Source: Salmonirosea aquatica
GTDB lineage: Bacteria > Bacteroidota > Bacteroidia > Cytophagales > Spirosomataceae
Direction of reading: 5' to 3'
DNA length: 64,000 nt
NCBI RefSeq assembly: GCF_009296315.1
Contig: NZ_WHLY01000002.1
Location: forward strand, 6,236,501 to 6,300,500
The position numbers were made by a program, and so were the translations under genes. Each line of letters opens with the position of its first letter. Position 1 is the first letter of the stretch. This document shows, piece by piece, positions 1 through 64,000 of the stretch. The notes under the pieces are model-generated. The model saw nothing but the letters and a program-made list of their open reading frames with translations, was not told where the DNA came from and searched no databases.

Positions 1-978
1 GTGCAACCCTACCTGTCGTGGCAGTGGAAGCCTGTCCCGCGGCTTACGGCCGACATTGGCCTGCATTATCTGCATTATACCTACAATGGCACCCAATCTC
101 TGGAACCCCGAGCAGCCCTTCGTTTCCAGGCGAATGCCATGCAGTCTTTCAGTTTCTCCTACGGTCTGCACAGTCAATTGCAGCAGCCAGCGGTTTATCT
201 TTCGGTAATTCAAGTCGGCAAGGGCCAGGACCCTCAACCCAACCGGAAACTGGCCCCTACCCGCGCGCACCATTTCGTCGTGGGCTATCAGCGGAATTTC
301 AGTAGTTCGGCCAATCTGAAAGTAGAGGCGTACTTGCAAAATATCTTCGATGTACCCGTTTTTGCCGGCGATCCCACACTCGTTGAGCGTCCCCTACCGA
401 CGTTCTCGACGCTGAATCTGGTGGAAGGATTTGTGCATCTACCCCTCCAAAATTCTGGAACAGGCCGCAATTACGGGATAGAAGCCAGCTATCAGAAGTA
501 CCTGACCCACGATTTTTATCTGCTGGTATCAGGTTCGCTCTATAACTCCACCTACGTGGCAGGGGATGGCATGCGACGAAGTACCCGCTACAACGGAAAC
601 CATACGTTCAGCCTCACTACCGGCCGCGAGCTCAAAACGCAGAAAAACGGTAGCTGGGGTTTGAATGCAAGGATACTGTGGATGGGCGGTTTTCGTGACA
701 CCCCCATCAACGTGGATGCCTCCCGGGAGCAGGGTACCACCGTCTATGCCCTGAAAGATGCGTTTAGTCTTAAAATGAGGGATTATTTTCGGCCTGATCT
801 CCGTATTTATTGGAAGAAAAACCACCCGGGATATAGCCGTACCCTCGCCCTGGACATCCAGAATATCAGCGGTACCCAAAACGAAGCGTACAGTTATTAT
901 GACATTCTGCAACGCCAGCTCGTTAAAAAGTATCAACTGGGTCTGATTCCTATTCTGAGCTACCGATGGGAGTTTTAG
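1..978 (+). CDS. TonB-dependent receptor, C-terminal part (5' end outside window)
   Basis: The frame is open from the first base and has no credible start, so the gene begins upstream. The 325 visible residues have alternating aromatic and polar beta-strand character, and end in YRWEF with a terminal Phe, as outer-membrane beta-barrels do. Segments such as 'NLKVEAYLQNIFDVPVF', 'GRNYGIEASYQKYL' and 'PDLRIYWKKN' resemble the last strands of SusC/FecA-like Bacteroidota receptors. The role would be energised uptake across the outer membrane; the substrate cannot be told. It is host DNA upstream of ssrA, read in the same direction, and its stop is 168 bp before the tmRNA. Confidence 0.8.
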   Translation: MQPYLSWQWKPVPRLTADIGLHYLHYTYNGTQSLEPRAALRFQANAMQSFSFSYGLHSQLQQPAVYLSVIQVGKGQDPQPNRKLAPTRAHHFVVGYQRNFSSSANLKVEAYLQNIFDVPVFAGDPTLVERPLPTFSTLNLVEGFVHLPLQNSGTGRNYGIEASYQKYLTHDFYLLVSGSLYNSTYVAGDGMRRSTRYNGNHTFSLTTGRELKTQKNGSWGLNARILWMGGFRDTPINVDASREQGTTVYALKDAFSLKMRDYFRPDLRIYWKKNHPGYSRTLALDIQNISGTQNEAYSYYDILQRQLVKKYQLGLIPILSYRWEF

Positions 979-1146
979 TACCCTTGAAAATTAAATTTTG
1001 TAAAGATCTATTTATTAACAACATAGAAACCTTTTTACCAACAGCCATAGGCCATCAGCCTATTCCATGAACTTTTCCTGGATGAATTTTGTAAGACTTA
1101 TCTGGAAGTGAGTATTCCTCCTCACTTCTCGTTCCAAATAATCTTG

Positions 1147-1518
1147 GGGGGCGACTGGTTTTGACAGCGGGTTGGAGGTTTGTGTAAGCATGTCGGGAGT
1201 TGAGGGTACCTTCCGTAACCAATGCCTTTCAAACAATACACGGCGAGTATAACTACGCCATGGCTGCCTAATCTGATAGATTAGACAATTTGCCATCATC
1301 CCTCCACCCTACGTGCTGCCGGGTGGATTCAGGGGTGTCGAAACGCAGCGCTGGCTGGAATAGTGATACGAAAAACCAGTGAGACACCAGTATCTAAGGT
1401 CGCGATGAAGGTCTGATTTGAACCTTGTCCGGCACGAAAACCGAATCAAAGCTAAACATGTAGAAAGCACAGGGTTCCCCTGTTCTGGACGAGGGTTCGA
1501 ATCCCTCCGTCTCCACCA
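1147..1518 (+). ncRNA. ssrA: tmRNA (ssrA), 3' end rebuilt by prophage attL
   Basis: The 5' end GGGGGCGACTGGTTTTGACA is the classic tmRNA start. The T-arm GAGGG-TTCGAAT-CCCTC lies at 1491-1507. The 3' strand CGTCTCC pairs with 5' GGGGGCG to form a seven-pair acceptor stem containing two G-U pairs, and CCA ends at 1518. The internal tag frame at 1242-1271 reads GGC GAG TAT AAC TAC GCC ATG GCT GCC TAA, giving GEYNYAMAA, a normal ...AA-ending degradation tag. The RNA rescues stalled ribosomes and tags their products for proteolysis. Bases from about 1517 onward are phage-derived, because the attL core covers the T-arm and acceptor 3' strand. Confidence 0.95.
1495..1516 (+). other. attL core in ssrA
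   Basis: The 22 bases from the T-loop (GTTCGAATCC) through the acceptor strand (GTCTCCAC) are repeated exactly at 48375-48396. Upstream of the core is host tmRNA; downstream is phage DNA. The 3' end of tmRNA is a classic tyrosine-integrase target, and the integrase gene follows 108 bp later. Confidence 0.93.
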
Positions 1519-1523
1519 ACCCT

Positions 1524-1558
1524 AAATGGCTCGAAGTCAAGCACTTCGAGCCATTTTT
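1524..1558 (+). terminator. Phage-borne terminator behind tmRNA
   Basis: A 14-bp perfect stem (AAATGGCTCGAAGT, 1524-1537, with its complement at 1543-1556), a 5-nt loop and a short T run lie directly after the tmRNA CCA. It sits on the phage side of attL, so the prophage brings a replacement terminator for ssrA. The original host terminator is now at 48401. Confidence 0.8.
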
Positions 1559-1575
1559 GGCATCAGAAAACACCC

Positions 1576-1599
1576 TTGGTGCCAATTTCGTGCCAGTTA
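1576..1599 (+). promoter_or_regulatory. Candidate integrase arm-type sites, left
   Basis: TTGGTGCCAATTT followed by CGTGCCAGTT places two GTGCCA boxes about 60 bp inside attL. The same TTGGTGCCAATT box recurs inside attR (48252-48315). Matching short repeats at both prophage ends are what arm-type sites of a tyrosine recombinase look like. Function is inferred. Confidence 0.5.
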
Positions 1600-1623
1600 C
1601 TGATTGAAAAAACGGGCCTTTCC

Positions 1624-2796
1624 ATGCCTAAAAATCTTGAAAAATACCCATTTCGTGAAGCCGTGCTTTCCGATGCAAACGGCGACCTGGCGAAAAAATG
1701 GTACATCAATTACTACGCCTGGTCGCAGCAGCAGGGGAAGCTGGTCCGGAAGCGGGTCACGATCAATCACCCCACCGCCAAAGAGCGGTATGCCCAGGCC
1801 AAGATCATCATTGAGGCCATCAATACCGAACTGAGGGCGGGCGCTATCGTCGAGCCCATCCCTATCGTGGAACCGGAGATCAGGCCCACGATGGAGCTGA
1901 GAAAAGCCGTAGATTTTTTCCTCCAAAGCAAAAGTGCCACGGTAGGCAGGAATACGATGAAGACCTATAAAAAGGATCTGAAGGTTTTCCTGAGCTGGTT
2001 GGAGTTGGAGCAAATTGATAAAATCCCCTTAGTCGATTTCGACTTACAGGACGCCTGGGCGTTTTCCGATTTCCTGGATCAGAAACGGATCGCTAAAAAA
2101 ACCTACAGTAATTTCATCGGTACCCTGCGGGGCATGTGGGCGCACCTGATCGAGCGGCAAATCATCGACGAGAATCCCTTTTTAAAAATCCCCAAGCGCA
2201 AGGGGGGACGAAGCCAGCATATCCCCTACCAGCCCTGGCAGGTGCGGGAGTTCAAGCGGATTTGCCTGCACGTCGAGCAGGATGAGCAGCTGTGGCTTTT
2301 TGTCAATTTCATCTATTACTGTTTTCTCAGGCCGGGGGCCGAAGCCCGTAATTTGCAAATCCGACACATCAAGAAAAAGACGATCATCGTACCGGGCGAC
2401 CTGGCCAAGAATAACGAAACCGAACACGTCAGGATTCCGGCAGGACTGGAAGCACTTATTGAGGAGTACAAGCTCCGCTCCTACCCACCCGGCTACTACA
2501 TCTTCTCGACCGATGGCAAGCCGGGCCCGGAACCCGTCAATGAGCGTTATTTCTATGCGCACAACCGGAAGATATTGGTCAAGGCCGGGTTTACCGACCA
2601 GGAGTACGACTTGTACGGCTGGAAGCATACAGGAGTGATCTCGCTCTATCTGGCCACGAAGGATATCAAACTGGTACAGGTGCAGTGCCGACATAAGGAC
2701 ATCAGCACCACGGATATTTACCTGCGGGATCTTGGCCTATTCCTGGATCAGGACGCGCTGGATATTTTCCCAGATCCGTCGAAAGATCACGGGTAG
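1624..2796 (+). CDS. int: Tyrosine recombinase (phage integrase)
   Basis: This 390-residue protein catalyses integration and excision at ssrA. The N-terminal half (about residues 85-190) is a SAM-like core-binding domain ('TMKTYKKDLKVFLSWL'). The C-terminal catalytic domain has the first Arg in FLRPGAEARNL (about 234), KHTGV (about 334), RH in QCRHKDIS (about 355) and the nucleophile Tyr in TTDIYLRD (about 366). The usual HxxR second arginine is not visible: the box reads HTGV. The start chosen is ATG 1624 (MPKNLEKYPF). An in-frame GTG at 1576 lies inside the putative arm-type sites. The gene is the only + strand gene of the left end, and its stop is 2 bp from the convergent lysis operon. Confidence 0.92.
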   Translation: MPKNLEKYPFREAVLSDANGDLAKKWYINYYAWSQQQGKLVRKRVTINHPTAKERYAQAKIIIEAINTELRAGAIVEPIPIVEPEIRPTMELRKAVDFFLQSKSATVGRNTMKTYKKDLKVFLSWLELEQIDKIPLVDFDLQDAWAFSDFLDQKRIAKKTYSNFIGTLRGMWAHLIERQIIDENPFLKIPKRKGGRSQHIPYQPWQVREFKRICLHVEQDEQLWLFVNFIYYCFLRPGAEARNLQIRHIKKKTIIVPGDLAKNNETEHVRIPAGLEALIEEYKLRSYPPGYYIFSTDGKPGPEPVNERYFYAHNRKILVKAGFTDQEYDLYGWKHTGVISLYLATKDIKLVQVQCRHKDISTTDIYLRDLGLFLDQDALDIFPDPSKDHG

Positions 2797-2797
2797 C

Positions 2798-3277
2798 CTA
2801 CACCAGCAGCTTCCCAGCGGAATCCTCGTAGGCCTGTTCGATGGTGTACCAGACTTTTTCTTTCCGGGCCAGGGCCGCCGTGATTTCCTCGTAGATCGGG
2901 TCGAACAGATCCTTGCTCTGCCGCACGCAGTACTCCCCGCCCTCGTAGCCCCAGCTCAGGCCCACCAGCACACAGCCCAGCGTGTCCTTGATCCAGTTGC
3001 CCTTGTGGATGTAGATATACTCGAAGCCCGGCACATTTAACAGCCAGGGGTAGGTACGCTTGAAGGTCGGCGATTCGCGCAGCCCGATCCGGTAGCGGCC
3101 GGTGGGGATGGCCGTCTGCCCGTGGACTTTTGTCGTCATAAGCTCAGCCAGCGGCATGTCGGAGGTCAGGTCGCGGTCCTTGTCTTCCACGACGTAGCCG
3201 CGCCGGACTCCATCAATGTACAGGATCGACAGGGTACTGTTCTTCCCCCGCTTGACGCGTTTTTGCAGGATTTCCAT
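2798..3277 (-). CDS. DUF5675-type phage protein, candidate lysis enzyme
   Basis: The 159-residue protein begins MEILQKRVKRG. The segment IYIHKGNWIKDTLGCVLVG contains His, GN, Asp and GC, spaced like the active-site region of proteins annotated as DUF5675. It loosely recalls the His...Gly-Cys motif of L,D-transpeptidase-like folds. It is last in the late minus-strand operon, behind a one-TM protein and a spanin-like lipoprotein, the place where an endolysin is expected. No other muramidase or amidase is visible in the prophage. The ATG at 3277 is preferred over 3322 because it removes an atypical 15-residue extension. Family placement is from memory; the enzymatic role is inference. Confidence 0.6.
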   Translation of the reverse strand: MEILQKRVKRGKNSTLSILYIDGVRRGYVVEDKDRDLTSDMPLAELMTTKVHGQTAIPTGRYRIGLRESPTFKRTYPWLLNVPGFEYIYIHKGNWIKDTLGCVLVGLSWGYEGGEYCVRQSKDLFDPIYEEITAALARKEKVWYTIEQAYEDSAGKLLV

Positions 3278-3355
3278 GTTTGTCTTTGAATGCCAGGTAG
3301 ATAAAAAGGGCCAGTGAGGCATGGAGGGCCAGGAGTGTGGCCAGAAGCCAACCCA

Positions 3356-3712
3356 TCAGCTGACGCGGTCGAGCTTCTGGCTCAGCGTGTCGAACTTGCT
3401 GCCCAGCGAGTCCATGTGGTGGCGGATCTCGGTGATGTTGTCGCCCATGCGCTGCTGGTCGTCCAGGCGGCCCTTCACCGACACGAGCACTTCCAGCGAC
3501 TTCTGGTTGAAGTCGCCCATAGCCTTGGTGACCTCCTTGTTGTAGTCCTTCTCCTTGGCGTAGAGCTTGAAGAAGACGTACAGGCCCACCACCAGCACGA
3601 TCACGGCGAAGGCGTAGCCGGCCATCGAGGCCGGCGTCACGTCGCGGGCCAGGTCAAAGCCCTGGGCTACTACTTTTTGTTCGAGGGCTTGCGCCAATAA
3701 CAGGTGTTTCAT
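3356..3712 (-). CDS. Small one-TM coiled-coil protein, candidate holin
   Basis: The 118-residue protein (start MKHLLLAQAL at 3712) has one strongly hydrophobic segment at about residues 32-52 (AGYAFAVIVLVVGLYVFF). A charged, heptad-like cytoplasmic tail follows, ending LDRVS. The size and single membrane span fit a class III-like holin or membrane anchor. It lies between a spanin candidate (overlapping by 4 nt) and the DUF5675 protein, so a lysis-timing role is plausible but rests only on topology and position. Confidence 0.55.
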   Translation of the reverse strand: MKHLLLAQALEQKVVAQGFDLARDVTPASMAGYAFAVIVLVVGLYVFFKLYAKEKDYNKEVTKAMGDFNQKSLEVLVSVKGRLDDQQRMGDNITEIRHHMDSLGSKFDTLSQKLDRVS

Positions 3713-4134
3713 TTGCGTAAAAGCGTCAGGGCCGCTAGGCCAATGGCGCCTAACACCGCCAGGCCGCACAGCAGCAGGAGCGCTTGGATCACCAGGGGCA
3801 CATGGGCGTCCTTTTCCTTGGTTTCGGTTTGTACTTGTTTTTCTTCGGTCTGGGACTGCTGCCGGGCGGCCGACTCGCGGATGATCTCGCGGACGGGATA
3901 GGGAGCCGGCACGCGGACAATCTGCGGCACGTGCAGGGTATCGTAGCGCCAGAGCGTGTCATAGTGGACCGCACCGGGCAGGTACTCGCGGATGACCTCG
4001 CGCTGCCACTGCTCGCCCGAATCGGCGGATCGGTAGACGGTGCTGTCGGCGCGGGTAGTGACTTTCTGCACCGTACGGCAGTCGATCAGCAGGCTGAATA
4101 GGGTCAGCAGCAGGAGTAAGCGAAGGGTTTTCAT
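3709..4134 (-). CDS. Candidate unimolecular spanin (lipoprotein with C-terminal TM)
   Basis: The 141-residue protein starts MKTLRLLLLLTLFSLLIDC, a lipoprotein signal with Cys at residue 19 (the -1 residue is Asp, which is atypical). A hydrophilic linker of about 90 residues follows. The end is a hydrophobic helix, VPLVIQALLLLCGLAVLG...LRK. An N-terminal outer-membrane lipid anchor plus a C-terminal inner-membrane helix is the defining architecture of u-spanins, which fuse the two membranes in the last step of lysis. It overlaps both neighbours by 4 nt (genes ending 4131 and starting 3712), consistent with a translationally coupled lysis cassette. Function is inferred from topology only. Confidence 0.6.
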   Translation of the reverse strand: MKTLRLLLLLTLFSLLIDCRTVQKVTTRADSTVYRSADSGEQWQREVIREYLPGAVHYDTLWRYDTLHVPQIVRVPAPYPVREIIRESAARQQSQTEEKQVQTETKEKDAHVPLVIQALLLLCGLAVLGAIGLAALTLLRK

Positions 4135-6326
4135 AAGGCGATGTTGGCCACGTGGGGACGCTTGCCAAATACTTTTCCGGTGAAGGTTTTTCCACCAATC
4201 GACACCGAGAAATTCCGCCATTCCAGGCCAGCGTAGGGGTCAAGAAAAAAGACTGTAGCCTGGTTGCCTTTCACCCGCACCTGGCAGATGCCACGCTTTT
4301 CGCGGTTGGCCGTCAGCACGTCCGAGCCGTCGGCTTCGGTACTGTAGTATTTTCCATCGATGGAAAAAGGCAGGTACCGGCGCTGGCCTCCCTCGGTAGC
4401 CTGGCACTGGCCGGCCAACGTAACGGCCCCGACGTAGAATCCATCCAGGGCAGCATCCGGCTCGGGCTGGAACTCCCCCTCGAAAGCTGTCCGGTCCTGC
4501 CGGATTCTCAATCCGTTCAAGGTGGTTTTCGCCGGGTTATAGCTTAGATTCAGCGTCGTCGCATCCCGGTTGCGGGTGCTCTGGCCATCCCACACCCAGA
4601 GCCCATCACCATACCACATGCTCACAAAACCATCGGTCACAGCTTCCTCGTAGGGCAATACCGCCAGCGAGGACGTCAGTACCGTGTTTCCAGAAATTTG
4701 GTTTTGCCAGGCAAAACCGGGCGCGTAGCCCTGCTGAAAGATTTCCAGGAAATTCCAGGTGAAGCCGATGGCCTTATAACCCGCGCGCTTGATAATCTCG
4801 TAGTGCGACAGTCGGTTGTAGATCGAACGACCAAAGTCCACCGGATCGCTGCCGTAGTTTTTCACGTTCACGGTATTGATGGTACCGCCGTAGCTGCGGA
4901 AATATTCGTCCCTCAGGATCAGCTCCGGCCCGCTGGCGCTGTATTTCCAGCGATGATCCGCCTCCCAGATCGGCTTGGTGATGAAGCCGTAGCCGCCGTA
5001 GTCGGGCGAGAGGAAATACGGGTACCCCGCCTGCTTATAGCGTTCGGTCAATCGCTCCATGATCTGGCGGACCTGGGTGGAGCCGTGGGGCAGCCAGACC
5101 TCGCCTTCGTTGGTCTCGAAAGCCGCCGCCCCGTGCAGGGGCCAGCGGTCGGCGGCCGCCCGGTAGTAGTCGCGGGTACCCGTGGTCGTGGTAATACCGA
5201 GTACTCGACAGCCCACCACGCGGCCCAGCTGTTGGGACAGGGGCAGACTCGTGTCCGTAATGTGGGTCTCGCCCCGGCTCTGGCGCAGCTTGCTAGATAT
5301 TCCGGCGACGCTGGCGTTGTAGCCCAGCATCTTGCCGGACGCTACGGTGTTGGCCGGCGCGCGGTAGGGCCAGCTCATGGTGTGATCGCCCTGGTACCAG
5401 GCCGGCGTGATGTCCAGCCAGGCCAGATCACCGGCGACGTCGTCGTCGGAGTTGAGTAGGATGATCGACTGCCCGCCCACGTCGGAGCGCTGTCCCCAAC
5501 TGTAAGAGGCATTCGGATTGTACCAGGTGTTGCCGGGCTCTGAGGTGTTCCAGCGGGCCGAATAATCCAGTCCGCTGATAAAATGGTGCTTGGTGATGCT
5601 CAGGACTCCCGAGCGGGATGCATACCCATAATCTTTTAACGGCGTGGCGCTCTTCACTATAGTATTGTTGATGGCGTACCAGTACTCATAACCCGCACGC
5701 AGGGAAAAATTGGCCCGATCGGTGATTAGGTAGCCGTTGTCGGTGGGGGTCAGGACGATATCCAGGTAGGTCGTGTCCGTGCGACCCACGTAGGTATACT
5801 GCGGTCCCAGCGTCCGGTCGGGGATAGGTGTCGGAGCCGACGGTAAGGTTTCTCCTACGGATTTCGGGATCGTGAACTCTTTGGGCTCCGAGGTACCCTG
5901 GCAGGTATTACCAATCAACCGCAGGGTGTAGGTACCCGGCGAAAGGGTTTCGTAGCCGATCGTCAGCGTGTTGGACTCGGGTTCGATCTGGCCGGTACGC
6001 CGGGGGGTACCCGATTGGCTGATCTGGAAATCCAGCCCGAACACCTTTTCGCCGTGGAAAACGACGACCAGTGATTGCTCGGTGACGTTGCTGATGGAGC
6101 GGATTTCCGGTCCGGCCTTGCAAGGCAGCAGCACCGGCTCTTCGGGCGTTGAAGGAATTACGGGCGGAAGCTTCACGACAGGCGCGGCTTTCAGCACCGA
6201 ATCCACGTAGGAGCGGACATACGCCTCACTGGCCAGCTTGCCAGGCGGAAAGGTGACGGTGGTCTGGCCCCGGGCCATCGGGAAGCAGAAGGCGAACAGG
6301 AGCAGGACGGACAGGAGCTTTTTCAT
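4131..6326 (-). CDS. Large secreted phage protein, possible receptor/glycan-binding or cargo
   Basis: The 731-residue product starts at MKKLLSVLLLFAFCFPMARG (ATG 6326), a clear Sec signal peptide. That is odd for a virion component made in the cytoplasm. Residues about 75-160 look like a fibronectin-type III fold ('LSPGTYTLRLIGN', 'FTIPKS'). The middle, rich in Trp and Tyr (RDYYRAAADRWPLHG, YPYFLSPDYGGYG, FTWNFLEIFQQGYAP), is reminiscent of glycoside-hydrolase TIM barrels, but no catalytic pair can be named. It ends 4 nt inside the spanin candidate. It could be a lysogenic-conversion factor exported to the periplasm or surface, or a tail-tip protein. Confidence 0.6.
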   Translation of the reverse strand: MKKLLSVLLLFAFCFPMARGQTTVTFPPGKLASEAYVRSYVDSVLKAAPVVKLPPVIPSTPEEPVLLPCKAGPEIRSISNVTEQSLVVVFHGEKVFGLDFQISQSGTPRRTGQIEPESNTLTIGYETLSPGTYTLRLIGNTCQGTSEPKEFTIPKSVGETLPSAPTPIPDRTLGPQYTYVGRTDTTYLDIVLTPTDNGYLITDRANFSLRAGYEYWYAINNTIVKSATPLKDYGYASRSGVLSITKHHFISGLDYSARWNTSEPGNTWYNPNASYSWGQRSDVGGQSIILLNSDDDVAGDLAWLDITPAWYQGDHTMSWPYRAPANTVASGKMLGYNASVAGISSKLRQSRGETHITDTSLPLSQQLGRVVGCRVLGITTTTGTRDYYRAAADRWPLHGAAAFETNEGEVWLPHGSTQVRQIMERLTERYKQAGYPYFLSPDYGGYGFITKPIWEADHRWKYSASGPELILRDEYFRSYGGTINTVNVKNYGSDPVDFGRSIYNRLSHYEIIKRAGYKAIGFTWNFLEIFQQGYAPGFAWQNQISGNTVLTSSLAVLPYEEAVTDGFVSMWYGDGLWVWDGQSTRNRDATTLNLSYNPAKTTLNGLRIRQDRTAFEGEFQPEPDAALDGFYVGAVTLAGQCQATEGGQRRYLPFSIDGKYYSTEADGSDVLTANREKRGICQVRVKGNQATVFFLDPYAGLEWRNFSVSIGGKTFTGKVFGKRPHVANIAL

Positions 6327-6400
6327 CGGAATTGAATTTTGGGTGAGTGAACTTCGACCCAAAATTCATCCTTGCCGGCGCGCGCTCATAGGACGGGAAT

Positions 6401-7846
6401 TCAGCGCCGCCACAGGCTCAGCGTGCTGTATCCGCCCAGGGGCAGGCCTGCCTTGATGCCCGCCACGAAGTAGTCCAGCCCACGCAGGTGCACGGCCACG
6501 TCCTCGCCGGCGCGCCGGTGGAAGTCCAGCCGGGCCAGGTCGCCGGCGCTCAGGGCGGCCTGGATCTCGACGGGGAAGGTGCCCAGCCGGAAGTCCTCGT
6601 AGCGCCGCCAGTACTTCTCGCGCAGGTTGTCGGGGCCCGCGAACGCCAGGGAGCTGCTGCCGTAGCTGCTGGCGGCCTTGGGCACGTCGCCCACCACGCC
6701 GTGCCAGTAGAGCAGGCGGGGCTTGAACTTCTTGTCCATCTGGCCCGTCAGCGGGGTGATGCCCTGCTGCTCGGCGGCCGGCAGGCCCGTCGCGCCGTCC
6801 ATCAGCAGGGTGCTGAATTTCCCTTTCAGTCCATAGAGAGTACTGCCCGCCAGCTCGGGGGCGGTGTACTTGGCCAGGGCGGCGGGGACGGTCTTCATCA
6901 GCCCGTCGTCGGTGTCCAGCTCCCAGTCCAGCTCGAGGCGGCGGTCGGTCAGGCTGCCCGGCCAGAGGCTGGGCAGCGTCCGGTCGGTGATGTTGATGCG
7001 GGTGGGCGTGGCCATGACCGTCTGCGAGTAGCGCAGGGTGACGATGCGGCGCTGCACGTCGAAAAAAGGCGTGATGCCGAAGGGCGGCAGCGTCAGGGCC
7101 AGCAGCAGGGTGCGGGGCGTCAGGTCGGCGGGCATGTGCAGGCGGTAGTCCAGCGTGGTGCGCCCATCGAGGGCGAAGGTGTTATAGAGGATCAGGCGCT
7201 GCGCGTCGGGATCGTCCAGGAACTCGCCCCGCAGCGTGAAACCGCACACCTCGCCCAGGCGGCGCAATACCCAGTGCAGATTGAAGTGCGGTACCTTGGG
7301 CGAGCCGGCCAGGTAGCCGGTGCCGGCGCTGTACGCATTGACCTGGCCGCTGAAACCAGCAGGCGGCATGGTACCGTAGAAGGTGCCGTTCAAGATCGTG
7401 GGCAGGGTGTAGACCGTCCGGCCCGCCACAATCTTTTCGGGCAGGATGTCCTTGTGGTCGGCGGGCAGGACTTCCGAGCCGAAGGCGATCTCGTTGAGCG
7501 GCACGTCGCGCAGGTCGCCGAAGAAGTCGCCCAGGTTGCTGCCGAAGCTGATCTCGTAGCCGGCGGGCTTGACGCCTTCCAGGAAGGTGAAGCCGCGCTC
7601 GATCAAATCGCCGTCGGCGTACTGCTCGGTGAAGTAGGGCCGCGGCTCCCAGACCGCCTGCGGGTCGGCCGCGTACTGGAAGAGCCGGTTGTTGACCGGA
7701 CAGAACGGTACCGAGAAGCGGTAGACCTTCGAGCCGCGCACCTGCCCGAAGTCGAACAGCGGGTTATACCGTTCCAAGGTAAAGCCGGTACCCGGCGCAA
7801 GGAAAAGAGGGGTACCCTCCAATCTGAATTCTATCTTCTTTTGCAT
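6401..7846 (-). CDS. Phage tail/baseplate protein, unknown family
   Basis: The 481-residue protein begins MQKKIEFRLEGTPLFLAPGTG and has no signal peptide or membrane helix. The start 'FTLERYNPLFDFGQVRGSKVYRFSVP' matches a type seen downstream of tape-measure genes in Bacteroidota prophages. That position and a beta-rich composition suggest a distal-tail or baseplate protein. The specific function is not recognised. The leader holds a GTTGACA-type repeat (7861-7885). Confidence 0.6.
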   Translation of the reverse strand: MQKKIEFRLEGTPLFLAPGTGFTLERYNPLFDFGQVRGSKVYRFSVPFCPVNNRLFQYAADPQAVWEPRPYFTEQYADGDLIERGFTFLEGVKPAGYEISFGSNLGDFFGDLRDVPLNEIAFGSEVLPADHKDILPEKIVAGRTVYTLPTILNGTFYGTMPPAGFSGQVNAYSAGTGYLAGSPKVPHFNLHWVLRRLGEVCGFTLRGEFLDDPDAQRLILYNTFALDGRTTLDYRLHMPADLTPRTLLLALTLPPFGITPFFDVQRRIVTLRYSQTVMATPTRINITDRTLPSLWPGSLTDRRLELDWELDTDDGLMKTVPAALAKYTAPELAGSTLYGLKGKFSTLLMDGATGLPAAEQQGITPLTGQMDKKFKPRLLYWHGVVGDVPKAASSYGSSSLAFAGPDNLREKYWRRYEDFRLGTFPVEIQAALSAGDLARLDFHRRAGEDVAVHLRGLDYFVAGIKAGLPLGGYSTLSLWRR

Positions 7847-7860
7847 TAATATAAAGGATA

Positions 7861-7885
7861 ACTGTCAACCGTCCACCGTCCACTA
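7861..7885 (-). repeat. Degenerate copy of GTTGAC/GGTGGAC intergenic repeat
   Basis: Read on the minus strand, this stretch contains GGTGGAC and GGTTGACAGT, the units of a 29-bp element found exactly twice elsewhere (14985-15013, 39304-39332). Like the others it lies in the short gap just before a gene start. Confidence 0.5.
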
Positions 7886-7886
7886 A

Positions 7887-8383
7887 TTAAGCGTCATGCT
7901 GCTTGCCCATCGCGGCGGCATCGGCCGCGCGGTTGCTGGCCGCGGCGGCCTGGTAGCCGGCGTCGGCGGCCCGGTTGGAGGCGGCCGCCACGCTGTTGGT
8001 CGCCCCGACCAGGCTGTCGATCTTGCCCGACATGCTGCTGGTGATGTCGGCCAGCATCCGGATCGCTTCGGCCGTGATCTGGGTGTTCTTCACGATGGCC
8101 TGCATCAGGTTCTGGCTTTTGGCGATCTCGGCGTTGGTGGCGCTGACCGTGGCCTGGGCTTCCCCGATGTCGGCGTAGTCGTTGCCGTTGTAGGCGTCGT
8201 CGCCGAAGTCCACCCCGCCCCGAAGTCCACGCCGGCGTCGAAGCCCCCGTCCGCGCCGATCCCGTAGCTGGCCATTTCGGCCTGCATCTCCTCCATCATT
8301 TTCTTGTTCTCCATCTCCATGGCGATGGCCATCATCTCCGCTTCGGCCGCGGCCTTCTTCTTCTTGCTGCCGAACAGGTACAT
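7887..8383 (-). pseudogene. Small Ala-rich phage protein gene, frameshifted at about 8215
   Basis: The reading starts at ATG 8383 (MYLFGSKKKKAAAEAEMMAI). It carries a Met/Glu-rich helix and GGFDAGVDFGAG, then runs out of frame. The -1 frame continues VDFGDDAYNGNDYADIGEAQ and a helical Asn/Ala-rich tail to 7887. One extra G in the GGGG run at 8213-8216 would give GVDFGAGVDFGDD without a break, so a one-base loss or a base-call error is likely. The intact product would be about 166 aa, following the tape measure (52-nt overlap) in the tail operon. No function is recognised; the tail has heptad-like repeats of NRAADA. Confidence 0.65.
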
Positions 8384-11300
8384 CTGCCCCCTTGCAGGGG
8401 TTCGAGGTAGTCCTGGTAGGAGCCACCGTCCCCGCCGAAGACGCTGCCCCGCTCGGCGAAGACCGGCGCGCCGTTGCGGTGCAGTGAGCTGTCGAGCAGC
8501 TTGTCGATGATGCGGCCGTTGTTCTTGTAGGTGTTGCGGCTCAGGATCATCACCGGCTCGCCACCCTCCATCTCGCCGACTTCCTCGCCCGTGTCGCGCC
8601 GGGTGAGGGCGATGCCCGACTGGCCGTACTGGCTGCCGTGGCGGGGGCCGTCGGGCACGCCGCCGTTGCGCAGGTAGCCACCCCGGGCGAAGGTGGGCGG
8701 AGCCTGGGCCTTGATGATGGCGATCTGCGCGATGGTGCTGGCCGCGGCGGCCGCCACACCCACCAGGCCCAGGGGCCAGCCCATGGTCGCCAGCGATTTG
8801 AGGGCGGCGGCCGCGCCGTTGATGACGGCCATCGTGATCTGCCCGGCCTGGTCGCGCCGCCAGGCCTTCATCTTCAGCTCCTTCTCCTTGGCGTCGGCCT
8901 GGGTGTTGATGTTGGCCACGCCGGTCTCGTAGGTCACCTTGTCGATCAGCCCCTTCTCGTACTGCTGTTGGAGTTTCCTGATCTTGTCGTCGCGCTCGCG
9001 GTTGTTGCGGCCGATCTGCACCTTGAGGTACTCCTCGTTGGCCACGCTCATCAGTTCCAGGATGCCCTTCACCCCGTTCAGGATTTCCAGCCCCTTCTCC
9101 GTCCAGTTCTGCAGGCGCTCGTTGTTCATCGCCTTCTCGCTGGCCAGCTTCTTACTGAGGTAGTCCATGAAGGTGGTCAGGTCGCCGGTCATCAGGGCCT
9201 TGATGGCGCTGAAGAAGTTCTCCTGGTTGGCCTTCCGCTCGGCCAGGCTCTGTTGCTCGGCGGCCTTGGTGTCGGCGTTGTGCTTGGTATTGGCAGCCGT
9301 TTTGTCGGCCAGCAGCTTGGCGTCGATGCCGCGCGTGGTGGCGTCGAGCTCATCGAGGATCTGCTTCTTTTTGGCCGAGTCGTCGCCGGCCAGCTTGATG
9401 AGCTGGTTACTGGTCTCGAGGGCCTTGGCACGCTCTTTGGCGGCGGTGTCCTCGATGCGCTGGATCTCGTGGCGGTGTTCGAGGTCGATCAGGTCCAGTT
9501 TGAGTTTCTGGCGCTGGCTGATGCTCAGGCGCTCGTTGCTCAGGGCATTCTCGATGACGGCCTTGCTGGTGGCGTACTCGCGGTTCTGTCGCTCGGTGCG
9601 GGCGGCTTCTTCCAGTTTACTGATTTCGTCGAGCTTTTTCTTCTCTTCGGCCACGGCCTTGGCGCGGGCGTCGGCTTCCAGCTTCTCGGTGTCGGTCTTG
9701 AACTTCTCGCGCAGGGCGATCTCGTAGTTGAGTTTGACCAGGTCGTCGGCCTTGGACTTGCGGTTGGTGGCTATTTTGTCCTCCAACTCAAAGGCCATCT
9801 GGGCCACTTTGCGCTTGGTCTCATCGGTGATGGCCGCAATGGCCATCTTTTCGATCTCCTTGTTGGCTTTCTCGGTGGCCTCGATCTGCTGGTCGGCGAT
9901 CCGCTTGGCGGCCTCATTCTCTTTGAGGATCTTGTCGGCCCGCTTCTTGTTTTCGGCTTCCTCCTTTTTGGTCAGTCCCTTGCCGTGGGTATCGACCTCG
10001 TTGTTGACGATAGCGTCGATGGTCTTCTTCTCTTCGTCGGCGCGGGCGGTACCCTGCTTTTTGCTCAGGTCGGCCTGGGCGGCGACGGCCTGGCCTTCCA
10101 CCTCCTTGAACTGATCGACGAAGGTGGATTTCAGCCCGGCCTTGATGGTGTTGAAGGAATTGGTGGCGTTATTCCTTAGCTGCTCGAAGGTGATCTTGCC
10201 GTCCAGGAACAGCAGCCCGTCGATGATCAGCTGCAGCACGGCCACCAGGGAAGCCGCCGCCGCCCCGACGAGGCCGAACACGACGGTCAGCGTCTGCATG
10301 ACCACCTTGGTGCCGTTGGTCTTCTCGTCCAGGCCGAAGAAGGCCCCCACCACCTTGCCCAGGCTGCCGAACAGGCTGCCCAGCACGTCCCAGAGCATCA
10401 TGAAGGTGTCGAAGAGCGGGGTGCTGCTCTCGATGACGTCACCCATCACGGACTGGAACACGCCGAAGGCGTTGTAGGCCTTCACGATGAAGGGGCTGAG
10501 CTTTTCGCCCAGGGCCACGCCCAGGTTGGCCGTGGTGGCCTCCGACTGCTTCTGCTTGAATTCCAGCGTATCGTTGTTGATGGCCGCCATCTTGTAGGCT
10601 TCGTCGGTACCCGTGAGCGCGGCCGTGAACTCGGCCACCTGGTCGCGGTGGGTCATCAGGTGCTGGGCGGCCACCACGTTCTCGGTGCCGAATAGTTTCG
10701 CCAGCTCGGCGGTCGACAGGTTCTGCTGGGCCAGGTTTTCCAGCGACTTATCCAGCCCGACGATCTGCGGGTTCAGCTCGTCGGCCGACGACATCAGCTT
10801 GATCAGCGTGTTGCGGAACATCGTGCCGGCCTGCTCGCCCTTGATGTTGATCGTCGAGAGCGACTGCAAAGCGCCGTTGGTCTGCTCGAATGAGACGTTG
10901 GCGGCGTTGGCCACGGTACCCGAGGCTTTCAGGGCACCGGTCATGTCGGCGATCTCGGCCGAGCCGACCTGGGCGCCGGCCGCAATGGCATTGATGAAGC
11001 GCCCGGCGTCACTGGCCGGGGCGTTGAACTGGTTGAGCGCCCCGGCCATCAGCTCGGTGGCCGGGGCCAGGTCGATCTTGCCGGCCTGGGAGAGGATAAT
11101 GGCCTCCTTCGTCACCGAGGCCAGGGCGGCGGCGTTCTCGGTCAGGTCGCTCTTGGCCGAGCCCATCGCCTGGTAGGCCGCCAGCATCTCGTCGCCGGTC
11201 TTGCCCATCTGCGGGCCGAGTTCCTTGGCCTGGTCTTTGAGGTATTCCAGCTCGCGGCCGGTGATCTTGGTGTTGGCCGAGAGCTCCTGGGAAGCCGACT

Positions 11301-11811
11301 CGAATTTCTTGAAGTTCTCGATGGCGTCGCCCACGAACTGCGCCAGCATGCGGCCCGCCTCCACGACGACGCTCATCACGAAGGCCCCCATGATCCAGCT
11401 TTTCAGGTTGGACCAAATGCCCTGGGAGCCGCTGGCTTCGTCGGCCACGGCGCGCACGTCTTTCCTAACATTTGATAGTCGGGTGTTGACCTCCTTTAAT
11501 TCCTCGGTTTTTTTGATGTACTCGTCGGTGCCGGGCGTGAGGTCCTTGATCTCCTTGCCGAGCTGCCGGGCGTAGCCTTCCAGCTGCTTGACGGTCATGC
11601 CCGCCTGGCCCATCGTCTCGCGGACGCGGCTGATCTCGGCTTCCAGGGCCTTGATCTCCTTTTGGGATTCGGCCCACTCCTTCGTGCCGCGTTGCAGCTC
11701 GGCCTGGGCTTTCTTGGTTTCTTGTAGTTTTTGTTCCAGCTCGCCCAAAGCATTCAGGGCGGGCTTGCCGTTGATGTCCAGGTTCCAGACCGAGTTTTCG
11801 ACGAGTTGCAT
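8332..11811 (-). CDS. Tail tape measure protein
   Basis: The 1159-residue protein sets tail length and passes into the cell with the DNA. The N-terminal 110 residues are coiled coil (ELEQKLQETKKAQAELQRG). Residues about 190-430 match the TP901-type tape-measure core (ELGPQMGKTGDEMLAAYQAM, ALNQFNAPASDAGRFINAIA, GEQAGTMFRNTLIKLMSSAD). Two hydrophobic stretches follow (LTVVFGLVGAAAASLVAVLQ; near the C-terminus WPLGLVGVAAAAASTIAQIA), with a long Lys/Glu/Ala coiled coil between them. It is the longest phage gene and points to a long flexible tail (siphovirus-type). Confidence 0.93.
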   Translation of the reverse strand: MQLVENSVWNLDINGKPALNALGELEQKLQETKKAQAELQRGTKEWAESQKEIKALEAEISRVRETMGQAGMTVKQLEGYARQLGKEIKDLTPGTDEYIKKTEELKEVNTRLSNVRKDVRAVADEASGSQGIWSNLKSWIMGAFVMSVVVEAGRMLAQFVGDAIENFKKFESASQELSANTKITGRELEYLKDQAKELGPQMGKTGDEMLAAYQAMGSAKSDLTENAAALASVTKEAIILSQAGKIDLAPATELMAGALNQFNAPASDAGRFINAIAAGAQVGSAEIADMTGALKASGTVANAANVSFEQTNGALQSLSTINIKGEQAGTMFRNTLIKLMSSADELNPQIVGLDKSLENLAQQNLSTAELAKLFGTENVVAAQHLMTHRDQVAEFTAALTGTDEAYKMAAINNDTLEFKQKQSEATTANLGVALGEKLSPFIVKAYNAFGVFQSVMGDVIESSTPLFDTFMMLWDVLGSLFGSLGKVVGAFFGLDEKTNGTKVVMQTLTVVFGLVGAAAASLVAVLQLIIDGLLFLDGKITFEQLRNNATNSFNTIKAGLKSTFVDQFKEVEGQAVAAQADLSKKQGTARADEEKKTIDAIVNNEVDTHGKGLTKKEEAENKKRADKILKENEAAKRIADQQIEATEKANKEIEKMAIAAITDETKRKVAQMAFELEDKIATNRKSKADDLVKLNYEIALREKFKTDTEKLEADARAKAVAEEKKKLDEISKLEEAARTERQNREYATSKAVIENALSNERLSISQRQKLKLDLIDLEHRHEIQRIEDTAAKERAKALETSNQLIKLAGDDSAKKKQILDELDATTRGIDAKLLADKTAANTKHNADTKAAEQQSLAERKANQENFFSAIKALMTGDLTTFMDYLSKKLASEKAMNNERLQNWTEKGLEILNGVKGILELMSVANEEYLKVQIGRNNRERDDKIRKLQQQYEKGLIDKVTYETGVANINTQADAKEKELKMKAWRRDQAGQITMAVINGAAAALKSLATMGWPLGLVGVAAAAASTIAQIAIIKAQAPPTFARGGYLRNGGVPDGPRHGSQYGQSGIALTRRDTGEEVGEMEGGEPVMILSRNTYKNNGRIIDKLLDSSLHRNGAPVFAERGSVFGGDGGSYQDYLEPLQGGRCTCSAARRRRPRPKRR

Positions 11812-11821
11812 CCGTTAACAG

Positions 11822-11857
11822 AAAAAGGTACGCTACGAAGATGCAGCGTACCTTTTT
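11822..11857 (-). promoter_or_regulatory. Leader hairpin before tape measure gene
   Basis: A 13-bp inverted repeat (AAAAAGGTACGCT at 11822-11834, complement at 11845-11857) ends 11 nt before the tape-measure ATG. On the minus strand the loop reads GCATCTTCGT and the hairpin is followed by CTGTTAACGG-ATG. A near twin precedes the small terminase gene (23380-23414), and a related hairpin sits in host DNA at 50424. It may terminate upstream cargo transcripts or act as a translational leader. Confidence 0.55.
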
Positions 11858-12027
11858 CGAAAAATTGGACGGGAAAGTTCGGGCCGGTGGAGCAAATGAC
11901 CCTATAATTTCAAAAAATCACACACAACTGGGGTAAAGTGTAGCCATATCCCTTTCCCTGTATCCCGGTTCATGGGGTATAGCGGCGTGTGGAGCGGCAC
12001 CTGGGGATACGCGCCTGGGTGGAACGG

Positions 12028-12060
12028 TTTTGTATAGAACCTTACTAACCAGTATGGTTT
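12028..12060 (+). promoter_or_regulatory. Candidate promoter for the small + strand gene pair
   Basis: TTTTG at 12028-12032 and TATGGTTT at 12053-12060 are 20 bp apart. This approximates the Bacteroidota TTTG / TAnnTTTG promoter with one extra G in the -7 box. It lies 26 bp before the ATG at 12086. Confidence 0.35.
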
Positions 12061-12085
12061 CGCTGGTTTAAACAACCACTATCCT

Positions 12086-12328
12086 ATGCTTGTCCTCATT
12101 AGCCAACACCGCACCGAGTACGATAATCGGCACCTGATCCAGTCGAGTGTTCGGAAAATCAAGCTAAGCCCGGCCAGCCCCCGCAACGAGCGCTTGTGGA
12201 GTCTTAGGTTCTACGGAGAAGAAGGCAAGGTACTCAGGTCGTGGTTTTACACCACCGATCAGAAAAGAAGGGCTGACCTGGCAGAAGTGGTAAAGAACAA
12301 TCCCCACATCGAGGTGTACCAGGGATAA
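12086..12328 (+). CDS. Small protein, first of a tandem paralogous pair
   Basis: This 80-aa protein is encoded against the direction of the surrounding tail operon. It shares a pattern with the next gene: a basic start, then RxxRLWSLRFY...VLRSWFYTTDQKR and a Leu/Glu helix ending NNPHIEVY. The common core is R-x-WFY followed by a helix and N(N/H)P(H/Q)I. No family is recognised. Own promoter candidate upstream and a strong shared terminator downstream mark an independently expressed cargo unit. Confidence 0.6.
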   Translation: MLVLISQHRTEYDNRHLIQSSVRKIKLSPASPRNERLWSLRFYGEEGKVLRSWFYTTDQKRRADLAEVVKNNPHIEVYQG

Positions 12329-12403
12329 GCCCGAAGCCGCAGTAGTGCTGTACGCAATTGACAACCAACCACCCCCGCAAACGCGTGGCAAAGCCTTGAA
12401 CCT

Positions 12404-12652
12404 ATGGGATATATATCGAGCAAATACATGCTGATCAATCAGAACCCGCCCGTCAACGAATCAAAAATCGTCCGGATCGAACCCGTCTCCTCCAATCTTA
12501 CTGACTCCAACCTGTCGGTGCTCTACTTTTATAGCAGGGACAAGCTGGGGTACGAGAAGCCTGTACGGGCATGGTTCTACGAGTCCAGGGACAGGCTCCT
12601 GGAAGAGCTGAACTTTATCCAGCTGAACCACCCCCAGATCCCGGTAGGCTGA
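12404..12652 (+). CDS. Small protein, second of a tandem paralogous pair
   Basis: The 82-aa protein is similar in layout to its 80-aa neighbour: IVRIEPVSSNLTDSNLSVLY, then RAWFYESRDRLLEELNFIQ and NHPQIPVG. The two probably arose by duplication and diverged. Mixed alpha/beta composition, no signal peptide or membrane helix. Function unknown. The pair sits between an FRG-domain gene and the tape measure, where this prophage appears to accept cargo. Confidence 0.6.
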   Translation: MGYISSKYMLINQNPPVNESKIVRIEPVSSNLTDSNLSVLYFYSRDKLGYEKPVRAWFYESRDRLLEELNFIQLNHPQIPVG

Positions 12653-12689
12653 GTCAGCTGGGGAATCACGTTAACAAAGTGCCACACCA

Positions 12690-12737
12690 CCAAGCCAAAA
12701 GGCCCACTGCTTTATTGCAGCGGGCCTTTTGGCTTGG
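12690..12737. terminator. Bidirectional terminator between convergent cargo genes
   Basis: A 21-bp stem with one mismatch (CCAAGCCAAAAGGCCCACTG... against ...GCGGGCCTTTTGGCTTGG) encloses a 6-nt loop. A/T-rich stem bases give partial U tracts on both strands. It separates the + strand pair from the minus-strand FRG gene. Confidence 0.8.
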
Positions 12738-12828
12738 GAGGCAGTCACAGACTGCCGACTATTTCTGGTACGCAGTCTCCCTTCGGAAGACTATGAACAA
12801 ATGAGTTAGAATAGCACCAAATGTAATT

Positions 12829-14211
12829 TTACAGAAGTACATACCATTTATCAATCATAAAAGAGTTTTGAATTAATGCAACCTCTTGCTTTCTAACTAG
12901 TGAATGAATTTTTAAAAATCCTTGTAATAATTCATAATGTTCCTCTGGATTTCCGCAGGAACATTCTTTCTCTACTTTTACATACTCCAATTGCCCATCT
13001 TCAAATATATATACATGACCCAATTCTATAAGTATGCCAGCTCTCTCGTCATCGACTATAAGATGAAGTTCAAAAATGAGATTATCCTTCTTATAGAGCC
13101 ATACTCCTAAATACGGAGGTTCATGGTCAATGATCTTGTCATGATCTATGACTGCCTTAGTAAAAAATATACTATTTGAGTTTATATCTGGCCAAGTCAA
13201 TTCGATTTCAAAAGGGTAGTCAAACAATTTATTGAATGCCAGTGGTGATATTGTAATTTTTGCGGAGTCTTTAAAATTAACATTTTGACCACTATGAATT
13301 TTTGAAAGGTCAAAATCTTGCGTTTTCCACAGGCGAAACTGAGATGGCTCATATATAACAGTATCTTTCCAATTAGGTCTAAAATCAGAGAGATCCATTT
13401 TATATTCTACATAAAGTGGAATATGAATTGCACGTCTTCCAAGAATTAAGTTTTTATCTAAATCAATTGAAATTTCATCTTGTGAAATATTTGCACCATA
13501 TTCTGTCTTGTTAACATAATAAGATGGCATTTGAACAAAAGGTACTTTCAATAAACTTGCATAACCATTATCTAATGTTGGTTTTGGAAAAAGTTCCTTT
13601 ATATTTTTAGATGAATCAAATGCACTTCTATCTATTTCTAAGATTTTAGCTATATAATCATTAGGATTTGGTAATCGAGGTGGTTGATCCAACATTAGAT
13701 ACGCAGCTTGTTTCTGTGGACGAATGAAGTTTTGCTCGTGTGATATATCAAATAATTCATTTCTTGCAATCATTTCTTTAAAATTAGGTATCTCAATAAT
13801 AATCAAGAACCCTATTCCATCTTTAAGTTTTGTGTATGTAGATTCTTCTTGAAACCGAAAGGTGTTCCCAATCCATAGTGTTGGCCTTAAAACAGTATAT
13901 TCATTAACGGCAAACCAAGCTGCTATAAGCGGGTCACTCGTTAGATCTAAATAATATGTTGGAAAACCATAGTGTTGTAATATTGCTTGGTTGTATCTAG
14001 AGTTTCTAGAATTTTCGTTGGTTAACCTATTCACAATAGTATTCCAGCCATTCTCAACTTCGGGTACTACGAAAGTATTAGGTCTTGCTTTTCCTGACCT
14101 CATTTTTTCGTATAGTTGAGTTTGGCCTCTATAAAGTAAGAGACTAGATTGTGGTGTTTTATTTCTTAAACAATCAATTTCTTCAAGTAGTTGTTTTTCT
14201 GAGATAATCAT
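12829..14211 (-). CDS. FRG-domain protein (prophage cargo, possible defence/toxin)
   Basis: The 460-residue protein has the FRG signature near its N-terminus: LLYRGQTQLYEKMRSGK (about residues 25-41). The paired QHYGFPTYYLDLTSDPLIA and AWFAVNE follow at about 78-105. FRG proteins are often found in phage-defence loci and prophages; the biochemical activity is not established. The C-terminal about 250 residues match nothing I recognise. The gene is clearly AT-richer than the flanking tail genes and is bracketed by a terminator and an AT-rich upstream gap, so it looks recently acquired. It interrupts the structural operon. Confidence 0.8.
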   Translation of the reverse strand: MIISEKQLLEEIDCLRNKTPQSSLLLYRGQTQLYEKMRSGKARPNTFVVPEVENGWNTIVNRLTNENSRNSRYNQAILQHYGFPTYYLDLTSDPLIAAWFAVNEYTVLRPTLWIGNTFRFQEESTYTKLKDGIGFLIIIEIPNFKEMIARNELFDISHEQNFIRPQKQAAYLMLDQPPRLPNPNDYIAKILEIDRSAFDSSKNIKELFPKPTLDNGYASLLKVPFVQMPSYYVNKTEYGANISQDEISIDLDKNLILGRRAIHIPLYVEYKMDLSDFRPNWKDTVIYEPSQFRLWKTQDFDLSKIHSGQNVNFKDSAKITISPLAFNKLFDYPFEIELTWPDINSNSIFFTKAVIDHDKIIDHEPPYLGVWLYKKDNLIFELHLIVDDERAGILIELGHVYIFEDGQLEYVKVEKECSCGNPEEHYELLQGFLKIHSLVRKQEVALIQNSFMIDKWYVLL

Positions 14212-14351
14212 AAAATTGATTATTAAATAATTCTATTTATTAGAATATTTGACAAGAAAATTGATCAACAATCAAAGGATAAAACTCCCTTATTTATTCT
14301 AAACATCAGGTTTCAACTAAACGATAATACAAAGTGGGTATTGACCATTTT

Positions 14352-14978
14352 CTAATCACCCCACCACTCCCCCTTCCCATAAAACGGTTTCTCGTAGTAA
14401 TCCTTCAAGGCCTGCATCATGTCGGCGGGTAGCTTTTCCATCAGGTATCGGGCAATATCGCTATAAATACTGCCTTTATTCACATTGTAGAAAGGGTTTT
14501 TCGACCGTTTGAGGGTATTTCTTATCAAGCGGTCACGACCAATGGCGTAGGCCAGGCGGGTGGCGGCCCGATCCACGGTGAGCGCTACACGTCGCCGGGT
14601 ATTGATGAAGTAGCCCGGCACGAAGAGCTGCACCGATTTGCCGCCGAGGGTCGTCGTGTCGTTGTTGATGAACTTCTCCACCCCCACGCCTTCCACAAAC
14701 GCCACCAGGGCATCCACGTCCGGAAAATTGGCGTAGTTAATTTTCTTCATGTCCTTGAAGCGGCCGTAGCCGCGCATGCCCATCCGGAACTGGGCTTCCA
14801 GTTGGCCGCTGACGTAGGTGCGCTCGGAGTAGAGCGAGCGCTTCAGCTCCTCGGTCAGCACCAGGCCCACGTTCTCCATCGCGTAGCGCATCTGGCGCAC
14901 ACCCTCGCTGAAAATCCGGTCGCAAACGTCCAGTACTTCGGTCTCGAAGCGCTGGGTGATTTCATTTTGGACGTCCAA
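14352..14978 (-). CDS. Phage structural/assembly protein, unknown
   Basis: The protein reads LDVQNEITQRFETEVLDVCD and ends YYEKPFYGKGEWWGD. It lies in the tail operon directly after the gene ending at 15051. The frame is open up to an ATG at 15050, but the first 24 codons from there would translate the 29-bp intergenic repeat. A TTG start at 14978 (208 aa) is therefore preferred, and the ATG cannot be excluded. Mixed alpha/beta; position suggests a head-tail completion or minor tail protein. Family not recognised. Confidence 0.6.
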   Translation of the reverse strand: MDVQNEITQRFETEVLDVCDRIFSEGVRQMRYAMENVGLVLTEELKRSLYSERTYVSGQLEAQFRMGMRGYGRFKDMKKINYANFPDVDALVAFVEGVGVEKFINNDTTTLGGKSVQLFVPGYFINTRRRVALTVDRAATRLAYAIGRDRLIRNTLKRSKNPFYNVNKGSIYSDIARYLMEKLPADMMQALKDYYEKPFYGKGEWWGD

Positions 14979-14984
14979 TTTTTT

Positions 14985-15013
14985 AGTTGACAGTTGACGG
15001 TGGACAGTTGACA
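14985..15013 (+). repeat. 29-bp intergenic repeat, copy 1
   Basis: The 29 bases starting AGTTGACAGTTGACGG are identical to 39304-39332, and both follow a T run. They consist of short direct units GTTGACA and GGTGGAC. A weaker copy is at 7861-7885. All three lie in the leader of a minus-strand gene. Confidence 0.8.
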
Positions 15014-15050
15014 GTGAGGAAAAACCAATTCCACAAAAAACAAAAAACAA

Positions 15051-15590
15051 TTAACCTTCCTCCGGGAACAGGTACTGGTTGACCGGGATGGTCACGTCGA
15101 CGTCGAGCAGCCAGCCCTGCACCTGGGCGTTGGCGATGCGGCCGATGGGCAGCAGGCGGTCCTGATAGATGGTGAACTCGACTTCGTCTTCCTCGGTGGC
15201 CATCGCGGCGGCGTACTCGGCGCTCTGGCGGATCTGGCCCACCACGCGCAGCATGGCCAGCCAGGTGCGGTTGCGGGCTTCGAGCTTATCGGCCGGCGTA
15301 GTGCCGGCACCCCCCATTTTTTCGAGCACCAGCAGCGAGCAGGCGAAGGTCGCGCGGGTCAGGCCCGTGGCGTTGTCGGTCAGGGGCGTCTCGGCGATCT
15401 GGGCCAGCAGGATGCGCTGATTGGGCAAAAAGACCTTCTCGAACAGGTGCTGGATCTCCTGCGCGCCTTCCTCGCCGGCCGACACGTAGCGGTACTCGTC
15501 GAAGCCGCCCAGCTCGGTGGCCACGGCGGCAAAGAAGGTTTCCAGACTCAGCAGGTCGGTGATGTTCAGGGGGTAGGGCAGCTTACTCAT
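15051..15590 (-). CDS. Phage protein, tail operon, unknown
   Basis: The 179-residue protein (MSKLPYPLNITDLLSLETFF) is mostly helical with a beta end (VDVTIPVNQYLFPEEG). No membrane segment or known motif. It overlaps the upstream gene by 8 nt and abuts the next. In siphovirus order this place, after baseplate-type genes and before the tape measure, often holds tail completion proteins. That is inference from position only. Confidence 0.6.
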   Translation of the reverse strand: MSKLPYPLNITDLLSLETFFAAVATELGGFDEYRYVSAGEEGAQEIQHLFEKVFLPNQRILLAQIAETPLTDNATGLTRATFACSLLVLEKMGGAGTTPADKLEARNRTWLAMLRVVGQIRQSAEYAAAMATEEDEVEFTIYQDRLLPIGRIANAQVQGWLLDVDVTIPVNQYLFPEEG

Positions 15591-16401
15591 GGTCGGATGG
15601 GTTGGTGATTTCTTCGTGGGTCAGCACATCGTCGAGCAGGGCGGCGTAGACCAGGTGCGCGGGCTGGCGGCCCACGCGGTCGAAGTCGCCGAAGTGGCCG
15701 TCCTTGGCCACGTTCTTCAACAGCATCAGCCAGCCCCGGCCATCGGGATAGCGCGGCTCCTCGCCACCGCCACCGCCAAACAGCCGCTCGTAGTTCAATA
15801 AAAAGTCGTGGGCCGACCGCTCGAAGTAATCGAACAGGGCCAGCTTGACGGGTTCGGATAGGCTGATGAATTGGTCAGCCCGGTCGGCGGCGCGCAGCTC
15901 GTTGTAGGGCTCGCGCACGTCGCCGTCCCAGTCGTCGGAGCGCCGGAAGCGTGCCAGGTCCGCGCGCGCCGGGCGGCAGAGCGTGGCCAGGATGCGCTCG
16001 TAGGCCGTGGGGTCGGGCGCGTCGGGATGGGCGAAGGCCAGGTATTCCATCAGGGCCATGGTCAGGTCGAGCGCCTTGGTGTCGGCAAAATCTTCGTCGA
16101 AGACGTAATAGGTCTCGCCCTCGTGCCCGAAGCTTTCGCACGGCCGACCGGTGGGCGGTTCCCAGATCCAGGCGAACTGCGCTTGCAGGGCCTCCCACTG
16201 GGGGGCGTCGAGCGTCCAGCGGCTCCACGCTTTGGAAGGTACCTGTAGCCACAGCTGGGCGGCCAGCCTCACCACGTCGTCGGTGCGGTCGGCTTTGGGC
16301 AGCCGGGCGAAGCCCACCAGCGCGCCCCAGTGTTCGGGGGTGCATTCGTGCCAGGAGGCCGGGCCCTTGTAGGTTTTGCCCCGGTAGGTTATGGTATTCA
16401 T
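15583..16401 (-). CDS. Phage protein, possible tail assembly chaperone
   Basis: The 272-residue protein (MNTITYRGKTYKGPASWHEC) contains a run of five Gly and two Glu (LFGGGGGEEPRY, about residue 210) between a helical body and a short C-terminal domain. It starts 4 nt before the preceding gene's stop and overlaps the next gene by 8 nt. The position ahead of the tape measure resembles that of tail assembly chaperones, but no family match or frameshift signal is seen. Confidence 0.55.
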   Translation of the reverse strand: MNTITYRGKTYKGPASWHECTPEHWGALVGFARLPKADRTDDVVRLAAQLWLQVPSKAWSRWTLDAPQWEALQAQFAWIWEPPTGRPCESFGHEGETYYVFDEDFADTKALDLTMALMEYLAFAHPDAPDPTAYERILATLCRPARADLARFRRSDDWDGDVREPYNELRAADRADQFISLSEPVKLALFDYFERSAHDFLLNYERLFGGGGGEEPRYPDGRGWLMLLKNVAKDGHFGDFDRVGRQPAHLVYAALLDDVLTHEEITNPSDHE

Positions 16402-18374
16402 TGCGGGATGGCTTTAACGATCAGGTCGGCATCGCCCCAGTTGACGACGACATTGGAGAAGCGGTAGGTCTGGTTGCCCGACAATACCTCGGAGGTCAGC
16501 CCCTTGGCGGGGACCGTGAGCCGGAAGGGCTGGAACGGCGAGCCGGAGTAGGACACCCGCACATCGAGGTTGTAGGTACCCGCCGCCAGGCCGCTGGCCG
16601 CGTAGCGGACCGTGCTGTTGGTGCTGGTGTTGGGCACCACTTCGTCGCCCCCCAGCAGCAGGGCCACCACGGGGTCGAACTGGCCGAAGATGGGGGTGGT
16701 GATGTTCTGCAAGGCCAGGGGTACCAGGGTGGTGGGGATGCACGAGCCGTGGGTATTGGCGGCCTCCTGGGTGTCGAGCGCCAGGGCGGCGGCCTGCGCC
16801 TTGGCCTGGGCATCGGCCTGGCTCAGCTCGGAGCCGAAGCTGCCCGCCGCCACGGTGATCGTCCAGCCGGTGCCGACCGTGCCGGTGCCGCAGTCATTTT
16901 TCTTCTTCACCGACGCCAGCGACACATCGACGCTCAGGTAGGGCGTGGTGCTGGGGGCGCAGTTCTCCGTCGGCCAGGGGGCGATGTAGCCCTCCGTGCC
17001 GGGCACGTTGGCCTTGGTGACCAGCGGCCGCACGTTCTCGCCGCTGTCCAGGTAGTAGCGCACCAGCTCGTTGACGATCCGCTGGCCGGTGCGCAGGCCC
17101 TGGGCGCCGAGGGCGCAGGAGGTGGTCCACGCCCGCCAGCCGGTGGCGCGGGTCTCCTGGGCGATGCGGGGCAAGCGGCTGAACCGCGTGACGGCGTTGG
17201 CGTAGCGGAAGGTGAGGCTGCGCTCGATGGGCCACTCGTCGCGGTGGTCGGTCACCAGGCTGTCGAAGCCCGGCGTGAGCGGCAGCCAGTCGGAGCCGTC
17301 GCCGATGTAGAACTCCTGCGACAGCAGCAGGTCTTCCAGATAGGTGCGGTAGGCCTCGCCGATGCGGCGGCCCAGCGTGAGCGTCAGCTGGCGTTCGCCG
17401 GCCACCTCGCGGATGATCGTCTCGGCCACGGTGGGCAGGTAGTCGTGGCCCACGAAGCGGTCGACCAGCTGGCGGCTGACCTTGACGCTCTCGACGGGAT
17501 TGGCCAGGCAGGGCACGGTGTCGTAGCCGCCCAGGCCGTTCTGGTAGAGCAGGTAGCGGACCTGCTCGGCGTACTCGTCGGAGACCTGGTAGCTGCGCAC
17601 CTCCGACACACTTTGCTGGTCCTGGTTGGACAGCCATACCTCGTAGCGGAGCACGGTTTTGGGCCGCGTGAGCAGCCCGAGCGCGGCCATCCCCACCGGC
17701 ACGGCGTAGACGGTCATGTAGCTGACGTTGTCGACGGCCAGGGCCGTGTAGGTCTCGCGGGTATTGTCGGCATAGAGGCAGCGCACCCGCACGAGCAGCC
17801 GCGTGGGCAGGGGCGAGAAATTGGTCAGGAAGTAGAGCCACTCGGGCTGGTCGGCCCGCACGAACTTGTGGTCGGGCTGCCAGGTCAGGAAGCGGCAGCC
17901 GGCCCCGATGTAGCGGGTGAAGAACAGCTCGCGGTAGGTATCGTAGTCGCGCTCGGCGACGCCGGCCTTGATGGCCCACTGCGAGGTCTGGAGGCTGGCG
18001 TCGAGCAGCGTGTCGCCGTTGTAGCGGGCCAGGCTGGTGTAGAACTGTCGGGTCAGCCCGTCGCAGACCTGCACCCGGTCGGCCCCGTAGGGCGGGGGCG
18101 CAGCCACCAGCAAATCATCGAGGCGGGTCTGCAGCTCGAAGTAAGCCCCGGCCGACGTGGTACTATTGGCCGTGGGCGGCTCCTCGCTGGCCTCGTGGCG
18201 GGAAAGGCTTTCGAACTGGGCCGATTGGAAGCTCTTCTGGACGAACAGCTCGCAGTAGTAGCGCAGGTCCACGCGGCTCTGCCCGGCGGGCAGCACGACG
18301 GGGTCGGCCGAAACGACGATCCGGTTACGGCTCAGGGCGAGCTTCTGGTGCTGGATGGGGGCTAGGTAGTCCAT
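16398..18374 (-). CDS. Large tail/baseplate protein with DUF5977-like repeat
   Basis: In this 658-residue protein, residues about 470-540 (VSLASVKKKNDCGTGTVGTG, then SELSQADAQAKAQAAAL and AANTHGSC) fit the DUF5977 repeat. That repeat occurs in Bacteroidota surface and phage proteins, with paired Cys and an SQADA helix. The N-terminal 450 residues are beta-rich (DLRYYCELFVQ, WLPLTPGFDSL). The C-terminus has an Ig-like stretch (AAGTYNLDVRVSYSG). It is probably a structural virion component. It overlaps the next gene by 4 nt. Confidence 0.65.
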   Translation of the reverse strand: MDYLAPIQHQKLALSRNRIVVSADPVVLPAGQSRVDLRYYCELFVQKSFQSAQFESLSRHEASEEPPTANSTTSAGAYFELQTRLDDLLVAAPPPYGADRVQVCDGLTRQFYTSLARYNGDTLLDASLQTSQWAIKAGVAERDYDTYRELFFTRYIGAGCRFLTWQPDHKFVRADQPEWLYFLTNFSPLPTRLLVRVRCLYADNTRETYTALAVDNVSYMTVYAVPVGMAALGLLTRPKTVLRYEVWLSNQDQQSVSEVRSYQVSDEYAEQVRYLLYQNGLGGYDTVPCLANPVESVKVSRQLVDRFVGHDYLPTVAETIIREVAGERQLTLTLGRRIGEAYRTYLEDLLLSQEFYIGDGSDWLPLTPGFDSLVTDHRDEWPIERSLTFRYANAVTRFSRLPRIAQETRATGWRAWTTSCALGAQGLRTGQRIVNELVRYYLDSGENVRPLVTKANVPGTEGYIAPWPTENCAPSTTPYLSVDVSLASVKKKNDCGTGTVGTGWTITVAAGSFGSELSQADAQAKAQAAALALDTQEAANTHGSCIPTTLVPLALQNITTPIFGQFDPVVALLLGGDEVVPNTSTNSTVRYAASGLAAGTYNLDVRVSYSGSPFQPFRLTVPAKGLTSEVLSGNQTYRFSNVVVNWGDADLIVKAIPQ

Positions 18375-18375
18375 A

Positions 18376-19368
18376 TCACTTCATGCGGAAAACTTTGGCA
18401 TACTGTGCATTGTCGGGCAGGCGGTTGGCCGGCTCGGCCCGGGCGGCACTGCTGGCCGCGTAGGCGGGGTAGTCGTCCTTGTGCCTGCGCAAAAAGGCCG
18501 TCAGCGCGTTCAGGTGCTTCTTGGATTCGGCCTGCTGGGTGGCGACCAGGGCGTTGATTGCATCGGCCGGGGGTGTCTTGCGGTTGTAGATGCCGTCGAA
18601 ATCGGAGGTGATCCGGACACTGCCGGAGGAAAGTACCTCGAATTGCAGGTGGGGCAACGCCAACCCGAAAGCCGTGTGCGCCAGGGCGCGGGCGATGACG
18701 GTAAGCAGTGCCTTCTCTTCGGCCGTCGGGGTACCTTCCAGGAGTTTCGCTTTCAAAGCGTCGAACTGCGCCTGACCCAGCCGGGGCAGGATATAGTCCT
18801 GTTCGGCCAGGGCGATGTAGGGCCGGAGGTTGACAAACAGCCGGTAGTTGCCCGCGACGATGGGCAGGAACGCACTCATCGCCGAAGCCGACGGCAGGAA
18901 TGACCGGCGTGTTTCCTGGCCCGTGGGGGAAGTATGGTAGGCCGGATAGTCGGTTTTAGGCCGGCTTTCCAGGTACTGCAGCAGACTTTCCAGACTGGCC
19001 ACGGCGTTGCGCTCGGTCTCGCGCAGGCGCTTGTCGAGCACGCCGATCCGGACGGGGCTGGTCGACTCGGTGCCCATTTCCTGCAAGCCGTTGTCGCCGT
19101 CGTTGCCGATGGCGAAGGGTAGGTAGTGCAGGTAGGCGTACCAGGCCACGGTTTTCTGCACGTAGGGGAATAGCCGGGTGTTGGCCTCCGACAGGCTGTC
19201 GTTCTGGTACTCCGTGTCCAGCAGCTCCACGAACTCCCTGCCCAGGGCGCGGGTCAGCTCGCCCTCCTGGGCCAGCTCGACGTAGGGCGCGATGAAGTCG
19301 TCGGTGGTGGCGGCCATCACGGCCCGGCCCAGGTACCGGATGAGATCGGGGATTCCTTTAAGCAGCAT
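18376..19368 (-). CDS. Phage protein of DUF6712 type, possible head-tail connector
   Basis: The 330-residue, largely helical protein begins MLLKGIPDLIRYLGRAVMAA and contains ALREFV/LLDTEYQ-type helices. The start overlaps the portal gene end by 11 nt. The sequence resembles proteins annotated DUF6712 in Bacteroidota prophages (recalled, not searched). Immediate placement after portal suggests a connector or adaptor role. Confidence 0.6.
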   Translation of the reverse strand: MLLKGIPDLIRYLGRAVMAATTDDFIAPYVELAQEGELTRALGREFVELLDTEYQNDSLSEANTRLFPYVQKTVAWYAYLHYLPFAIGNDGDNGLQEMGTESTSPVRIGVLDKRLRETERNAVASLESLLQYLESRPKTDYPAYHTSPTGQETRRSFLPSASAMSAFLPIVAGNYRLFVNLRPYIALAEQDYILPRLGQAQFDALKAKLLEGTPTAEEKALLTVIARALAHTAFGLALPHLQFEVLSSGSVRITSDFDGIYNRKTPPADAINALVATQQAESKKHLNALTAFLRRHKDDYPAYAASSAARAEPANRLPDNAQYAKVFRMK

Positions 19369-20728
19369 CTTTCTCAGTTTTGGGTTGGGGATCGGTGCCT
19401 TTCTGGCCCGAGGTGGTCTTGTTCTCCTTGCCGGCGGGGTTCTTGTCGTCGGACACCAGCAGGATGTCGTGGAAGCCGGCGTACACGTCGCGCGGCAGCT
19501 TGAGGGCGGGCTTGACGTCGTGGTTGAACAGCGAACAGACCAGCTTGCGCTCGCGGGCCGTGCGGAAGAACTGCTGGAAGTTGGCCGACACCTTCAGCTC
19601 CGAGCCCGAGCCGCCCAGCATCTTGCCGTCGCTGACGCCGGCCAGCCCGGGCAGGATGCGCGAGGCATTGGCGAAGGCCAGCAGCGCCAGCTGGTAGGCC
19701 TCGCTCAGCTCGGTGGCGTTCAACGAGCGCTTGATCTCCTCGAACTGGATGAAACCGGCCAGCTTGCCGTCCATGGTCAGGTCGCACTCGTCGTAGATGA
19801 TCCGGGGGCCGGTGTCGTTCTTCTCCGAGAACATGGCTTCCACGCTCTGGTAGAACTGGTCGCGCACCTTGTCCTTCTGCTTCTCGAAATCGACCGGCTC
19901 GTCGGGGGCTTCGTCGTCGGCGCTGTTGGCGGCCATCTCGTCGAAGTAGCGCGAGGCGATCCGGCAGATGTGGGCCAGGTTCTTGTTGTGCTTCACCGTG
20001 CCGATCATCGACGTGGCAATGTAGTTCATCACCTCGATCCAGTGCACCGACTGCTCGCCCCAGTACTGGGCGAAGCCGTAGTAGGGCTGCCCGCTCTGGT
20101 AGGGCTTGAGGTGCACCAGCGAGTCGGCCAGCTGGGTGTTGTTGCGGTCGTAGGCGGGCAGGATGGAGCAGTGCTTCTCCATGACGTCGAAGTCGGTCCA
20201 GTCCGGACACAGCAGGTACGACTTGACGGTCGGCTCGGCCAGCGTGGCCCGCACGATCAGCGAGTCCTTCACCGAGTAGATGGGCAGGCCGTCTTCCACC
20301 TTGCGGCGCACGAAGGCGTTGCCCGTCTCGACCAGGGCGGTGTTCATCTGGTCGACGACCTCGCCCAGATCGGGCAGCCCGTAGGCGTCGGCGTATTCCT
20401 CGATGGCGGGACTGGTGAAGGGCTCCCGGACGGTGATGCCGTCCTTCTGGACGTGCTTGAAAAAGCCGAAGCCGCCCCCGTACAGGAAGTCGATGCGGGC
20501 CTGCACCAGGTTCTGGGCGTCGCCGTTGGAGCGCAGCAGCTTCACGCGCTCGTTGGGCAGCAGGTTGTTGTCGCCCCAGGGGTAGTACAGGTGGCTCTTG
20601 CTGCCCACCTTGACGGTGCGCTCGGTGGTGGGCCGCACGCCGGTGGTGTCGCGCTGGCCTTCGTCGGCGGACTTGGGCAGGGAAAAGGCGAACTGCCGGC
20701 GTCCGGCCTTGAATGTGGTGGTTGACAT
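19358..20728 (-). CDS. Portal protein
   Basis: The 456-residue protein (start MSTTTFKAGRR) forms the dodecameric ring through which DNA is packaged. Its layout fits a portal: an N-terminal DNNLLPNERVKLLRSNGDAQ segment, a beta-rich wing, IYSVKDSLIVRATLAEP, a helical stem region (LNATELSEAYQLALLAFANA), and a C-terminal charged tail (NPAGKENKTTSGQKGTDPQP). It lies after terminase and one small gene, with TAATG start/stop overlap at 20728, typical of a packaging operon. An alternative ATG at 20800 would overlap the previous gene and is less likely. Confidence 0.75.
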   Translation of the reverse strand: MSTTTFKAGRRQFAFSLPKSADEGQRDTTGVRPTTERTVKVGSKSHLYYPWGDNNLLPNERVKLLRSNGDAQNLVQARIDFLYGGGFGFFKHVQKDGITVREPFTSPAIEEYADAYGLPDLGEVVDQMNTALVETGNAFVRRKVEDGLPIYSVKDSLIVRATLAEPTVKSYLLCPDWTDFDVMEKHCSILPAYDRNNTQLADSLVHLKPYQSGQPYYGFAQYWGEQSVHWIEVMNYIATSMIGTVKHNKNLAHICRIASRYFDEMAANSADDEAPDEPVDFEKQKDKVRDQFYQSVEAMFSEKNDTGPRIIYDECDLTMDGKLAGFIQFEEIKRSLNATELSEAYQLALLAFANASRILPGLAGVSDGKMLGGSGSELKVSANFQQFFRTARERKLVCSLFNHDVKPALKLPRDVYAGFHDILLVSDDKNPAGKENKTTSGQKGTDPQPKTEKDAA

Positions 20729-21042
20729 TAGAAACGGTGGTCGATTAGGTGGCCATTGAAAGTTACCAGCAGGCAGAGCAGGATCTCGCGCTTGAGCCAC
20801 CGCCCACCTTGACCCTGGTCGCGGAACTCGAAGCGCAGGTAGCCCGCGCGCCGGGTCTCGTGCCGGACGCTCAGCAGGTCGGATTTTTTCTCCTGCTGGA
20901 CGGAGCCGGAGCGGTTGCGGCAGTACCGCTTCTCGCCGTAGCGGCCGTCCTTCTTGCGGTAGGTGATCGAGAAGGTGCGGTCGTCAAGCCGGGTGAGCAG
21001 GTCGACCTGGCGGCGGACGTCCTTGAGGTAGATGCTTTGCAT
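20728..21042 (-). CDS. Small phage protein between terminase and portal
   Basis: The 104-residue protein (MQSIYLKDVRRQVDLLTRLD) is very basic, with alternating strands (RTFSITYRKKDGRYGEKRY, GYLRFEFRDQ). No known motif. The TAATG overlap with the portal start indicates translational coupling. The 211 bp upstream, back to the terminase stop, hold nothing recognisable. Confidence 0.6.
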   Translation of the reverse strand: MQSIYLKDVRRQVDLLTRLDDRTFSITYRKKDGRYGEKRYCRNRSGSVQQEKKSDLLSVRHETRRAGYLRFEFRDQGQGGRWLKREILLCLLVTFNGHLIDHRF

Positions 21043-21253
21043 GGGGCAAACTTGGCGCCTACCCCGGCGATTTAATAGGACGCTTTTTTCGGTCCGACGC
21101 CATTCCGGTGTTGGGAAAATGCTTGCCGCTCACAATCTGGCACTTAGGCCCGAAAATCGGGCTTTCGTTTCCGCTACTCTATCAGGCCCATGCCCGCCCT
21201 ATATCGAAACGGCAATTGCCAAATCCCGTTTTTGAATATATGCCGGGTCATTT

Positions 21254-22843
21254 TCAGGCCGCGGACGAGACGCGGACTTGGGCTCGCCCTGAGCCGGTGA
21301 TCGGTACGATGCGGCTGAATTTCTTGAAGACGATGTAATCGAAGGCATCGGACAAGTGCGTTGCGTATTGCTGATCGAGTTTCTCATCCAATTCCGAGCG
21401 TTTGTCCTTCTCGAAGTTGTCGCTGATGATCGGTGCGTGCTGGAGGCTGATGAGCAGTGACTTGCACTCCAGCTCATTGATACGGATTCTAGGTACACTA
21501 GGTCGTGACTCCGCGAGGATGGTGTTTACCACGCGGTACCTGATCTTGTAGGGCGGGTAGGAGGTCTGCACGCAGTCCTTCACCGACCACCCGTGTTTGC
21601 GCAGTACCCCGATCAATTGCTGGTAGTGGCTGGTGGTCCGGCCGGGATCACCCTTCTTGCCGGAGCTATCCCCGTACAGGTACAGCACCTTCCTGCGGTG
21701 GTTGGAGTACTTGGTGCAGAACTGTTTGCCAAGCTCTTCGACCAGCGTGGTGTCAGCGCGCTTGACGAAGATGTTATCGATGAAGCGCAGCTCCGAGGGA
21801 AACTCCTGCGCCACGAGCATACAGGTGAAGCGCGCGTTGAAGTCACAGCTGGCCTCGATGGGCTGGGTGGGGTCGTAGTCCACGCGCTTGTGGACATAGA
21901 GGCGCTTCTGGTCGTCGAACGCATAGTCGTACATTTGGTTATAGGTATGACGGCTCGTGTTCAGGGCGGCGTAATACGCGTTGCTGAGCCGGACCACGCG
22001 CCTATTGAGGATCTCGACTTCGAATGTTAATTCATCCGCGCAGCTCTCGCGCTCGGTCTCGATGAAATTGCCCGGCAGGTTGTCCAGGTTGTCGTAGGCC
22101 GTGGCCTCCTGGAAGTAGTAGCGCTGCGGGTCCTTCTTCATCAGCTCCTCGGTGCGGTAGATCCACTGCTGCTCCGGGGTCCAGGCCGCCGACGTGAAGT
22201 CCGCGATCAGCCAGTGCAGCGGGTGGTTGTAGCCCTTGCGGTGCGGGCGCGGGTCCCCGTACTGGTACTTGTTGGCCCGCACCGTTTTGCGGAGCACGGT
22301 ATTATAAAAATCCTCCTTGAGCTTGAAGCTCTCGTCCAGCAGCAGCACGTCCAGGTTCAGCCCGCGCGCCGTGTCGGGGCGGTCGGCCGACAGGAACACG
22401 ATCGTGCAGCCGTTCTTGAAGCAGATGCAGTTGTCGTAGGTGTTGATGCCCTCGAAGGGGTTGTGCCAGCCGTCGGGCGGGCGGCGGTTGAGCGTGTAGT
22501 GGCCCCAGGGCCGGGCCTTGGCGTCGTACTCGTACAGGCCGTACTCTTCGAAGACCTTCCTACTCTGCGAGAGCACCACGTCCTGCACGTGGCGGTAGGT
22601 CATCGAGGCCAGGCCCACTTTGCTGCGGGGCAGCGAGAAGGCCACTTCGGCCAGCACGCGCATGAGCGTGTTGGTCTTGCCCGAGCCGCGCCCCCCGTTG
22701 AATGTGGCGCGGAAGCCCGTCTGGTAGGTTTTGCCGTCTTTTTCGAAGTCGGCCGTGTTCTCCATCAGGGCCCACAGGAACCTACCCTGGGCGGGATTCA
22801 CTTTGATCTGAACCTGGCGGTTATTGGAGCTCGACGTTCCCAT
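21254..22843 (-). CDS. terL: Terminase large subunit
   Basis: This 529-residue packaging motor has an ATPase Walker A NGGRGSGKTNT (about residues 49-59), Walker B VLLLDES (about 166-172) and a C-terminal RNaseH-like nuclease. The nuclease acidic residues are in SCDFNARF (about 331), YLYGDSSGKKGD (about 391) and LSDAFDYIVF (about 499). The start MGTSSSNNRQ is preferred over an in-frame ATG 13 codons upstream that would overlap the small subunit further. It already overlaps that gene by 23 nt. Motor and nuclease are intact, supporting a functional prophage. Confidence 0.92.
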   Translation of the reverse strand: MGTSSSNNRQVQIKVNPAQGRFLWALMENTADFEKDGKTYQTGFRATFNGGRGSGKTNTLMRVLAEVAFSLPRSKVGLASMTYRHVQDVVLSQSRKVFEEYGLYEYDAKARPWGHYTLNRRPPDGWHNPFEGINTYDNCICFKNGCTIVFLSADRPDTARGLNLDVLLLDESFKLKEDFYNTVLRKTVRANKYQYGDPRPHRKGYNHPLHWLIADFTSAAWTPEQQWIYRTEELMKKDPQRYYFQEATAYDNLDNLPGNFIETERESCADELTFEVEILNRRVVRLSNAYYAALNTSRHTYNQMYDYAFDDQKRLYVHKRVDYDPTQPIEASCDFNARFTCMLVAQEFPSELRFIDNIFVKRADTTLVEELGKQFCTKYSNHRRKVLYLYGDSSGKKGDPGRTTSHYQQLIGVLRKHGWSVKDCVQTSYPPYKIRYRVVNTILAESRPSVPRIRINELECKSLLISLQHAPIISDNFEKDKRSELDEKLDQQYATHLSDAFDYIVFKKFSRIVPITGSGRAQVRVSSAA

Positions 22844-23366
22844 CCACCACCTCCTTCCCCGATTCAGGCTGCTGCCCCACATTCACCGCGCCGTTGAACA
22901 CGTACACCCGCGTGCCGGCGGGCATGGCCAGCTCGGGCGAGATGGCCGCTTCCACCTTGTCGATCTGCTGCAGCTCCCGCAGCTCCTTGACCGCTTTCAG
23001 GATCAGCTCGCCGTTCTTGTCGCGCACCGCGATTTGCAGCGCCACGTAGGCCGACTCGACCAGCACCTTCGAAGCGCCCTTCTTGTCCAGCTCGTAGGCG
23101 TCGCCCCACAGGGCGTAGCTGTCTCTGAGGATCTGGTAGGCGTGGGTCTTCTCGTGGCCGTACTCGGTGTGCAGCATCTCCACCACCTTCTGGGGGCTGA
23201 ACATCTTCGTGGCCCAGCTCCAGGCCTTTTTCATTTTCTCAAAGTACGCCTGGTCGCGCGGCCCCAGCGGGCTGTGGGCCACCAGGTGGTCCTTGAACTT
23301 GTCCAGCTTGTGGGTACCCTTTTCGGGCGTGTAGTCGCCCTGGGGCATCAGATCCATTCCGTCCAT
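22821..23366 (-). CDS. terS: Terminase small subunit
   Basis: The 181-residue, mainly helical protein has an HTH-like region (FSPQKVVEMLHTEYGHEKTH, about residues 57-76) for recognising the packaging site. A coiled region for oligomerisation (ILKAVKELRELQQIDKVEAA) follows. It is placed directly before and overlapping terL. The C-terminal beta tail (TRVYVFNGAVNVG) would contact the large subunit or channel. The leader carries a hairpin (23380-23414) like that of the tape measure. Confidence 0.8.
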   Translation of the reverse strand: MDGMDLMPQGDYTPEKGTHKLDKFKDHLVAHSPLGPRDQAYFEKMKKAWSWATKMFSPQKVVEMLHTEYGHEKTHAYQILRDSYALWGDAYELDKKGASKVLVESAYVALQIAVRDKNGELILKAVKELRELQQIDKVEAAISPELAMPAGTRVYVFNGAVNVGQQPESGKEVVDGNVELQ

Positions 23367-23379
23367 CCGGTATTACAGC

Positions 23380-23414
23380 ATAAAGTCACGCGGCAAGATG
23401 CAGCGTGACTTTAT
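23380..23414 (-). promoter_or_regulatory. Leader hairpin before small terminase gene
   Basis: The 12-bp stem ATAAAGTCACGC/GCGTGACTTTAT encloses an 11-nt loop. On the minus strand it reads CACGCTGCATCTTG and is followed by GCTGTAATACCGG-ATG, closely matching the hairpin before the tape measure. It also separates the divergent AbiGi-type gene, so it may double as a terminator. Confidence 0.55.
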
Positions 23415-23464
23415 GATCGGGTAGGACGATTCTGTATATTGCCTGAAACTTAAATTCTAAGCAC

Positions 23465-24519
23465 ATGGCTGTTAGCTCAAGCTCTCTATTTCATTTTACT
23501 AGTGGTGGTTCGGAAACTCTAAAACTTATTCTCGAAAATGGGTTTTTAGTTAAAAAAAGCAATGAAACATATCCTATAACAGCACCAGAAAAAGTAATTA
23601 ACCTTCAGGGGGGTTCAGGACATTATAAAACTCTTGAGATGAATTATAGCATTCCGATGGTATGTTTTTGCGATATACCACTCTCAATTATAAGTAAGCA
23701 TGCAGAAATTTATAGCTCATCTGACAAAAAGTGTTTGGAATAGGCATGAAGAAGGATTGGGGAACTAGTCATCACTTAAATCCCATGATTTATTTAGCAA
23801 ACAATTCTTTTCTTTCTGAAATAATATCAACAATTAGTCAAGACCTATTAGGGTTAACCACTCTTAAATTTAATATTCAAGGTATTCTGAATTATTTCAA
23901 ATATGTTAAAAATTTCGAAGATACGGATGTATTAAAATATATCAATCAAATTGATTTTTTAATAAACAAAAAATCAATTAGTGAGTCAAATGTTATTGAA
24001 ACAAGGATAAACTGTGGCAATGGCTATATAGGTTTGCAAGGATATAGACATATACTTTTTACAAAACCATACATTGGAGATTATAATGTCAAGGGGAAAT
24101 ATACAATTAATGATTATATTTTTTATAATGAAAGAGAATGGAGATATATACCACTCAATTTAACGGAAATTGATATGCTTATGACTCCTATGTCCCCAGC
24201 ATTTTATAGATTTTTTAAAGAAAAGTACAATGATGTAAGGTCAGAAGCTGATATTCAGAAAGTAGCATATGAAAACTATATTAAATCTTTGGATATTCCG
24301 TACAATAATAATTCAGCTTTTTTAAATTTTACTCCTAATGACATTTCGTTTATAATTGTTCATGGACAAAAAGATGTAGAAGATCTAATAGACCATATTT
24401 TAAATAAAAAAACAGTGGGTATTGGCGGAAAGAAAATAGAATCCGATAAGGAGCGTTATGCCTTAATTTCTAAAATCCTATCCTATGAACAAATAAAAGA
24501 AGACATCTTCTCCCACTAA
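23465..24519 (+). pseudogene. AbiGi-family abortive-infection gene, frameshifted at about 23725
   Basis: The first frame reads SLFHFTSGGSETLKLILENG and ends IPMVCFCDIPLSIISKHAEI plus SSSDKK before a stop at 23743. The -1 frame continues FGIGMKKDWG...LNPMIYLAN to 24519. IPMVCFCDIP and (Y/F)GIGxKKxWG are the hallmarks of the AbiGi family. One extra A in the AAAAA run near 23724 would restore DKKVFGIGMKKDW, about 350 aa overall. AbiGi is the antitoxin-side partner of the lactococcal AbiG system; no AbiGii partner is visible. The gene is AT-rich, on the opposite strand to terminase, and is clearly cargo. Real decay or a sequencing error are both possible. Confidence 0.75.
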
Positions 24520-24525
24520 CCAAAA

Positions 24526-24543
24526 GAGCCCCAACCGGGGCTC
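24526..24543. terminator. Hairpin between convergent cargo and phage genes
   Basis: GAGCCCC-AACC-GGGGCTC lies 7 bp after the AbiGi-type stop and just past the end of the minus-strand gene at 24552. On the minus strand it is followed by a short T run (CTTTTGG). Confidence 0.6.
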
Positions 24544-24551
24544 TCTCATTT

Positions 24552-25121
24552 TCAAAACAACCCCATCCCCGAAGGATCATCAATCGCCTTCATCGCCCGC
24601 TTCCTGAACTCTTCCTCCCGATCCGCCGGCACGTGGTTTTCCAGCCGGGTACCTTCCCGGAAGAAGTGCCCCCAGCCCCGCTTCAGCTGGCGGCCGCGCT
24701 CGTTATGCTTGTCGTAGGCCATGTCGGGTACCTCCAATTTCCGGAACGGATGCGTCAGCCAGGCCCACAGCAGTGCCCAGTCCACCAGGCGACTCTTCCG
24801 CGACCGGCACAGCAGCAGCACCGCGTGGGTCAGGAACAGCCGCTGGGGCTCGTTCTTGTCCTCCTTCTTCTTGGCCTGCTCCCTATACATGCAATACAGC
24901 GCCCAGATCTCACTGCTGATCATTGGCTCGGCCAGGCCCACATCCTCGCTGGACATGATCCGGAGCCGCTTCCACACGTACTCCCCGTAGCCACTGGCGT
25001 ACAGCTCCACCGCCCAATGCAGCGCTTCGTCCTCCATCCCCCTACGGATGCACTTTTGCAGGGCCGAGCTAATCTCGAAGAAGTCATACCCGCCCTGGGT
25101 CGTTATATCGTACTTACCCAT
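24552..25121 (-). CDS. Protein resembling the RarA/MgsA C-terminal domain, without ATPase
   Basis: The 189-residue protein (MGKYDITTQGGYDFFEISSA) has ISSALQKCIRRGMEDEALHW, then LYASGYGEYVWKRLRIMSSE and DVGLAEP. This is the pattern of the tetramerisation/C-terminal region of the replication-associated AAA+ protein RarA (SAxxKSxRxxDxxAAxYW...RRLxxxAxEDxGLA). No Walker motifs are present, so only this domain is kept. It may act on the host's RarA or in phage DNA handling; this is inference. It overlaps the upstream SymE-like gene by 8 nt. Confidence 0.6.
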   Translation of the reverse strand: MGKYDITTQGGYDFFEISSALQKCIRRGMEDEALHWAVELYASGYGEYVWKRLRIMSSEDVGLAEPMISSEIWALYCMYREQAKKKEDKNEPQRLFLTHAVLLLCRSRKSRLVDWALLWAWLTHPFRKLEVPDMAYDKHNERGRQLKRGWGHFFREGTRLENHVPADREEEFRKRAMKAIDDPSGMGLF

Positions 25122-25302
25122 TTTTGATGATGATTTTACCTGGTTGAACCATGATTTCCACGCCTTCGCCGATCGCAAAACCCGCCGCTTCCAGCCAGTT
25201 GCCCATCAGCTTGATTTCCGGTACCCGTTTCACCTGCCGGAAAACATTCCGGCGCACCCGGTACCCGATGCGTAATGCTCGATTTTTCTGTATTTTTGCC
25301 AT
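25114..25302 (-). CDS. SymE-like toxin-domain protein
   Basis: The 62-residue protein is basic at its N-terminus. VPEIKLMGNWLEAAGFAIGE followed by GVEIMVQPGKIIIKN matches the SymE family pattern (LxGxWLxxAGFxxGxxVxVxVxxGxIxI), an AbrB-like swapped-hairpin fold. In E. coli SymE is an SOS-induced RNA-associated toxin repressed by the antisense RNA SymR. Here a + strand hairpin with six T's (25343-25368) and a TAnnTTTG box (25291-25298) flank the start codon. The leader carries the recurrent CTAATTCTAAGCG-ATG motif. Phage use could instead be as a small regulator. Confidence 0.7.
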   Translation of the reverse strand: MAKIQKNRALRIGYRVRRNVFRQVKRVPEIKLMGNWLEAAGFAIGEGVEIMVQPGKIIIKNG

Positions 25303-25303
25303 C

Positions 25304-25368
25304 GCTTAGAATTAGTTAACTGTGATTGGTTGATTAATTTGACCCCGGCCTGCCAGCCGGGGTTTTTT
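25304..25368 (+). ncRNA. Candidate antisense RNA over the SymE-like gene's leader
   Basis: A perfect TAnnTTTG box, TATTTTTG at 25291-25298, points along the + strand. About 65 nt after its expected start there is a strong intrinsic terminator (CCCCGGC-CTGCCA-GCCGGGG-TTTTTT, 25343-25368). The RNA would be complementary to the 5' leader of the SymE-like mRNA, ending just upstream of its AUG, the arrangement known for SymR/symE. No clear -33 box is visible, and the box overlaps codons 2-4 of the gene, so chance is possible. Confidence 0.4.
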
Positions 25369-25463
25369 CTTGCCTCGTATAGGGGTATACGTTTAAATTT
25401 GCCACGCTTATTCTATTTGTCAGACTCGCTCTGACAATAGTGTAATAGTAGTACACTGGAAAG

Positions 25464-25484
25464 CCCGCTCTTTGAGCGGGTTTT
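25464..25484 (-). terminator. Hairpin after two-gene small operon
   Basis: CCCGCTC-TTT-GAGCGGG lies 6-26 bp beyond the stop at 25490 (minus). T's are present on the + side (GGGTTTTCC), weaker ones on the minus side. It could serve either strand. Confidence 0.45.
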
Positions 25485-25489
25485 CCGTT

Positions 25490-25654
25490 CTAAAAAAGCT
25501 TCGTCTGATCGTCCCGCTGAAACAGGGGTAGGTCCGAGTAGCCCTTTTTCCTATCCCGCAGCACCCCGCCCAGGGCGTTGGGTTGCTCTTTTAGCAATTC
25601 CCGGAGCGCCTTCTGATCCTCCGGCGTAAGCTTCTTAAAATCCTTTGGTTTCAT
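25490..25654 (-). CDS. Small protein of 54 aa
   Basis: It starts MKPKDFKKLTPEDQKALREL and ends RDDQTKLF. Highly charged and helical. ATGA overlap with the gene upstream (stop TGA at 25653-25651, start ATG at 25654) shows coupling. Function unknown. Confidence 0.6.
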   Translation of the reverse strand: MKPKDFKKLTPEDQKALRELLKEQPNALGGVLRDRKKGYSDLPLFQRDDQTKLF

Positions 25655-25824
25655 CGTTTGGCCAGTTTTTTGAGTAACAGAAATTCATTGACCTTGCCCT
25701 GGGCAATACCCCACGATAGCCTGAGCGACATCGAGAAGCTCACGATCCCATGTTTAAAAAGCCCCCAGGCTTTCTGCATGACCACCCGGAGCCGCGACCG
25801 CCATTGTTCACTGATTTTTCGCAT
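25651..25824 (-). CDS. Small basic helical protein of 57 aa
   Basis: It starts MRKISEQWRSRLRVVMQKAW and ends LLLKKLAKR. Amphipathic with regularly spaced Trp (WRSRL, AWGLF, SWGIA). The type is common in Bacteroidota mobile DNA, with no known role. It is first in a two-gene operon and preceded by a leader shared with the gene at 27684. Confidence 0.55.
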   Translation of the reverse strand: MRKISEQWRSRLRVVMQKAWGLFKHGIVSFSMSLRLSWGIAQGKVNEFLLLKKLAKR

Positions 25825-25935
25825 GGTACTTAGATGTTAAGTGACTGATTTTTAATTCCTTACTGATATAAATTTCTTCATACAGAACGGATTTAAAAAG
25901 CACCAATTCGTTTATTTTCAGCGATTTATGAAAAT
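25825..25935 (-). promoter_or_regulatory. Promoter/leader module, copy A
   Basis: On the minus strand this region contains TAAATCCGTT, then AATTTATATCAGTAAG and CAGTCACTTAACATCTAAG before the ATG. The same three blocks in the same order and spacing precede the gene at 27684 (27685-27790). This suggests a duplicated promoter plus leader giving co-regulation. Confidence 0.55.
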
Positions 25936-25936
25936 A

Positions 25937-25965
25937 AATACCACCTACTTGCGGTAGGTGGTATT
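25937..25965 (-). terminator. Terminator after methylase-like gene
   Basis: The stem AATACCACCTAC/GTAGGTGGTATT has a 5-nt loop and starts 3 bp after the stop codon. TATTTTC follows on the minus strand. Confidence 0.8.
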
Positions 25966-25968
25966 GCT

Positions 25969-26796
25969 TCAAAACAGCGATAGCTGCGACACCATCGGCT
26001 GGGGTTTAGCGGGCTTGGGCGGGGTTGGCTTAGGCGCGGGTGCAGGTACCTTCCCGGCCTTGAACTCCTCCATCAGCTGACGCCCCCGCTGCCAGGTCAC
26101 CGACTGCTCCTTCCCGATCGGCAACAGATGCGGTATAGGCGGCCCCGCTGCGGCGTACCGACCCGCCGCATGGTAAGGATTCACCTGGAACCCGAACCGA
26201 AAGTCATCCAGCGCCAGCGAATCCATGCAGCTCACCTGCCCCTGCCCGCCGTGGAAGGCCAGGTTCAGCGCGCACATCTTCGCACAGATCGGGTCGATGT
26301 CCTCGCCGTACAGGTAGTTGCCCGGATTATGCGCCAGGTAGCTCAGCAGCATCCGCCCGCTGCCCACGGCCGGATCATTGATCCGCTTACCCACCGGCTT
26401 ATTCTCAGGGTCCGAGGCGATCCTCGTACACAGATCGCACAGTTCCGAGGGCGTGAAGAACTGCCCCAGCCAGCCCTTCTTATGGGTACTGGCCAGGTAC
26501 TCATACACCGTCCCCAGGGCATCGAACCACGAGCGGCCATCATCGGCCACCTCCCGGTCCAGTATCCCGATCCAGGCCACCAGCAAGCCATTGAGTTGCG
26601 AGTACTCGGCCCCATACTTCCGTTTCAGCCGCTCGGCCACTTCCTTATCCCCATGTACCAGCAGGCAGGCCACCGCGTAGTCGATGAAGTCGCGGAACAC
26701 GTCCGCCGGGTCGTATCGATACTGGCCCATATCACGCAATATCTTGATCATCGGCCCCACCGAAGGCGGAGCATCCATCATATATCCCATGTCCAA
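25969..26796 (-). CDS. N-6 DNA methylase-like protein with C-terminal clamp-binding peptide
   Basis: The 275-residue protein has QFFTPSELCDLCTRIA (about 113) and INDPAVGSGRMLLSYL (about 138), the SAM-binding start of type I HsdM-like adenine methylases. EDIDPICAKMCALNLAFHGG follows at about 170. The expected catalytic (N/D)PP(Y/F) is seen only as NPYH (about 205), and the target-recognition region is short. Activity may therefore be altered or lost. The last five residues are QLSLF, the canonical peptide that binds the bacterial beta sliding clamp, preceded by a Pro/Lys linker. It could mark or monitor newly replicated phage DNA. It has its own terminator. Confidence 0.75.
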   Translation of the reverse strand: MDMGYMMDAPPSVGPMIKILRDMGQYRYDPADVFRDFIDYAVACLLVHGDKEVAERLKRKYGAEYSQLNGLLVAWIGILDREVADDGRSWFDALGTVYEYLASTHKKGWLGQFFTPSELCDLCTRIASDPENKPVGKRINDPAVGSGRMLLSYLAHNPGNYLYGEDIDPICAKMCALNLAFHGGQGQVSCMDSLALDDFRFGFQVNPYHAAGRYAAAGPPIPHLLPIGKEQSVTWQRGRQLMEEFKAGKVPAPAPKPTPPKPAKPQPMVSQLSLF

Positions 26797-26816
26797 TTAG
26801 ATTGAAGTAAAACAAA

Positions 26817-26839
26817 AAGGCCCCGAGTGTCGGGGCCTT
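26817..26839 (-). terminator. Terminator after the gene at 26848
   Basis: The stem AAGGCCCCGA/TCGGGGCCTT has a GTG loop and is followed on the minus strand by TTTTTGTTTT. It lies 9 bp past the stop. Confidence 0.85.
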
Positions 26840-26847
26840 CCTTCGGG

Positions 26848-27684
26848 TCAGAACGGCGCGTCGGCCAGTTCGGCGCGTGCGCCCTGGCACATCTTCACCA
26901 GGTGCTGCACGTAGTAGTCTTTGATCCGGAATGTCGTCACTTCCCTAAACCGGTTCTCCACCGTGGCCACCAGATTCCAGGCCGGATTTACGTACCCACC
27001 CGGCTTGTGCGCCTTGATGAAGTCGATCGCATCCTCCGGCGTGATCTCCGCGCTCAGCAGCTGCATATCGTTGATCTCGTGCAGCTTCGCATCCAGCGGA
27101 GCGGCATCCTTCATCCACCACTTTTTGCTCACGTCCCCGGTATGGTTCTTGTCGCCGTAGTGCTCAAAGTCCTCTTTCCTGATCCCCGTCAGCCATTCGT
27201 TCAGGATGCTCTCCTTGCTCACCCAGGCGTGGGCATCGGCCTGCGCCCGCAACCACAGCGTGGCCAGCTCGTAGGGGTTCTCGCTATGCGCTACCAGATA
27301 CTCATCCAACTCCACCAAGCCGATGTCCTCCGGCAGGACCGTAGGCTTATCCACCAGGTGCGCTACCGTGTATACGTCCAGCCGGGCGCACACCAGCGCG
27401 TCGAGCTTGTTGATGTGCATGCGGCGTCCCACCTCGGTCGCCCAGCTGTAGTAGTCCTGCTGGGTCTTGCCCGTCGCTTCCAGGAAGCGCTCCATGTGCC
27501 GGGGCTTTTTGGTTTCTACAGGCTGAGCGACGCCCACCGCCTGAACCTCGGTTTTCTTCGGCTTCGCTGCTTGCTTAGGTACCTTGTGCTCATTCTTTTT
27601 GGAACTCAACCGCTCCACCTGGTTTGACTTCCGAACCCGCGATTTCGTGGCTACTGTCCGACTTACTGCGCTTACATTTTCCAT
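26848..27684 (-). CDS. Phage protein of 278 aa, unknown
   Basis: The N-terminal 65 residues are Lys/Arg/Pro-rich and probably disordered (KKNEHKVPKQAAKPKKTEVQ). The rest is a soluble alpha-rich domain (ATGKTQQDYYSWATEVGRRM, DKNHTGDVSKKWWMKD). The basic tail suggests nucleic-acid binding. It has a single-gene transcription unit: leader module copy B upstream, terminator downstream. Function not recognised. Confidence 0.6.
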   Translation of the reverse strand: MENVSAVSRTVATKSRVRKSNQVERLSSKKNEHKVPKQAAKPKKTEVQAVGVAQPVETKKPRHMERFLEATGKTQQDYYSWATEVGRRMHINKLDALVCARLDVYTVAHLVDKPTVLPEDIGLVELDEYLVAHSENPYELATLWLRAQADAHAWVSKESILNEWLTGIRKEDFEHYGDKNHTGDVSKKWWMKDAAPLDAKLHEINDMQLLSAEITPEDAIDFIKAHKPGGYVNPAWNLVATVENRFREVTTFRIKDYYVQHLVKMCQGARAELADAPF

Positions 27685-27790
27685 TTGCTTAGAATTAAGT
27701 GACTGAAATAGTGATTGTTAACTGATATAAATATCTCTCACCAAAACGGATTTACAACTCCGCCAATCATTTATTTTTCTGAAAAATGAA
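27685..27790 (-). promoter_or_regulatory. Promoter/leader module, copy B
   Basis: On the minus strand the order is TAAATCCGTTTTGGTGAGAG, then ATTTATATCAGTTA, then CAGTCACTTAATTCTAAGCA and ATG. It parallels copy A at 25825-25935. Confidence 0.55.
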
Positions 27791-27819
27791 AGTTTTTTTG
27801 AGGCGCTTAGACACGAAAA

Positions 27820-27841
27820 AAGGCACTCTCATGAGTGCCTT
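27820..27841 (-). terminator. Terminator, distal of tandem pair
   Basis: AAGGCACTC-TCAT-GAGTGCCTT is followed on the minus strand by TTTTTTCG. It lies about 60 bp beyond another terminator. The spacer between them has no open frame. Confidence 0.7.
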
Positions 27842-27899
27842 GGCAGGGAGGATGATAGGAGTCGAAAATATAGCAGCAAATGTAAGCTTGCACAAAAAA

Positions 27900-27923
27900 G
27901 CCCCCGACCCTAGGGTCGGGGGC
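27900..27923 (-). terminator. Terminator, proximal of tandem pair
   Basis: A perfect 11-bp stem, GCCCCCGACCC/GGGTCGGGGGC, with a two-base loop, is followed by TTTTTT on the minus strand. It lies 40 bp after the stop at 27963. Confidence 0.85.
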
Positions 27924-27962
27924 TGCATGCACTCTGCCAGGTCTATTGGCTCGGTTTATTTA

Positions 27963-28178
27963 TTAGGTCTCTTCATTTGCAGGTGCGTTGCCTTTCCAGA
28001 AGGCCCCGTAATGGACATCTTCCCGAGCTTTTGCCGCATTCATCCGATCTAGCATATCATCTACCATATGCAAAAGATCGTACTTGGATGCATGCTCAAA
28101 ACAGTACGCTACGGACTCTGCGTCGTTCCAATTGGTTTTGTCCATCAGAAAGTTAAGAATGGTTTCATTATTTGTCAT
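27963..28178 (-). CDS. Small acidic phage protein
   Basis: The 71-residue protein starts MTNNETILNFLMDKTNWNDA. Helical, with Asp/Glu/Met-rich stretches (LLHMVDDMLDRMNAAKARED). An upstream ATG at 28244 would add residues with poor coding character. Function unknown; probably read with the glycosyltransferase-like gene upstream (75-bp gap). Confidence 0.5.
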   Translation of the reverse strand: MTNNETILNFLMDKTNWNDAESVAYCFEHASKYDLLHMVDDMLDRMNAAKAREDVHYGAFWKGNAPANEET

Positions 28179-28252
28179 TTGAAAAATATAGTAAGGACAA
28201 ACATTACTCCAATTTCCAGCAATAATTATACCATTTCGATACAAAAATTTAT

Positions 28253-28990
28253 CTAAAATGGCATTTTCAAGGTCTTCTGATAGGGATCTTTAAGGTTACT
28301 TTTATTCGTAGATTTTCGCAACTCCACCACGTCCCCAAAAACCTTCCGGAGCAAATGGAAGTCCTTCTCCTCATTCTCCACGTTCCGAAACTCCGCCAAC
28401 CCGCCCCGGTTCACGAACGTATCCTTCTGCGCCCAGTAGAAGCGCGTATCCTTGTAAATCAGCCGATGGTGGTACGCATTCAGCAGCGAGATCCAGAAAT
28501 CCTCATTGCAATGGATATCGCCATTATACCACAGTTTCGAGCCTGAGAGTACCCCATGCGCGCAGCCCGTCACGTAGCCACTCAGCTGGATGGGGCTCAG
28601 ACTACTGAACCGGATTGGGTTCGGCGAAATCGCAAAACCGTATAGGTAAGCCCCCGCCTTCCGGGCCGCGTGAGCCGTCATCTGGACGATATCATACGCC
28701 AAGTCCGGCTCCACAATCGGTTCTTCACCTGACTCGCCGTACACCCGCCGCAAATGGTCGATGTCATCGTCGAGCATGAACACATCCCCCAGGTTCCTGA
28801 TCATCCACTCCCGCTTCCGCGTCAACCCGATCACACTGTCCGGATGCGTGATGATCTCGATGCCCGGATTGCATTTCCGGTACTGCTCCGCCTGGCTCTC
28901 TTCTACGCAGAGTGCGGCCCCATACACCGCACTGGTGGTCAGCACCCGGCTCCACCGTTTGTGCGAGGGAATTATAATCTTTACTTCCAT
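28253..28990 (-). CDS. Glycosyltransferase-like protein (GT-A fold candidate)
   Basis: The 245-residue protein starts MEVKIIIPSHKRWSRVLTTS, a typical GT-A nucleotide-sugar-binding start. GDVFMLDDDIDHL (about 73) supplies a DxD-type metal site. IHCNEDFWISLLNA (about 163) resembles the acceptor/catalytic ED of family-2-like enzymes. Similar phage proteins are associated with sugar modification of DNA bases (TET-associated glycosyltransferase type). I see no hydroxymethylase, JBP/TET or nucleotide-kinase gene here, so the substrate is open. Neighbours are ParB-like and methylase-like genes. Confidence 0.65.
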   Translation of the reverse strand: MEVKIIIPSHKRWSRVLTTSAVYGAALCVEESQAEQYRKCNPGIEIITHPDSVIGLTRKREWMIRNLGDVFMLDDDIDHLRRVYGESGEEPIVEPDLAYDIVQMTAHAARKAGAYLYGFAISPNPIRFSSLSPIQLSGYVTGCAHGVLSGSKLWYNGDIHCNEDFWISLLNAYHHRLIYKDTRFYWAQKDTFVNRGGLAEFRNVENEEKDFHLLRKVFGDVVELRKSTNKSNLKDPYQKTLKMPF

Positions 28991-29131
28991 AACTATATGA
29001 ATATTAAATGATTATGTGTTAGTTTTTAACTAAATACGGGGATAACGAAGGGATACAAACAGAATTAATTGGTAGAATTTTTAACTTTAATACTTAGTAT
29101 ATAACCCCTCCTTCATGAAAGTAATACTTAT

Positions 29132-29524
29132 ATGTCCCCACTTAAATCGTTATTCAGAAAAAAGAAGTCCGTTGCGGAAAGTCCCGACCCGCACCGAAAA
29201 TCGAACATCTATGTCGATGTCGTGCTTGCCCAGCTTATCCAAAACCTGGAACGGGATAAGGAAAACCTAAACCATACCCTGGCCAGCCAGGTGGGCTACT
29301 TCCACCTGATCATCCCCAAGGACCTTTCCCATTCGCTCGCGTCCGATTGGATCGCTATCCGTCATTTCGTCGGGTTTGAGGATTCTGTCGATATTTTCGA
29401 TGCGGAAAAGATGAAAGCTCCGATTCGGAAGAGAGCCAGCCAATTCACCCAGGCCGATATTGAAGAGCTGATGACGATGCTCTACGCCTTACAGGCCAAA
29501 CTGAACGCCGAGCACAATCACTGA
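29132..29524 (+). CDS. Small + strand protein, prophage cargo
   Basis: The 130-residue protein has a basic N-terminus (SPLKSLFRKKKSVAESP), a core IYVDVVLAQLIQNLERDKEN and a Leu-rich C-terminal helix (ADIEELMTMLYALQAKLNAE). It is encoded alone, against its neighbours, with a shared bidirectional terminator. No family recognised. The cargo-like layout suggests expression from the prophage. Confidence 0.55.
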   Translation: MSPLKSLFRKKKSVAESPDPHRKSNIYVDVVLAQLIQNLERDKENLNHTLASQVGYFHLIIPKDLSHSLASDWIAIRHFVGFEDSVDIFDAEKMKAPIRKRASQFTQADIEELMTMLYALQAKLNAEHNH

Positions 29525-29526
29525 GC

Positions 29527-29564
29527 CACGGTGCCTGGTCACAGCCTGACGATCAGGCACCGTG
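29527..29564. terminator. Bidirectional hairpin between convergent genes
   Basis: An 11-bp perfect stem, CACGGTGCCTG/CAGGCACCGTG, has a 16-nt loop and overlaps the last codons of the ParB-like gene. Confidence 0.6.
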
Positions 29565-30182
29565 CTTACTTAGCATTTCAATGACTGCCTTTCCCTCCAA
29601 AACGTGCGTAGTACCCACCTTGCTCGACTTATAGCACTGCGAAGTATCCAACCCCAACTTCTCCGACAGGTGATTCATATCGATCTCATTGCGGCAGACG
29701 ATCACGATCGCATCGTATTGCTCCGAGAACTTCGCCACGATCGGTAACTCCGGCTGCTCCGGAGCGGCATCGGCCGATGCCCCCGCCAGGTCCGCCGACA
29801 GCGCCTCGATGCTGAGCCCGAAGCTGTCCAGATCCACGTACTCGTCAAACTCCGCCTTCAGCAGCTCCATGTCAAACTCCCCGGCGTGGCTGTTCTCGAT
29901 CATCATCACCTCCCGCAGCTCCTGATCCGTCAGCTTCCTGACGGCCGTCCGCACGTCGATCTCATAATCCCCCAGGCCGTTGCTGGCCAGCATCTCACAG
30001 CGCTGGTTTCCGCTCAGCAGGGTACTGTCGGCATCCCGCACCGGAATCCCGATCATGCCGAACTTTTGCAGCCGCTCCCACAGCTTCTGCTTCTCCGTCG
30101 ACTTGATCTTCCGCGGATTCTTCACATGCGGCACCAGATCCCCGATCCGCGCCCGCTCCGTCCTAAACAATTCATTAATCAT
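29553..30182 (-). CDS. ParB N-terminal-like protein
   Basis: The 209-residue protein starts MINELFRTERARIGDLVPHV. The N-terminal about 95 residues are ParB/Srx-like: PHVKNPRKIKSTEKQKLWER, TLLSGNQRCEML (the GNxR nucleotide-binding box, about 55) and VRKLTDQELREVMMIENSHA. This fold binds or hydrolyses CTP in segregation proteins and occurs in many phage proteins with nuclease or modification roles. No HTH is visible after it; a separate alpha/beta C-terminal part follows (DAIVIVCRNEIDMNHLSEKL). A nested palindrome at 30248-30333 lies just upstream. Confidence 0.75.
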   Translation of the reverse strand: MINELFRTERARIGDLVPHVKNPRKIKSTEKQKLWERLQKFGMIGIPVRDADSTLLSGNQRCEMLASNGLGDYEIDVRTAVRKLTDQELREVMMIENSHAGEFDMELLKAEFDEYVDLDSFGLSIEALSADLAGASADAAPEQPELPIVAKFSEQYDAIVIVCRNEIDMNHLSEKLGLDTSQCYKSSKVGTTHVLEGKAVIEMLSKHGA

Positions 30183-30247
30183 AATAATCTGGCTAATAGA
30201 CAATTAGTTAGCAATATAGAATTATAGAAAAATTCCAAATAATTTCA

Positions 30248-30333
30248 GCTCTCTCATAAGACGACCTGATTTGGGAGGACGATGTGCGGCTGCCCCGCGC
30301 AGGTTCTCCCAAATCCAGAGGCGTTGAGAGAGC
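30248..30333. other. Nested palindrome upstream of the ParB-like gene
   Basis: The outer stem is GCTCTCTCA (30248-30256) / TGAGAGAGC (30325-30333). A 10-bp inner stem GATTTGGGAG (30268-30277) / CTCCCAAATC (30306-30315) and a small GCGG/CCGC hairpin (30286-30298) lie within. The three stems are nested on one axis. It could be a structured RNA leader, or a DNA site for the neighbouring ParB-like protein. Confidence 0.55.
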
Positions 30334-30392
30334 GGGGCCCGCCCGGCCCAGGAGGGCAAGCATCAGCACCACCCACCAACTCAGCAAAAAGA

Positions 30393-31070
30393 CTACAGCA
30401 CATACCGCTCCGCCGTCAACTCCTCAATCCGCCGACTCACCTGCGCCAGCTCCGTACCCCACTCCGCCTTCTTCGAATCAGCAGCCTTCGGATTCTCCAA
30501 CTTCCGGCTCAGCTTCGAGCGCTTCTCCCGCAGCCGCTGCAACTCCACCGTCAGCACCGCCTTCTGCTGCAAATCTCCCAGCGGTCGAACAACCGGAGGA
30601 GCGCCTCCCGGAACAGTTTCTTCACGAAACGAAGCCTGTGCATCGACGCCATTACGCTCGATGAACTTCTTCTCATCCCACAGATCCTCGATCTGCCCCT
30701 GCAAATCCACGATCCGGCTCGTCAGCTCCGGACAATCCTGATGGGCGGGTACCTTGTGCAGCAGATTGCTCAGCTTCGCCTGCTCCTGGCGCAGGGCATC
30801 CGCTTCCAGCGTCAGCGCCGCCTGGCGCTCGGCGTACGAATCCACGACGGACCGGGTAGCACGGGGTGATTTGACAGGAGCAGCGGCTACCGGAGCAGCA
30901 GGTTGCGGATTAGGCGCGGTCAGTGCCTGACTTTTTAGCCTGCTGAGCTGCTCGCGGAGCGGCTCCAGCTGCTCGGGCCGGGCGCGGCCGGCTTTCAGCT
31001 GCATCTCCAGCAGCTTGATCGCCGACTCCACCTGCCGGATCTGTTCCAGGGTCGTCATCGGATTCGACAT
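30393..31070 (-). CDS. Coiled-coil phage protein
   Basis: The 225-residue protein has two long heptad-repeat helices (SAIKLLEMQLKAGRARPEQL; LRQEQAKLSNLLHK) joined by Pro/Ala linkers. A third lies at the end (RSKLSRKLENPKAADSKKAE). No membrane segment. Probably an oligomeric structural or DNA-associated protein. Its first 161 nt overlap the preceding gene in another frame, an unusually long overlap. Confidence 0.6.
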   Translation of the reverse strand: MSNPMTTLEQIRQVESAIKLLEMQLKAGRARPEQLEPLREQLSRLKSQALTAPNPQPAAPVAAAPVKSPRATRSVVDSYAERQAALTLEADALRQEQAKLSNLLHKVPAHQDCPELTSRIVDLQGQIEDLWDEKKFIERNGVDAQASFREETVPGGAPPVVRPLGDLQQKAVLTVELQRLREKRSKLSRKLENPKAADSKKAEWGTELAQVSRRIEELTAERYVL

Positions 31071-31272
31071 CGTCTTCTATCAGTAGCTTGAAATCGGTAA
31101 TGGCCTGGCGGTACGCCCACACCTGGTGATCCAGGTCCAAGTCGCCATCGGTCTGGCGGTGGTCGTATTCCCCGAGGTACTGGTCCAGCACCGTCCTGAT
31201 CCAAGCCGTATCGATGCGGCGTTGGTGCAGGTACTCGCGCAGATCGCGGAAGCCTTCGGGAGCAGGGATCAT
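30910..31272 (-). CDS. Small phage protein with disordered C-terminus
   Basis: The 120-residue protein starts MIPAPEGFRDLREYLHQRRI. The first 70 residues look like a real helical domain (YDHRQTDGDLDLDHQVWAYR). From IEDDVESDDDPG onward it is Pro/Ala/Arg-rich and runs through the start of the next gene for 161 nt. Either the overlap is real or a frame error hides an earlier stop. Confidence 0.5.
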   Translation of the reverse strand: MIPAPEGFRDLREYLHQRRIDTAWIRTVLDQYLGEYDHRQTDGDLDLDHQVWAYRQAITDFKLLIEDDVESDDDPGTDPAGGVGDQAAGDAAESRPRPARAAGAAPRAAQQAKKSGTDRA

Positions 31273-31288
31273 GAAGGGCAGAAAAAAA

Positions 31289-31425
31289 GCCGGTAAGTCG
31301 CTGCAAACAACACACGTTGAACCAACGAGGCCATGCGGTACTTACAACCGCGCGCTCACCGGCCATGCCCTGATTCCAGCATAGCCACTTGTGTATTCCT
31401 ACCAGAAAAGATACTTGTTGTTTGC
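31289..31425 (-). promoter_or_regulatory. Structured leader upstream of the gene at 31272
   Basis: Closing stem GCCGGT (31289-31294) / ACCGGC (31358-31363) encloses hairpins CGTTG/CAACG (31315-31327) and GCGGT/ACCGC (31335-31351). A wider inverted repeat, GCAAACAACA (31303-31312) / TGTTGTTTGC (31416-31425), could form instead. The alternatives exclude each other in part, as in a switch, but no known riboswitch class is recognised. Confidence 0.35.
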
Positions 31426-31471
31426 GTCACAAATATAGGCAAAGCCCCCTTCCACGCAAGGGACGAAAAAA

Positions 31472-31495
31472 AAGCCCGACCTCATGGCCGGGCTT
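31472..31495 (-). terminator. Terminator after the gene at 31517
   Basis: AAGCCCG/CGGGCTT with a 10-nt loop is followed on the minus strand by TTTTTTCG. It separates the head/tail-tube transcript from the accessory block. Confidence 0.75.
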
Positions 31496-31516
31496 GGATA
31501 CATGAACCTGATTCAA

Positions 31517-31921
31517 TCAGGATTCGTCCGTCCCATCGGGATCTTCATTGTCCGGATTCTCGTCATTTTCTCCCGAAATGTCCGGATTCTCGGAATCTTC
31601 CACGTCTTCCACCGGAGCGGGCTTCAACTTTTTCAGCTTCTCCGCCGCCAGCTCCTGCAACTTCGCCTGCGCTTCGGCCGCTTCGGTAGCGCGTTGCTCG
31701 GCAATCTCCTGTTCGCTCAGGCCCTCGTAGCGGGCATTCGCTTCCAGATGATCGTACTGCTTCTGCAGCCGCTGGCTGATCTCGTTAGCAAAGCGCATCG
31801 GCTCCGCTTCGGCCGGCGAGCCCTCAAAGGCACCCTCGGTCACCTCGTTCAACACCTTGAAGGCAGCCTTCGCGGCCTTGTCCAGGGCGGTCAGCGTCGC
31901 CTTAATTTTTGTCTTTGACAT
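31517..31921 (-). CDS. Small acidic phage protein downstream of tail-tube candidate
   Basis: The 134-residue protein is helical (TALDKAAKAAFKVLNEVTEG, EQRATEAAEAQAKLQEL). The tail is very acidic, with a repeated ENPD/NEDPD motif, ending DGTDES. It could be an assembly chaperone. It overlaps the upstream 65-aa gene by 20 nt. Confidence 0.55.
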   Translation of the reverse strand: MSKTKIKATLTALDKAAKAAFKVLNEVTEGAFEGSPAEAEPMRFANEISQRLQKQYDHLEANARYEGLSEQEIAEQRATEAAEAQAKLQELAAEKLKKLKPAPVEDVEDSENPDISGENDENPDNEDPDGTDES

Positions 31922-32099
31922 CGGTCGTATCGTTTACGGCGGCCTTCTCCATGAAACCTACCGCCAGTCCGTCCTGGGCCAGTTCGGCCAAAGTCGTCTG
32001 CGGCAGCTCGTTCGAGAGGGTCACCCCGGTTCCTTCTTTTTCCAGCGTCACCTGGCCGTCATAATCGGCCAGTACCCGCCATTCGGTTTTCTTACTCAT
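31902..32099 (-). CDS. Small phage protein of 65 aa
   Basis: It starts MSKKTEWRVLADYDGQVTLE and forms a compact beta-rich body with an acidic end (NDTTDVKDKN). It is in one transcript with the tail-tube candidate unless the hairpin at 32124 stops transcription. Function unknown. Confidence 0.5.
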   Translation of the reverse strand: MSKKTEWRVLADYDGQVTLEKEGTGVTLSNELPQTTLAELAQDGLAVGFMEKAAVNDTTDVKDKN

Positions 32100-32123
32100 A
32101 CTGAAAACAGTTTATCCCAAAAT

Positions 32124-32149
32124 CCCCCTCTCCAATTTTGGAGAGGGGG
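32124..32149 (-). terminator. Hairpin after the tail-tube candidate
   Basis: The 10-bp stem CCCCCTCTCC/GGAGAGGGGG has a 6-nt loop. On the minus strand it is followed by GATTTTGGG, a weak T tract, so it may attenuate rather than fully terminate. Confidence 0.55.
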
Positions 32150-32165
32150 CTAGGGGGTGAGGTTA

Positions 32166-32741
32166 TTAAGCCACCACCACGGCAAAAGGCATCGCCTTCA
32201 CCGCCGTAGCGTCGGTGGGTAGTACCACAGCATCGCCCAGGAACGGCGCGTGGAAGTTCAGGTCTTCGGCCTTGGCCTTGAAGCTGATGGCGTTCGCGTC
32301 GCCACCCTTGGCCCCCGAATCGTCGCTCTCTTCCACGATCAGCGGATTCCAGCTCGCGCCGTACACCCTGCGCTTGCCGCTCTTGTAGTAGCACACGATC
32401 ACGCCGCCCTCGTTGAAGAACAGCTCCACGGCTTCGGCCTGCTCCTTGCTCACGCCGGCAAACTTGGCTTCCACCTCGTGGTCGTGGTTCTGGTAGCCCA
32501 GCTTGCCCTTCTTGCTCGACTTGGCCCGGCCGCTGCCGTGGTCGAAGCTCAGCTCGGCGCCCACCACGCCCGCTTTCAGGGGCGGGGCGGTCGTCAATTC
32601 GCCCATGGTCAGGTCGGCGCGCTTGGGCCAGCCGGTACCGCCGGTGAAGTCGCTCTCGGCGAAAGCCACCATGCGGGCAATGCCCCCCAGGTTGCTGTTG
32701 CCCCGGGCGGTATAACTTAGATTCTTGAATTTACCTGGCAT
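32166..32741 (-). CDS. Candidate major tail (tube) protein
   Basis: The 191-residue protein starts MPGKFKNLSYTARGNSNLGG. It is beta-rich with a GELTTAPPLKAGVVGAELSF segment, CYYKSGKRRVYGASWNPLIV, and a hydrophobic end (KAMPFAVVVA). Size, beta content and placement right after the major capsid gene fit a tail-tube subunit or a decoration protein. No specific family match can be claimed. Confidence 0.45.
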   Translation of the reverse strand: MPGKFKNLSYTARGNSNLGGIARMVAFAESDFTGGTGWPKRADLTMGELTTAPPLKAGVVGAELSFDHGSGRAKSSKKGKLGYQNHDHEVEAKFAGVSKEQAEAVELFFNEGGVIVCYYKSGKRRVYGASWNPLIVEESDDSGAKGGDANAISFKAKAEDLNFHAPFLGDAVVLPTDATAVKAMPFAVVVA

Positions 32742-32798
32742 ACTGAAAAGATTGAAATCGGGGGCGGATGATCACCCGCCCCCAGGGTTGATGATTGA

Positions 32799-33803
32799 TT
32801 ACTTGTAGAGCACGATCACCCGGCCGTCCGCGTATTCCACGTTCAGCTCGAAGTCCATCAGGATCTTCAGGTCGCGGTCCACCTCCTGGAACTTGATGCG
32901 GGGAATGTCCGTATCGACGTCCTGGTGCAGCCAGAACAGGTTGCCGTCCGGCGACCACACCATGTTGTCCACGCCGATCATGTACGTGCGCGGCTTGATC
33001 ACCGTGTTGGGCAGCAGGTTGAACACGTAGCTGTTGCCCTGCTTGCTGACCACCTGGCTGCCGTTGCTCAGGGCGCTGTCCAGGGCGTTGACCATGAATT
33101 GGTACCACAGCGGCGGGATGAACAGCGAGGCGTTCTCGTCCTTGTACTCGATCAGCGTGGTCGACGAATAGATCAGGTTGACGATCTTCTTCAACTCGCC
33201 CAGGATGTTGGCCTCCGTCACCGAGCCGGCAGCGCCCACCACCTTGTTGGCGGCCGGAATGTCTTCGACGCCCCCGTTGGCCACGGTCGTGTAGCCGGCC
33301 GTGAGTTTGAAGTCCAGCCCGTCGAACAGGTTCAGGCCGCCCTGCACGCCGGTGGCGCGGTTCTCCACGCCCTTGAAAATCGCCCGGTTGATCTCCCGGC
33401 CAATACCCATCATCACGCGGTTCATGATGTAATTCCGGCCGGGCAGGCTGTTGATGTCGCGGGGGTTGCCGGGCTCGCGCTGGCCGATGTAGCTCACGCG
33501 CAGCTTGTAGAGTTCTTCCTCGGTCAGTTTGAGGTCCACTTTCGCGGGCTTCAGCTTGCCGATGCGCTCCTTCTGCCTGATGAAGGTCGTCGAGAAGTTG
33601 GTCGTGCCGGTGCGGCCGGGCTGGGTCAGGTTGTCCAGTTCATCGCGCACCAGCGAGATCTCCTGGTTGATGCCCAGGCGCACGAAGTCGCCCTTGGCGG
33701 CGAAGCCGTCGGCCATCTTCAGGCCGAAAATCTTGCCGTAGTCCTTACGGTCTTTGGTGAGGAATTCCGACAGCGCCGAAACGTCCACTACATTACTTGC
33801 CAT
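32799..33803 (-). CDS. Major capsid protein (HK97-like fold candidate)
   Basis: The 334-residue protein starts MASNVVDVSALSEFLTKDRK. Features common to capsid subunits include an N-arm, a long spine-helix region (NYIMNRVMMGIGREINRAIF), SLFIPPLWYQFMVNALDSAL in the P/A domain, and a beta-strand end (ELNVEYADGRVIVLYK). It lies downstream of the S49 protease and scaffold-like genes, in the order protease-scaffold-capsid. The fold is inferred from layout; no catalytic residues are expected. Confidence 0.75.
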   Translation of the reverse strand: MASNVVDVSALSEFLTKDRKDYGKIFGLKMADGFAAKGDFVRLGINQEISLVRDELDNLTQPGRTGTTNFSTTFIRQKERIGKLKPAKVDLKLTEEELYKLRVSYIGQREPGNPRDINSLPGRNYIMNRVMMGIGREINRAIFKGVENRATGVQGGLNLFDGLDFKLTAGYTTVANGGVEDIPAANKVVGAAGSVTEANILGELKKIVNLIYSSTTLIEYKDENASLFIPPLWYQFMVNALDSALSNGSQVVSKQGNSYVFNLLPNTVIKPRTYMIGVDNMVWSPDGNLFWLHQDVDTDIPRIKFQEVDRDLKILMDFELNVEYADGRVIVLYK

Positions 33804-33841
33804 TACTTAAAAATTAAAAAGGTGATACGAATCGGTTAAAC

Positions 33842-34309
33842 TCAGGCGGGGATCATCCCCTTGTAGCGCTCGCTCAGGCGTTTCATTTCCTTCGCTTCGG
33901 TGTTCTCCTCTGTCTCGGGCGCGTCGTTGGTCGTGTCGGCCTTGGGAGCGGCTCCGCCGATCGCCTTCTGATGGGCGTCCCAGGCGGCGGCCTTGGTCTT
34001 GAGGGTGGCGTTGGCCGCCTTCAGCGTCCTGGCCTGGTCGGCATCCGCCTTCAGAGCGTTGTACTCGGCCAGGCTCAGCGTCACCGTGCCGGCACGGGCG
34101 GGCTTGGCTTTCGGCTCAGCTGCTTTCTTGGGGGCTTCTTCCTGCTCGTCGGCAGCATCGTCGTCTTCCTGCGCCGCGTCATCGCCCGCTTCGTCCTCCG
34201 AAGCATCCGAATCCAGCTCGGGAGCATCGACCTTCACGGCCTTGCTCTGGTTGCCGATCCCCAACACGCCGGCCATCAACTGGCCCAGGGTTTTTCTTTG
34301 TAAATCCAT
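33842..34309 (-). CDS. Scaffold-like protein
   Basis: The 155-residue protein has a short N-terminal segment, a long Asp/Glu stretch (DSDASEDEAGDDAAQEDDDA), a helical coiled coil (EYNALKADADQARTLKAANA) and a basic C-terminus (KEMKRLSERYKGMIPA). This acidic-helical-basic layout, between prohead protease and capsid genes, is typical of internal scaffolding proteins. Confidence 0.65.
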   Translation of the reverse strand: MDLQRKTLGQLMAGVLGIGNQSKAVKVDAPELDSDASEDEAGDDAAQEDDDAADEQEEAPKKAAEPKAKPARAGTVTLSLAEYNALKADADQARTLKAANATLKTKAAAWDAHQKAIGGAAPKADTTNDAPETEENTEAKEMKRLSERYKGMIPA

Positions 34310-34413
34310 CGGTATTTGAAAAAATTAAGGTTGCTACACTAAAAAATTGACCGAGAAAAGGCACGATCATTCATCATTAATAATTCATCACCGCGGGGGC
34401 GGACCCCTCATCA

Positions 34414-35280
34414 TTATGCAGCCAGCTGCTGCACCTTGGCCACGGCATTGCCCAGGTACCCGATCTCGTCGGCCATGCCGTTTTCCAAAGCCGCGATCGC
34501 ATTGAACATGCCGCCCTTGGTCTCGAAAACCTGATCGGAAATACCCGGACGGTCCGCCCGCACCGAGGCCTCGAAGGCGTCCCGGATCGGGTTCATCTCC
34601 GCCCGCACTTCCTTGATCAGTTTTTCGTTGAGCGGTTCCACCGAGTTGAAGAGCGCCTTGTTCTCCGAGCCTTCCGCCCGGATGATGGTCACCTTCATGC
34701 CCTCCTTTTCCAGCTTCTTGCTTAGATCCACGTGCATGGCCAGCACGCCGATCGACCCCACTTCCGAGGCCGTGGGGCTCTCCATCACGATCCAGTCCGT
34801 GGCCGCCGCCACCCAGTAGGCCGCACTGGCGGCCATGCCCGTCACGTAGGCCACCACCGGCTTGGCGCACTGCCGCACCACTTCGGCCAGCAGCTCGGTG
34901 CCGCTCACTTCGCCCCCGCCCGAGTCGATCTCCAGCACCACGCCCAGCACGCGCTCGTCGGCATCCGCTTCCAGAATCCAGGTCGCGATGTCCTCCGTGC
35001 CGTAGCTGCACATGTCCCCGTAGCGGGTCATCGTGCCGATGATCGAAATGATGGGAATGAGGGAAGCCTTGGAAGCCGGACCGGATACCGTATTGGCAGC
35101 GGCCATGATGGCCGCCACGGCCGCCGACCCCGAGCGGGCCGACTCGAAGCGGGGCGAGCGCCGGGCGCGGGCCAGCTTGGCCCCGTCCAGGTCCACGCGC
35201 CCGCTGAGCACCAGCGGAGCCAGGCGGTCGTGCAGGCGGGGCTCGATGGCCCAGGGGCCGGTAAAGAAGCGGTGAAGCAT
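34414..35280 (-). CDS. Prohead protease, S49 (SppA-like) family
   Basis: The 288-residue protein starts MLHRFFTGPWAIEPRLHDRL. The ClpP/crotonase-like core has IISIIGTMTRYG, EIDSGGGEVSGT and the nucleophile Ser in GMAASAAYWVA (about 152). SEVGSIGVLAMHVDLSKKLE follows. A downstream Lys, probably in LNEKLIKEV, would complete the Ser-Lys dyad. It matures the capsid by cleaving scaffold. A terminator (35344-35374) lies upstream, so the in-frame ATG at 35355 is rejected and the head genes probably have their own promoter. Confidence 0.85.
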   Translation of the reverse strand: MLHRFFTGPWAIEPRLHDRLAPLVLSGRVDLDGAKLARARRSPRFESARSGSAAVAAIMAAANTVSGPASKASLIPIISIIGTMTRYGDMCSYGTEDIATWILEADADERVLGVVLEIDSGGGEVSGTELLAEVVRQCAKPVVAYVTGMAASAAYWVAAATDWIVMESPTASEVGSIGVLAMHVDLSKKLEKEGMKVTIIRAEGSENKALFNSVEPLNEKLIKEVRAEMNPIRDAFEASVRADRPGISDQVFETKGGMFNAIAALENGMADEIGYLGNAVAKVQQLAA

Positions 35281-35343
35281 CGACGGATGGGAATGGTACG
35301 AGGCGAACTTAGGGAAGTCGATGGGGACCGGATAGGACGAAAA

Positions 35344-35374
35344 AAGCCCCTTCATCCCGGAGATGAAGGGGCTT
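35344..35374 (-). terminator. Terminator between baseplate-type genes and the head module
   Basis: The 12-bp stem AAGCCCCTTCAT/ATGAAGGGGCTT with a 7-nt loop is followed on the minus strand by TTTTTCG. It lies 22 bp after the stop at 35396. Confidence 0.85.
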
Positions 35375-35395
35375 GGAAAATCTAATCGCGGGTCT

Positions 35396-35833
35396 TCACA
35401 GCTGGCTCAAATCCTCCAAATTGCCGCGCTGGATCATCCGGCCCATCAGCAGCCGCAAAAGCTGCTCGATGGGTGCGCCCAGCATGCCCCAGATCGCCAG
35501 CACCTCGGGCACGGCCCCTTCGGTGCCCGGTTCCACCAGGGCGAAAGTGGCGTCCACGAGTTTGGAGGTGTCGCTGGTCACGTGTACGGGGTACTGGCCC
35601 GACGGATGGTACCTCCGGTAAGGCTCCCACGCGCCGTACTCGGTCCAGCCGTTGGGGCCGGGCGTGCCGTCTTCCAGCACCTCCTGGATGGGCGTGGCCG
35701 TGCGGTGGAACTGCTCGACGTGCATGGCCGCCACGATCTTCCGTGTGGCCAGGCTGACGGAGAACTCGGTGCAGACGAAAACGTCCTTGCGGAGCGGGTT
35801 TTCGCCGGGGATGTCGATTCGGATCGGTTGCAT
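35396..35833 (-). CDS. Phage protein of 145 aa, unknown
   Basis: The protein starts MQPIRIDIPGENPLRKDVFV and has an IgG-like beta start and an alpha end (PIEQLLRLLMGRMIQRGNLE). It is the last gene of the fibre/baseplate transcript before a strong terminator. The upstream stop is 2 bp away. No family recognised. Confidence 0.55.
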   Translation of the reverse strand: MQPIRIDIPGENPLRKDVFVCTEFSVSLATRKIVAAMHVEQFHRTATPIQEVLEDGTPGPNGWTEYGAWEPYRRYHPSGQYPVHVTSDTSKLVDATFALVEPGTEGAVPEVLAIWGMLGAPIEQLLRLLMGRMIQRGNLEDLSQL

Positions 35834-35834
35834 A

Positions 35835-36251
35835 TTACAGGGCGGTTAGTGCTATTTTCTTGATCGTGGAAGCGCCGGTCTTGATGTAGAAGTAGTTGTC
35901 GTCGTAGCAGGTGGCACCCAGCTCCATGGTCGTGTCGGTTCCGGCTACGGGCGTGTATCGGCGAAGGATCAGCCGCCGCTTGAAGCGCACGGGCGTATCG
36001 TCGGCGGTGAGAATGCTGTTCTGCCCGTCGTCGGCACTCGTTGCATCGGCATCGTCGCGGTAGAAGATGCCCACCTTGCCGCTGTCGGTGACCAGCACGG
36101 CCTTGGCCAGTAGGTAGCGCGTGTTCCGCAGTTCGTCTATCGTAAACTGTGGCAGAAACAGCATCCTAAGCCGGGCGTAGTCCAGCAGCCTGCGCCAGAT
36201 CTGCCCCCAATTGGGCACCTGCTCGGGTTTGGTTCCGGTTGTTAAACCCAT
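35835..36251 (-). CDS. Phage protein of 138 aa, unknown
   Basis: The protein starts MGLTTGTKPEQVPNWGQIWR, then has mixed helices and strands (FKRRLILRRYTPVAGTDTTM; DDNYFYIKTGASTIKKIALT). The beta-rich C-terminus could cap a fibre. Placed directly after the big fibre gene. Confidence 0.5.
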   Translation of the reverse strand: MGLTTGTKPEQVPNWGQIWRRLLDYARLRMLFLPQFTIDELRNTRYLLAKAVLVTDSGKVGIFYRDDADATSADDGQNSILTADDTPVRFKRRLILRRYTPVAGTDTTMELGATCYDDNYFYIKTGASTIKKIALTAL

Positions 36252-36263
36252 AATCTTGTTGGT

Positions 36264-38183
36264 TTATATTCGTGAAAGGGCTACGAGTTGCGAGTCTGTG
36301 ATGCCTGGGCCATAAGTGGTAATCTCCCGTAGATATTTCCCCTGTACGGGAATGCCGGAAAAGCTGCCGTACCAGCCCGCTGTCGTATTGGTGCCCAGGT
36401 CATTGTGGCTGGTGGATACCACCGCCCCACCGTTCATGCTGGCTGCGAAGGCTCCCTTCTTAAAGCGAGCTGCAACCTTCAATATCCCTGTTCCTGGAAA
36501 GCTGCCCAGGACGTAATCGCCCGACAGCGCGTTGCTGCGGACCAGGATCACGATAGTGCTATTGGCAGACCGCCTTATCGAGTACACGCTGTTAGGTGCG
36601 CCGGTGGTGTTGTATAAGAAGTCTTCCACCCCTCCCGCTTCCAGCATATCGCATTCGATCACCTGTGTCCATTCTCGCTTGTCGTAGACGCTCTCGAAGG
36701 CACGGCCCAGCATGTAGACCGAGGCGTTGCCACGCGAAGCAGGCACGTCGGCTGTCGGAATGTGGGGTGTGCGCAATGTTTTTTTTTCCAGCCCCGGCAT
36801 TTTCGCTATTATGGCGGCAGCCGGATTACTTCCTGCCTTAACAATATAGTATCGCAACCCGCCTGTGTTGTCCGATCCGAGTGTCACCTTGACCGAAACT
36901 GTCTGGTACTCTTCCGCCAGGACGATACTAACGGAAGACTGTATGTATGTGCCACCTACCCGACGAAGTTGCAGTACCACTTCCTTTCCAATATCGGCTA
37001 TCGAGCCCGCTTTCAGCACAATCGAGCCCGTCCAGGTTTCGCCAGCAGCGGGAATTGCGCTCGTCTGGGAAAATAGTATGTCCGCCTGTGTGTTATCGAG
37101 CGTAATGAGGTAGCCATCGGCCTGTTGGGCGACCGCCCCCGCCCCTGTTACTACCCAGGGTGATACACTAAGATTGCCGGATCGAAGCAACACATTCTCG
37201 GAACTCGGCCATACGGGCAGACCCAGGCATTTTCCTGTTAAGGCGTCGTAGTGCAATGCCCTGGCCGCCTGTGGAGCCGAACGGAGTATCCCGCGTCGGT
37301 CGCAGGTGGTCAGGTTGCCCGTAAAGGCCAATTCCAGACGCGGGTCCAGTTCGCCGCTGTCGCAATGCCACGAAGACAAGGGCGGTACGGTCGGCCAGTC
37401 AGTCGAGCCGCTGAAGACGATCGCCGCCGCCTGATTGACCAGCCCGTTGACTTCCACCCGCTTGGCCTCGGACAGGGCCACGTTGTCACTAACCTGCTGC
37501 TGCCACACTTCGATCTGGGGGAACCAGCCCGCTATGGCGTCGTACATGGTCTGGATGGAGGGGAACCAGCCCGAGATGGCGTTGAACCAGCCCTGGATGG
37601 TGACATACCAGCCCTGCACGTCGGCCCGGCTCATGGTCACTGACACGGCGTCGTTGTCGACCTCCTGGTGCTTGGCGGCGATGTCCCCGTGGCGTTCGGC
37701 AATGTCTTCCTGCCGCTCGATGATGTCGGCCTGGCGGTTCTCCACATCGGCCCGGCTCATCGTGACCGACACCGTGTCATTATTGACTTCCTCATACTTG
37801 GGCAGGAAGTCCTCGTACTTGGCCGAGAAGTCGGCCACCTTCTCCAGCACGTCGGCAAAGTAGGCCGGGATGGCCTGCTGTGTGCCGTCGTTGTAGTGCA
37901 GCACCAGGCTGCCATCGGCATCCTGCTCGATGTGGGTCAGCCCGCGCGGGGCGAAGTCCATGGCGTCGGCGATCACGTCGGTCAGCCCGGCCGCACCCAA
38001 AAAGCCCGTGGGGGGCATGGGGGCCACGCCCCCGGTCCAGCCGGTGATGCGCACCAGCTTGCGGAAGCCGTCACTGAGCGAGACAAAGACCGGCGTCCAG
38101 CCTTTGGGCCCGCGCGGCCCGGTGGGCGTGGCGGGTACCTGGACGGGCCCGACGGCCTGTATGTCGATTTTTCGGATACTCAT
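36264..38183 (-). CDS. Tail fibre with internal repeats and lectin-like C-terminus
   Basis: The 639-residue protein has a short collagen-like start (TPTGPRGPKGWTP). Two copies of N-D-(T/A)-VSVTMSRADV follow (about residues 134 and 182), around a run of short helical repeats RQADIIERQEDIAERHGDIA. A series of GWF(N/P) repeats comes next (WFNAISGWFPSIQTMYDAIA). The C-terminal about 230 residues are a beta sandwich resembling LamG/concanavalin folds (SSVSIVLAEEYQTVSVKVTL; FKKGAFAASMNGGAVVSTSH). This fits a trimeric receptor-binding fibre that attaches to host glycans. Confidence 0.7.
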   Translation of the reverse strand: MSIRKIDIQAVGPVQVPATPTGPRGPKGWTPVFVSLSDGFRKLVRITGWTGGVAPMPPTGFLGAAGLTDVIADAMDFAPRGLTHIEQDADGSLVLHYNDGTQQAIPAYFADVLEKVADFSAKYEDFLPKYEEVNNDTVSVTMSRADVENRQADIIERQEDIAERHGDIAAKHQEVDNDAVSVTMSRADVQGWYVTIQGWFNAISGWFPSIQTMYDAIAGWFPQIEVWQQQVSDNVALSEAKRVEVNGLVNQAAAIVFSGSTDWPTVPPLSSWHCDSGELDPRLELAFTGNLTTCDRRGILRSAPQAARALHYDALTGKCLGLPVWPSSENVLLRSGNLSVSPWVVTGAGAVAQQADGYLITLDNTQADILFSQTSAIPAAGETWTGSIVLKAGSIADIGKEVVLQLRRVGGTYIQSSVSIVLAEEYQTVSVKVTLGSDNTGGLRYYIVKAGSNPAAAIIAKMPGLEKKTLRTPHIPTADVPASRGNASVYMLGRAFESVYDKREWTQVIECDMLEAGGVEDFLYNTTGAPNSVYSIRRSANSTIVILVRSNALSGDYVLGSFPGTGILKVAARFKKGAFAASMNGGAVVSTSHNDLGTNTTAGWYGSFSGIPVQGKYLREITTYGPGITDSQLVALSRI

Positions 38184-38500
38184 CGCGTCACGCGGTTAAC
38201 GATTTCAAACTTGCCCCCGAAGAGCGTCACTTCCTGGCCCTCGGCCGTGGTGGCCACCACATCGTAGGCGTACAGGCCCGGCGCAATGCGCATGGCGGCG
38301 GCCGGCGCACTCAGGATGATGTGCTGTAGATCGGTGTCCACGTCCAGGTCCAGCACCACGCGGTAGTCGCCGGCGTAGGTGCGCACCTGGGCGCGCAGCG
38401 TGCAGCCGGCCAGCGGGAATGCCTCGCCGATCTCGACGCACAGCTCGAAGCTGTCGCCGCGCACGATGCCCAGCAGGTCTATTTTCGTCGTGTACACCAT
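38180..38500 (-). CDS. Small beta-rich baseplate/fibre-associated protein
   Basis: The 106-residue protein starts MVYTTKIDLLGIVRGDSFEL. It is a beta-sandwich-like sequence (CTLRAQVRTYAGDYRVVLDL; LYAYDVVATTAEGQEVTLFG) resembling N-terminal fibre-docking domains. It overlaps the fibre gene by 4 nt. Confidence 0.55.
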   Translation of the reverse strand: MVYTTKIDLLGIVRGDSFELCVEIGEAFPLAGCTLRAQVRTYAGDYRVVLDLDVDTDLQHIILSAPAAAMRIAPGLYAYDVVATTAEGQEVTLFGGKFEIVNRVTR

Positions 38501-38504
38501 CGTC

Positions 38505-38945
38505 TCAGTCTTTTGATTCCCACACATCCACCGGCTTGCGGTAGCGCCGGAAGGCCCTCTCCCCGAAGCGCGACACCATGAAATAGGCCAGCCTAGCCTC
38601 CCAGCGGGGCATGCCCAGCAAAATCAGGTGTTCGTAAAAAGCCGAGTCGGCCATACGCCGGGCCTCATTGAAGAAGCTCCCGTTGCCGATCACGCCCACC
38701 TGGTTGATGTAGCAGTCGTCGTGCACGACGGCGGCCGGAAACCCGATGCCGTGCGGCGGCACCAGCGGCCAGAACACCTGCGGCACCGACAGCCCGTCGG
38801 TCACGAAACCGGCCGGCACCACGCGGCGGCCCACCAGCGGGTGGAAGTAGGCAAAGTCCTCGGTGGTGATGAACTGGTCGGTCTTCCTGGGATTGCCCTC
38901 CCCCGGCCGCGTCTTGCGGATGTTGATCTGGGGCCACTGGGTCAT
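38505..38945 (-). CDS. DUF1353 family phage protein
   Basis: In the 146-residue protein, PAGFVTDGLSVPQVFWPLVP (about 43) and AAVVHDDCYINQVG (about 72) match the DUF1353 signature GFxTDxxSxP ... AAxxHDxxY. A paired C-terminal helix has AFYEHLILLGMPRWEARLAY. The family is common in tail and lysis regions of phages; its role is not established. It overlaps its upstream neighbour by 4 nt. Confidence 0.75.
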   Translation of the reverse strand: MTQWPQINIRKTRPGEGNPRKTDQFITTEDFAYFHPLVGRRVVPAGFVTDGLSVPQVFWPLVPPHGIGFPAAVVHDDCYINQVGVIGNGSFFNEARRMADSAFYEHLILLGMPRWEARLAYFMVSRFGERAFRRYRKPVDVWESKD

Positions 38946-39295
38946 AGGTAGCGGCCCTGGGTTACGCCGTTGGCCACGCCCTGCGCCACGAAGGGCAGCA
39001 GCAGCGGCCAGGCCTGGGTGAAGATCGCCTGGAACTGCGGGAAGATCGTCTCCCCGTCGGCCGGGCCGTCCACCAGCGCGCCGGTGGCGTCGACGAACGA
39101 TTCGTCGGTGGCCCGCAGGATCACCTCCCGCGGTTCGGTGCGCCGGCGCACGAGCCCTTCGGCGTCGTAGATCGTCGAAACGGTCACCAGCTGCACTTCC
39201 TGGCCGTCGAGCAGGATGTTGATGCCCCGCACGGCCACTGTGTGGGTGCAGTCCGGATAATCCGGATGCGGGGCTACCGTGATTTCGTGTATCAT
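38942..39295 (-). CDS. Small phage protein of 117 aa
   Basis: The protein starts MIHEITVAPHPDYPDCTHTV, mostly strands in the first half, with a C-terminal helix (FPQFQAIFTQAWPLLLPFVA). It is preceded by the 29-bp repeat. Function unknown. Confidence 0.5.
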   Translation of the reverse strand: MIHEITVAPHPDYPDCTHTVAVRGINILLDGQEVQLVTVSTIYDAEGLVRRRTEPREVILRATDESFVDATGALVDGPADGETIFPQFQAIFTQAWPLLLPFVAQGVANGVTQGRYL

Positions 39296-39303
39296 ATTTT
39301 TTT

Positions 39304-39332
39304 AGTTGACAGTTGACGGTGGACAGTTGACA
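39304..39332 (+). repeat. 29-bp intergenic repeat, copy 2
   Basis: Identical over 29 bp to 14985-15013, again directly behind a T run and in the leader of a minus-strand gene. Confidence 0.8.
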
Positions 39333-39346
39333 ATGATCACTGTCGG

Positions 39347-40417
39347 CTATAAGGTAATACTACTGGTTAGGCGTACGGTGAGAGTCTTGCCGGCCGTGCC
39401 GGTGAAGGTCAGCGTGTTGTTGGCATTGGCCGAGCAGTTGGCCGCGGGCTGCACGCTGATGGTGCAGCCGTCGTTGTAGACGATCTCGAAGGCGAAGGCG
39501 TAGCTGCGGCGGATGTTGACCGACTTGGACACGCCGCTGCCCTCGAAGACCAGCGTCTCGCGCAGCTTGTCGGTCTTCAGCGCCGACTCGGTGGCGTTGC
39601 TGCCCAGGGTCAGCGAGCCGCCCCCCAGGTACACCCGCTTGTAGCGGGCCAGCTCCGAACCGTAGCCGTTGGTGCCATTGGTGCCGTAGGTGAACAGCGT
39701 GGCGTTGTTGCCCACGGTCACCGCCCCGTAGTGGGTCAGCTGGATTGTCTGGTAGCTGATGCCGAAAACCGCCTCCTGGTCCATACAGATGGCGATGGCC
39801 CCCTGGGCGTTGGTGTAGTAGAAGGGGTTGCCCGTCCCGCTGCTGCCGGCGTGATTCTGAACGATCAAATTGCCGTCGACGCGCACCAGCAGGTTGTCGG
39901 TGAAGCATTTCAAACAGTAGGTACCTTCGCCGACGGTCACGTTGGCGTCGTCCTTGACGGCCGACTTCTTGAAGAAGTTCAGGCTCGCCCCCGCATAAAT
40001 CATGATCGTGAGTTCGGGGACTATGATTTGCAGGTCGCTGTCGACGGCCAGGTTGCCCGAGGTGATGCGGATGCTGAGCTTCTGGGTCTTGCCCGAGTGC
40101 AGCTGGATGGCGCGGGCCAGGGTCTTGACGGCTCCGGTAGAACCGGAGCTTGCGCTGGTCTCGCCGGTGCGGGTGTCATCGCCCACATCGGCCCGAATGT
40201 AGACGACGGCGTTCAGGTTAAGGCTGCGGCTCACGAAGGAGGCCGTCAGGGCGGTGTTGGCCACCTTCATGTCGTCGGCATACTTGCCCACGTCCGTCAG
40301 CGCGTCGATCAGGTCGGCCGGAACCACGCCTTCCGAGCCGCCCACGCCCCGCTTGGGCTTGGTCAGCCGCGCGGTCACGCTGTCGATGAAGTTCTGCAGA
40401 CTGCTGAAATAGGGCAT
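39347..40417 (-). CDS. Putative tail spike/fibre protein with beta-helix-like body
   Basis: The 356-residue protein starts MPYFSSLQNFIDSVTARLTK. After a helical head it is Ser/Thr/Asn/Gly-rich with regular short strands (LAVDSDLQIIVPELTIMIYA; NATLFTYGTNGTNGYGSELA). This is like a right-handed beta-helix or fibre shaft. It lacks a signal peptide. Codons upstream of ATG 40417 are out-of-frame reading of the neighbour and were discarded. Confidence 0.6.
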   Translation of the reverse strand: MPYFSSLQNFIDSVTARLTKPKRGVGGSEGVVPADLIDALTDVGKYADDMKVANTALTASFVSRSLNLNAVVYIRADVGDDTRTGETSASSGSTGAVKTLARAIQLHSGKTQKLSIRITSGNLAVDSDLQIIVPELTIMIYAGASLNFFKKSAVKDDANVTVGEGTYCLKCFTDNLLVRVDGNLIVQNHAGSSGTGNPFYYTNAQGAIAICMDQEAVFGISYQTIQLTHYGAVTVGNNATLFTYGTNGTNGYGSELARYKRVYLGGGSLTLGSNATESALKTDKLRETLVFEGSGVSKSVNIRRSYAFAFEIVYNDGCTISVQPAANCSANANNTLTFTGTAGKTLTVRLTSSITL

Positions 40418-40428
40418 CGGGATCGGGG

Positions 40429-40992
40429 TTAAGCGTTGAAGTCGAGCGAAAAGCCGGTACCAAAGTCCGAGTTCGCCAGCACTTCGGCAAGGACGAGACC
40501 GTTGGCCGACGTCAGCTGAAACGGCGGCACATTCAGCCGTCCGCCCAGGCTCAGCCGCGAGCTGGCCAGCGTGGCCACGCCCTGCGCCAGGCCCAGCCGC
40601 AGGCCGCGCTCCTCGTTGCCCAGCACGTAGCAGCGGCCGTTGTAGTCTTCCACCAGGCACACGTACTGCCGGTATTGGCCCTGCTCGTAGAAGGCCGCCA
40701 CGCTCACGTCGGTGCCCGGCAGGTCGTAGTCGATGCTGTACGTGGTGGCCATACCGTTGTAATTGACCCCCATCGTGCAGCTTTTGGGCGGGAAATCCAT
40801 CCGCGTGAGCGTGGCCCCCAGCCGGGCGGCCACGCCGTTGGCCGGCAGCATCCCCGCCACGGCTCCGGCGTACCGGTGGCGCACGGGGTCGAGCACCGAG
40901 ACGCAGTCCTCCCGGTCGAGCAGGAACAGCCGCCTGACAAACCCGGTGTTGGGGGCACGGTACCCCCCTAAAATGGCTTCCTGAGTGGTCAT
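40429..40992 (-). CDS. Phage protein of 187 aa, first of the fibre/baseplate transcript
   Basis: The protein starts MTTQEAILGGYRAPNTGFVR; beta-rich (GVNYNGMATTYSIDYDLPGT) with an alpha segment near the end. A helically phased GTCCCA array sits immediately before its start, so it probably opens a regulated transcript. Family not recognised. Confidence 0.55.
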   Translation of the reverse strand: MTTQEAILGGYRAPNTGFVRRLFLLDREDCVSVLDPVRHRYAGAVAGMLPANGVAARLGATLTRMDFPPKSCTMGVNYNGMATTYSIDYDLPGTDVSVAAFYEQGQYRQYVCLVEDYNGRCYVLGNEERGLRLGLAQGVATLASSRLSLGGRLNVPPFQLTSANGLVLAEVLANSDFGTGFSLDFNA

Positions 40993-40999
40993 AATTTTC

Positions 41000-41067
41000 T
41001 GGGACTCAAAGTGAGTTTTTGGGACATGAAAGTCGTGGAATGGGACGCTTATTTTGCGAATTGGGAC
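41000..41067 (-). promoter_or_regulatory. Four phased GTCCCA boxes upstream of the gene at 40992
   Basis: On the + strand GGGAC occurs at 41001, 41021, 41042 and 41063, each preceded by T. Centre-to-centre spacing is 20, 21 and 21 bp, two helical turns. The last two sit in a longer repeat (TGGGACGCTT). This looks like an operator or activator array. It partly overlaps the 3' end of the upstream gene. Confidence 0.55.
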
Positions 41068-41537
41068 GCTTTCTGAGTTGGCGTATTCCGGCTTTTAGCA
41101 CGGAAGCGCTTGGCCTTGGCTCGCAGCGACTCCTGCTTGATCGGGTCGTCCTGCATCCTGAAATGCTTGTAGAATTCGTAGAAGCCCCCGCGCTCCGAGC
41201 CGTTGCGGCGCATGTAGCCCAGTGTGAAGTAGAGCGCCTGGGTGTCGAAGAGCATCGACAGCGCGTTGCCCACATACAGCAGGTTGTCCTCCAGCACGAA
41301 GGCCTCCCGCAGGGGGAACTCCGTGTCGACTTCCAGGATCTTGGCGTTGGGGATCGCCTCGGGCTCGAGGCGGTCGTGGTAGTACTTGCTCAGCTCGGTC
41401 GGCCCCTTGGTGGCCAGCATGATGATCAGCAGGCCGATCAGGCTGTCCTTGCGGACCGAAAGCGGACCGGGGCCGTGCAGCTCGGGCGAGGTCAGGAACT
41501 CGTGCACGTGGGCTTCCACGGGAATCAACAATTTCAT
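41049..41537 (-). CDS. Phage protein of 162 aa near the origin-like region
   Basis: The protein starts MKLLIPVEAHVHEFLTSPEL and contains a hydrophobic helix (LIGLLIIMLATKGPTELSKY). The tail is strongly basic (RAKAKRFRAKSRNTPTQKAS), suggesting nucleic-acid contact. It is encoded alone after about 730 bp of non-coding DNA. Candidate regulator of the downstream transcript, by position only. Confidence 0.5.
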   Translation of the reverse strand: MKLLIPVEAHVHEFLTSPELHGPGPLSVRKDSLIGLLIIMLATKGPTELSKYYHDRLEPEAIPNAKILEVDTEFPLREAFVLEDNLLYVGNALSMLFDTQALYFTLGYMRRNGSERGGFYEFYKHFRMQDDPIKQESLRAKAKRFRAKSRNTPTQKASQFAK

Positions 41538-41570
41538 GGGCAGGATAACAGGAAAATAAGGTAGGAACGT

Positions 41571-41659
41571 TATTTTTGTAACGTCAAACCCGATTCCATG
41601 TCAACGCTTGCCCGCTGAAGACATTCCCGGCCCCCTGTGACCAGCAGGGGGCTTTTTTT
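41571..41659 (+). ncRNA. Candidate small RNA with promoter box and terminator
   Basis: TATTTTTG (41571-41578) is an exact TAnnTTTG box. About 75 nt later GCCCCCTG-TGACCAG-CAGGGGGC-TTTTTTT (41630-41659) is a strong + strand terminator. No open frame or other + gene lies upstream that would need this terminator. There is no convincing -33 element. Confidence 0.4.
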
Positions 41660-41858
41660 ATGTCATAAAGGTACTTACAGCGCAGAAACGCGCGATGGAG
41701 CGAAATCGATCCGTCAGGATCAGTCTCCCTTCGGTATACGTAAAGTCCGGATTGCATTATTAGAAGGTAAATTTACCCATTCTTTCCCAGATTTCTCGCT
41801 CCTCCCCCACCCTGGCGCCGCATTTTTCCGAAAGCTGCCTATCCCCCAACCACTATTT

Positions 41859-42108
41859 TTTTTGTAATTTCTTATCCCGGCCGCTTCTCTCTCTTACTAA
41901 GCCAGTTAGCCGACAATTGGGCCGATTTATTTTTGTACGCGTGGCAAAAATTTTTGTTACCGGGCCTTTCCGGGGAGCCGAAGGCACAAAAACCGTTTTT
42001 ACTTTTTGTAATTTCTTATCGCAGCGATAAGAAATGCATTTATTTTTATATCCTTAACTTTCAACACTTTAAACCATAGATTTAAATCAAGATAAGAAAT
42101 TACAAAAA
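41859..42108. repeat. Iteron-like AT-rich region, possible phage origin
   Basis: The 18-mer TTTTTGTAATTTCTTATC occurs at 41859-41876 and 42003-42020, and inverted at 42091-42108. The middle copy also forms a perfect palindrome ATTTCTTATC-GCAGC-GATAAGAAAT (42011-42035). The surroundings are the most AT-rich non-coding DNA of the prophage and lie about 500 bp from the primase-helicase transcript end. No gene is supported between 41660 and 42267. Confidence 0.5.
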
Positions 42109-42267
42109 TTTTAAGGTTTTTAGGGGAGGGGGTTTTGGGGGAGAATGCCGGGCTCCGTCGAAGCCAAAAAAACGGCACCCCCTGCGGGATGCCGTGAAAA
42201 AGGATTTTTGTGTTTTTTAAAGAGCAGGGTTCCAGAGTGTGGAAACCGGGCCAATGAAACTACATTT

Positions 42268-42570
42268 CTAGTTTTCCGCGCCGGCTAATTGCGGCACCAC
42301 GCCACTGGGGACGGCCAGGGGTACCTTCACCGCCAGCTCACCATCGTATTTCATTTTGCCATCGGCTACCAGGGCCGCCAGCTCCGCGCGGGGCCGCGTG
42401 ATCATGGCCAGTTCATCCAGCAGCACCAGGTCCAGGCTACTGACCACGTGCGCCGCGCCGTTCCAGGCAAAGTAATGCCGTAGCACCAGCAGTTTCCGGC
42501 CCTTCACATCGGTCCACAGGCTACGCTCCCGCAGGAAGTGGATATGGGGGTGTTCTTTTTGCTCATCCAT
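42268..42570 (-). CDS. Small phage protein after the primase-helicase
   Basis: The 100-residue protein starts MDEQKEHPHIHFLRERSLWT; a beta-rich first half (KGRKLLVLRHYFAWNGAAHV). It follows the primase-helicase stop by 28 bp and is probably co-transcribed. Function unknown. Confidence 0.5.
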   Translation of the reverse strand: MDEQKEHPHIHFLRERSLWTDVKGRKLLVLRHYFAWNGAAHVVSSLDLVLLDELAMITRPRAELAALVADGKMKYDGELAVKVPLAVPSGVVPQLAGAEN

Positions 42571-42598
42571 AACTGATATAGAATTAAGATATTAAAAA

Positions 42599-45500
42599 CT
42601 AAAAGGGCATATCGTCCGAGGGTGGCAGGGAACCTTCGCCCGGATCGGCGAGCGGACGGCGGGTCTTGAAGAAAATCAGCTCCTGGCGCTTGCCGTTGTG
42701 CTCCCGCAGGATGCGCCCCTGGTTGTTCTGGTATTCTTCCGGGTTCAGCTCGTAGCCGTGATAGTCGGCGTACTTGCGCAGGTAGTCGCTGAATTTCTGC
42801 GTACTCAGGTCGCGGATCTTCTCGCCCTCCATGTACTCCTGCTTGGCGTCCTGCTTGCTGATGAAGACATTCAGCCGTCCCGATTCCGGCGCAAAGTAAA
42901 TCTCGGCCCACTCGAAGAAGCGGCCGCCCATCGAGCTGAGCAGGTTGCGCTTCTGGATGTTGTTCATCGGGGGCTTGATCTTCTCTGTGGCCGACAGGTA
43001 GAAGGCCAGGCACTCGCCCAGGAAGTTGTAGAAGCGGTTCCAGTCGTCGGGCGTGAAATCGTAGAAAAGCCGACGGCCTTCGAAATCGTCGGTGGGCTGA
43101 CGGGTCTCGCGGTACTGGCCGTTGTTCTCGTGGTAGTAGTCGCTGAACGAGGTCACGAGCTTGCGGCGCTGGGTGGACTCCGAGAAATCCCGGTCGCCGA
43201 AATTGGAGTCGAACCAGAACTTCGGCGACTCGTCGAAGGGGATGGTATAGCTCTGGGTCTGCTTGGGATTGGGGTTCATGTCGCCGGTGATGTCGCCATA
43301 GAAAAACCCGAAGTCCAGGTACTCGAAGCAGTCGTCCACGATCAGCAGGTCGGTGTGCCGGGTCACCTTGTCGTAGATGTGCGGATTCTTGGTCAGCAGC
43401 GGGTTGCGGCCGCTGAACGAAACATTATAGCGCCAGATCCATTTGAGCGCCTTTCCGGTCAGCGACTTGCCCGATCCCCCGTTGCTCTTGGCGTCCTCAC
43501 TCATATCGCTCAACTTGTTGTCCATGGCCCACACCGCCCAGGCCCGTGAGGGGTCCTTGTAGCGGTGCATCATGTAGCCCAGGGTATAAATCCGGTTGAC
43601 CAGGTGCAGGCGCTGCTCCTGCCGTTCGGCCTCGGTGAGCAGCGGCCCGGCCAGGTCGAACCGGTGCGCCGCGAGGTAGGCCTCCTGCTCCTCCTGGCTC
43701 CGGACGGCGAAGAACCTCCCCTCTTCCTCCGGGGTCAGGCCGTGCTCTTCGATGTACTCCTCGCGTTTGGCGGGTTTGTCGTGGGTCATCCACAGCATCT
43801 GCCTTTCCTCCAATTCCTTCCGCCAGTGCACGCGGGCGGTGTTGATCAGGAACCGCAGGAACATGCAGCTGTCGTCCAGGATCTCGATGCCGTAGTCGGC
43901 TTCATTGCGCCGATCGATGCGGAACATGGGCGACTGGCGCTTGATACGGGGCGTGTGGTTCTTGTCCTTGGCCGGATACGAGATCACCTTATCCTCCCAC
44001 ACGTATTTACTGGTATTCAGCCCCTTGCTTTCCTCAATCGCACCGGGTGTGATTTTCCAGGTGCAGTTCGGAAAGAACAGGTACTGGTGATCCGGCCCCG
44101 TGGCCACAAAGTCCAGCTCCACCAGCGGCAGGTTGGCCAGGTTCGACACGCTCAGCTGGTTGGTGGTGTACATCGCGTTGCGCAGGTCGAGCGTGATGTC
44201 GGCGTCGAACTGCGCCCGCTCTTCCAGGAAGTAATGCAGGTAATTCTTGATCTCCTGCGGGTCGAGCTTCCGGACGACGTTGCCCGTCACCTGCACGTAG
44301 AAAAAGCCCTCCTTATCGCGCTCCGACTTGATCCGGGCGAACCCCGAGCGGTACAGGAAATTGTAGGCCTGCACGTGGTTGAACTTGTACTGGACGATCG
44401 GCCGGCCAAACTTGTACTTGGGGTTGCCTTCATCGTCGAGCATTCGCTCCATGTCCCAGAACCGGTACGGCATGGCCGTGGCCACCAGGCAGTCGAAGTC
44501 CTTTTTCTTGTGGGTACGGAGGTAGTCCCGCTGATCCTTGCTGGTGGCCTTCCCCGTTTCGGGGTCGAGTCGCAGGATCTTGTCGGGCAGCCAGATCGTC
44601 AGCAGGTTCAGGTACTTGGTGGCCAGGGCGTGGGCCGTGACTTTGCCCGTGGTATCGATGTCCGGCAGATTGTAGAGCTTATAGGTGAGCTTCATCAGGG
44701 CCGCGTAATCCTCGCCCTTCAGCGTCTCGGTTTCGGAGTTGAGCCAGATCACCCGGTAGCCCAGAGCGGCGGTATTCAGGGCGTCCGAGCCGCCGCTGCA
44801 CAGGATGATCTCCGGCAGCTTCACATCGATCCGCGCGATTTCCTTGGCCTGCTCCTTCTCGCTGTCCTGGAACTCGGCGGCGGCCTGCTTGGCGGCCTGG
44901 GCGTCGTATTGCTCCTTCTGGCACTGCGCCACGAAGTCCTTGGCCTGTTGCAGGCCGTGGATGAAGTGCCGGGGTTTGGTGCCCACATACCGGAAGCGCT
45001 TGTCATGGGGAGCCTTCGGGCGGTAGATCTTCCCAAAGGTACCTTCATCGAAGTAGAAAATCGGGTATTCATCGGTACTGAGGGTGGTGAGCACCTTGCC
45101 CTGGTAGACCGTGGTGTACGATTGGAGCGCCTTGCAGTGGTACATCGCAAAGATCTGCCGGCCGCGTTCCTCCCGGAGTTTGTCGGTACTACCCATTGCC
45201 TCCCAGGCGCTATCGGTCAGGATCGTCCGCATTTCGGCCACGGTAATCTCGCGCGGCAGTACCTCGATATGCCCCTCCTGCTCGTCGGGTTTGGCAGGGC
45301 GCTCTTCGTATTTGGGCTTGGGGGCGTAATTATTAGTGTCATCCTGGTAGTTGTAAAACTCGCACACCCTGCCCAGGGCGGGGCCGTAGTCCAGGCCCTC
45401 TTCCAGCATAGCGATGTGGATGGCGTTGCGCCACTTGCTGTCACCACCGAAGTCGGTCACGCCCCACTCGCCCGACTTCATTTTCTTCAGACTCGCCGAC

Positions 45501-45634
45501 GGGGTCTTCTCTTTCCGGACGCTGAACTTCCGGAGGGTATTCCTGAAACTCTCTTCCGAGTCGGGGTAGATGCTGATGATGAAGCGCTCTCCCCCGTCTT
45601 CGGCAAACAATCGGTCTAAATCAACTTTCGACAT
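42599..45634 (-). CDS. Primase / superfamily 3 helicase
   Basis: The 1011-residue replication protein has a primase-like N-terminal part. This includes a TASK-like Zn-less start (FIISIYPDSEESFRNTLRKF) and a degenerate TOPRIM-like stretch (IILCSGGSDALNTAALG, about 283). The C-terminal helicase has Walker A SNGGSGKSLTGKAL (about 715), Walker B DLLIVDDCFEY (about 765) and an Arg-containing sensor STQRRK (about 823), as in SF3/D5-type helicases. The C-terminus is SDDMPF, resembling the SSB tail peptide. It is preceded by a 13-bp inverted repeat (45652-45724) and probably unwinds the candidate origin. Confidence 0.85.
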   Translation of the reverse strand: MSKVDLDRLFAEDGGERFIISIYPDSEESFRNTLRKFSVRKEKTPSASLKKMKSGEWGVTDFGGDSKWRNAIHIAMLEEGLDYGPALGRVCEFYNYQDDTNNYAPKPKYEERPAKPDEQEGHIEVLPREITVAEMRTILTDSAWEAMGSTDKLREERGRQIFAMYHCKALQSYTTVYQGKVLTTLSTDEYPIFYFDEGTFGKIYRPKAPHDKRFRYVGTKPRHFIHGLQQAKDFVAQCQKEQYDAQAAKQAAAEFQDSEKEQAKEIARIDVKLPEIILCSGGSDALNTAALGYRVIWLNSETETLKGEDYAALMKLTYKLYNLPDIDTTGKVTAHALATKYLNLLTIWLPDKILRLDPETGKATSKDQRDYLRTHKKKDFDCLVATAMPYRFWDMERMLDDEGNPKYKFGRPIVQYKFNHVQAYNFLYRSGFARIKSERDKEGFFYVQVTGNVVRKLDPQEIKNYLHYFLEERAQFDADITLDLRNAMYTTNQLSVSNLANLPLVELDFVATGPDHQYLFFPNCTWKITPGAIEESKGLNTSKYVWEDKVISYPAKDKNHTPRIKRQSPMFRIDRRNEADYGIEILDDSCMFLRFLINTARVHWRKELEERQMLWMTHDKPAKREEYIEEHGLTPEEEGRFFAVRSQEEQEAYLAAHRFDLAGPLLTEAERQEQRLHLVNRIYTLGYMMHRYKDPSRAWAVWAMDNKLSDMSEDAKSNGGSGKSLTGKALKWIWRYNVSFSGRNPLLTKNPHIYDKVTRHTDLLIVDDCFEYLDFGFFYGDITGDMNPNPKQTQSYTIPFDESPKFWFDSNFGDRDFSESTQRRKLVTSFSDYYHENNGQYRETRQPTDDFEGRRLFYDFTPDDWNRFYNFLGECLAFYLSATEKIKPPMNNIQKRNLLSSMGGRFFEWAEIYFAPESGRLNVFISKQDAKQEYMEGEKIRDLSTQKFSDYLRKYADYHGYELNPEEYQNNQGRILREHNGKRQELIFFKTRRPLADPGEGSLPPSDDMPF

Positions 45635-45651
45635 TCAGATAGTAAGTAAAG

Positions 45652-45724
45652 CCCCCTGCTCTCACGGCCCGCAAACGCCGGCCTGAGAAGCGCTAATGAA
45701 CACTCTCTATATGAGAGCAGGGGG
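45652..45724. repeat. Long inverted repeat in the primase-helicase leader
   Basis: CCCCCTGCTCTCA (45652-45664) and TGAGAGCAGGGGG (45712-45724) are a perfect 13-bp pair with a 47-nt interior, in the 100-bp gap before the primase start. It may attenuate transcription or bind a dimeric protein. Confidence 0.6.
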
Positions 45725-45734
45725 AAGCAAAAAA

Positions 45735-46136
45735 CTAGTATAGCATTTGTTGGAGCTTGGTGGCGCGGCGGTACTGCACCAGGGCGTCCTGGACTTTCTG
45801 GCCGAAGATGTGCAGGTGCCGCTCCCAGCGCTCCAGATGTTCGTCGGTACAGGGCAGGGCGTCCAGCTGTCCTTCCAGGGCCAGCAGGTAGTCGGCCATG
45901 CCCACGCAGTAGTCGGTGTTGCAGCCCCGCAGGATGATGCCCTCCGGCTGGTTCAGTTCCAGCACGTACGAGCCACTATTGTAGGCGCTCAGGCGGCAGG
46001 CCAGTACCTTGGCTTCCAAGCTCCGTAGACTCGTAGGGCAGTAGGGGCGCTGCGTCTTGCCCAGGCGGATCATCATGTGGATCATGTTCATCTGGTCACG
46101 GTCAAAGGCAATTTTCAAAAGAATGGGTCGGTTCAT
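45735..46136 (-). CDS. Early phage protein of 133 aa
   Basis: The protein starts MNRPILLKIAFDRDQMNMIH and is mostly helical, with Cys spread (PYC, LAC, GCNTDYC, PCTDE). The Cys are not in CxxC pairs. In the early operon just ahead of the primase-helicase. Function unknown. Confidence 0.5.
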   Translation of the reverse strand: MNRPILLKIAFDRDQMNMIHMMIRLGKTQRPYCPTSLRSLEAKVLACRLSAYNSGSYVLELNQPEGIILRGCNTDYCVGMADYLLALEGQLDALPCTDEHLERWERHLHIFGQKVQDALVQYRRATKLQQMLY

Positions 46137-46154
46137 GGGAATAGCCTGGTTGAG

Positions 46155-46364
46155 TTAGACGGGTACCACCGAATTCCATTCATCGCCTTCAATGATCCAT
46201 TTGCAGGCCTTGCACTCATGCAGGTACGTAGGGCGGGGCTTGGTGTCGATGATCCGGGCCTTCTGGACTAGCCCGCAGGTGGGGCACTGGATGGTGTCGT
46301 AGTGGAAGCCCAACTGCTCGGTATCCAGTACGACGGTCGGGTATTTGATTCTTTTAGTTGGCAT
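46155..46364 (-). CDS. Small zinc-ribbon protein
   Basis: The 69-residue protein has two CxxC knuckles, CPTCG (about 27) and CKACK (about 51), and YHECKAC-type spacing, indicating a zinc ribbon. Candidate early regulator or DNA-binding accessory. Confidence 0.65.
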   Translation of the reverse strand: MPTKRIKYPTVVLDTEQLGFHYDTIQCPTCGLVQKARIIDTKPRPTYLHECKACKWIIEGDEWNSVVPV

Positions 46365-46375
46365 AGCCTTTTGTG

Positions 46376-46558
46376 TTATTGGTTGTCAATGAGTTGTCGG
46401 TACTCCTGTTCATCTTTCGACTGGTTGTCTTGCAAAAAGCGGATGCTCTCGGCCGAGCGTCCCTCTTTGATGGCATTACTGATCATTTCCTTTCGTCCTA
46501 CGATCCGGGCTTTTAGGATCAGGGCGCGGCTGGGGGGTGATGGGGTTTCCCTTTTCAT
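46376..46558 (-). CDS. Small basic protein of up to 60 aa
   Basis: MKRETPSPPSRALILKARIV starts the longest form; it overlaps the gene upstream by 83 nt. An internal Met (at 46486, MISNAIKEGR) would give 36 residues and only 11 nt of overlap. The C-terminal helix (SAESIRFLQDNQSKDEQEYR) looks coding. Start uncertain. Confidence 0.4.
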   Translation of the reverse strand: MKRETPSPPSRALILKARIVGRKEMISNAIKEGRSAESIRFLQDNQSKDEQEYRQLIDNQ

Positions 46559-46691
46559 CGAATTTGGGGGCAGTTTTGAGTTCGTAAATAAGCCACCCGG
46601 CTACGGCCAGGCACAGTAGGGCGAAAGCCAGGCCGGTCACGAGCGTGACCGGCTCCCAGAAATAGGCAATGGCCAGGGCGTCATCCTTCAT
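46476..46691 (-). CDS. Small membrane protein of 71 aa
   Basis: The protein starts MKDDALAIAYFWEPVTLVTG; one hydrophobic helix (LVTGLAFALLCLAVAGWLIY) is followed by a Pro/Lys/Asp-rich cytoplasmic tail. It overlaps the upstream gene by 11 nt. An early one-TM phage protein, possibly for superinfection exclusion; this is inference. Confidence 0.5.
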   Translation of the reverse strand: MKDDALAIAYFWEPVTLVTGLAFALLCLAVAGWLIYELKTAPKFDEKGNPITPQPRPDPKSPDRRTKGNDQ

Positions 46692-47031
46692 AGTTCATCC
46701 AGTGCATGTACTCATCGGCCTTGGCCCGGATGAACCGCAGTTCCTTCAGCGTATTTTCGGGATGATGCCACTCGATCCCGAAGCACAGCAGGTGATCCTT
46801 CCATTGTTCCATTTCCGGCATGATCGTCCAGGATAGGTTCGTGTAGCGTTCGCCGAAAACAGGGCCGAGTGTTTCTGAGTACGTAAGCCCATTGAATAGG
46901 GCATTCCAGAATTTACTGTCGTCGCGCAGTACGGGATTGGCCTCCATTTCGCCCACGAAGTCGCGCACGGGCGGCGTAGCGACGCCCGGCACGGGGTTCT
47001 TGATCGTGTAATTCAAATCGAGTGTTTCCAT
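46681..47031 (-). CDS. Early phage protein of 116 aa
   Basis: The protein starts METLDLNYTIKNPVPGVATP; Trp/His-rich core (WKDHLLCFGIEWHHPENTLK). The leader carries the recurrent ACTATTTCTAAGCAAA-ATG motif. Function unknown. Confidence 0.5.
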   Translation of the reverse strand: METLDLNYTIKNPVPGVATPPVRDFVGEMEANPVLRDDSKFWNALFNGLTYSETLGPVFGERYTNLSWTIMPEMEQWKDHLLCFGIEWHHPENTLKELRFIRAKADEYMHWMNYEG

Positions 47032-47061
47032 TTTGCTTAGAAATAGTTAAAAGTGAACGGG

Positions 47062-47400
47062 TTATTTAGTGGTCTTCCGGTTAGAAGCTCGTTGGCGCGC
47101 GGCCCGATGGGCGGCGGGGTATTTGTCAGGGAGGGGTTCGGAGCGGATCAGGCCTTGCTTGCGGATGGCAGTTTGGGAGGCTTCCCCATTAATGGTTTTT
47201 CTCATTGCACGGAGTAGTCGCAACGTGCGTGAGTAATTTGCCTGGTTGTCACGAACAGCATTCATGTCAAGCAATCCTTGTCCAGACTGATAGTAAGAGT
47301 CAACTTTCCTGACTTGGTCTTTCCAAGTCCTGCTACCCAGATGTTCCCGAAGCATCTGGAATTCGCTTCTCAGGACTTCGATTTCAAGTGATTCTTCCAT
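47062..47400 (-). CDS. First gene of the early operon, helical basic protein
   Basis: The 112-residue protein starts MEESLEIEVLRSEFQMLREH and ends with a basic tail (HRAARQRASNRKTTK). It is divergent from the repressor across a 145-bp operator region, the position of Cro or an early activator. No clear HTH is visible, so it is not named. Confidence 0.55.
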   Translation of the reverse strand: MEESLEIEVLRSEFQMLREHLGSRTWKDQVRKVDSYYQSGQGLLDMNAVRDNQANYSRTLRLLRAMRKTINGEASQTAIRKQGLIRSEPLPDKYPAAHRAARQRASNRKTTK

Positions 47401-47445
47401 TAGATAATTTTATCGTGGTTTAACTCGCGCAATCATTGGTTTTTA

Positions 47446-47522
47446 TCGTACTACGGCTTACTTTTCAAGTCGTAATTACTACGACGTAAATATTTATCTT
47501 TTTAAGATAAAAAACAAGATAA
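47446..47522. promoter_or_regulatory. Operator region between the early operon and repressor
   Basis: The 145-bp divergent gap holds a perfect palindrome GTCGTA-ATTAC-TACGAC (47469-47485) and a partial copy TCGTACTACGG (47446-47456). A second palindrome TTATCTT-TTT-AAGATAA (47494-47510) and an extra AAGATAA (47516-47522) follow. Two kinds of paired boxes between divergent genes fit repressor operators plus a second regulator. Confidence 0.6.
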
Positions 47523-47545
47523 ATACACAATTATTTTATCCCGAA

Positions 47546-48208
47546 ATGACAATGCAAGAGAATTTACGGTTTCTAAGAAAAGCTAATAAGCTGAGTTTAA
47601 GAGAGGTAGGAGAACTATTTGGGATACAAGCCGCTGCTGTACAGAAGTGGGAGAAAGGTACAAGCAAGCCTAGTATTGAGCAACTAGCCTTATTATCAGA
47701 ACGTTACAATGTATCTTTAATAGACATAGTCAATGAAAACATTGTTGAAGACTATCCTCATAAGATAAAATACCCTGAGGATCTTGAATTTATCGAGTTG
47801 CCCTTCGTATCGGTACCGGCGCGCGCAAGCTTCATCGAAATGCCCGATGGACTCAAAGGCAACACCCATGAAACCTACACGGTAATTAAGAAAGGCAATG
47901 GCTCCTTTGAAGGACAGATTTGTATTGAAGTGAATGGCGATAGCATGGAGCCCAACTACCCCAGTACTACGGTCGTGCGCTGCAAGCAGGTAGATCCGAA
48001 TGATTGGCCTTATATCACGAGCGGCGTGTACGTGGTCGTTTTCGCCAATTCGTTCGTCATAAAACGCATCCGCGACAACAACTACCAGGAAGGTTTCCTG
48101 ACCCTGCACAGCGACAACACCGAAACCGGTGGCAAAATCAATGTCAAAACCCAGGATCTGCGCCAGATATGGAAAGTACTGCGGATTGTGGATGCCCCGG
48201 CGCGGTGA
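47546..48208 (+). CDS. Phage repressor, XRE HTH plus S24 peptidase domain
   Basis: In the 220-residue protein, residues 5-58 form an HTH (NKLSLREVGELFGIQAAAVQ, then KWEKG). The S24/LexA-like C-terminal domain has the nucleophile Ser in VNGDSMEPNYP (about 136) and Lys in FVIKRI (about 172). A bare autocleavage AG/CG site is not obvious; ARASF lies at about 94. It keeps the lytic operons off and would be cleaved or released on RecA activation. It is divergent from the early operon and followed by a terminator and attR. Confidence 0.9.
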   Translation: MTMQENLRFLRKANKLSLREVGELFGIQAAAVQKWEKGTSKPSIEQLALLSERYNVSLIDIVNENIVEDYPHKIKYPEDLEFIELPFVSVPARASFIEMPDGLKGNTHETYTVIKKGNGSFEGQICIEVNGDSMEPNYPSTTVVRCKQVDPNDWPYITSGVYVVVFANSFVIKRIRDNNYQEGFLTLHSDNTETGGKINVKTQDLRQIWKVLRIVDAPAR

Positions 48209-48251
48209 GACTACCCAACCAATCAATCTTAAAAGAATGCAATTCTAAAAT

Positions 48252-48315
48252 GGTGCCAATTTGGTGCCAATTCGGCACCGGTGCCACTAAAAATACCCCC
48301 AAATGCCACTAAAAA
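48252..48315 (+). promoter_or_regulatory. Candidate integrase arm-type sites, right
   Basis: Two overlapping TTGGTGCCAATT boxes (48252-48273), an inverted GGCACC (48275-48280) and two (G)TGCCACTAAAAA boxes (48281-48294 and 48304-48315) are clustered about 60-120 bp inside attR. The first matches the left-end site at 1576. More boxes at the attR side suggests asymmetric arms, as in lambda-like systems. Confidence 0.55.
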
Positions 48316-48322
48316 AAAACCG

Positions 48323-48357
48323 AAAAAGTGCCCATACAAGCCGTAAAGGCACTTTTT
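48323..48357 (+). terminator. Repressor terminator
   Basis: The stem AAAAAGTGCC/GGCACTTTTT with a 15-nt loop ends in a T tract just inside attR. Confidence 0.75.
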
Positions 48358-48374
48358 TAAGCAACCGAATAAGA

Positions 48375-48396
48375 GTTCGAATCCCTCCGTCTCCAC
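48375..48396 (+). other. attR core
   Basis: An exact copy of 1495-1516. Upstream is phage DNA (AATAAGA); downstream is host DNA starting TTAACGCC. The host sequence after the core therefore lacks an encoded CCA. Confidence 0.93.
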
Positions 48397-48400
48397 TTAA

Positions 48401-48432
48401 CGCCACACCTGCTAGTAGGTGTGGCGTTTTTT
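48401..48432 (+). terminator. Original ssrA terminator, displaced by the prophage
   Basis: The 10-bp stem CGCCACACCT/AGGTGTGGCG with a 6-nt loop is followed by TTTTTTATTT. Four bases after attR, with no other gene to serve, it is what followed tmRNA before integration. Confidence 0.8.
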
Positions 48433-48821
48433 ATTTGCCGTGACAAAAACAAAGAAAAAACGGTATTTAAGAGAGTATTTGAAAGGTGAAAGCATTGAAT
48501 ATATTCGAAGTGCGCCATTTCATCTCCTACCGGAGCCGGCAAAATCGAGCGCCAACGGTACGCCGTCGCGGCATTGGTCTATGAAAAATGTGCTGCCGGA
48601 GCATTATTACAGTCCCGATGAACAGGGCCAACATCTAACCGGATGGGTAATGTTTTATTATCACCAGTAGTATCATGACCGGGACGCCGGGACACTCACT
48701 GGATAATCTACATCCCGCGGATGCGTATTGGGGCCGTCAGGAGCAAATTGTAGCAGAGTGCAAAAAACCTAAACAGTTATCGATGCTGAAACGACGGAAA
48801 AGGGGCGCGCCGCTGCACTTA
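48431..48821 (+). pseudogene. Degraded transposase C-terminus (IS3/rve type)
   Basis: The first frame reads EYLKGESIEYIRSAPFHLLP and SMKNVLPEHYYSPDEQ...TGWVMFYYHQ, then a stop. A shifted frame continues HSLDNLHPADAYWGRQEQIV to about 48821. This matches the end of DDE integrase-core transposases (HIRGAPYHP...RSMKN...YYSPEE...YHxSLxNxTPADVYxGR). At least one stop, one frameshift and a missing N-terminal two-thirds make it a relic. Confidence 0.7.
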
Positions 48822-48931
48822 TATTTTTCAGCGAGTATAATGGGTTTAAAACCGTTTCTTCTCTTTTCACTGCTCCGGCTGTCCATTTTTTGTTGGCGAC
48901 AGACAGCAGTAGCGACTCAATGGAAGAGCCA

Positions 48932-49471
48932 TTATTGTGTGTTAATTTTTTCTTTTAAATTCTTATTTACATTTCTAATTATCCCATTTGAAATCATTGA
49001 ATTGGGGATTAAAATTTTATCCTTTTTTTCATCCTCAATTGTAATATCATGTAAATCTAATTCAATTACTCTTCCTCTATTACCTTGGATTTCAATTATG
49101 TCATTAATCTTAAATGGTTTCTTAATAATTAGAAAAGCTCCGCTCATGATATTACTTAAAATTTGTTGAGAAGCAAATCCCAATATCAAAGTGGAAGCTC
49201 CAGCTCCCGCAAATAAAGAATGCGCAAAATTTTCAGAAATAGGCAATGTCAACAGTGCCCATCCTAAACCGAAAAAATAAATTGTTGCAATAATGATATG
49301 TTTTAGAAACACAAAGCTTGTACTATCTATATTTTGATCTTCACTTTTTCTTTTTAATATTCTCTGCAGATACTTTCCTATAAGCGAAGCAATTATTACG
49401 GTTACTAAAACAATAATTCCAAAAATGATTAAAGTTTCAGAATCTGCAATTATTTTTTTTGTCTTATCCAT
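48932..49471 (-). CDS. MscS-family mechanosensitive channel, short form
   Basis: The 179-residue protein has two N-terminal membrane helices (LIIFGIIVLVTVIIASLIGK; HIIIATIYFFGLGWALLTLP). The family's pore-helix and beta-domain signature follows: GASTLILGFASQQILSNIMS, then PFKINDIIEIQGNRGRVIEL and ILIPNSMISNGIIRN. It ends soon after, lacking the usual C-terminal alpha-beta domain, but the frame looks intact. It lets ions out under osmotic shock. AT-rich; sits between two transposase relics. Confidence 0.85.
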   Translation of the reverse strand: MDKTKKIIADSETLIIFGIIVLVTVIIASLIGKYLQRILKRKSEDQNIDSTSFVFLKHIIIATIYFFGLGWALLTLPISENFAHSLFAGAGASTLILGFASQQILSNIMSGAFLIIKKPFKINDIIEIQGNRGRVIELDLHDITIEDEKKDKILIPNSMISNGIIRNVNKNLKEKINTQ

Positions 49472-49968
49472 AATATTTTTATTGATAGATAAATTAGTTT
49501 ATAAAGAATCCCATTTCCCTTTTACGGAAATGGGACGAGTTTATTATGGAGTTATTGCCTAAGAGCTTGTTTGGAATTTGTATTGAACAGAATTTCAGTA
49601 TGTTAAAGAATTGGGAATCCCAAATAGCTGACTTGATCAAGCAAAAATGGTGAGTAGCTTTCACAGAAATTTACATGTTCATTAGTTCTTCGATTCGTTT
49701 GATGACCAATTCAACGATTATTCCGCAAGTATTGAGTTTTGCCAAATTTAATTTCCCAACATGCTCTAATTCTTGCACCTTTACCAATCTACAGGATTTA
49801 GCTGTGGTGGCGGACCACTCAGGACTGTACGCCGGCAATGTCTGCAGGTGAACCCATCCTTTCTTGCGGCTCAGGAAGTTTTCACCTGTTGATTTTTACG
49901 AATAGTGGTACCGTTAGCTCAGGGTCCTTACTGATTATGAGCAAGTTTTTTCGGCGGTAGCGCCGACA
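49472..49968. other. About 500 bp without a supported gene
   Basis: Non-coding or degraded host DNA between the MscS gene and a transposase relic. I see no open frame with protein-like composition and no repeat or RNA. Confidence 0.5.
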
Positions 49969-50345
49969 CTACTCCTTTGACAACCAAACCACATCAGCTC
50001 CGTTAAATGCCGCACCCCGCCCACCCGTATACAAGCGTCCTTTGGGAGCCATCGCCACTATCAGACTGAGGTGGTTCCGTCCTGCTTTCTCGGTAATGAC
50101 TGGTGTCTGTTCCCTGGGTACCCATTCGGCCGCTGCCTAGGTTCGACTTAGAAAAGGCAGCAGATAGCAGACCCATCAGGTTTGCACTATACTAAGTCAG
50201 CCTCGCCATCTTATCTGATTTTTTCAGCGTCCGGCTCACCCACCCTTCCATTGGGCCCAAAGCTTGGGCGATTTTGGTCTATTTCCAGCCCGCTTCTTTT
50301 AATTAGGCACAGCGCTGACACAGGAGCTCGTGTTCACTTTGTGAT
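49969..50345 (-). pseudogene. Degraded IS630-type transposase
   Basis: On the minus strand an N-terminal HTH relic (WLKEAGWKxTKIAQALGPME, then GWVSRTLKKSDK) lies at about 50210-50320. A C-terminal relic (EWVPREQTPVITEKAGRNHL, then APKGRLYTGGRGAAFNGADV) runs to a stop at 49969-49971. Spacing shows that most of the DDE core is deleted; stops interrupt the first part. Confidence 0.6.
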
Positions 50346-50423
50346 ATCGGCGATCCGATTGTATTTTGCCATCGACCCCAAAATACAATAAATTCACAAT
50401 CCTACTCACTTATCAATAACATA

Positions 50424-50458
50424 AAAAGGTACGCTGAGAAAAAAACAGCGTACCTTTT
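50424..50458 (-). terminator. Terminator-like hairpin similar to the phage leader hairpin
   Basis: AAAAGGTACGCT/AGCGTACCTTTT (50424-50435, 50447-50458) resembles 11822-11857 including the flank AAAAATTGGA. It lies about 80 bp beyond the stop of the M1 gene and probably terminates it. Confidence 0.6.
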
Positions 50459-50540
50459 GTAAAAAATTGGATGGAAAAGCTGAGTGTGGGGGAAGACATT
50501 TGTAAAATGTGCCTTCCAGAATACCTCGAACATGGCATTA

Positions 50541-52997
50541 TTACCCGTCCATGTGCATCATATTATCGTCAAGCCTCAGGTCGATCATCAGGTGGTTGGG
50601 GTCAATGCCGCCGCGTGCGGGTGTTCGCGGTACGGTCACTTGAATGGTCTGTTCCCCCGAGCGTATGCGGTGCATCCGAAGGTAGAGAGGCTCGCTTGTC
50701 CCCTTGCCCTCCTCATAAAGGCCAACCTCCAGCCAATCCTCCATCGGAACTTCTTTTTCATGACCCGTTCTATCCACTATTACCTTTTGTGCCTGTACCC
50801 TCATAGTCACCTGCCAGCTGCCTGCTTTGTTTTGCTTTACCGCCAGTTGCTTTGTTTTGAGGCGCCAATACGTGTTCTGCTCAAACAGGTCGTGTAACAG
50901 GTAATGTAAAGAGTCCGGGGTGATGTTTTGTAGTTCCCGGTAAAGGTCCGGGGTGGCCGGCAGGGGTACCTCCCCCGCGTCGTGCTTTTGGAGCAGACGT
51001 CGCAGCGCGGCATTGACCTTTTCCTTGCCGATGTACTTACTCAGGGCATGCAGGGCGAGTCCCCCCTTTCGGTAGTAGAGAAATTCTTCATTCGCCCGGA
51101 GCAGGGTAGCCGTGGCGCCTGAGCGGGGCATTTCGTAGAAGGAATGCAGAAAGTCCACGTATCGTTGCAAATGCCCCTCGCCGTAGCTCCTTTCCAGAAC
51201 CTGCATGCCAGAGTACACGGCCAGGCCCTCAATCAGAACCCCGGCTCCCTCGACGTAGGCCGGGGTCAACCGGGCCATCCCCCACCACTGGTGCGCCACT
51301 TCATGCGCCAGAATGTAGTAGGGCAGGTCGAACCCATCCGGGCTGTCATCGGGATTCATCAGGGCGTACTGTTCTCCGTAGTAGATGATGCCCGCATCCG
51401 CAGTGGCTCCTGCTCCGGGACCGGCGCGCTCTACTACGGTCAGATGGCCAAAGGGGTAGGGGCCGAACTGCGCCGTGTAATACGCCAGCGAAGCCTGTAC
51501 GCTCCGGAGCATACGGTCTATGTTCCGGGCGTGTCCGGGATGGTAGTACACCCGGATTGCAACGTTATTCCATTGGCTTTCCCGCACCGCGTATTTACCG
51601 GACAGGATGGCGTACTCGCTCCCGATGGGAGCATCCGTCAGGTAGTGGAAGTAGCACCGGCCGCCTTCCGTCCAGGTTTTAAGCAACTTACCTGGTGCAA
51701 CGACTACTTCATCCTGTGCCGTACCCACAATGGCTTCGAAGGTAGTCTGATCGGTACTGAACGGCTTTTTTCGGGCCTGCTGGTCCTCGAGGGAGGGAAG
51801 TACTGGGCGCGCCGGAAGTGTATACTTTTTTCTTACGACCGCATCCATTATCTCCCGATGACGTTGGTAACCAATCGTAGGAAGCAGGTCGTAATTTGTA
51901 AAGTAGGTGCCATTCTCTACCACCAAGTCATTGGTACCGCTATGCCGGAAGCCATGCGGTTTATAATACACTACAAAGTTCACTTGGAATGAACCTCCTG
52001 GCTGTAGCGGTTGATTCAGCCTGTAAATGTGGTGGTGGAGTTTTTTGCCTATCACCACGCCAACGGCTGGCCGACTGAAACTTACTTCTCTAAACTCTAC
52101 ACCCAAAGCGCTCCCTATATGGATGGTGTCTAGGGATACTGCCTCCTTGTTTACCAAGGTATAGGTACCCCGTATGACAGCTTCCTGCCGGTCGGGATAG
52201 AGTTCGACGTGCAGCCGGGTGGCTGTCAGCTGGGGGTGCGGAGTCTGGAGGTACTGGCCGTAGCGCCGTTCGTATTCGGCCTTCTTTTCCAGTAGGTCGG
52301 CTGTGGTTAGGTACTCGTTGCGCACATTGGTATTGTAGAAAATGAAGCTTCCCAGGGTAAGAACAAACCCAACACCGACTGTGGCTATCCAGATGGTTGA
52401 GGGGGTGAAGCGGCGCTTTGCTGACTGAATTCGGTAGCTCAGACGTTGATCGCTTCCCCGTACCCAGAGCAATCTCCCTGCCACGGCAAGCAGTATACCC
52501 CAGGCTACCCAGTATAGCTTAAACCAAAGCCACGGCCCAAGCGTAGGTCCGAAACCCCGCATGTCAGTGTACCACCATCCCGGGTCTGCGCCAAAAATAA
52601 GCATGGGGTGCTCCACCCCAAAATGGGAGGAAAAAGCCATGAAGCTGTAAAGCAAAAGCACCACCAGGTACCCTATGTATTTTTGATTCGCCATTACGTG
52701 CACCACCAGGGCCAGCAAAGCAAAGAGCAGGTAGTCTGCCAGCTGGAGCCCGAAAAGCACCTGCAGGTACAGGTCTATCTCGAAGTTGTGGTAATCCAGG
52801 TGTAGTTGCATCCCGATACCTCCGATCATGAGCAGTACCATCCAAGCCACGATGGTCAGAGTCAGACCCAGGAACTTGCCGCTCAGGAGCGCCCAATCCG
52901 GTACCGGCGCGGCATCGATTATATCACTCAGGCCCGCATCCCGCTCACGCCAGACCAGCTCGCCCGCGAAGTACATGATGAGAAGCGGGATCACCAC
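50541..52997 (-). CDS. M1-family aminopeptidase part of ABC permease/peptidase (split by frameshift)
   Basis: The first about 230 residues are membrane helices continuing an ABC-2 permease (LLIMYFAGELVWRERDAGLS; YLVVLLLYSFMAFSS). The rest is a gluzincin domain with the zinc motif HEVAHQWWG (about 563) and a downstream Glu in IEGLAVYSGMQVLE. In Bacteroidota these are normally one protein of about 1200 aa with the upstream 384-aa permease. Adding one C to the CCCC run at about 53005 joins the two as VNTPWVVIPLL. The GTG start at 52997 is thus artificial. Membrane-anchored peptidase; substrate unknown. Confidence 0.8.
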   Translation of the reverse strand: MVIPLLIMYFAGELVWRERDAGLSDIIDAAPVPDWALLSGKFLGLTLTIVAWMVLLMIGGIGMQLHLDYHNFEIDLYLQVLFGLQLADYLLFALLALVVHVMANQKYIGYLVVLLLYSFMAFSSHFGVEHPMLIFGADPGWWYTDMRGFGPTLGPWLWFKLYWVAWGILLAVAGRLLWVRGSDQRLSYRIQSAKRRFTPSTIWIATVGVGFVLTLGSFIFYNTNVRNEYLTTADLLEKKAEYERRYGQYLQTPHPQLTATRLHVELYPDRQEAVIRGTYTLVNKEAVSLDTIHIGSALGVEFREVSFSRPAVGVVIGKKLHHHIYRLNQPLQPGGSFQVNFVVYYKPHGFRHSGTNDLVVENGTYFTNYDLLPTIGYQRHREIMDAVVRKKYTLPARPVLPSLEDQQARKKPFSTDQTTFEAIVGTAQDEVVVAPGKLLKTWTEGGRCYFHYLTDAPIGSEYAILSGKYAVRESQWNNVAIRVYYHPGHARNIDRMLRSVQASLAYYTAQFGPYPFGHLTVVERAGPGAGATADAGIIYYGEQYALMNPDDSPDGFDLPYYILAHEVAHQWWGMARLTPAYVEGAGVLIEGLAVYSGMQVLERSYGEGHLQRYVDFLHSFYEMPRSGATATLLRANEEFLYYRKGGLALHALSKYIGKEKVNAALRRLLQKHDAGEVPLPATPDLYRELQNITPDSLHYLLHDLFEQNTYWRLKTKQLAVKQNKAGSWQVTMRVQAQKVIVDRTGHEKEVPMEDWLEVGLYEEGKGTSEPLYLRMHRIRSGEQTIQVTVPRTPARGGIDPNHLMIDLRLDDNMMHMDG

Positions 52998-54145
52998 CCA
53001 GGGGTATTGACACTGCTGACCGGAGCGGCCAGGTAGTTTACCACTTGCTGCGTGGTGGGGAGCAGCGGAATCCCAAATTCGGCAATGATTTGATCACTGA
53101 ACGCTGCCGAGGCCAGGCAAATAGCGCTAACTAGCGTAAGTCCCATAGGATGTCTGGCTATTTTCCCAAAAGAGTCCCACGCAATGGTCAGCGTCTGATG
53201 AAAATGGGTGGCAAAACCAAAACCACGTCGAACCTGAGGAACAGAAATAGCGGATGCGCTAACGATTGCGGTTTCTGCTTTTTTGGCCTGTACTTTTGGC
53301 CGCCACGAAAAGCGACTCCACCAGCGGTTGGTTTCAGGATTGGTCCTACTGAAGCGGAGGTAGGTGAGCCACAACAACCCCAGGGCCACGCCAAGCCAAA
53401 GAATGCGATTCCACAGGTACATCCCTTCCAGCGTAACCTGTCGCGTGTTTTTCTCGCTGGGTGTCCATGTTTGCAATTCGTTGCCAATGATTCCGGCCAC
53501 ACCGACCGGATCCAGTACTTTGAGCAAGTCCCAATTCCCGAAGAGGTTTGCCGCCCCAACCGCAATCATCTGGGGAAAAACGGCCAGCAGCAAGCTGGCC
53601 ATATAACTGGCCGCCACCTGGCGGGTGAGCTTTGCAAGGGCGAATTGGAGCGCGGTGGCCACGAAAGCATTCGGTAAGGCGATCAAGCAGTAGACATTCA
53701 GGTAAACGGTTGGCCTGAACGGCAGTAGTTCACCCTGATCGATGCCCCGCAGGGAGTCCAGACCGGGCAGGTAGAAGAAAAGCAGTATGCCCACCGGCAA
53801 AGAAAGCAGCAGCAGGGCATTCACCGCAAAGGCCGCCATAAATTTTCCACTTAGGTAGCTGGACCTACTGACTGGTGTTGTATATACGAGCGGATGAATA
53901 CGCGTCTGCACATCGCGGGCTGCTGCTTCTCCGGCTATTGACGCGCCTATCACCAGCCAGATAAGGCCGCCAAGGACTGTGAGGGCCGTAATGAGGAAGG
54001 TATTGTTGGGGTATACGCCGTCACCCGGTTTGATGACCTGGTTCATGCCCATTACAAACGCGAGAAGAACGACCAGATAGAGCCAGGTGGAAATGCGCCT
54101 TGCCAGATAGGCCAACTCATAGCGAAAGATCTTCCAGAACTTCAT
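52991..54145 (-). CDS. ABC-2 type permease, N-terminal half of the split ABC/M1 protein
   Basis: The 384-residue protein starts MKFWKIFRYELAYLARRIST, with several membrane helices (WLYLVVLLAFVMGMN; LTVLGGLIWLVIGASIAG; NALLLLSLPVGILLFFYLP). It ends abruptly NTPGW at a frameshift; the next frame carries the continuation. Read together with the ATPase (4-nt overlap, 54142-54145) it forms an exporter or a membrane-linked protease complex. Confidence 0.8.
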   Translation of the reverse strand: MKFWKIFRYELAYLARRISTWLYLVVLLAFVMGMNQVIKPGDGVYPNNTFLITALTVLGGLIWLVIGASIAGEAAARDVQTRIHPLVYTTPVSRSSYLSGKFMAAFAVNALLLLSLPVGILLFFYLPGLDSLRGIDQGELLPFRPTVYLNVYCLIALPNAFVATALQFALAKLTRQVAASYMASLLLAVFPQMIAVGAANLFGNWDLLKVLDPVGVAGIIGNELQTWTPSEKNTRQVTLEGMYLWNRILWLGVALGLLWLTYLRFSRTNPETNRWWSRFSWRPKVQAKKAETAIVSASAISVPQVRRGFGFATHFHQTLTIAWDSFGKIARHPMGLTLVSAICLASAAFSDQIIAEFGIPLLPTTQQVVNYLAAPVSSVNTPGW

Positions 54146-55071
54146 CGTGTGGTCTCCGGTTTGTGGCTTCGAGTCGATCCGGTCAGGGTCGTGAAGTAGA
54201 CATCCTCCAGATCGGGGGCCACGGACTCAAAGCCATTGCCGGGATCTGTTTCTTCGTAGACATGGACTACCGTTCGTCCGCTCAGCAACTTGGTGGAGAT
54301 GACTGTATGTTCCCGCTCCAACGCGGGCAAACCCCTTTTCTCCACGATGCGGCGCCAGATTTTTCCCCGTATTCCCTCCACAACTTTTAAAGTCTCGGCT
54401 TCCAGCAGGATCCGTCCCTGGTCGATGATGGCCATTCGGGTGCAGAGCTCGCTGACATCTTCCACAATGTGGGTGGATAGGATTACGACGCTTTTCTCGC
54501 CGAGTTCGCTCAACAGGTTCAGAAAGCGCACCCGCTCGGCCGGGTCCAGCCCGGCCGTGGGTTCATCCACGATCAACAGCTTTGGACTGCCCAGCAGGGC
54601 CACCGCCACGCCGAAGCGCTGCCGCATGCCTCCGGAGAAACCGCCCAGTTTCTGCCGGCGCTTTTCCCAGAGGTTGGTTTGTTTCAGTAAAGCTTGTACC
54701 ACTTCTCTCCTGGAAGCCCGGTGGGTAATGCCTTTGAGCACGGCGAAGTAGTCCAGCATATCCTCGGCTCTTGCTTTTGGGTAGAGCCCGAATTCCTGCG
54801 GCAGGTACCCCAGCGCCTGGCGTGCTTCGTCCTTTTGTTTCAAAATATCTATTTCTCCCAATAAGATCTGCCCTTCATCCGGCTCCTGTAGTGTCGCCAA
54901 AGTGCGCATCAGGGTAGACTTGCCGGCCCCGTTGGGGCCGAGCAGGCCATACATGCCATTTGGTATGGTGAGGGAAACATCCCGGAGCGCCTGAACCGCT
55001 GCGGCGGACCGCCCATTGGGATAGGCTTTGGAGATGTTGTGGATAGAAAGGCTAACCAGGCTATTTTCCAT
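54142..55071 (-). CDS. ABC transporter ATP-binding protein
   Basis: The 309-residue protein starts MENSLVSLSIHNISKAYPNG. Walker A LLGPNGAGKSTLM (about 45), Q-loop YLPQEFGLYP, signature GFSGGMRQR (about 147), Walker B LLIVDEPTAGLDP (about 167) and switch STHIVED are all intact. It powers the downstream permease/M1 protein. The operon is divergent from a LytS-type kinase and regulator, which probably control it. Confidence 0.9.
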   Translation of the reverse strand: MENSLVSLSIHNISKAYPNGRSAAAVQALRDVSLTIPNGMYGLLGPNGAGKSTLMRTLATLQEPDEGQILLGEIDILKQKDEARQALGYLPQEFGLYPKARAEDMLDYFAVLKGITHRASRREVVQALLKQTNLWEKRRQKLGGFSGGMRQRFGVAVALLGSPKLLIVDEPTAGLDPAERVRFLNLLSELGEKSVVILSTHIVEDVSELCTRMAIIDQGRILLEAETLKVVEGIRGKIWRRIVEKRGLPALEREHTVISTKLLSGRTVVHVYEETDPGNGFESVAPDLEDVYFTTLTGSTRSHKPETTR

Positions 55072-55325
55072 AGGTACCAAGAATATTGCGGTGATGTTTT
55101 TGCAGGTAGACAGCGCAGCATTTCAAAATGCTTTGCTTTTCTGTGCCTGTTCGACCCAAAAGAACCGGTACTCGAAATGAAAGCAAAAAGCGATATACCA
55201 CCGTGGCAAAGCATTCTGCCGATTGCGGCTTTCCTTCTGCCAATTCACTGGCAGGATGAATCGGCCCGTTCGCAGATTGGAATACGCTTCCGGTCGAATA
55301 GGCATGGAGGTACCGAAGGATCAGA

Positions 55326-55333
55326 TAATTTTG
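55326..55333 (+). promoter_or_regulatory. TAnnTTTG box directly before kinase gene
   Basis: TAATTTTG is an exact -7 type box. Its expected start point (about 55338-55341) coincides with the ATG of the kinase, implying a leaderless mRNA or a downstream start. Confidence 0.35.
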
Positions 55334-55337
55334 TCGG

Positions 55338-56375
55338 ATGAATCGGATAAAAAAAGTATTCACGCTGCTCCACATCGTCCTCTGGATCCTGTTTAGTCTG
55401 GTGATTGCTCTGCAGCACAGCCAGGATACCGCCCATTGGTTTATCTTAACCGTGGATGTACTGCTGACGAGTCTCTATGTTTTTTACAGCCATTTCTATC
55501 TTTTGACCCGGTTGTCCGGTAAAAGAAAGAGAGGTACCTATTACCTCAGGCTGGCAGCTATCCTGTGGTCAGGGCCTTTGCTGTATGTGCTTTTGCACTA
55601 CAAAAAGCTGGATACCTTCGACCTTTTTTCTGAATATTATTTTATCTCCCTGATCTCCCTAGTAGTTCCGTTTATCTTTCTCAGCTGGTTGGCCAAGGTG
55701 ACGGAGAATCTGGTGCTCAATACCATCCGCAAGGAGCAGCTGGAGAAACAGGCCGTAGAGGCGGAGCTGTACTACTTGAAATCACAGATCAATCCTCACT
55801 TTCTATTCAATACCCTCAACAACATCCACACGCTGGTCTACAAGCAGGCCCCGGCAGCCCCGGAGGCCGTCCTTCGCTTGTCTTCCCTGATGCGCTACAT
55901 GATCTATGAATCGAATGCCGCCACGGTGCCGCTTGAAAGAGAAATAAAGTACCTGCTGGACTATGTGAGCCTACAGCAGCTGCGGTATAAGAAAAGTCCG
56001 GTGGTGGACCTGAAAGTGGAGGGAGACGCCACTTCCTGTTATATCGCTCCGTTGCTCTTCATCCACCTCCTGGAGAATGCCTACAAACACAGCCCCGCCC
56101 GTCTGGAGCCCGGTGATGTGAAGGTAACGATGGAAATCAATGACCATACGCTTACCTTGAGTATCCAAAATCCGGTTGGAAAGAATGGGGGCAATGCCCT
56201 GGAAAGCCCGGGGGGAATCGGGCTCCCGAATGTTCGCAAGCGGCTGGCCCTGTTATATCCCGATCAGTACAGCCTGGAAACCCGCCAGCTGGGTGGCCTG
56301 TTCACCGTTCTTTTAAATATCCAGGGTCTCCATCGACCGCCTAATCATGCGAAAACTTACCTGCTATATCATTGA
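55338..56375 (+). CDS. LytS/YehU-type sensor histidine kinase
   Basis: The 345-residue protein has four N-terminal membrane helices (LLHIVLWILFSLVIAL; VDVLLTSLYVFYSHFYLL; AAILWSGPLLYVLLHY; SLISLVVPFIFLSWLA) and no extracellular sensor domain. A His_kinase region follows with INPHFLFNTLNNIHTLV (His about 152), and an ATPase with LLENAYKHSP and GGIGLPNVRKRL. It overlaps the response regulator by 29 nt, so the pair is coupled. It probably governs the divergent ABC/M1 operon. Confidence 0.88.
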   Translation: MNRIKKVFTLLHIVLWILFSLVIALQHSQDTAHWFILTVDVLLTSLYVFYSHFYLLTRLSGKRKRGTYYLRLAAILWSGPLLYVLLHYKKLDTFDLFSEYYFISLISLVVPFIFLSWLAKVTENLVLNTIRKEQLEKQAVEAELYYLKSQINPHFLFNTLNNIHTLVYKQAPAAPEAVLRLSSLMRYMIYESNAATVPLEREIKYLLDYVSLQQLRYKKSPVVDLKVEGDATSCYIAPLLFIHLLENAYKHSPARLEPGDVKVTMEINDHTLTLSIQNPVGKNGGNALESPGGIGLPNVRKRLALLYPDQYSLETRQLGGLFTVLLNIQGLHRPPNHAKTYLLYH

Positions 56376-57072
56376 CGACGAGCCTCTGGCTCAGGAAATA
56401 CTGGAAGAATACGTAGCCAAAGTTCCTTTTCTGGAATTGCAAGGTACCTTTATGAGTCCTATGGAAGCGGCGGCGCAAATGGACCGGGACAAACCCGGGC
56501 TGCTTTTCCTTGACGTCAATATGCCCAACCTAGATGGGCTCACCTTTGTTTCCATGCTGAATCCCCGGCCGATGATCATCCTGACGACGGCCTACGACCA
56601 GTATGCTCTGAAAGCATTCGACCTGGAAGTGAAGGATTACCTGCTAAAGCCTTTTTCCTTTGAGCGGTTTTATCAGGGAGTACTGCGCCTGTACCAGGAA
56701 TCAGGGGTCGAACGGGTGCCGACGCTCGGGGAAACCGCGGGAGAGCCGGCCTACGGGCAGGAGTATCTGTTTTTGAAAGTCGGGCATCGCATCCAGAAAG
56801 TTTCCATCCGTGACATTCTATACATTGAGGGGATGCGGGACTATTTGATGATTCACACTACTCGGGAAGGGTTGATGACGCTGCTGAGCTTTGCGCAGCT
56901 GGAGGAGCTACTGCCTGCCCCACATTTTGCCCGCGTTCATCGCTCCTATATGGTGGCCATCGACAAGATCGATCATATCGAGAGAAACCGGATCTGGATT
57001 GGCAAACAGACCATTCCCATCAGTAATACGTACAGCGATGGTTTTTATAAGAAATTGCGGGGGCTGGGATGA
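56347..57072 (+). CDS. LytTR response regulator
   Basis: The 241-residue protein has a receiver domain with IIDDEP, phospho-Asp in LLFLDVNMPNLDG (about 56) and DYLLKPF. A LytTR DNA-binding domain follows from about residue 140 (FLKVGHRIQKVSIRDILYIE; FARVHRSYMVAIDKIDHIER). It pairs with the upstream kinase. LytTR proteins usually bind two direct repeats; candidate targets lie in the 55072-55337 divergent gap. Confidence 0.9.
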   Translation: MRKLTCYIIDDEPLAQEILEEYVAKVPFLELQGTFMSPMEAAAQMDRDKPGLLFLDVNMPNLDGLTFVSMLNPRPMIILTTAYDQYALKAFDLEVKDYLLKPFSFERFYQGVLRLYQESGVERVPTLGETAGEPAYGQEYLFLKVGHRIQKVSIRDILYIEGMRDYLMIHTTREGLMTLLSFAQLEELLPAPHFARVHRSYMVAIDKIDHIERNRIWIGKQTIPISNTYSDGFYKKLRGLG

Positions 57073-57653
57073 GACAGGCCCGGGGTAGGACTTTTACCGA
57101 ATAAAAAAAGTCCTTGTCAAAGCCCACTTACCCCCACGCGGAAGTGTCAAACCTAGCTCCAGATGCCTTTAAAGGATCGGCCTGAGATTTGAGTAGCCTA
57201 GATATCAGCTCATCACTTCTTTTCATTTATACACTTCTCAGGGGTACCGAAAGCCCTGCCTGAGTTGTTCGACCAAGGAGTAACGATGAATTAAATAGGT
57301 AAGCATAAGCATTCCCTTATGAGGAGCACTGCCGCCTGCATCAGATGGAACCCATTTTGCCGCCGACATTCTCAGGAACAGTTGACCGGGAGAAGATAGG
57401 GATATATCTAGCGGCAGGCCAGTCAGTGTCACCAGTCTTCTCTTGGCACCGCCTCAGAGAAGGCAATAGCTAACGATGGATCCGAGCCAAACATTTCGGT
57501 TGACATCCACCGGAATTAACCCAATGTAAGTCAGCACAGTAGTCAGATTATGAAACATATATAATGACTCCTGTCAAAAAAGGACAAAATTCCATCATGT
57601 TCTATAATTTTTATAATTCATATGTATATACAGACCGGTCACGAATAAATGTG
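57073..57653. other. About 580 bp without a supported gene
   Basis: After the regulator gene no frame has convincing protein character. The minus frame at 57238-57432 is short and unlike anything known. The last 100 bp are AT-rich and serve as upstream region of the TonB receptor gene. Confidence 0.5.
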
Positions 57654-57661
57654 TAATTTTG
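57654..57661 (+). promoter_or_regulatory. TAnnTTTG promoter box of the TonB receptor gene
   Basis: TAATTTTG lies 39 bp before the ATG, with an AT-rich upstream region. No clear TTTG at -33 is seen. The predicted RNA start is about 57668. Confidence 0.5.
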
Positions 57662-57699
57662 TTATGTAACTCTAAAATGGGAGTATTGAACAAGTCCGC

Positions 57700-60036
57700 A
57701 TGATGAAATTCTACTGGATGATGTGCTTTCTGTTTCCTCTTCTAGCAAAGGCCCAGCAGGGAAGCCTAACCGGACTCGTGCAAACCGCCCAATCCGAAGC
57801 TTTACCCCATGTAAGCCTTTATCTGGTAAATACTAATTTCACTACCACTACCGATGAAGCCGGCCGGTACCTATTCGAGGATGTCCCCTATGGTACCTAT
57901 AATTTGGTGGCCCAGCTGTTGGGCTATCGAAAGGTCACAATAGCTATCCGGATAGGACAACCCGCAACGGCTGAAAATGTGCAAATGACCGAAGATCCGC
58001 AGGTCCTCGATGAGGTGGTGGTTGCTGCGGAAAAAACATCCTCAGTGCAACAGCAGAGAACCATTCCCATCTCCAGCATCGATATCCGGGAGATAATCAC
58101 CCAGAATAACCTGCTGACGGATATAGCCGACCGGATCGCCGGCGTACGGATCAGACGGTCGAGTAGCCTCGGTGAGAGGTCGGATATCTCGATCAACGGC
58201 ATGAGGGGCAACGCTATCCGTGTTTATGTCGATGGGCTACCTATGGAGTTCCTTTATCCCAGCTTCGATATTTCCACGCTTCCGCTCGGTACCATCAGGC
58301 GGCTGGACGTTTACAAGGGGGTGGTACCTGTCGATGTCGGGACCGATGCAATGGGTGGGGCAATCAATATCATCACTGAGCAAAAAGCCCATTCGCATCT
58401 CCGCGCTTCCTATAGCCTGGGTTCCTTCAACACGCATCTGGTCGATTTTGAAATCGGTCTGGCCAATCGAAAGAATTTTTTTATAAATGCCAACGCCAGC
58501 TACAACTATTCCGACAATGACTATCCGATGCGTGCGCTGGTCTTTGAAAGAAACAGAGTGGAGCGGGTCAGGCGTTTCCATGACGCGTACAGCATGGCGT
58601 TCGGAGGGGTTTCTTTCGGAGTCCATAGCAGAAAATGGGCCGATGAGCTACGATTCACCGCCAATTACTCCACGGGCTTCAAGGAACTCCAGAATGGTGC
58701 CCGGGTGAGCACAACCGCCTTTGGCGAGGTGGAATACCGAGCCCGAAACTACGGTGTGAGCGCCCGCTATGAAAAAGCGTTTATGAATGATCGTTTCAAG
58801 GCCAGTACCCTTTCTAGTTACAGCCACCAGGCGCTGAATTTTGTGGATACCACGGCCAATGTCTACAGCTGGAGCGGCCAGGTGGTGGGCCGTTCGGCAC
58901 CCGGCGAATACGTGGACCGATCGAACTACGTCACCTATTATAACAATTTTATCAACCGCACCACCCTGGTATGGGAAGCCACTGAGAAGCACCGGTTCCT
59001 GGTGTCCAACCTCTGGGCCCACCAGCAGCTGACTGGCCAGGATCACCTCAGGGAAGAAGGTGAAAGGGATTACCTGAGCATTCCGCAATACCTCGCCAAG
59101 AACATCGCCGGCCTGCAGTACAACGGGAAATTTTCAGAAAGCGTGGAAGTGTCGGCTGCGCTAAAACGCTTCGACTACCAGTTGAACGGGGCGGAAAATA
59201 ATACCCTTCTGCCGGTTAAAAAAAAGGATGGTTTCTGGGGTTGGAATGCGGGCCTAAAGTACAACTTCACGGACAATTTCTTCGCCCGCGCTTCCTACGA
59301 GCGCGGCTTCTTGATTCCCTTTTTCGAGCAGTTCGTAGGAAACGGGGCCGACATCCTGCGCAACACCGACCTGATTCCCGAAAATAGTGACAATGTCAAC
59401 CTGGGCTGGCACTATACGCACGTTTTTGCGGGCGATCTGTCCATCAACACCACATTGAACGGCTTTTGGCATAAGCAGAACGACATTATCTTCTTAGGAA
59501 ACGGGCTGGTAAGGAGGTACGAAAATACAGACCAGGTGAAGACCATAGGCCTGGAAGGCGAGCTGATTCTGAACTTAAAGAAAGCGTGGACCTGGCGAAG
59601 CAATATTACCACCCTACGGAAACGTTTTTCAGCCCTGAAAGACCCCCGGAATGCTTTCCTGGTAGGCACTACTTTCCCCAATAATCCGACATTTTTTGCC
59701 AATACCGAACTCGGATGGGAAACCCACGGCCTGCTGAGTCGGAACGATAAATTCAGAGTGTACGTCTATTACCTGCATGTGGCCCCGTTCAACCATATCC
59801 TGATCGGCCGTGACGATACGCCCACCTCTTCCCCTGATTCGTTTGTTCCCACTCAAAACCGGATAGATGTGGGGACTTCATACCGTTTTGCCAAACCGCT
59901 CCTAACATTGGCGCTCAATATCAACAATATTCTCAACGCCCAACTTTTCGATAATTTCCTGGTGCCGCGCGCGGGGATCCACTTCAACGTAAAACTTCTG
60001 TTCGAAATAAACCAATTTCAGCCAAATGAAAAATAG
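57700..60036 (+). CDS. TonB-dependent receptor with carboxypeptidase-like N-terminal domain
   Basis: The 778-residue outer-membrane receptor has a signal peptide MMKFYWMMCFLFPLLAKAQQ. A CarboxypepD_reg-like domain follows (GSLTGLVQTAQSEALPHVSL; GRYLFEDVPYGTYNLVAQLL), then a plug domain (RIAGVRIRRSSSLGERSDIS; INGMRGNAIRVYVDGLPMEF) and a 22-strand barrel. The plug box YKGVVPVDVGTDAMGGAINI is typical. It overlaps a DUF4374-like lipoprotein gene by 11 nt, a pairing often seen with siderophore or iron uptake in Bacteroidota. Substrate not determined. Confidence 0.9.
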   Translation: MMKFYWMMCFLFPLLAKAQQGSLTGLVQTAQSEALPHVSLYLVNTNFTTTTDEAGRYLFEDVPYGTYNLVAQLLGYRKVTIAIRIGQPATAENVQMTEDPQVLDEVVVAAEKTSSVQQQRTIPISSIDIREIITQNNLLTDIADRIAGVRIRRSSSLGERSDISINGMRGNAIRVYVDGLPMEFLYPSFDISTLPLGTIRRLDVYKGVVPVDVGTDAMGGAINIITEQKAHSHLRASYSLGSFNTHLVDFEIGLANRKNFFINANASYNYSDNDYPMRALVFERNRVERVRRFHDAYSMAFGGVSFGVHSRKWADELRFTANYSTGFKELQNGARVSTTAFGEVEYRARNYGVSARYEKAFMNDRFKASTLSSYSHQALNFVDTTANVYSWSGQVVGRSAPGEYVDRSNYVTYYNNFINRTTLVWEATEKHRFLVSNLWAHQQLTGQDHLREEGERDYLSIPQYLAKNIAGLQYNGKFSESVEVSAALKRFDYQLNGAENNTLLPVKKKDGFWGWNAGLKYNFTDNFFARASYERGFLIPFFEQFVGNGADILRNTDLIPENSDNVNLGWHYTHVFAGDLSINTTLNGFWHKQNDIIFLGNGLVRRYENTDQVKTIGLEGELILNLKKAWTWRSNITTLRKRFSALKDPRNAFLVGTTFPNNPTFFANTELGWETHGLLSRNDKFRVYVYYLHVAPFNHILIGRDDTPTSSPDSFVPTQNRIDVGTSYRFAKPLLTLALNINNILNAQLFDNFLVPRAGIHFNVKLLFEINQFQPNEK

Positions 60037-61336
60037 CAAAATTCTGAGTGTACCTCTTGTGGCTCTCTTGCTTATCTCGTGCGATAACAACAAGGTGGAC
60101 CCCTCCCCCGGACCGCAATATAAGGAAAGCGGATACGTCATAAGTTCGGTGAATGAATCCACGGGCGGATCCACCTACTACGCCGGGTACTTCGAAGACC
60201 TGCCCGGCAGTACCCCTGTGGACATGACGGCCAAATCCACCTACAATTATTTCTTTGGGAAGGCCGACTGGAAGAATTATATTTTTGGAACGTCTCTCCG
60301 AGGTGACCGGACGCTCTCAAAAATTGCGGTGGACCAGGATGGAAAACTAGTCGAAGTGGCCAGCATACCCCTGTTGAACGACCTCAATTTTGTAAAGATC
60401 ATTGATGACAATCTGGGACTGTACACCCTGTGGAACAGCGACCGGTACGTGGGTATTTTCAATCCCAGTACCATGGAAGCCCTGGGGCAGATTGACATGT
60501 CAAAGGCGAAAAAAATTGCAGCTAATTCACGAAACTATTATAGCAACATTGTTTATAGAAAACAGGACAACCGGGTTTTCCTGGCCCTGCTAACCGACAA
60601 TGAAAACACCAGTCCCTACTACGATGCTACTGACGTGTACGTGGAAGTAATCAATCTGACGAGCAGGCAGTGGGAGAAAACCATTACTTATGCGAACGCC
60701 AGCTATCCGGTGTCGAGGGGCAACGAAAACCAGATTGTCGATGAGAGCGGGAACATCTATATTTTCACCCAGGGCTCCTATGGCCTGGATGGACAGATGG
60801 GCCCCCGAGCCGCACAATATGCACGGCCCCAGATTTTGAAGATTCCTGCCAATTCAACCGATTTTGACGCCTCCTATAGCTTCAATCCCGTCAATACCCT
60901 CGGCCAACAGAATCTTTTGGTACAGCTGATGCTGGGGAGCATTTACGATGCCAACGGCATTGCTTATTCCTGTATCTCGGCCCAACCCGAATCCCCCCGA
61001 ATTCTTGAGTTGGTTGGCAAATTCGCACAGGGCATCATTACGGAAGCAGAGTTCTTCGAGTTGAGAAACGCCATATTCTACAGCGAAAACCAGCGCTGGG
61101 TTAAGCTGGACTTAAACGCCAAGACAGTCAGTGTACTGGATGACATTCCCTTCACCGCCGGCTTTGGGTACCCCAATGCTTACAAATACGATGGCAAATT
61201 CTATTTTCAGTACAATACGGCGAGCAACAATACGAGCGGCTTTTACGAATACGATCCTGGCACCGGCCGAGCGACCAAGGCATTCAGCCTGGCTAAGGGC
61301 GGGATCGCTTCGGATTTGATTCGGTTGAATAAATAA
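60026..61336 (+). CDS. DUF4374-like surface lipoprotein
   Basis: The 436-residue protein starts MKNSKILSVPLVALLLISCD, a lipoprotein signal with Cys at 19, followed by DNNKVDPSPG. The body is a repeated-blade beta-propeller-like domain (LRGDRTLSKIAVDQDGKLVE; NRVFLALLTDNENTSPYYDA; NIYIFTQGSYGLDGQMGP). Proteins of this type accompany TonB receptors and may bind or relay the ligand. Translation is coupled to the receptor. Confidence 0.8.
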   Translation: MKNSKILSVPLVALLLISCDNNKVDPSPGPQYKESGYVISSVNESTGGSTYYAGYFEDLPGSTPVDMTAKSTYNYFFGKADWKNYIFGTSLRGDRTLSKIAVDQDGKLVEVASIPLLNDLNFVKIIDDNLGLYTLWNSDRYVGIFNPSTMEALGQIDMSKAKKIAANSRNYYSNIVYRKQDNRVFLALLTDNENTSPYYDATDVYVEVINLTSRQWEKTITYANASYPVSRGNENQIVDESGNIYIFTQGSYGLDGQMGPRAAQYARPQILKIPANSTDFDASYSFNPVNTLGQQNLLVQLMLGSIYDANGIAYSCISAQPESPRILELVGKFAQGIITEAEFFELRNAIFYSENQRWVKLDLNAKTVSVLDDIPFTAGFGYPNAYKYDGKFYFQYNTASNNTSGFYEYDPGTGRATKAFSLAKGGIASDLIRLNK

Positions 61337-61620
61337 CGACCCGCAATGGGTGTAGGTGGGACGGGAATAGGGTCTCGGAAAAGAGTGCTTCAGAAAGCGT
61401 AACGATCCGCTATTACGGAAGACTCATGCCGCTTCCTGGACAACCTTAGACATTTTCCTTGAATGTCCAAGGTACCCTGTTTTAGACAGTTGATAAACTC
61501 TGGATAGCCGTGCCGATCTCTTGTTACCAATCTAAAAGTTGCCTTTGAACCAAATGCTCAGGAAAAGCCACGAATTAAAAACCTCATCTCTGTAAAGGTT
61601 AGTAAGAACACGCAGTCGAA

Positions 61621-62370
61621 TTAAAACAGATTCAGGGCACGTTTTACCGCTTCCTTTTTACCGCGGGATATTGGTATCTCGGTACCGTCGTTCAGCAGCA
61701 GGAAGTCGCCGTACTGCTTCCTCCAGCTTTTTACCCACGTTTTATTGACCAGGTGGGACTGGTGGCAACGCAAAAAACCGTACTTCTTCAGAAGTTCATC
61801 GTATTCATAGATGGGTTTGCACACTAGCATCGATTCTCCATCGCTCAGGAAAAAGGTCGTATAGGTATTGGCCGATTCGCAACGGACAATCTCGCCGACT
61901 TTCACCAGGCGTGTCTCCTTTGTGGTGGACAGAGCCAAGCGTGGTTCTTCATTAGCTTGCTGACTGGCTAGGAGCTGCAAAAGGTTCTCCAACTGATTAT
62001 TCTGCGCTTTTAGGCGACGTTGTTTCATGGCTCGGTCGACCGCCGCTTCCAACTCGCCGATATCGATCGGTTTCAGCAAATAATCCACGGCCGCAAAGCG
62101 CATGGCCTGTATCGCATACTGTTCGTAGGCCGTGACAATGATCACCTCAAAAGGGCAGGACGATAGGCTCCGCAGCAGGTCGAAACCACTCTGGCCGGGC
62201 ATCTGAATATCCAGAAAAAGCAGGTCCGGCTGGTGCTGCTGCAAAAGCAGCTTGCCATCCCGGGCGTTCAGGGCGGTGGCGCATACCTCCACATGGGGAC
62301 AGTAGGTCTTCAGCATTGCCCGCAGGTTGTCCAGGTTGGGCTGTTCGTCGTCAATCAGAATAGCTTTCAT
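61621..62370 (-). CDS. LytTR response regulator
   Basis: The 249-residue protein starts MKAILIDDEQPNLDNLRAML. The receiver has IDDEQP, phospho-Asp in LLFLDIQMPGQSG (about 55) and DYLLKPIDIG. The LytTR domain runs from about 155 (IVRCESANTYTTFFLSDGES; FLRCHQSHLVNKTWVKSWRK). It overlaps the upstream kinase stop by 4 nt. The 284 bp between it and the convergent lipoprotein gene hold nothing recognisable. Confidence 0.9.
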   Translation of the reverse strand: MKAILIDDEQPNLDNLRAMLKTYCPHVEVCATALNARDGKLLLQQHQPDLLFLDIQMPGQSGFDLLRSLSSCPFEVIIVTAYEQYAIQAMRFAAVDYLLKPIDIGELEAAVDRAMKQRRLKAQNNQLENLLQLLASQQANEEPRLALSTTKETRLVKVGEIVRCESANTYTTFFLSDGESMLVCKPIYEYDELLKKYGFLRCHQSHLVNKTWVKSWRKQYGDFLLLNDGTEIPISRGKKEAVKRALNLF

Positions 62371-64000
62371 GCAAACCAATGGTTAAAGCGCAGTATTACT
62401 TCGGTACCCGCCGGCGAGCGGGCGGTGATTTCAAGTTGAATTGGTTGTACTGGGTTTAGCTGGTTCATCAGTTCGATGCGGTCGCGGGTTAGTTTCAAAC
62501 CAAAGCCGCCGGTGGAAGCTTCGTCCGGGTAGCCTTTTCCATTATCGGAAATCCGTACGATCATCATTTCGTCCCTTTTTTCGAAACGGATGTCCACCTG
62601 TCCCGCCTTTCCCAAAGCGGAAGCACCGTGCTTGACCGCGTTCTCTACCAGGGGTTGCAACAGCAGGGCCGGAATACTGCTTTCGTAAGGTTGGATGGCA
62701 TCATCCAGGCTAATCTGGTACGTGAAGCCAAATCGGAGTCGTTCCAGTTTTAGGTAGGTTTCCAGCCCCTGTACCTCCTCGTGTAGCGAAATCTCTTCTC
62801 TGCTGCTGTTGGTCAGGGACTCGCGCATCAGCCGGGCAAAATCAGCCAGGTAGCGGTTGGCCCCCTGGATATCCTGTTGATTGATCAGTCCCTGAATCGA
62901 ACTCAAGGCGTTAAAGACAAAGTGAGGATTCAACTGAGCGTAGATCGTTTTCAGTTCCAGCTGCAGCCTTGTCTTTTTGGCCAGTTCCCGGCTGGCTTTC
63001 TGTTTTTGCCGGATAAAAAGCAGCATGAAATAAACGGCACCGAAACATGCGGCCAAGAATATACCCAGCATGATTTTGAAACTTAAAGACTGATACCAGG
63101 CGGGTTCGACCTCAAAATCATAGTCCGTCACATGTTGCGGCTGCACCGCGTAGCGGATGTGCAACTGATATACGCCGGGCTCATTGTCTTTAAGCCAAAT
63201 GAAGCTATTTTCAAAATCGTTATTCTTCCAGGGAATCATCACGCGGCCGTTTTTTCGCAATTCGTACTGTAGCTGCTCTTTATCAATAATATCCGCACCC
63301 AAATACAAGATAAGGTTGTTGTGGGGAGCAGGCAGCTTTAACAGCCCGGACGGTCTGCTTTCATGGGCCGGATCGCTTTGGCTGGCCCATGGATGCTGTA
63401 GTTTTTTCAGAAAGGCATCCAGATTGTCCGACGTATAGACATTGGTGATGTTTGGTTTGATCGAAACCCAGCGGATCACTGAAACCCCAATGATCCGCTG
63501 TGGGTTGGTTTGGCGGACTTCGACGATGATGGTATGACCCAGCGGGGCCTTGTACCCACCCAAGTAAGTCATTGCGGGCAGACCCGAGCTTTTAACAAGG
63601 CTGGAGTCCGTAAACCGATCTGCATTTTTCCAGGGTACCAGAACCCGGGCATCGGGATATTCCCTCACGCGGAACTGGTATCCTGATGCGTTTTGGGGAT
63701 TCACCCCGTGCAGGAAAAAATGCACAGGGGCGCTGTCGAACGAATTACGGGCTATGATGTGCTCCATAGGTACCTGCTGTGACGAAGGATCGTCGGAAAA
63801 TTTGTAATACGCTTCGGTCGGATTGGCCGTAATGATCCAAAACGAGTCGTTAGGCTTGGGAACTGCCGCAATGATGGCCACCGTGGCAGGGTCATCCAGA
63901 GCCCCGTCGGGAAAGCTTTGGGAATAAGCCCCCCAATCGATCTGGGCTCGAACGGCCTGGGCCGTTGTGAGCAGCAGGAGTAAAAATAGGACCGCCTTTT
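62367..64000 (-). CDS. LytS-type histidine kinase, 5' end beyond window
   Basis: The frame stays open to the window edge. The first visible residues, KAVLFLLLLLTTAQAVRAQI, look like a signal peptide, so the start codon is just past 64000 and the GTG at 63881 is internal. About 370 periplasmic residues (FRVREYPDARVLVPWKNADR repeated in style at ELRKNGRVMIPWKNNDFENS) form two similar beta domains. A TM helix (IMLGIFLAACFGAVYFMLLF) and a His_kinase region follow, with LNPHFVFNALSSIQGL, LVENAVKHG and GGFGLKLTRDRI. It partners with the regulator behind it. Confidence 0.88.
   Translation of the reverse strand, partial: KAVLFLLLLLTTAQAVRAQIDWGAYSQSFPDGALDDPATVAIIAAVPKPNDSFWIITANPTEAYYKFSDDPSSQQVPMEHIIARNSFDSAPVHFFLHGVNPQNASGYQFRVREYPDARVLVPWKNADRFTDSSLVKSSGLPAMTYLGGYKAPLGHTIIVEVRQTNPQRIIGVSVIRWVSIKPNITNVYTSDNLDAFLKKLQHPWASQSDPAHESRPSGLLKLPAPHNNLILYLGADIIDKEQLQYELRKNGRVMIPWKNNDFENSFIWLKDNEPGVYQLHIRYAVQPQHVTDYDFEVEPAWYQSLSFKIMLGIFLAACFGAVYFMLLFIRQKQKASRELAKKTRLQLELKTIYAQLNPHFVFNALSSIQGLINQQDIQGANRYLADFARLMRESLTNSSREEISLHEEVQGLETYLKLERLRFGFTYQISLDDAIQPYESSIPALLLQPLVENAVKHGASALGKAGQVDIRFEKRDEMMIVRISDNGKGYPDEASTGGFGLKLTRDRIELMNQLNPVQPIQLEITARSPAGTEVILRFNHWFA

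Follow-up and report, generated by a model that had tools for sequence, protein, structure and literature searches.

Leader-binding antisense RNAs include RNA-OUT of IS10, a short, stably folded RNA that covers the mRNA start. The closest described system to the locus studied here is SymE/SymR of Escherichia coli, a type I pair of a toxin gene and its accompanying antisense RNA. According to passages of PMC1891008, SymR has its promoter box in the start of the gene and its terminator in the leader. E. coli SymE is described in passages of PMC11894785 as a DNA-binding, nucleoid-condensing protein for which RNase activity was not found. Moreover, Rv0078B, another SymE-family protein, acted as an antitoxin (passages of PMC6504116); thus, SymE-family proteins need not be toxins.

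The window analysed here, a whole stretch of 64,000 nucleotides, covers contig positions 6236501-6300500 of a 7.07 Mb genome. On its minus strand, a methyltransferase gene is followed by a 57-aa gene, a 54-aa gene, a leader, symE and mgsA_C (Table 1). A sequence-only reading had proposed that this prophage carries a SymE-like gene with a SymR-like antisense RNA. The prophage setting holds, since a terminase gene lies near symE and related loci are present among IMG/VR viral contigs.

Table 1. Features at the symE leader of the window.
Feature	Coordinates	Strand	Remarks
mgsA_C gene, about 189 aa, encoding just the C-terminal domain of RarA/MgsA	24552-25121	-	ATG overlaps the symE stop (ATGGGTAA)
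symE-family gene, 62 aa	25302-25114	-	first gene behind the leader; start codon 25302-25300
Putative antisense promoter, -7 box TATTTTTG	25291-25298	+	reverse complement of symE codons 2-4
Predicted antisense RNA, about 69 nt	25303-25371	+	start placed from the box at -12 to -5
5' stem-loop of the predicted antisense RNA, 14 pairs	25309-25340	+	includes G-U pairs impossible on the sense strand
Intrinsic terminator of the predicted antisense RNA	25341-25371	+	hairpin 25341-25364, then T-run; from the sequence and relatives
Possible second, older tandem antisense unit	25393-25493	+	box TAAATTTG at 25394-25401, hairpin about 25460-25484; R2 21.9 bits, E 0.14, chance level
54-aa gene upstream of the leader	25490-25654	-	without a match in Pfam or NCBIfam
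57-aa gene, possible first gene of a putative operon	25651-25824	-	promoter-like motif ATCCGTTCTG at 25892, putative promoter

Several other observations concern the surroundings. A motif of the form ATCCGTT(T/C)TG ... TTTATATCAGT, which resembles a phage sense promoter, precedes two genes of the window (27751 and 25892, minus strand), and similar stretches also precede genes in loci L053, L055 and L077. An AbiGi-type gene (PF10899; AbiGi by PADLOC), encoded opposite to mgsA_C on the plus strand and situated between it and the terminase region, is divided between two reading frames (23465-23743 and 23731-24519). The same genome also holds a decayed second copy of the prophage region (L036 3410-5130, contig 6471409-6473129), which is 79-82% identical over three pieces; its symE is truncated, and its antisense RNA still scores 75.6 bits with the covariance model described below, of which L036 is a member.

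The open reading frame taken to be SymE-like was present, and its 62-aa product matched PF08845 (SymE family) with 58.3 bits at a curated cut-off of 29. With the NCBIfam SymE equivalog NF010128, the protein reached 38.8 bits, under the curated cut-off of 132. Its predicted structure has the order b-b-a-b-b (mean pLDDT 68); the best PDB matches of this model were of the AbrB/MazE/SpoVT type and not significant (E 0.67 and worse), and when SymE was searched as a profile against solved structures, a single match resulted (E 0.19). Because E. coli SymE is described as DNA-binding and the model leans weakly to AbrB/MazE, we favour, with low certainty, that SymE may be the DNA-binding partner of a RarA-type protein over its being a stand-alone toxin. 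The product of mgsA_C matched PF12002 (35.7 bits, cut-off 27), and its gene overlaps symE in 18/18 of the symE-bearing loci. It lacks the ATPase part, and similar stretches occur in Microbacterium and Arthrobacter phages under genes annotated as AAA-ATPase; a structure model of MgsA_C was too poor and was discarded (mean pLDDT 49). That SymE and MgsA_C would form a pair of DNA-binding protein and recombination-type partner is a guess.

Searches with the SymE protein alone found no close relatives among the viral contigs or genome contigs searched; within the family, 36 of the 222 genomes had a match to it, and the top identity outside its own genome was 50%. Therefore, the mgsA_C protein was used as the anchor for relatives. 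Removal of near-duplicates left 48 loci with a core of 28, of which 18 have symE and 10 do not; mgsA_C identity is 55-89% among the compared core loci. A SymE profile, whose 13 rows were drawn from this core set, detected SymE at the expected place in 18/18 and none in the available DNA of the 10 others; L042, a core locus, is cut by a contig end. Named relatives with the locus are Persicitalea, Dyadobacter, Arundinibacter, Runella, Fibrella, Spirosoma, Larkinella, Arsenicibacter and Flectobacillus; Runella and Arundinibacter belong to the Spirosomataceae (Cytophagales), and one record sharing the locus is labelled Cellulophaga. One Arundinibacter genome contains five mgsA_C prophage loci (L072-L075 and L090), one with symE and four without. 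The compared loci are not independent, because the phages are related and three loci (L072-L074) are near copies from one genome, 96-99% alike at this locus.

As had been claimed, an exact TAnnTTTG, the -7 box of the Bacteroidota primary-sigma promoter, lies in codons 2-4 of symE on the plus strand. Passages of PMC9723704 place this box at -12 to -5 relative to the start, and the predicted RNA would thus begin beside the start codon of symE. Conservation of box and terminator had been set beforehand as a check, and we counted boxes in 27 related loci (L042 left out on account of the contig end). The hairpin is kept, contrary to one of the refuting conditions set in the sequence-only reading, and an exact box lies 38-46 nt from it in 14/27 loci, while 300 shuffles gave a mean of 0.33 and a maximum of 3; with at most one mismatch, the count at this distance is 21/27 (shuffle mean 5.0, maximum 11). 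In the 14 loci with an exact box near the hairpin, the distance is 39-45 nt. Taking boxes 30-59 nt from the stem, 16/27 loci have an exact one, 9/27 one with a single mismatch and 2/27 one with two. Other exact boxes in the first 70 nt occur solely at 35 and 57, once each, and an exact box was present within -25 to +40 at 3/148 other ORF starts of the same loci. A chance box in an AT-rich gene start was set aside on these shuffle counts (27 loci) and this control (148 starts).

The coding sequence does not explain the box, because the position of the start codon relative to it varies between loci: the codon precedes the box in L040, falls within it in L044, L045 and L057, and sits at its end in L060 and L061. 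Moreover, in the sister locus L007/L041 codons 3-4 are changed and the box is kept. The -33 element of Bacteroidota primary-sigma promoters is TTG/TTTG. TTG at -33 is absent from the window's own promoter; in 22 loci (L046, L052, L058, L072 and L074 left out), TTG at a spacing of 18-20 was present in 7, compared with 1/22 and 0/22 at two control spacings.

The strong terminator foreseen at the far end of the RNA is also present, and the predicted RNA, which covers the mRNA leader, is about 69 nt, close to the claimed 65. In 24 loci (L042, L059, L058 and L052 left out), the T-run lies on the antisense side of the leader hairpin in 23/24 and on the sense side in 0/24, with a mean T count of 5.25 on the antisense side versus 2.33 on the sense side. 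By comparison, 55 hairpins located after other ORFs in these loci had a mean T count of 4.05 sense versus 2.35 antisense, with the run on the sense side in 37 and on the antisense side in 9.

The predicted RNA folds into two hairpins (-28.2 kcal/mol, z -4.98), and the sense leader has little structure between hairpin and start. We examined the 5' part in 26 loci, i.e. 25 sequences (L042, L058 and L112 left out) and L036. The antisense strand had the lower energy in 26/26, which comes partly from letters that allow G-U pairs; the z-scores compare each strand with shuffles of the same dinucleotides. Their mean was -2.29 for the antisense strand versus -0.26 for the sense strand, and a folded sense leader was set aside on these values. 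The antisense z was below -2 in 15/26 loci and above -2 in 11/26; it was above -1 in L049, L052, L053 and L111, and L052 also has a box with two mismatches. Among 112 control leaders, 65 folded better on the antisense strand, the mean z was -0.51 antisense and -0.66 sense, and 15% were below -2; the control values are from 100 shuffles with a standard-deviation floor and those of the 26 loci from 200 shuffles without this floor.

Of 280 stem pairs, 61 are G-U and would be A-C on the sense strand. Between L044 and L046, four one-sided changes leave all 22 antisense pairs intact; likewise, the antisense pairs are kept in 20/20 cases between L043 and L073 and in 39/42 among the window, L036 and L041. 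Selection on an antisense RNA and selection on the mRNA are usually hard to tell apart, since the two share their letters; here they are separable, because the fold is strand-specific.

Covariation was scored in an alignment of 10 sequences from one sub-group; a second sub-group was aligned and kept out of the count. The score of this 10-row alignment was 0.424 versus 0.216 in shuffles, none of 500 shuffles was as high, and structures slid along the alignment reached at most 0.176. Pairs changed on both sides numbered 7 versus a shuffle mean of 5.0, a count reached by 35/500 shuffles. A covariance model R1 was unused, as its 23-row alignment was poor and held 6 pairs only. The model from the 10 sequences, R2, matched the window, itself a member of the model, at 25291-25375 with 80.2 bits. 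In the 222 genomes of the family and with strict filters, it gave 13 matches, 12 of which are already-known leaders; a weak R2 match in G174 was set aside, as it falls where a long receptor-like ORF ends. Because leaders of the Spirosoma type were not matched in this search of 222 genomes, it speaks for one sub-group only. In a search of 47 sources, the matches outside the training set were the near copies L045 and L074, followed by L054, L058, phage 6H and L061 (E 0.007-0.041); L048 (E 0.19) and L060 (E 0.31) were matched at the right place, but an off-target match in L053 scored at least as well (E 0.13). Altogether, comparison of the loci gives strong sequence evidence that the antisense RNA gene is real.

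A scan of the window for units of box, spacer and terminator returned the unit at 25291 and two others, at +41571 and -27884, and overlooked a weaker candidate at 25394. The units at 41571 (plus strand, spacer 50) and 27884 (minus strand, spacer 35) are sRNA-like and lie outside the ORFs called there. The candidate at 25394 belongs to the possible tandem unit in Table 1, which has an extra inverted repeat and whose box is altered in L036. A pattern of box and RNA start occurred in at least 120 stretches, and among the matches listed none had an accepted hairpin; this pattern fixes the spacer at 4, misses the window's own unit and carries no weight either way. At the gathering threshold, Rfam, which may or may not include a SymR family, had no match near the leader, and identity with an Rfam family was set aside, as all matches were sub-threshold.

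The sequence-only reading took the arrangement for a SymR-like toxin-antitoxin system. In a true type I pair on the model of E. coli SymE/SymR, the RNA would serve as a dedicated antitoxin to a toxic SymE, and loci without symE would be relics after toxin loss. We regard this as unlikely. The protein does belong to the SymE family, and an apparent remnant of a SymE start behind the box in L053, as well as the truncated symE beside an intact RNA in L036, would fit recent loss. Against this, the exact box is kept without symE in seven loci (L043, L053, L059, L118 and L072-L074), which amount to about four independent types because L072-L074 are near copies and L059 and L118 are alike. In L058, the slot of symE is taken by a radC-like gene (PF04002, 122.8 bits), with the unit recognised there by one match (E 0.012). 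Moreover, a one-mismatch scan detected the unit at the symE start in 11/13 cases inside the phage group and in 0/45 SymE genes outside it (L276, which had no match, and the duplicates L006, L277 and L280 left out; L254 repeats the window). A strict cassette scan of low sensitivity recovered 4/13 symE loci of the group and, outside the group, phage 6H only, at another place. Furthermore, the SymE family includes an antitoxin, Rv0078B (PMC6504116, in passages).

In total, the antisense RNA does not accompany symE as it does in SymE/SymR. Of the earlier proposal, the SymE family, the prophage and a conserved antisense unit in the SymR layout stand; the dedicated SymE/SymR pair is not supported, given a unit that is kept in symE-less loci, probably also before a radC-like gene, and that is missing from the 45 outside SymE genes. 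Since symE overlaps mgsA_C in all 18 loci that have it, and the unit persists without symE and is absent from these other SymE genes, the RNA is to be assigned to the operon's leader.

An RNA made at this place might also act mainly in trans on other targets, or its transcription might interfere with that of the operon, with little effect on symE-mgsA_C translation. Among 25 units, the two-hairpin fold is better conserved than the sequence itself (median pairwise identity 0.57), which speaks for this alternative; however, a cis-acting RNA also allows loose letters, and there was no convincing second site in the 222 family genomes searched with the one-sub-group model and strict filters. We consider this alternative improbable, and more so than a type I pair. 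Finally, that the hairpin is the terminator of the upstream 54-aa gene, the box a chance or translation-start motif and the antisense RNA non-existent is very improbable: the hairpin does lie close behind the upstream stop codon in many loci, and TTCTAAG just before several sense-strand start codons (across the whole window no commoner than chance, 12 versus 9.81) suggests that translation may hold parts of the leader, but the T-run points the wrong way in 23/24, the fold is strand-specific with covariation, and 145/148 other ORF starts have no box.

We conclude that this is probably a cis-antisense RNA that keeps the symE-mgsA_C operon from being translated, rather than an antitoxin dedicated to SymE. 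Host RNA polymerase would initiate at the TAnnTTTG box in the first symE codons and be stopped by the leader terminator. The product, a two-hairpin RNA of about 69 nt, would be complementary to the symE-mgsA_C mRNA leader as far as the start codon. Pairing would hide the translation start of the first gene, and mgsA_C would be shut down together with symE because the two genes overlap. According to PMC6847099, Bacteroidota are without Shine-Dalgarno sequences and tune initiation by mRNA structure; a duplex at the leader should, for this reason, block initiation. The operon would remain off as long as the sense transcript does not exceed the antisense RNA, and would open e.g. at induction. The RNA would be a property of the leader, kept whether symE, mgsA_C or probably a radC-like gene leads.

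More tentatively, the unit could represent an undescribed family of Bacteroidota phage cis-antisense RNAs, i.e. a portable leader lock of antisense promoter, strand-specific 5' stem-loop and terminator that would silence whichever gene leads a symE/radC-like/mgsA_C operon. This family would extend from Spirosomataceae prophages to Flavobacterium phage 6H, with the radC case and the reach to 6H each given by one match with E about 0.01. The layout of SymE/SymR may then be a particular instance of these leader locks, with SymE acting not as a toxin but as a RarA-type protein's DNA-binding partner. If true, the locus would let antisense control of a phage operon be tested readily in a phylum that lacks Shine-Dalgarno sequences, and would caution that a SymE-family annotation accompanied by an antisense RNA is not in itself a toxin-antitoxin pair.

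Among known systems, E. coli SymE/SymR has the same layout, as had been stated, judging by the passages of PMC1891008, and also shares the SymE-family gene. It differs from the present locus, where symE and a second gene overlap, the RNA persists in relatives without symE and the protein is under the cut-off of the NCBIfam SymE equivalog. The novelty expected of a setting in a Bacteroidota phage turned out to be narrower. Flavobacterium phages (6H, laban6-1 and others) likewise have a SymE-family gene, annotated there as a type I addiction toxin, and the SymE gene is therefore not new; by contrast, the conserved antisense RNA appears new, as no description of such an RNA in Bacteroidota phages was found in the titles, abstracts and few passages of the open-access literature searched. 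Phage 6H also resembles the window in having an antisense unit (spacer 54; 27.2 bits, E 0.014) over the leader of the gene that precedes symE. However, in 6H and laban6-1 there is no unit at the symE start itself, and symE overlaps the preceding gene and is followed by a DUF932 gene (6H) or an ArdC-type gene (laban6-1) instead of mgsA_C. Finally, the predicted RNA is like IS10 RNA-OUT in being a short, stably folded RNA over the mRNA start, in another element, with other genes and in another host.
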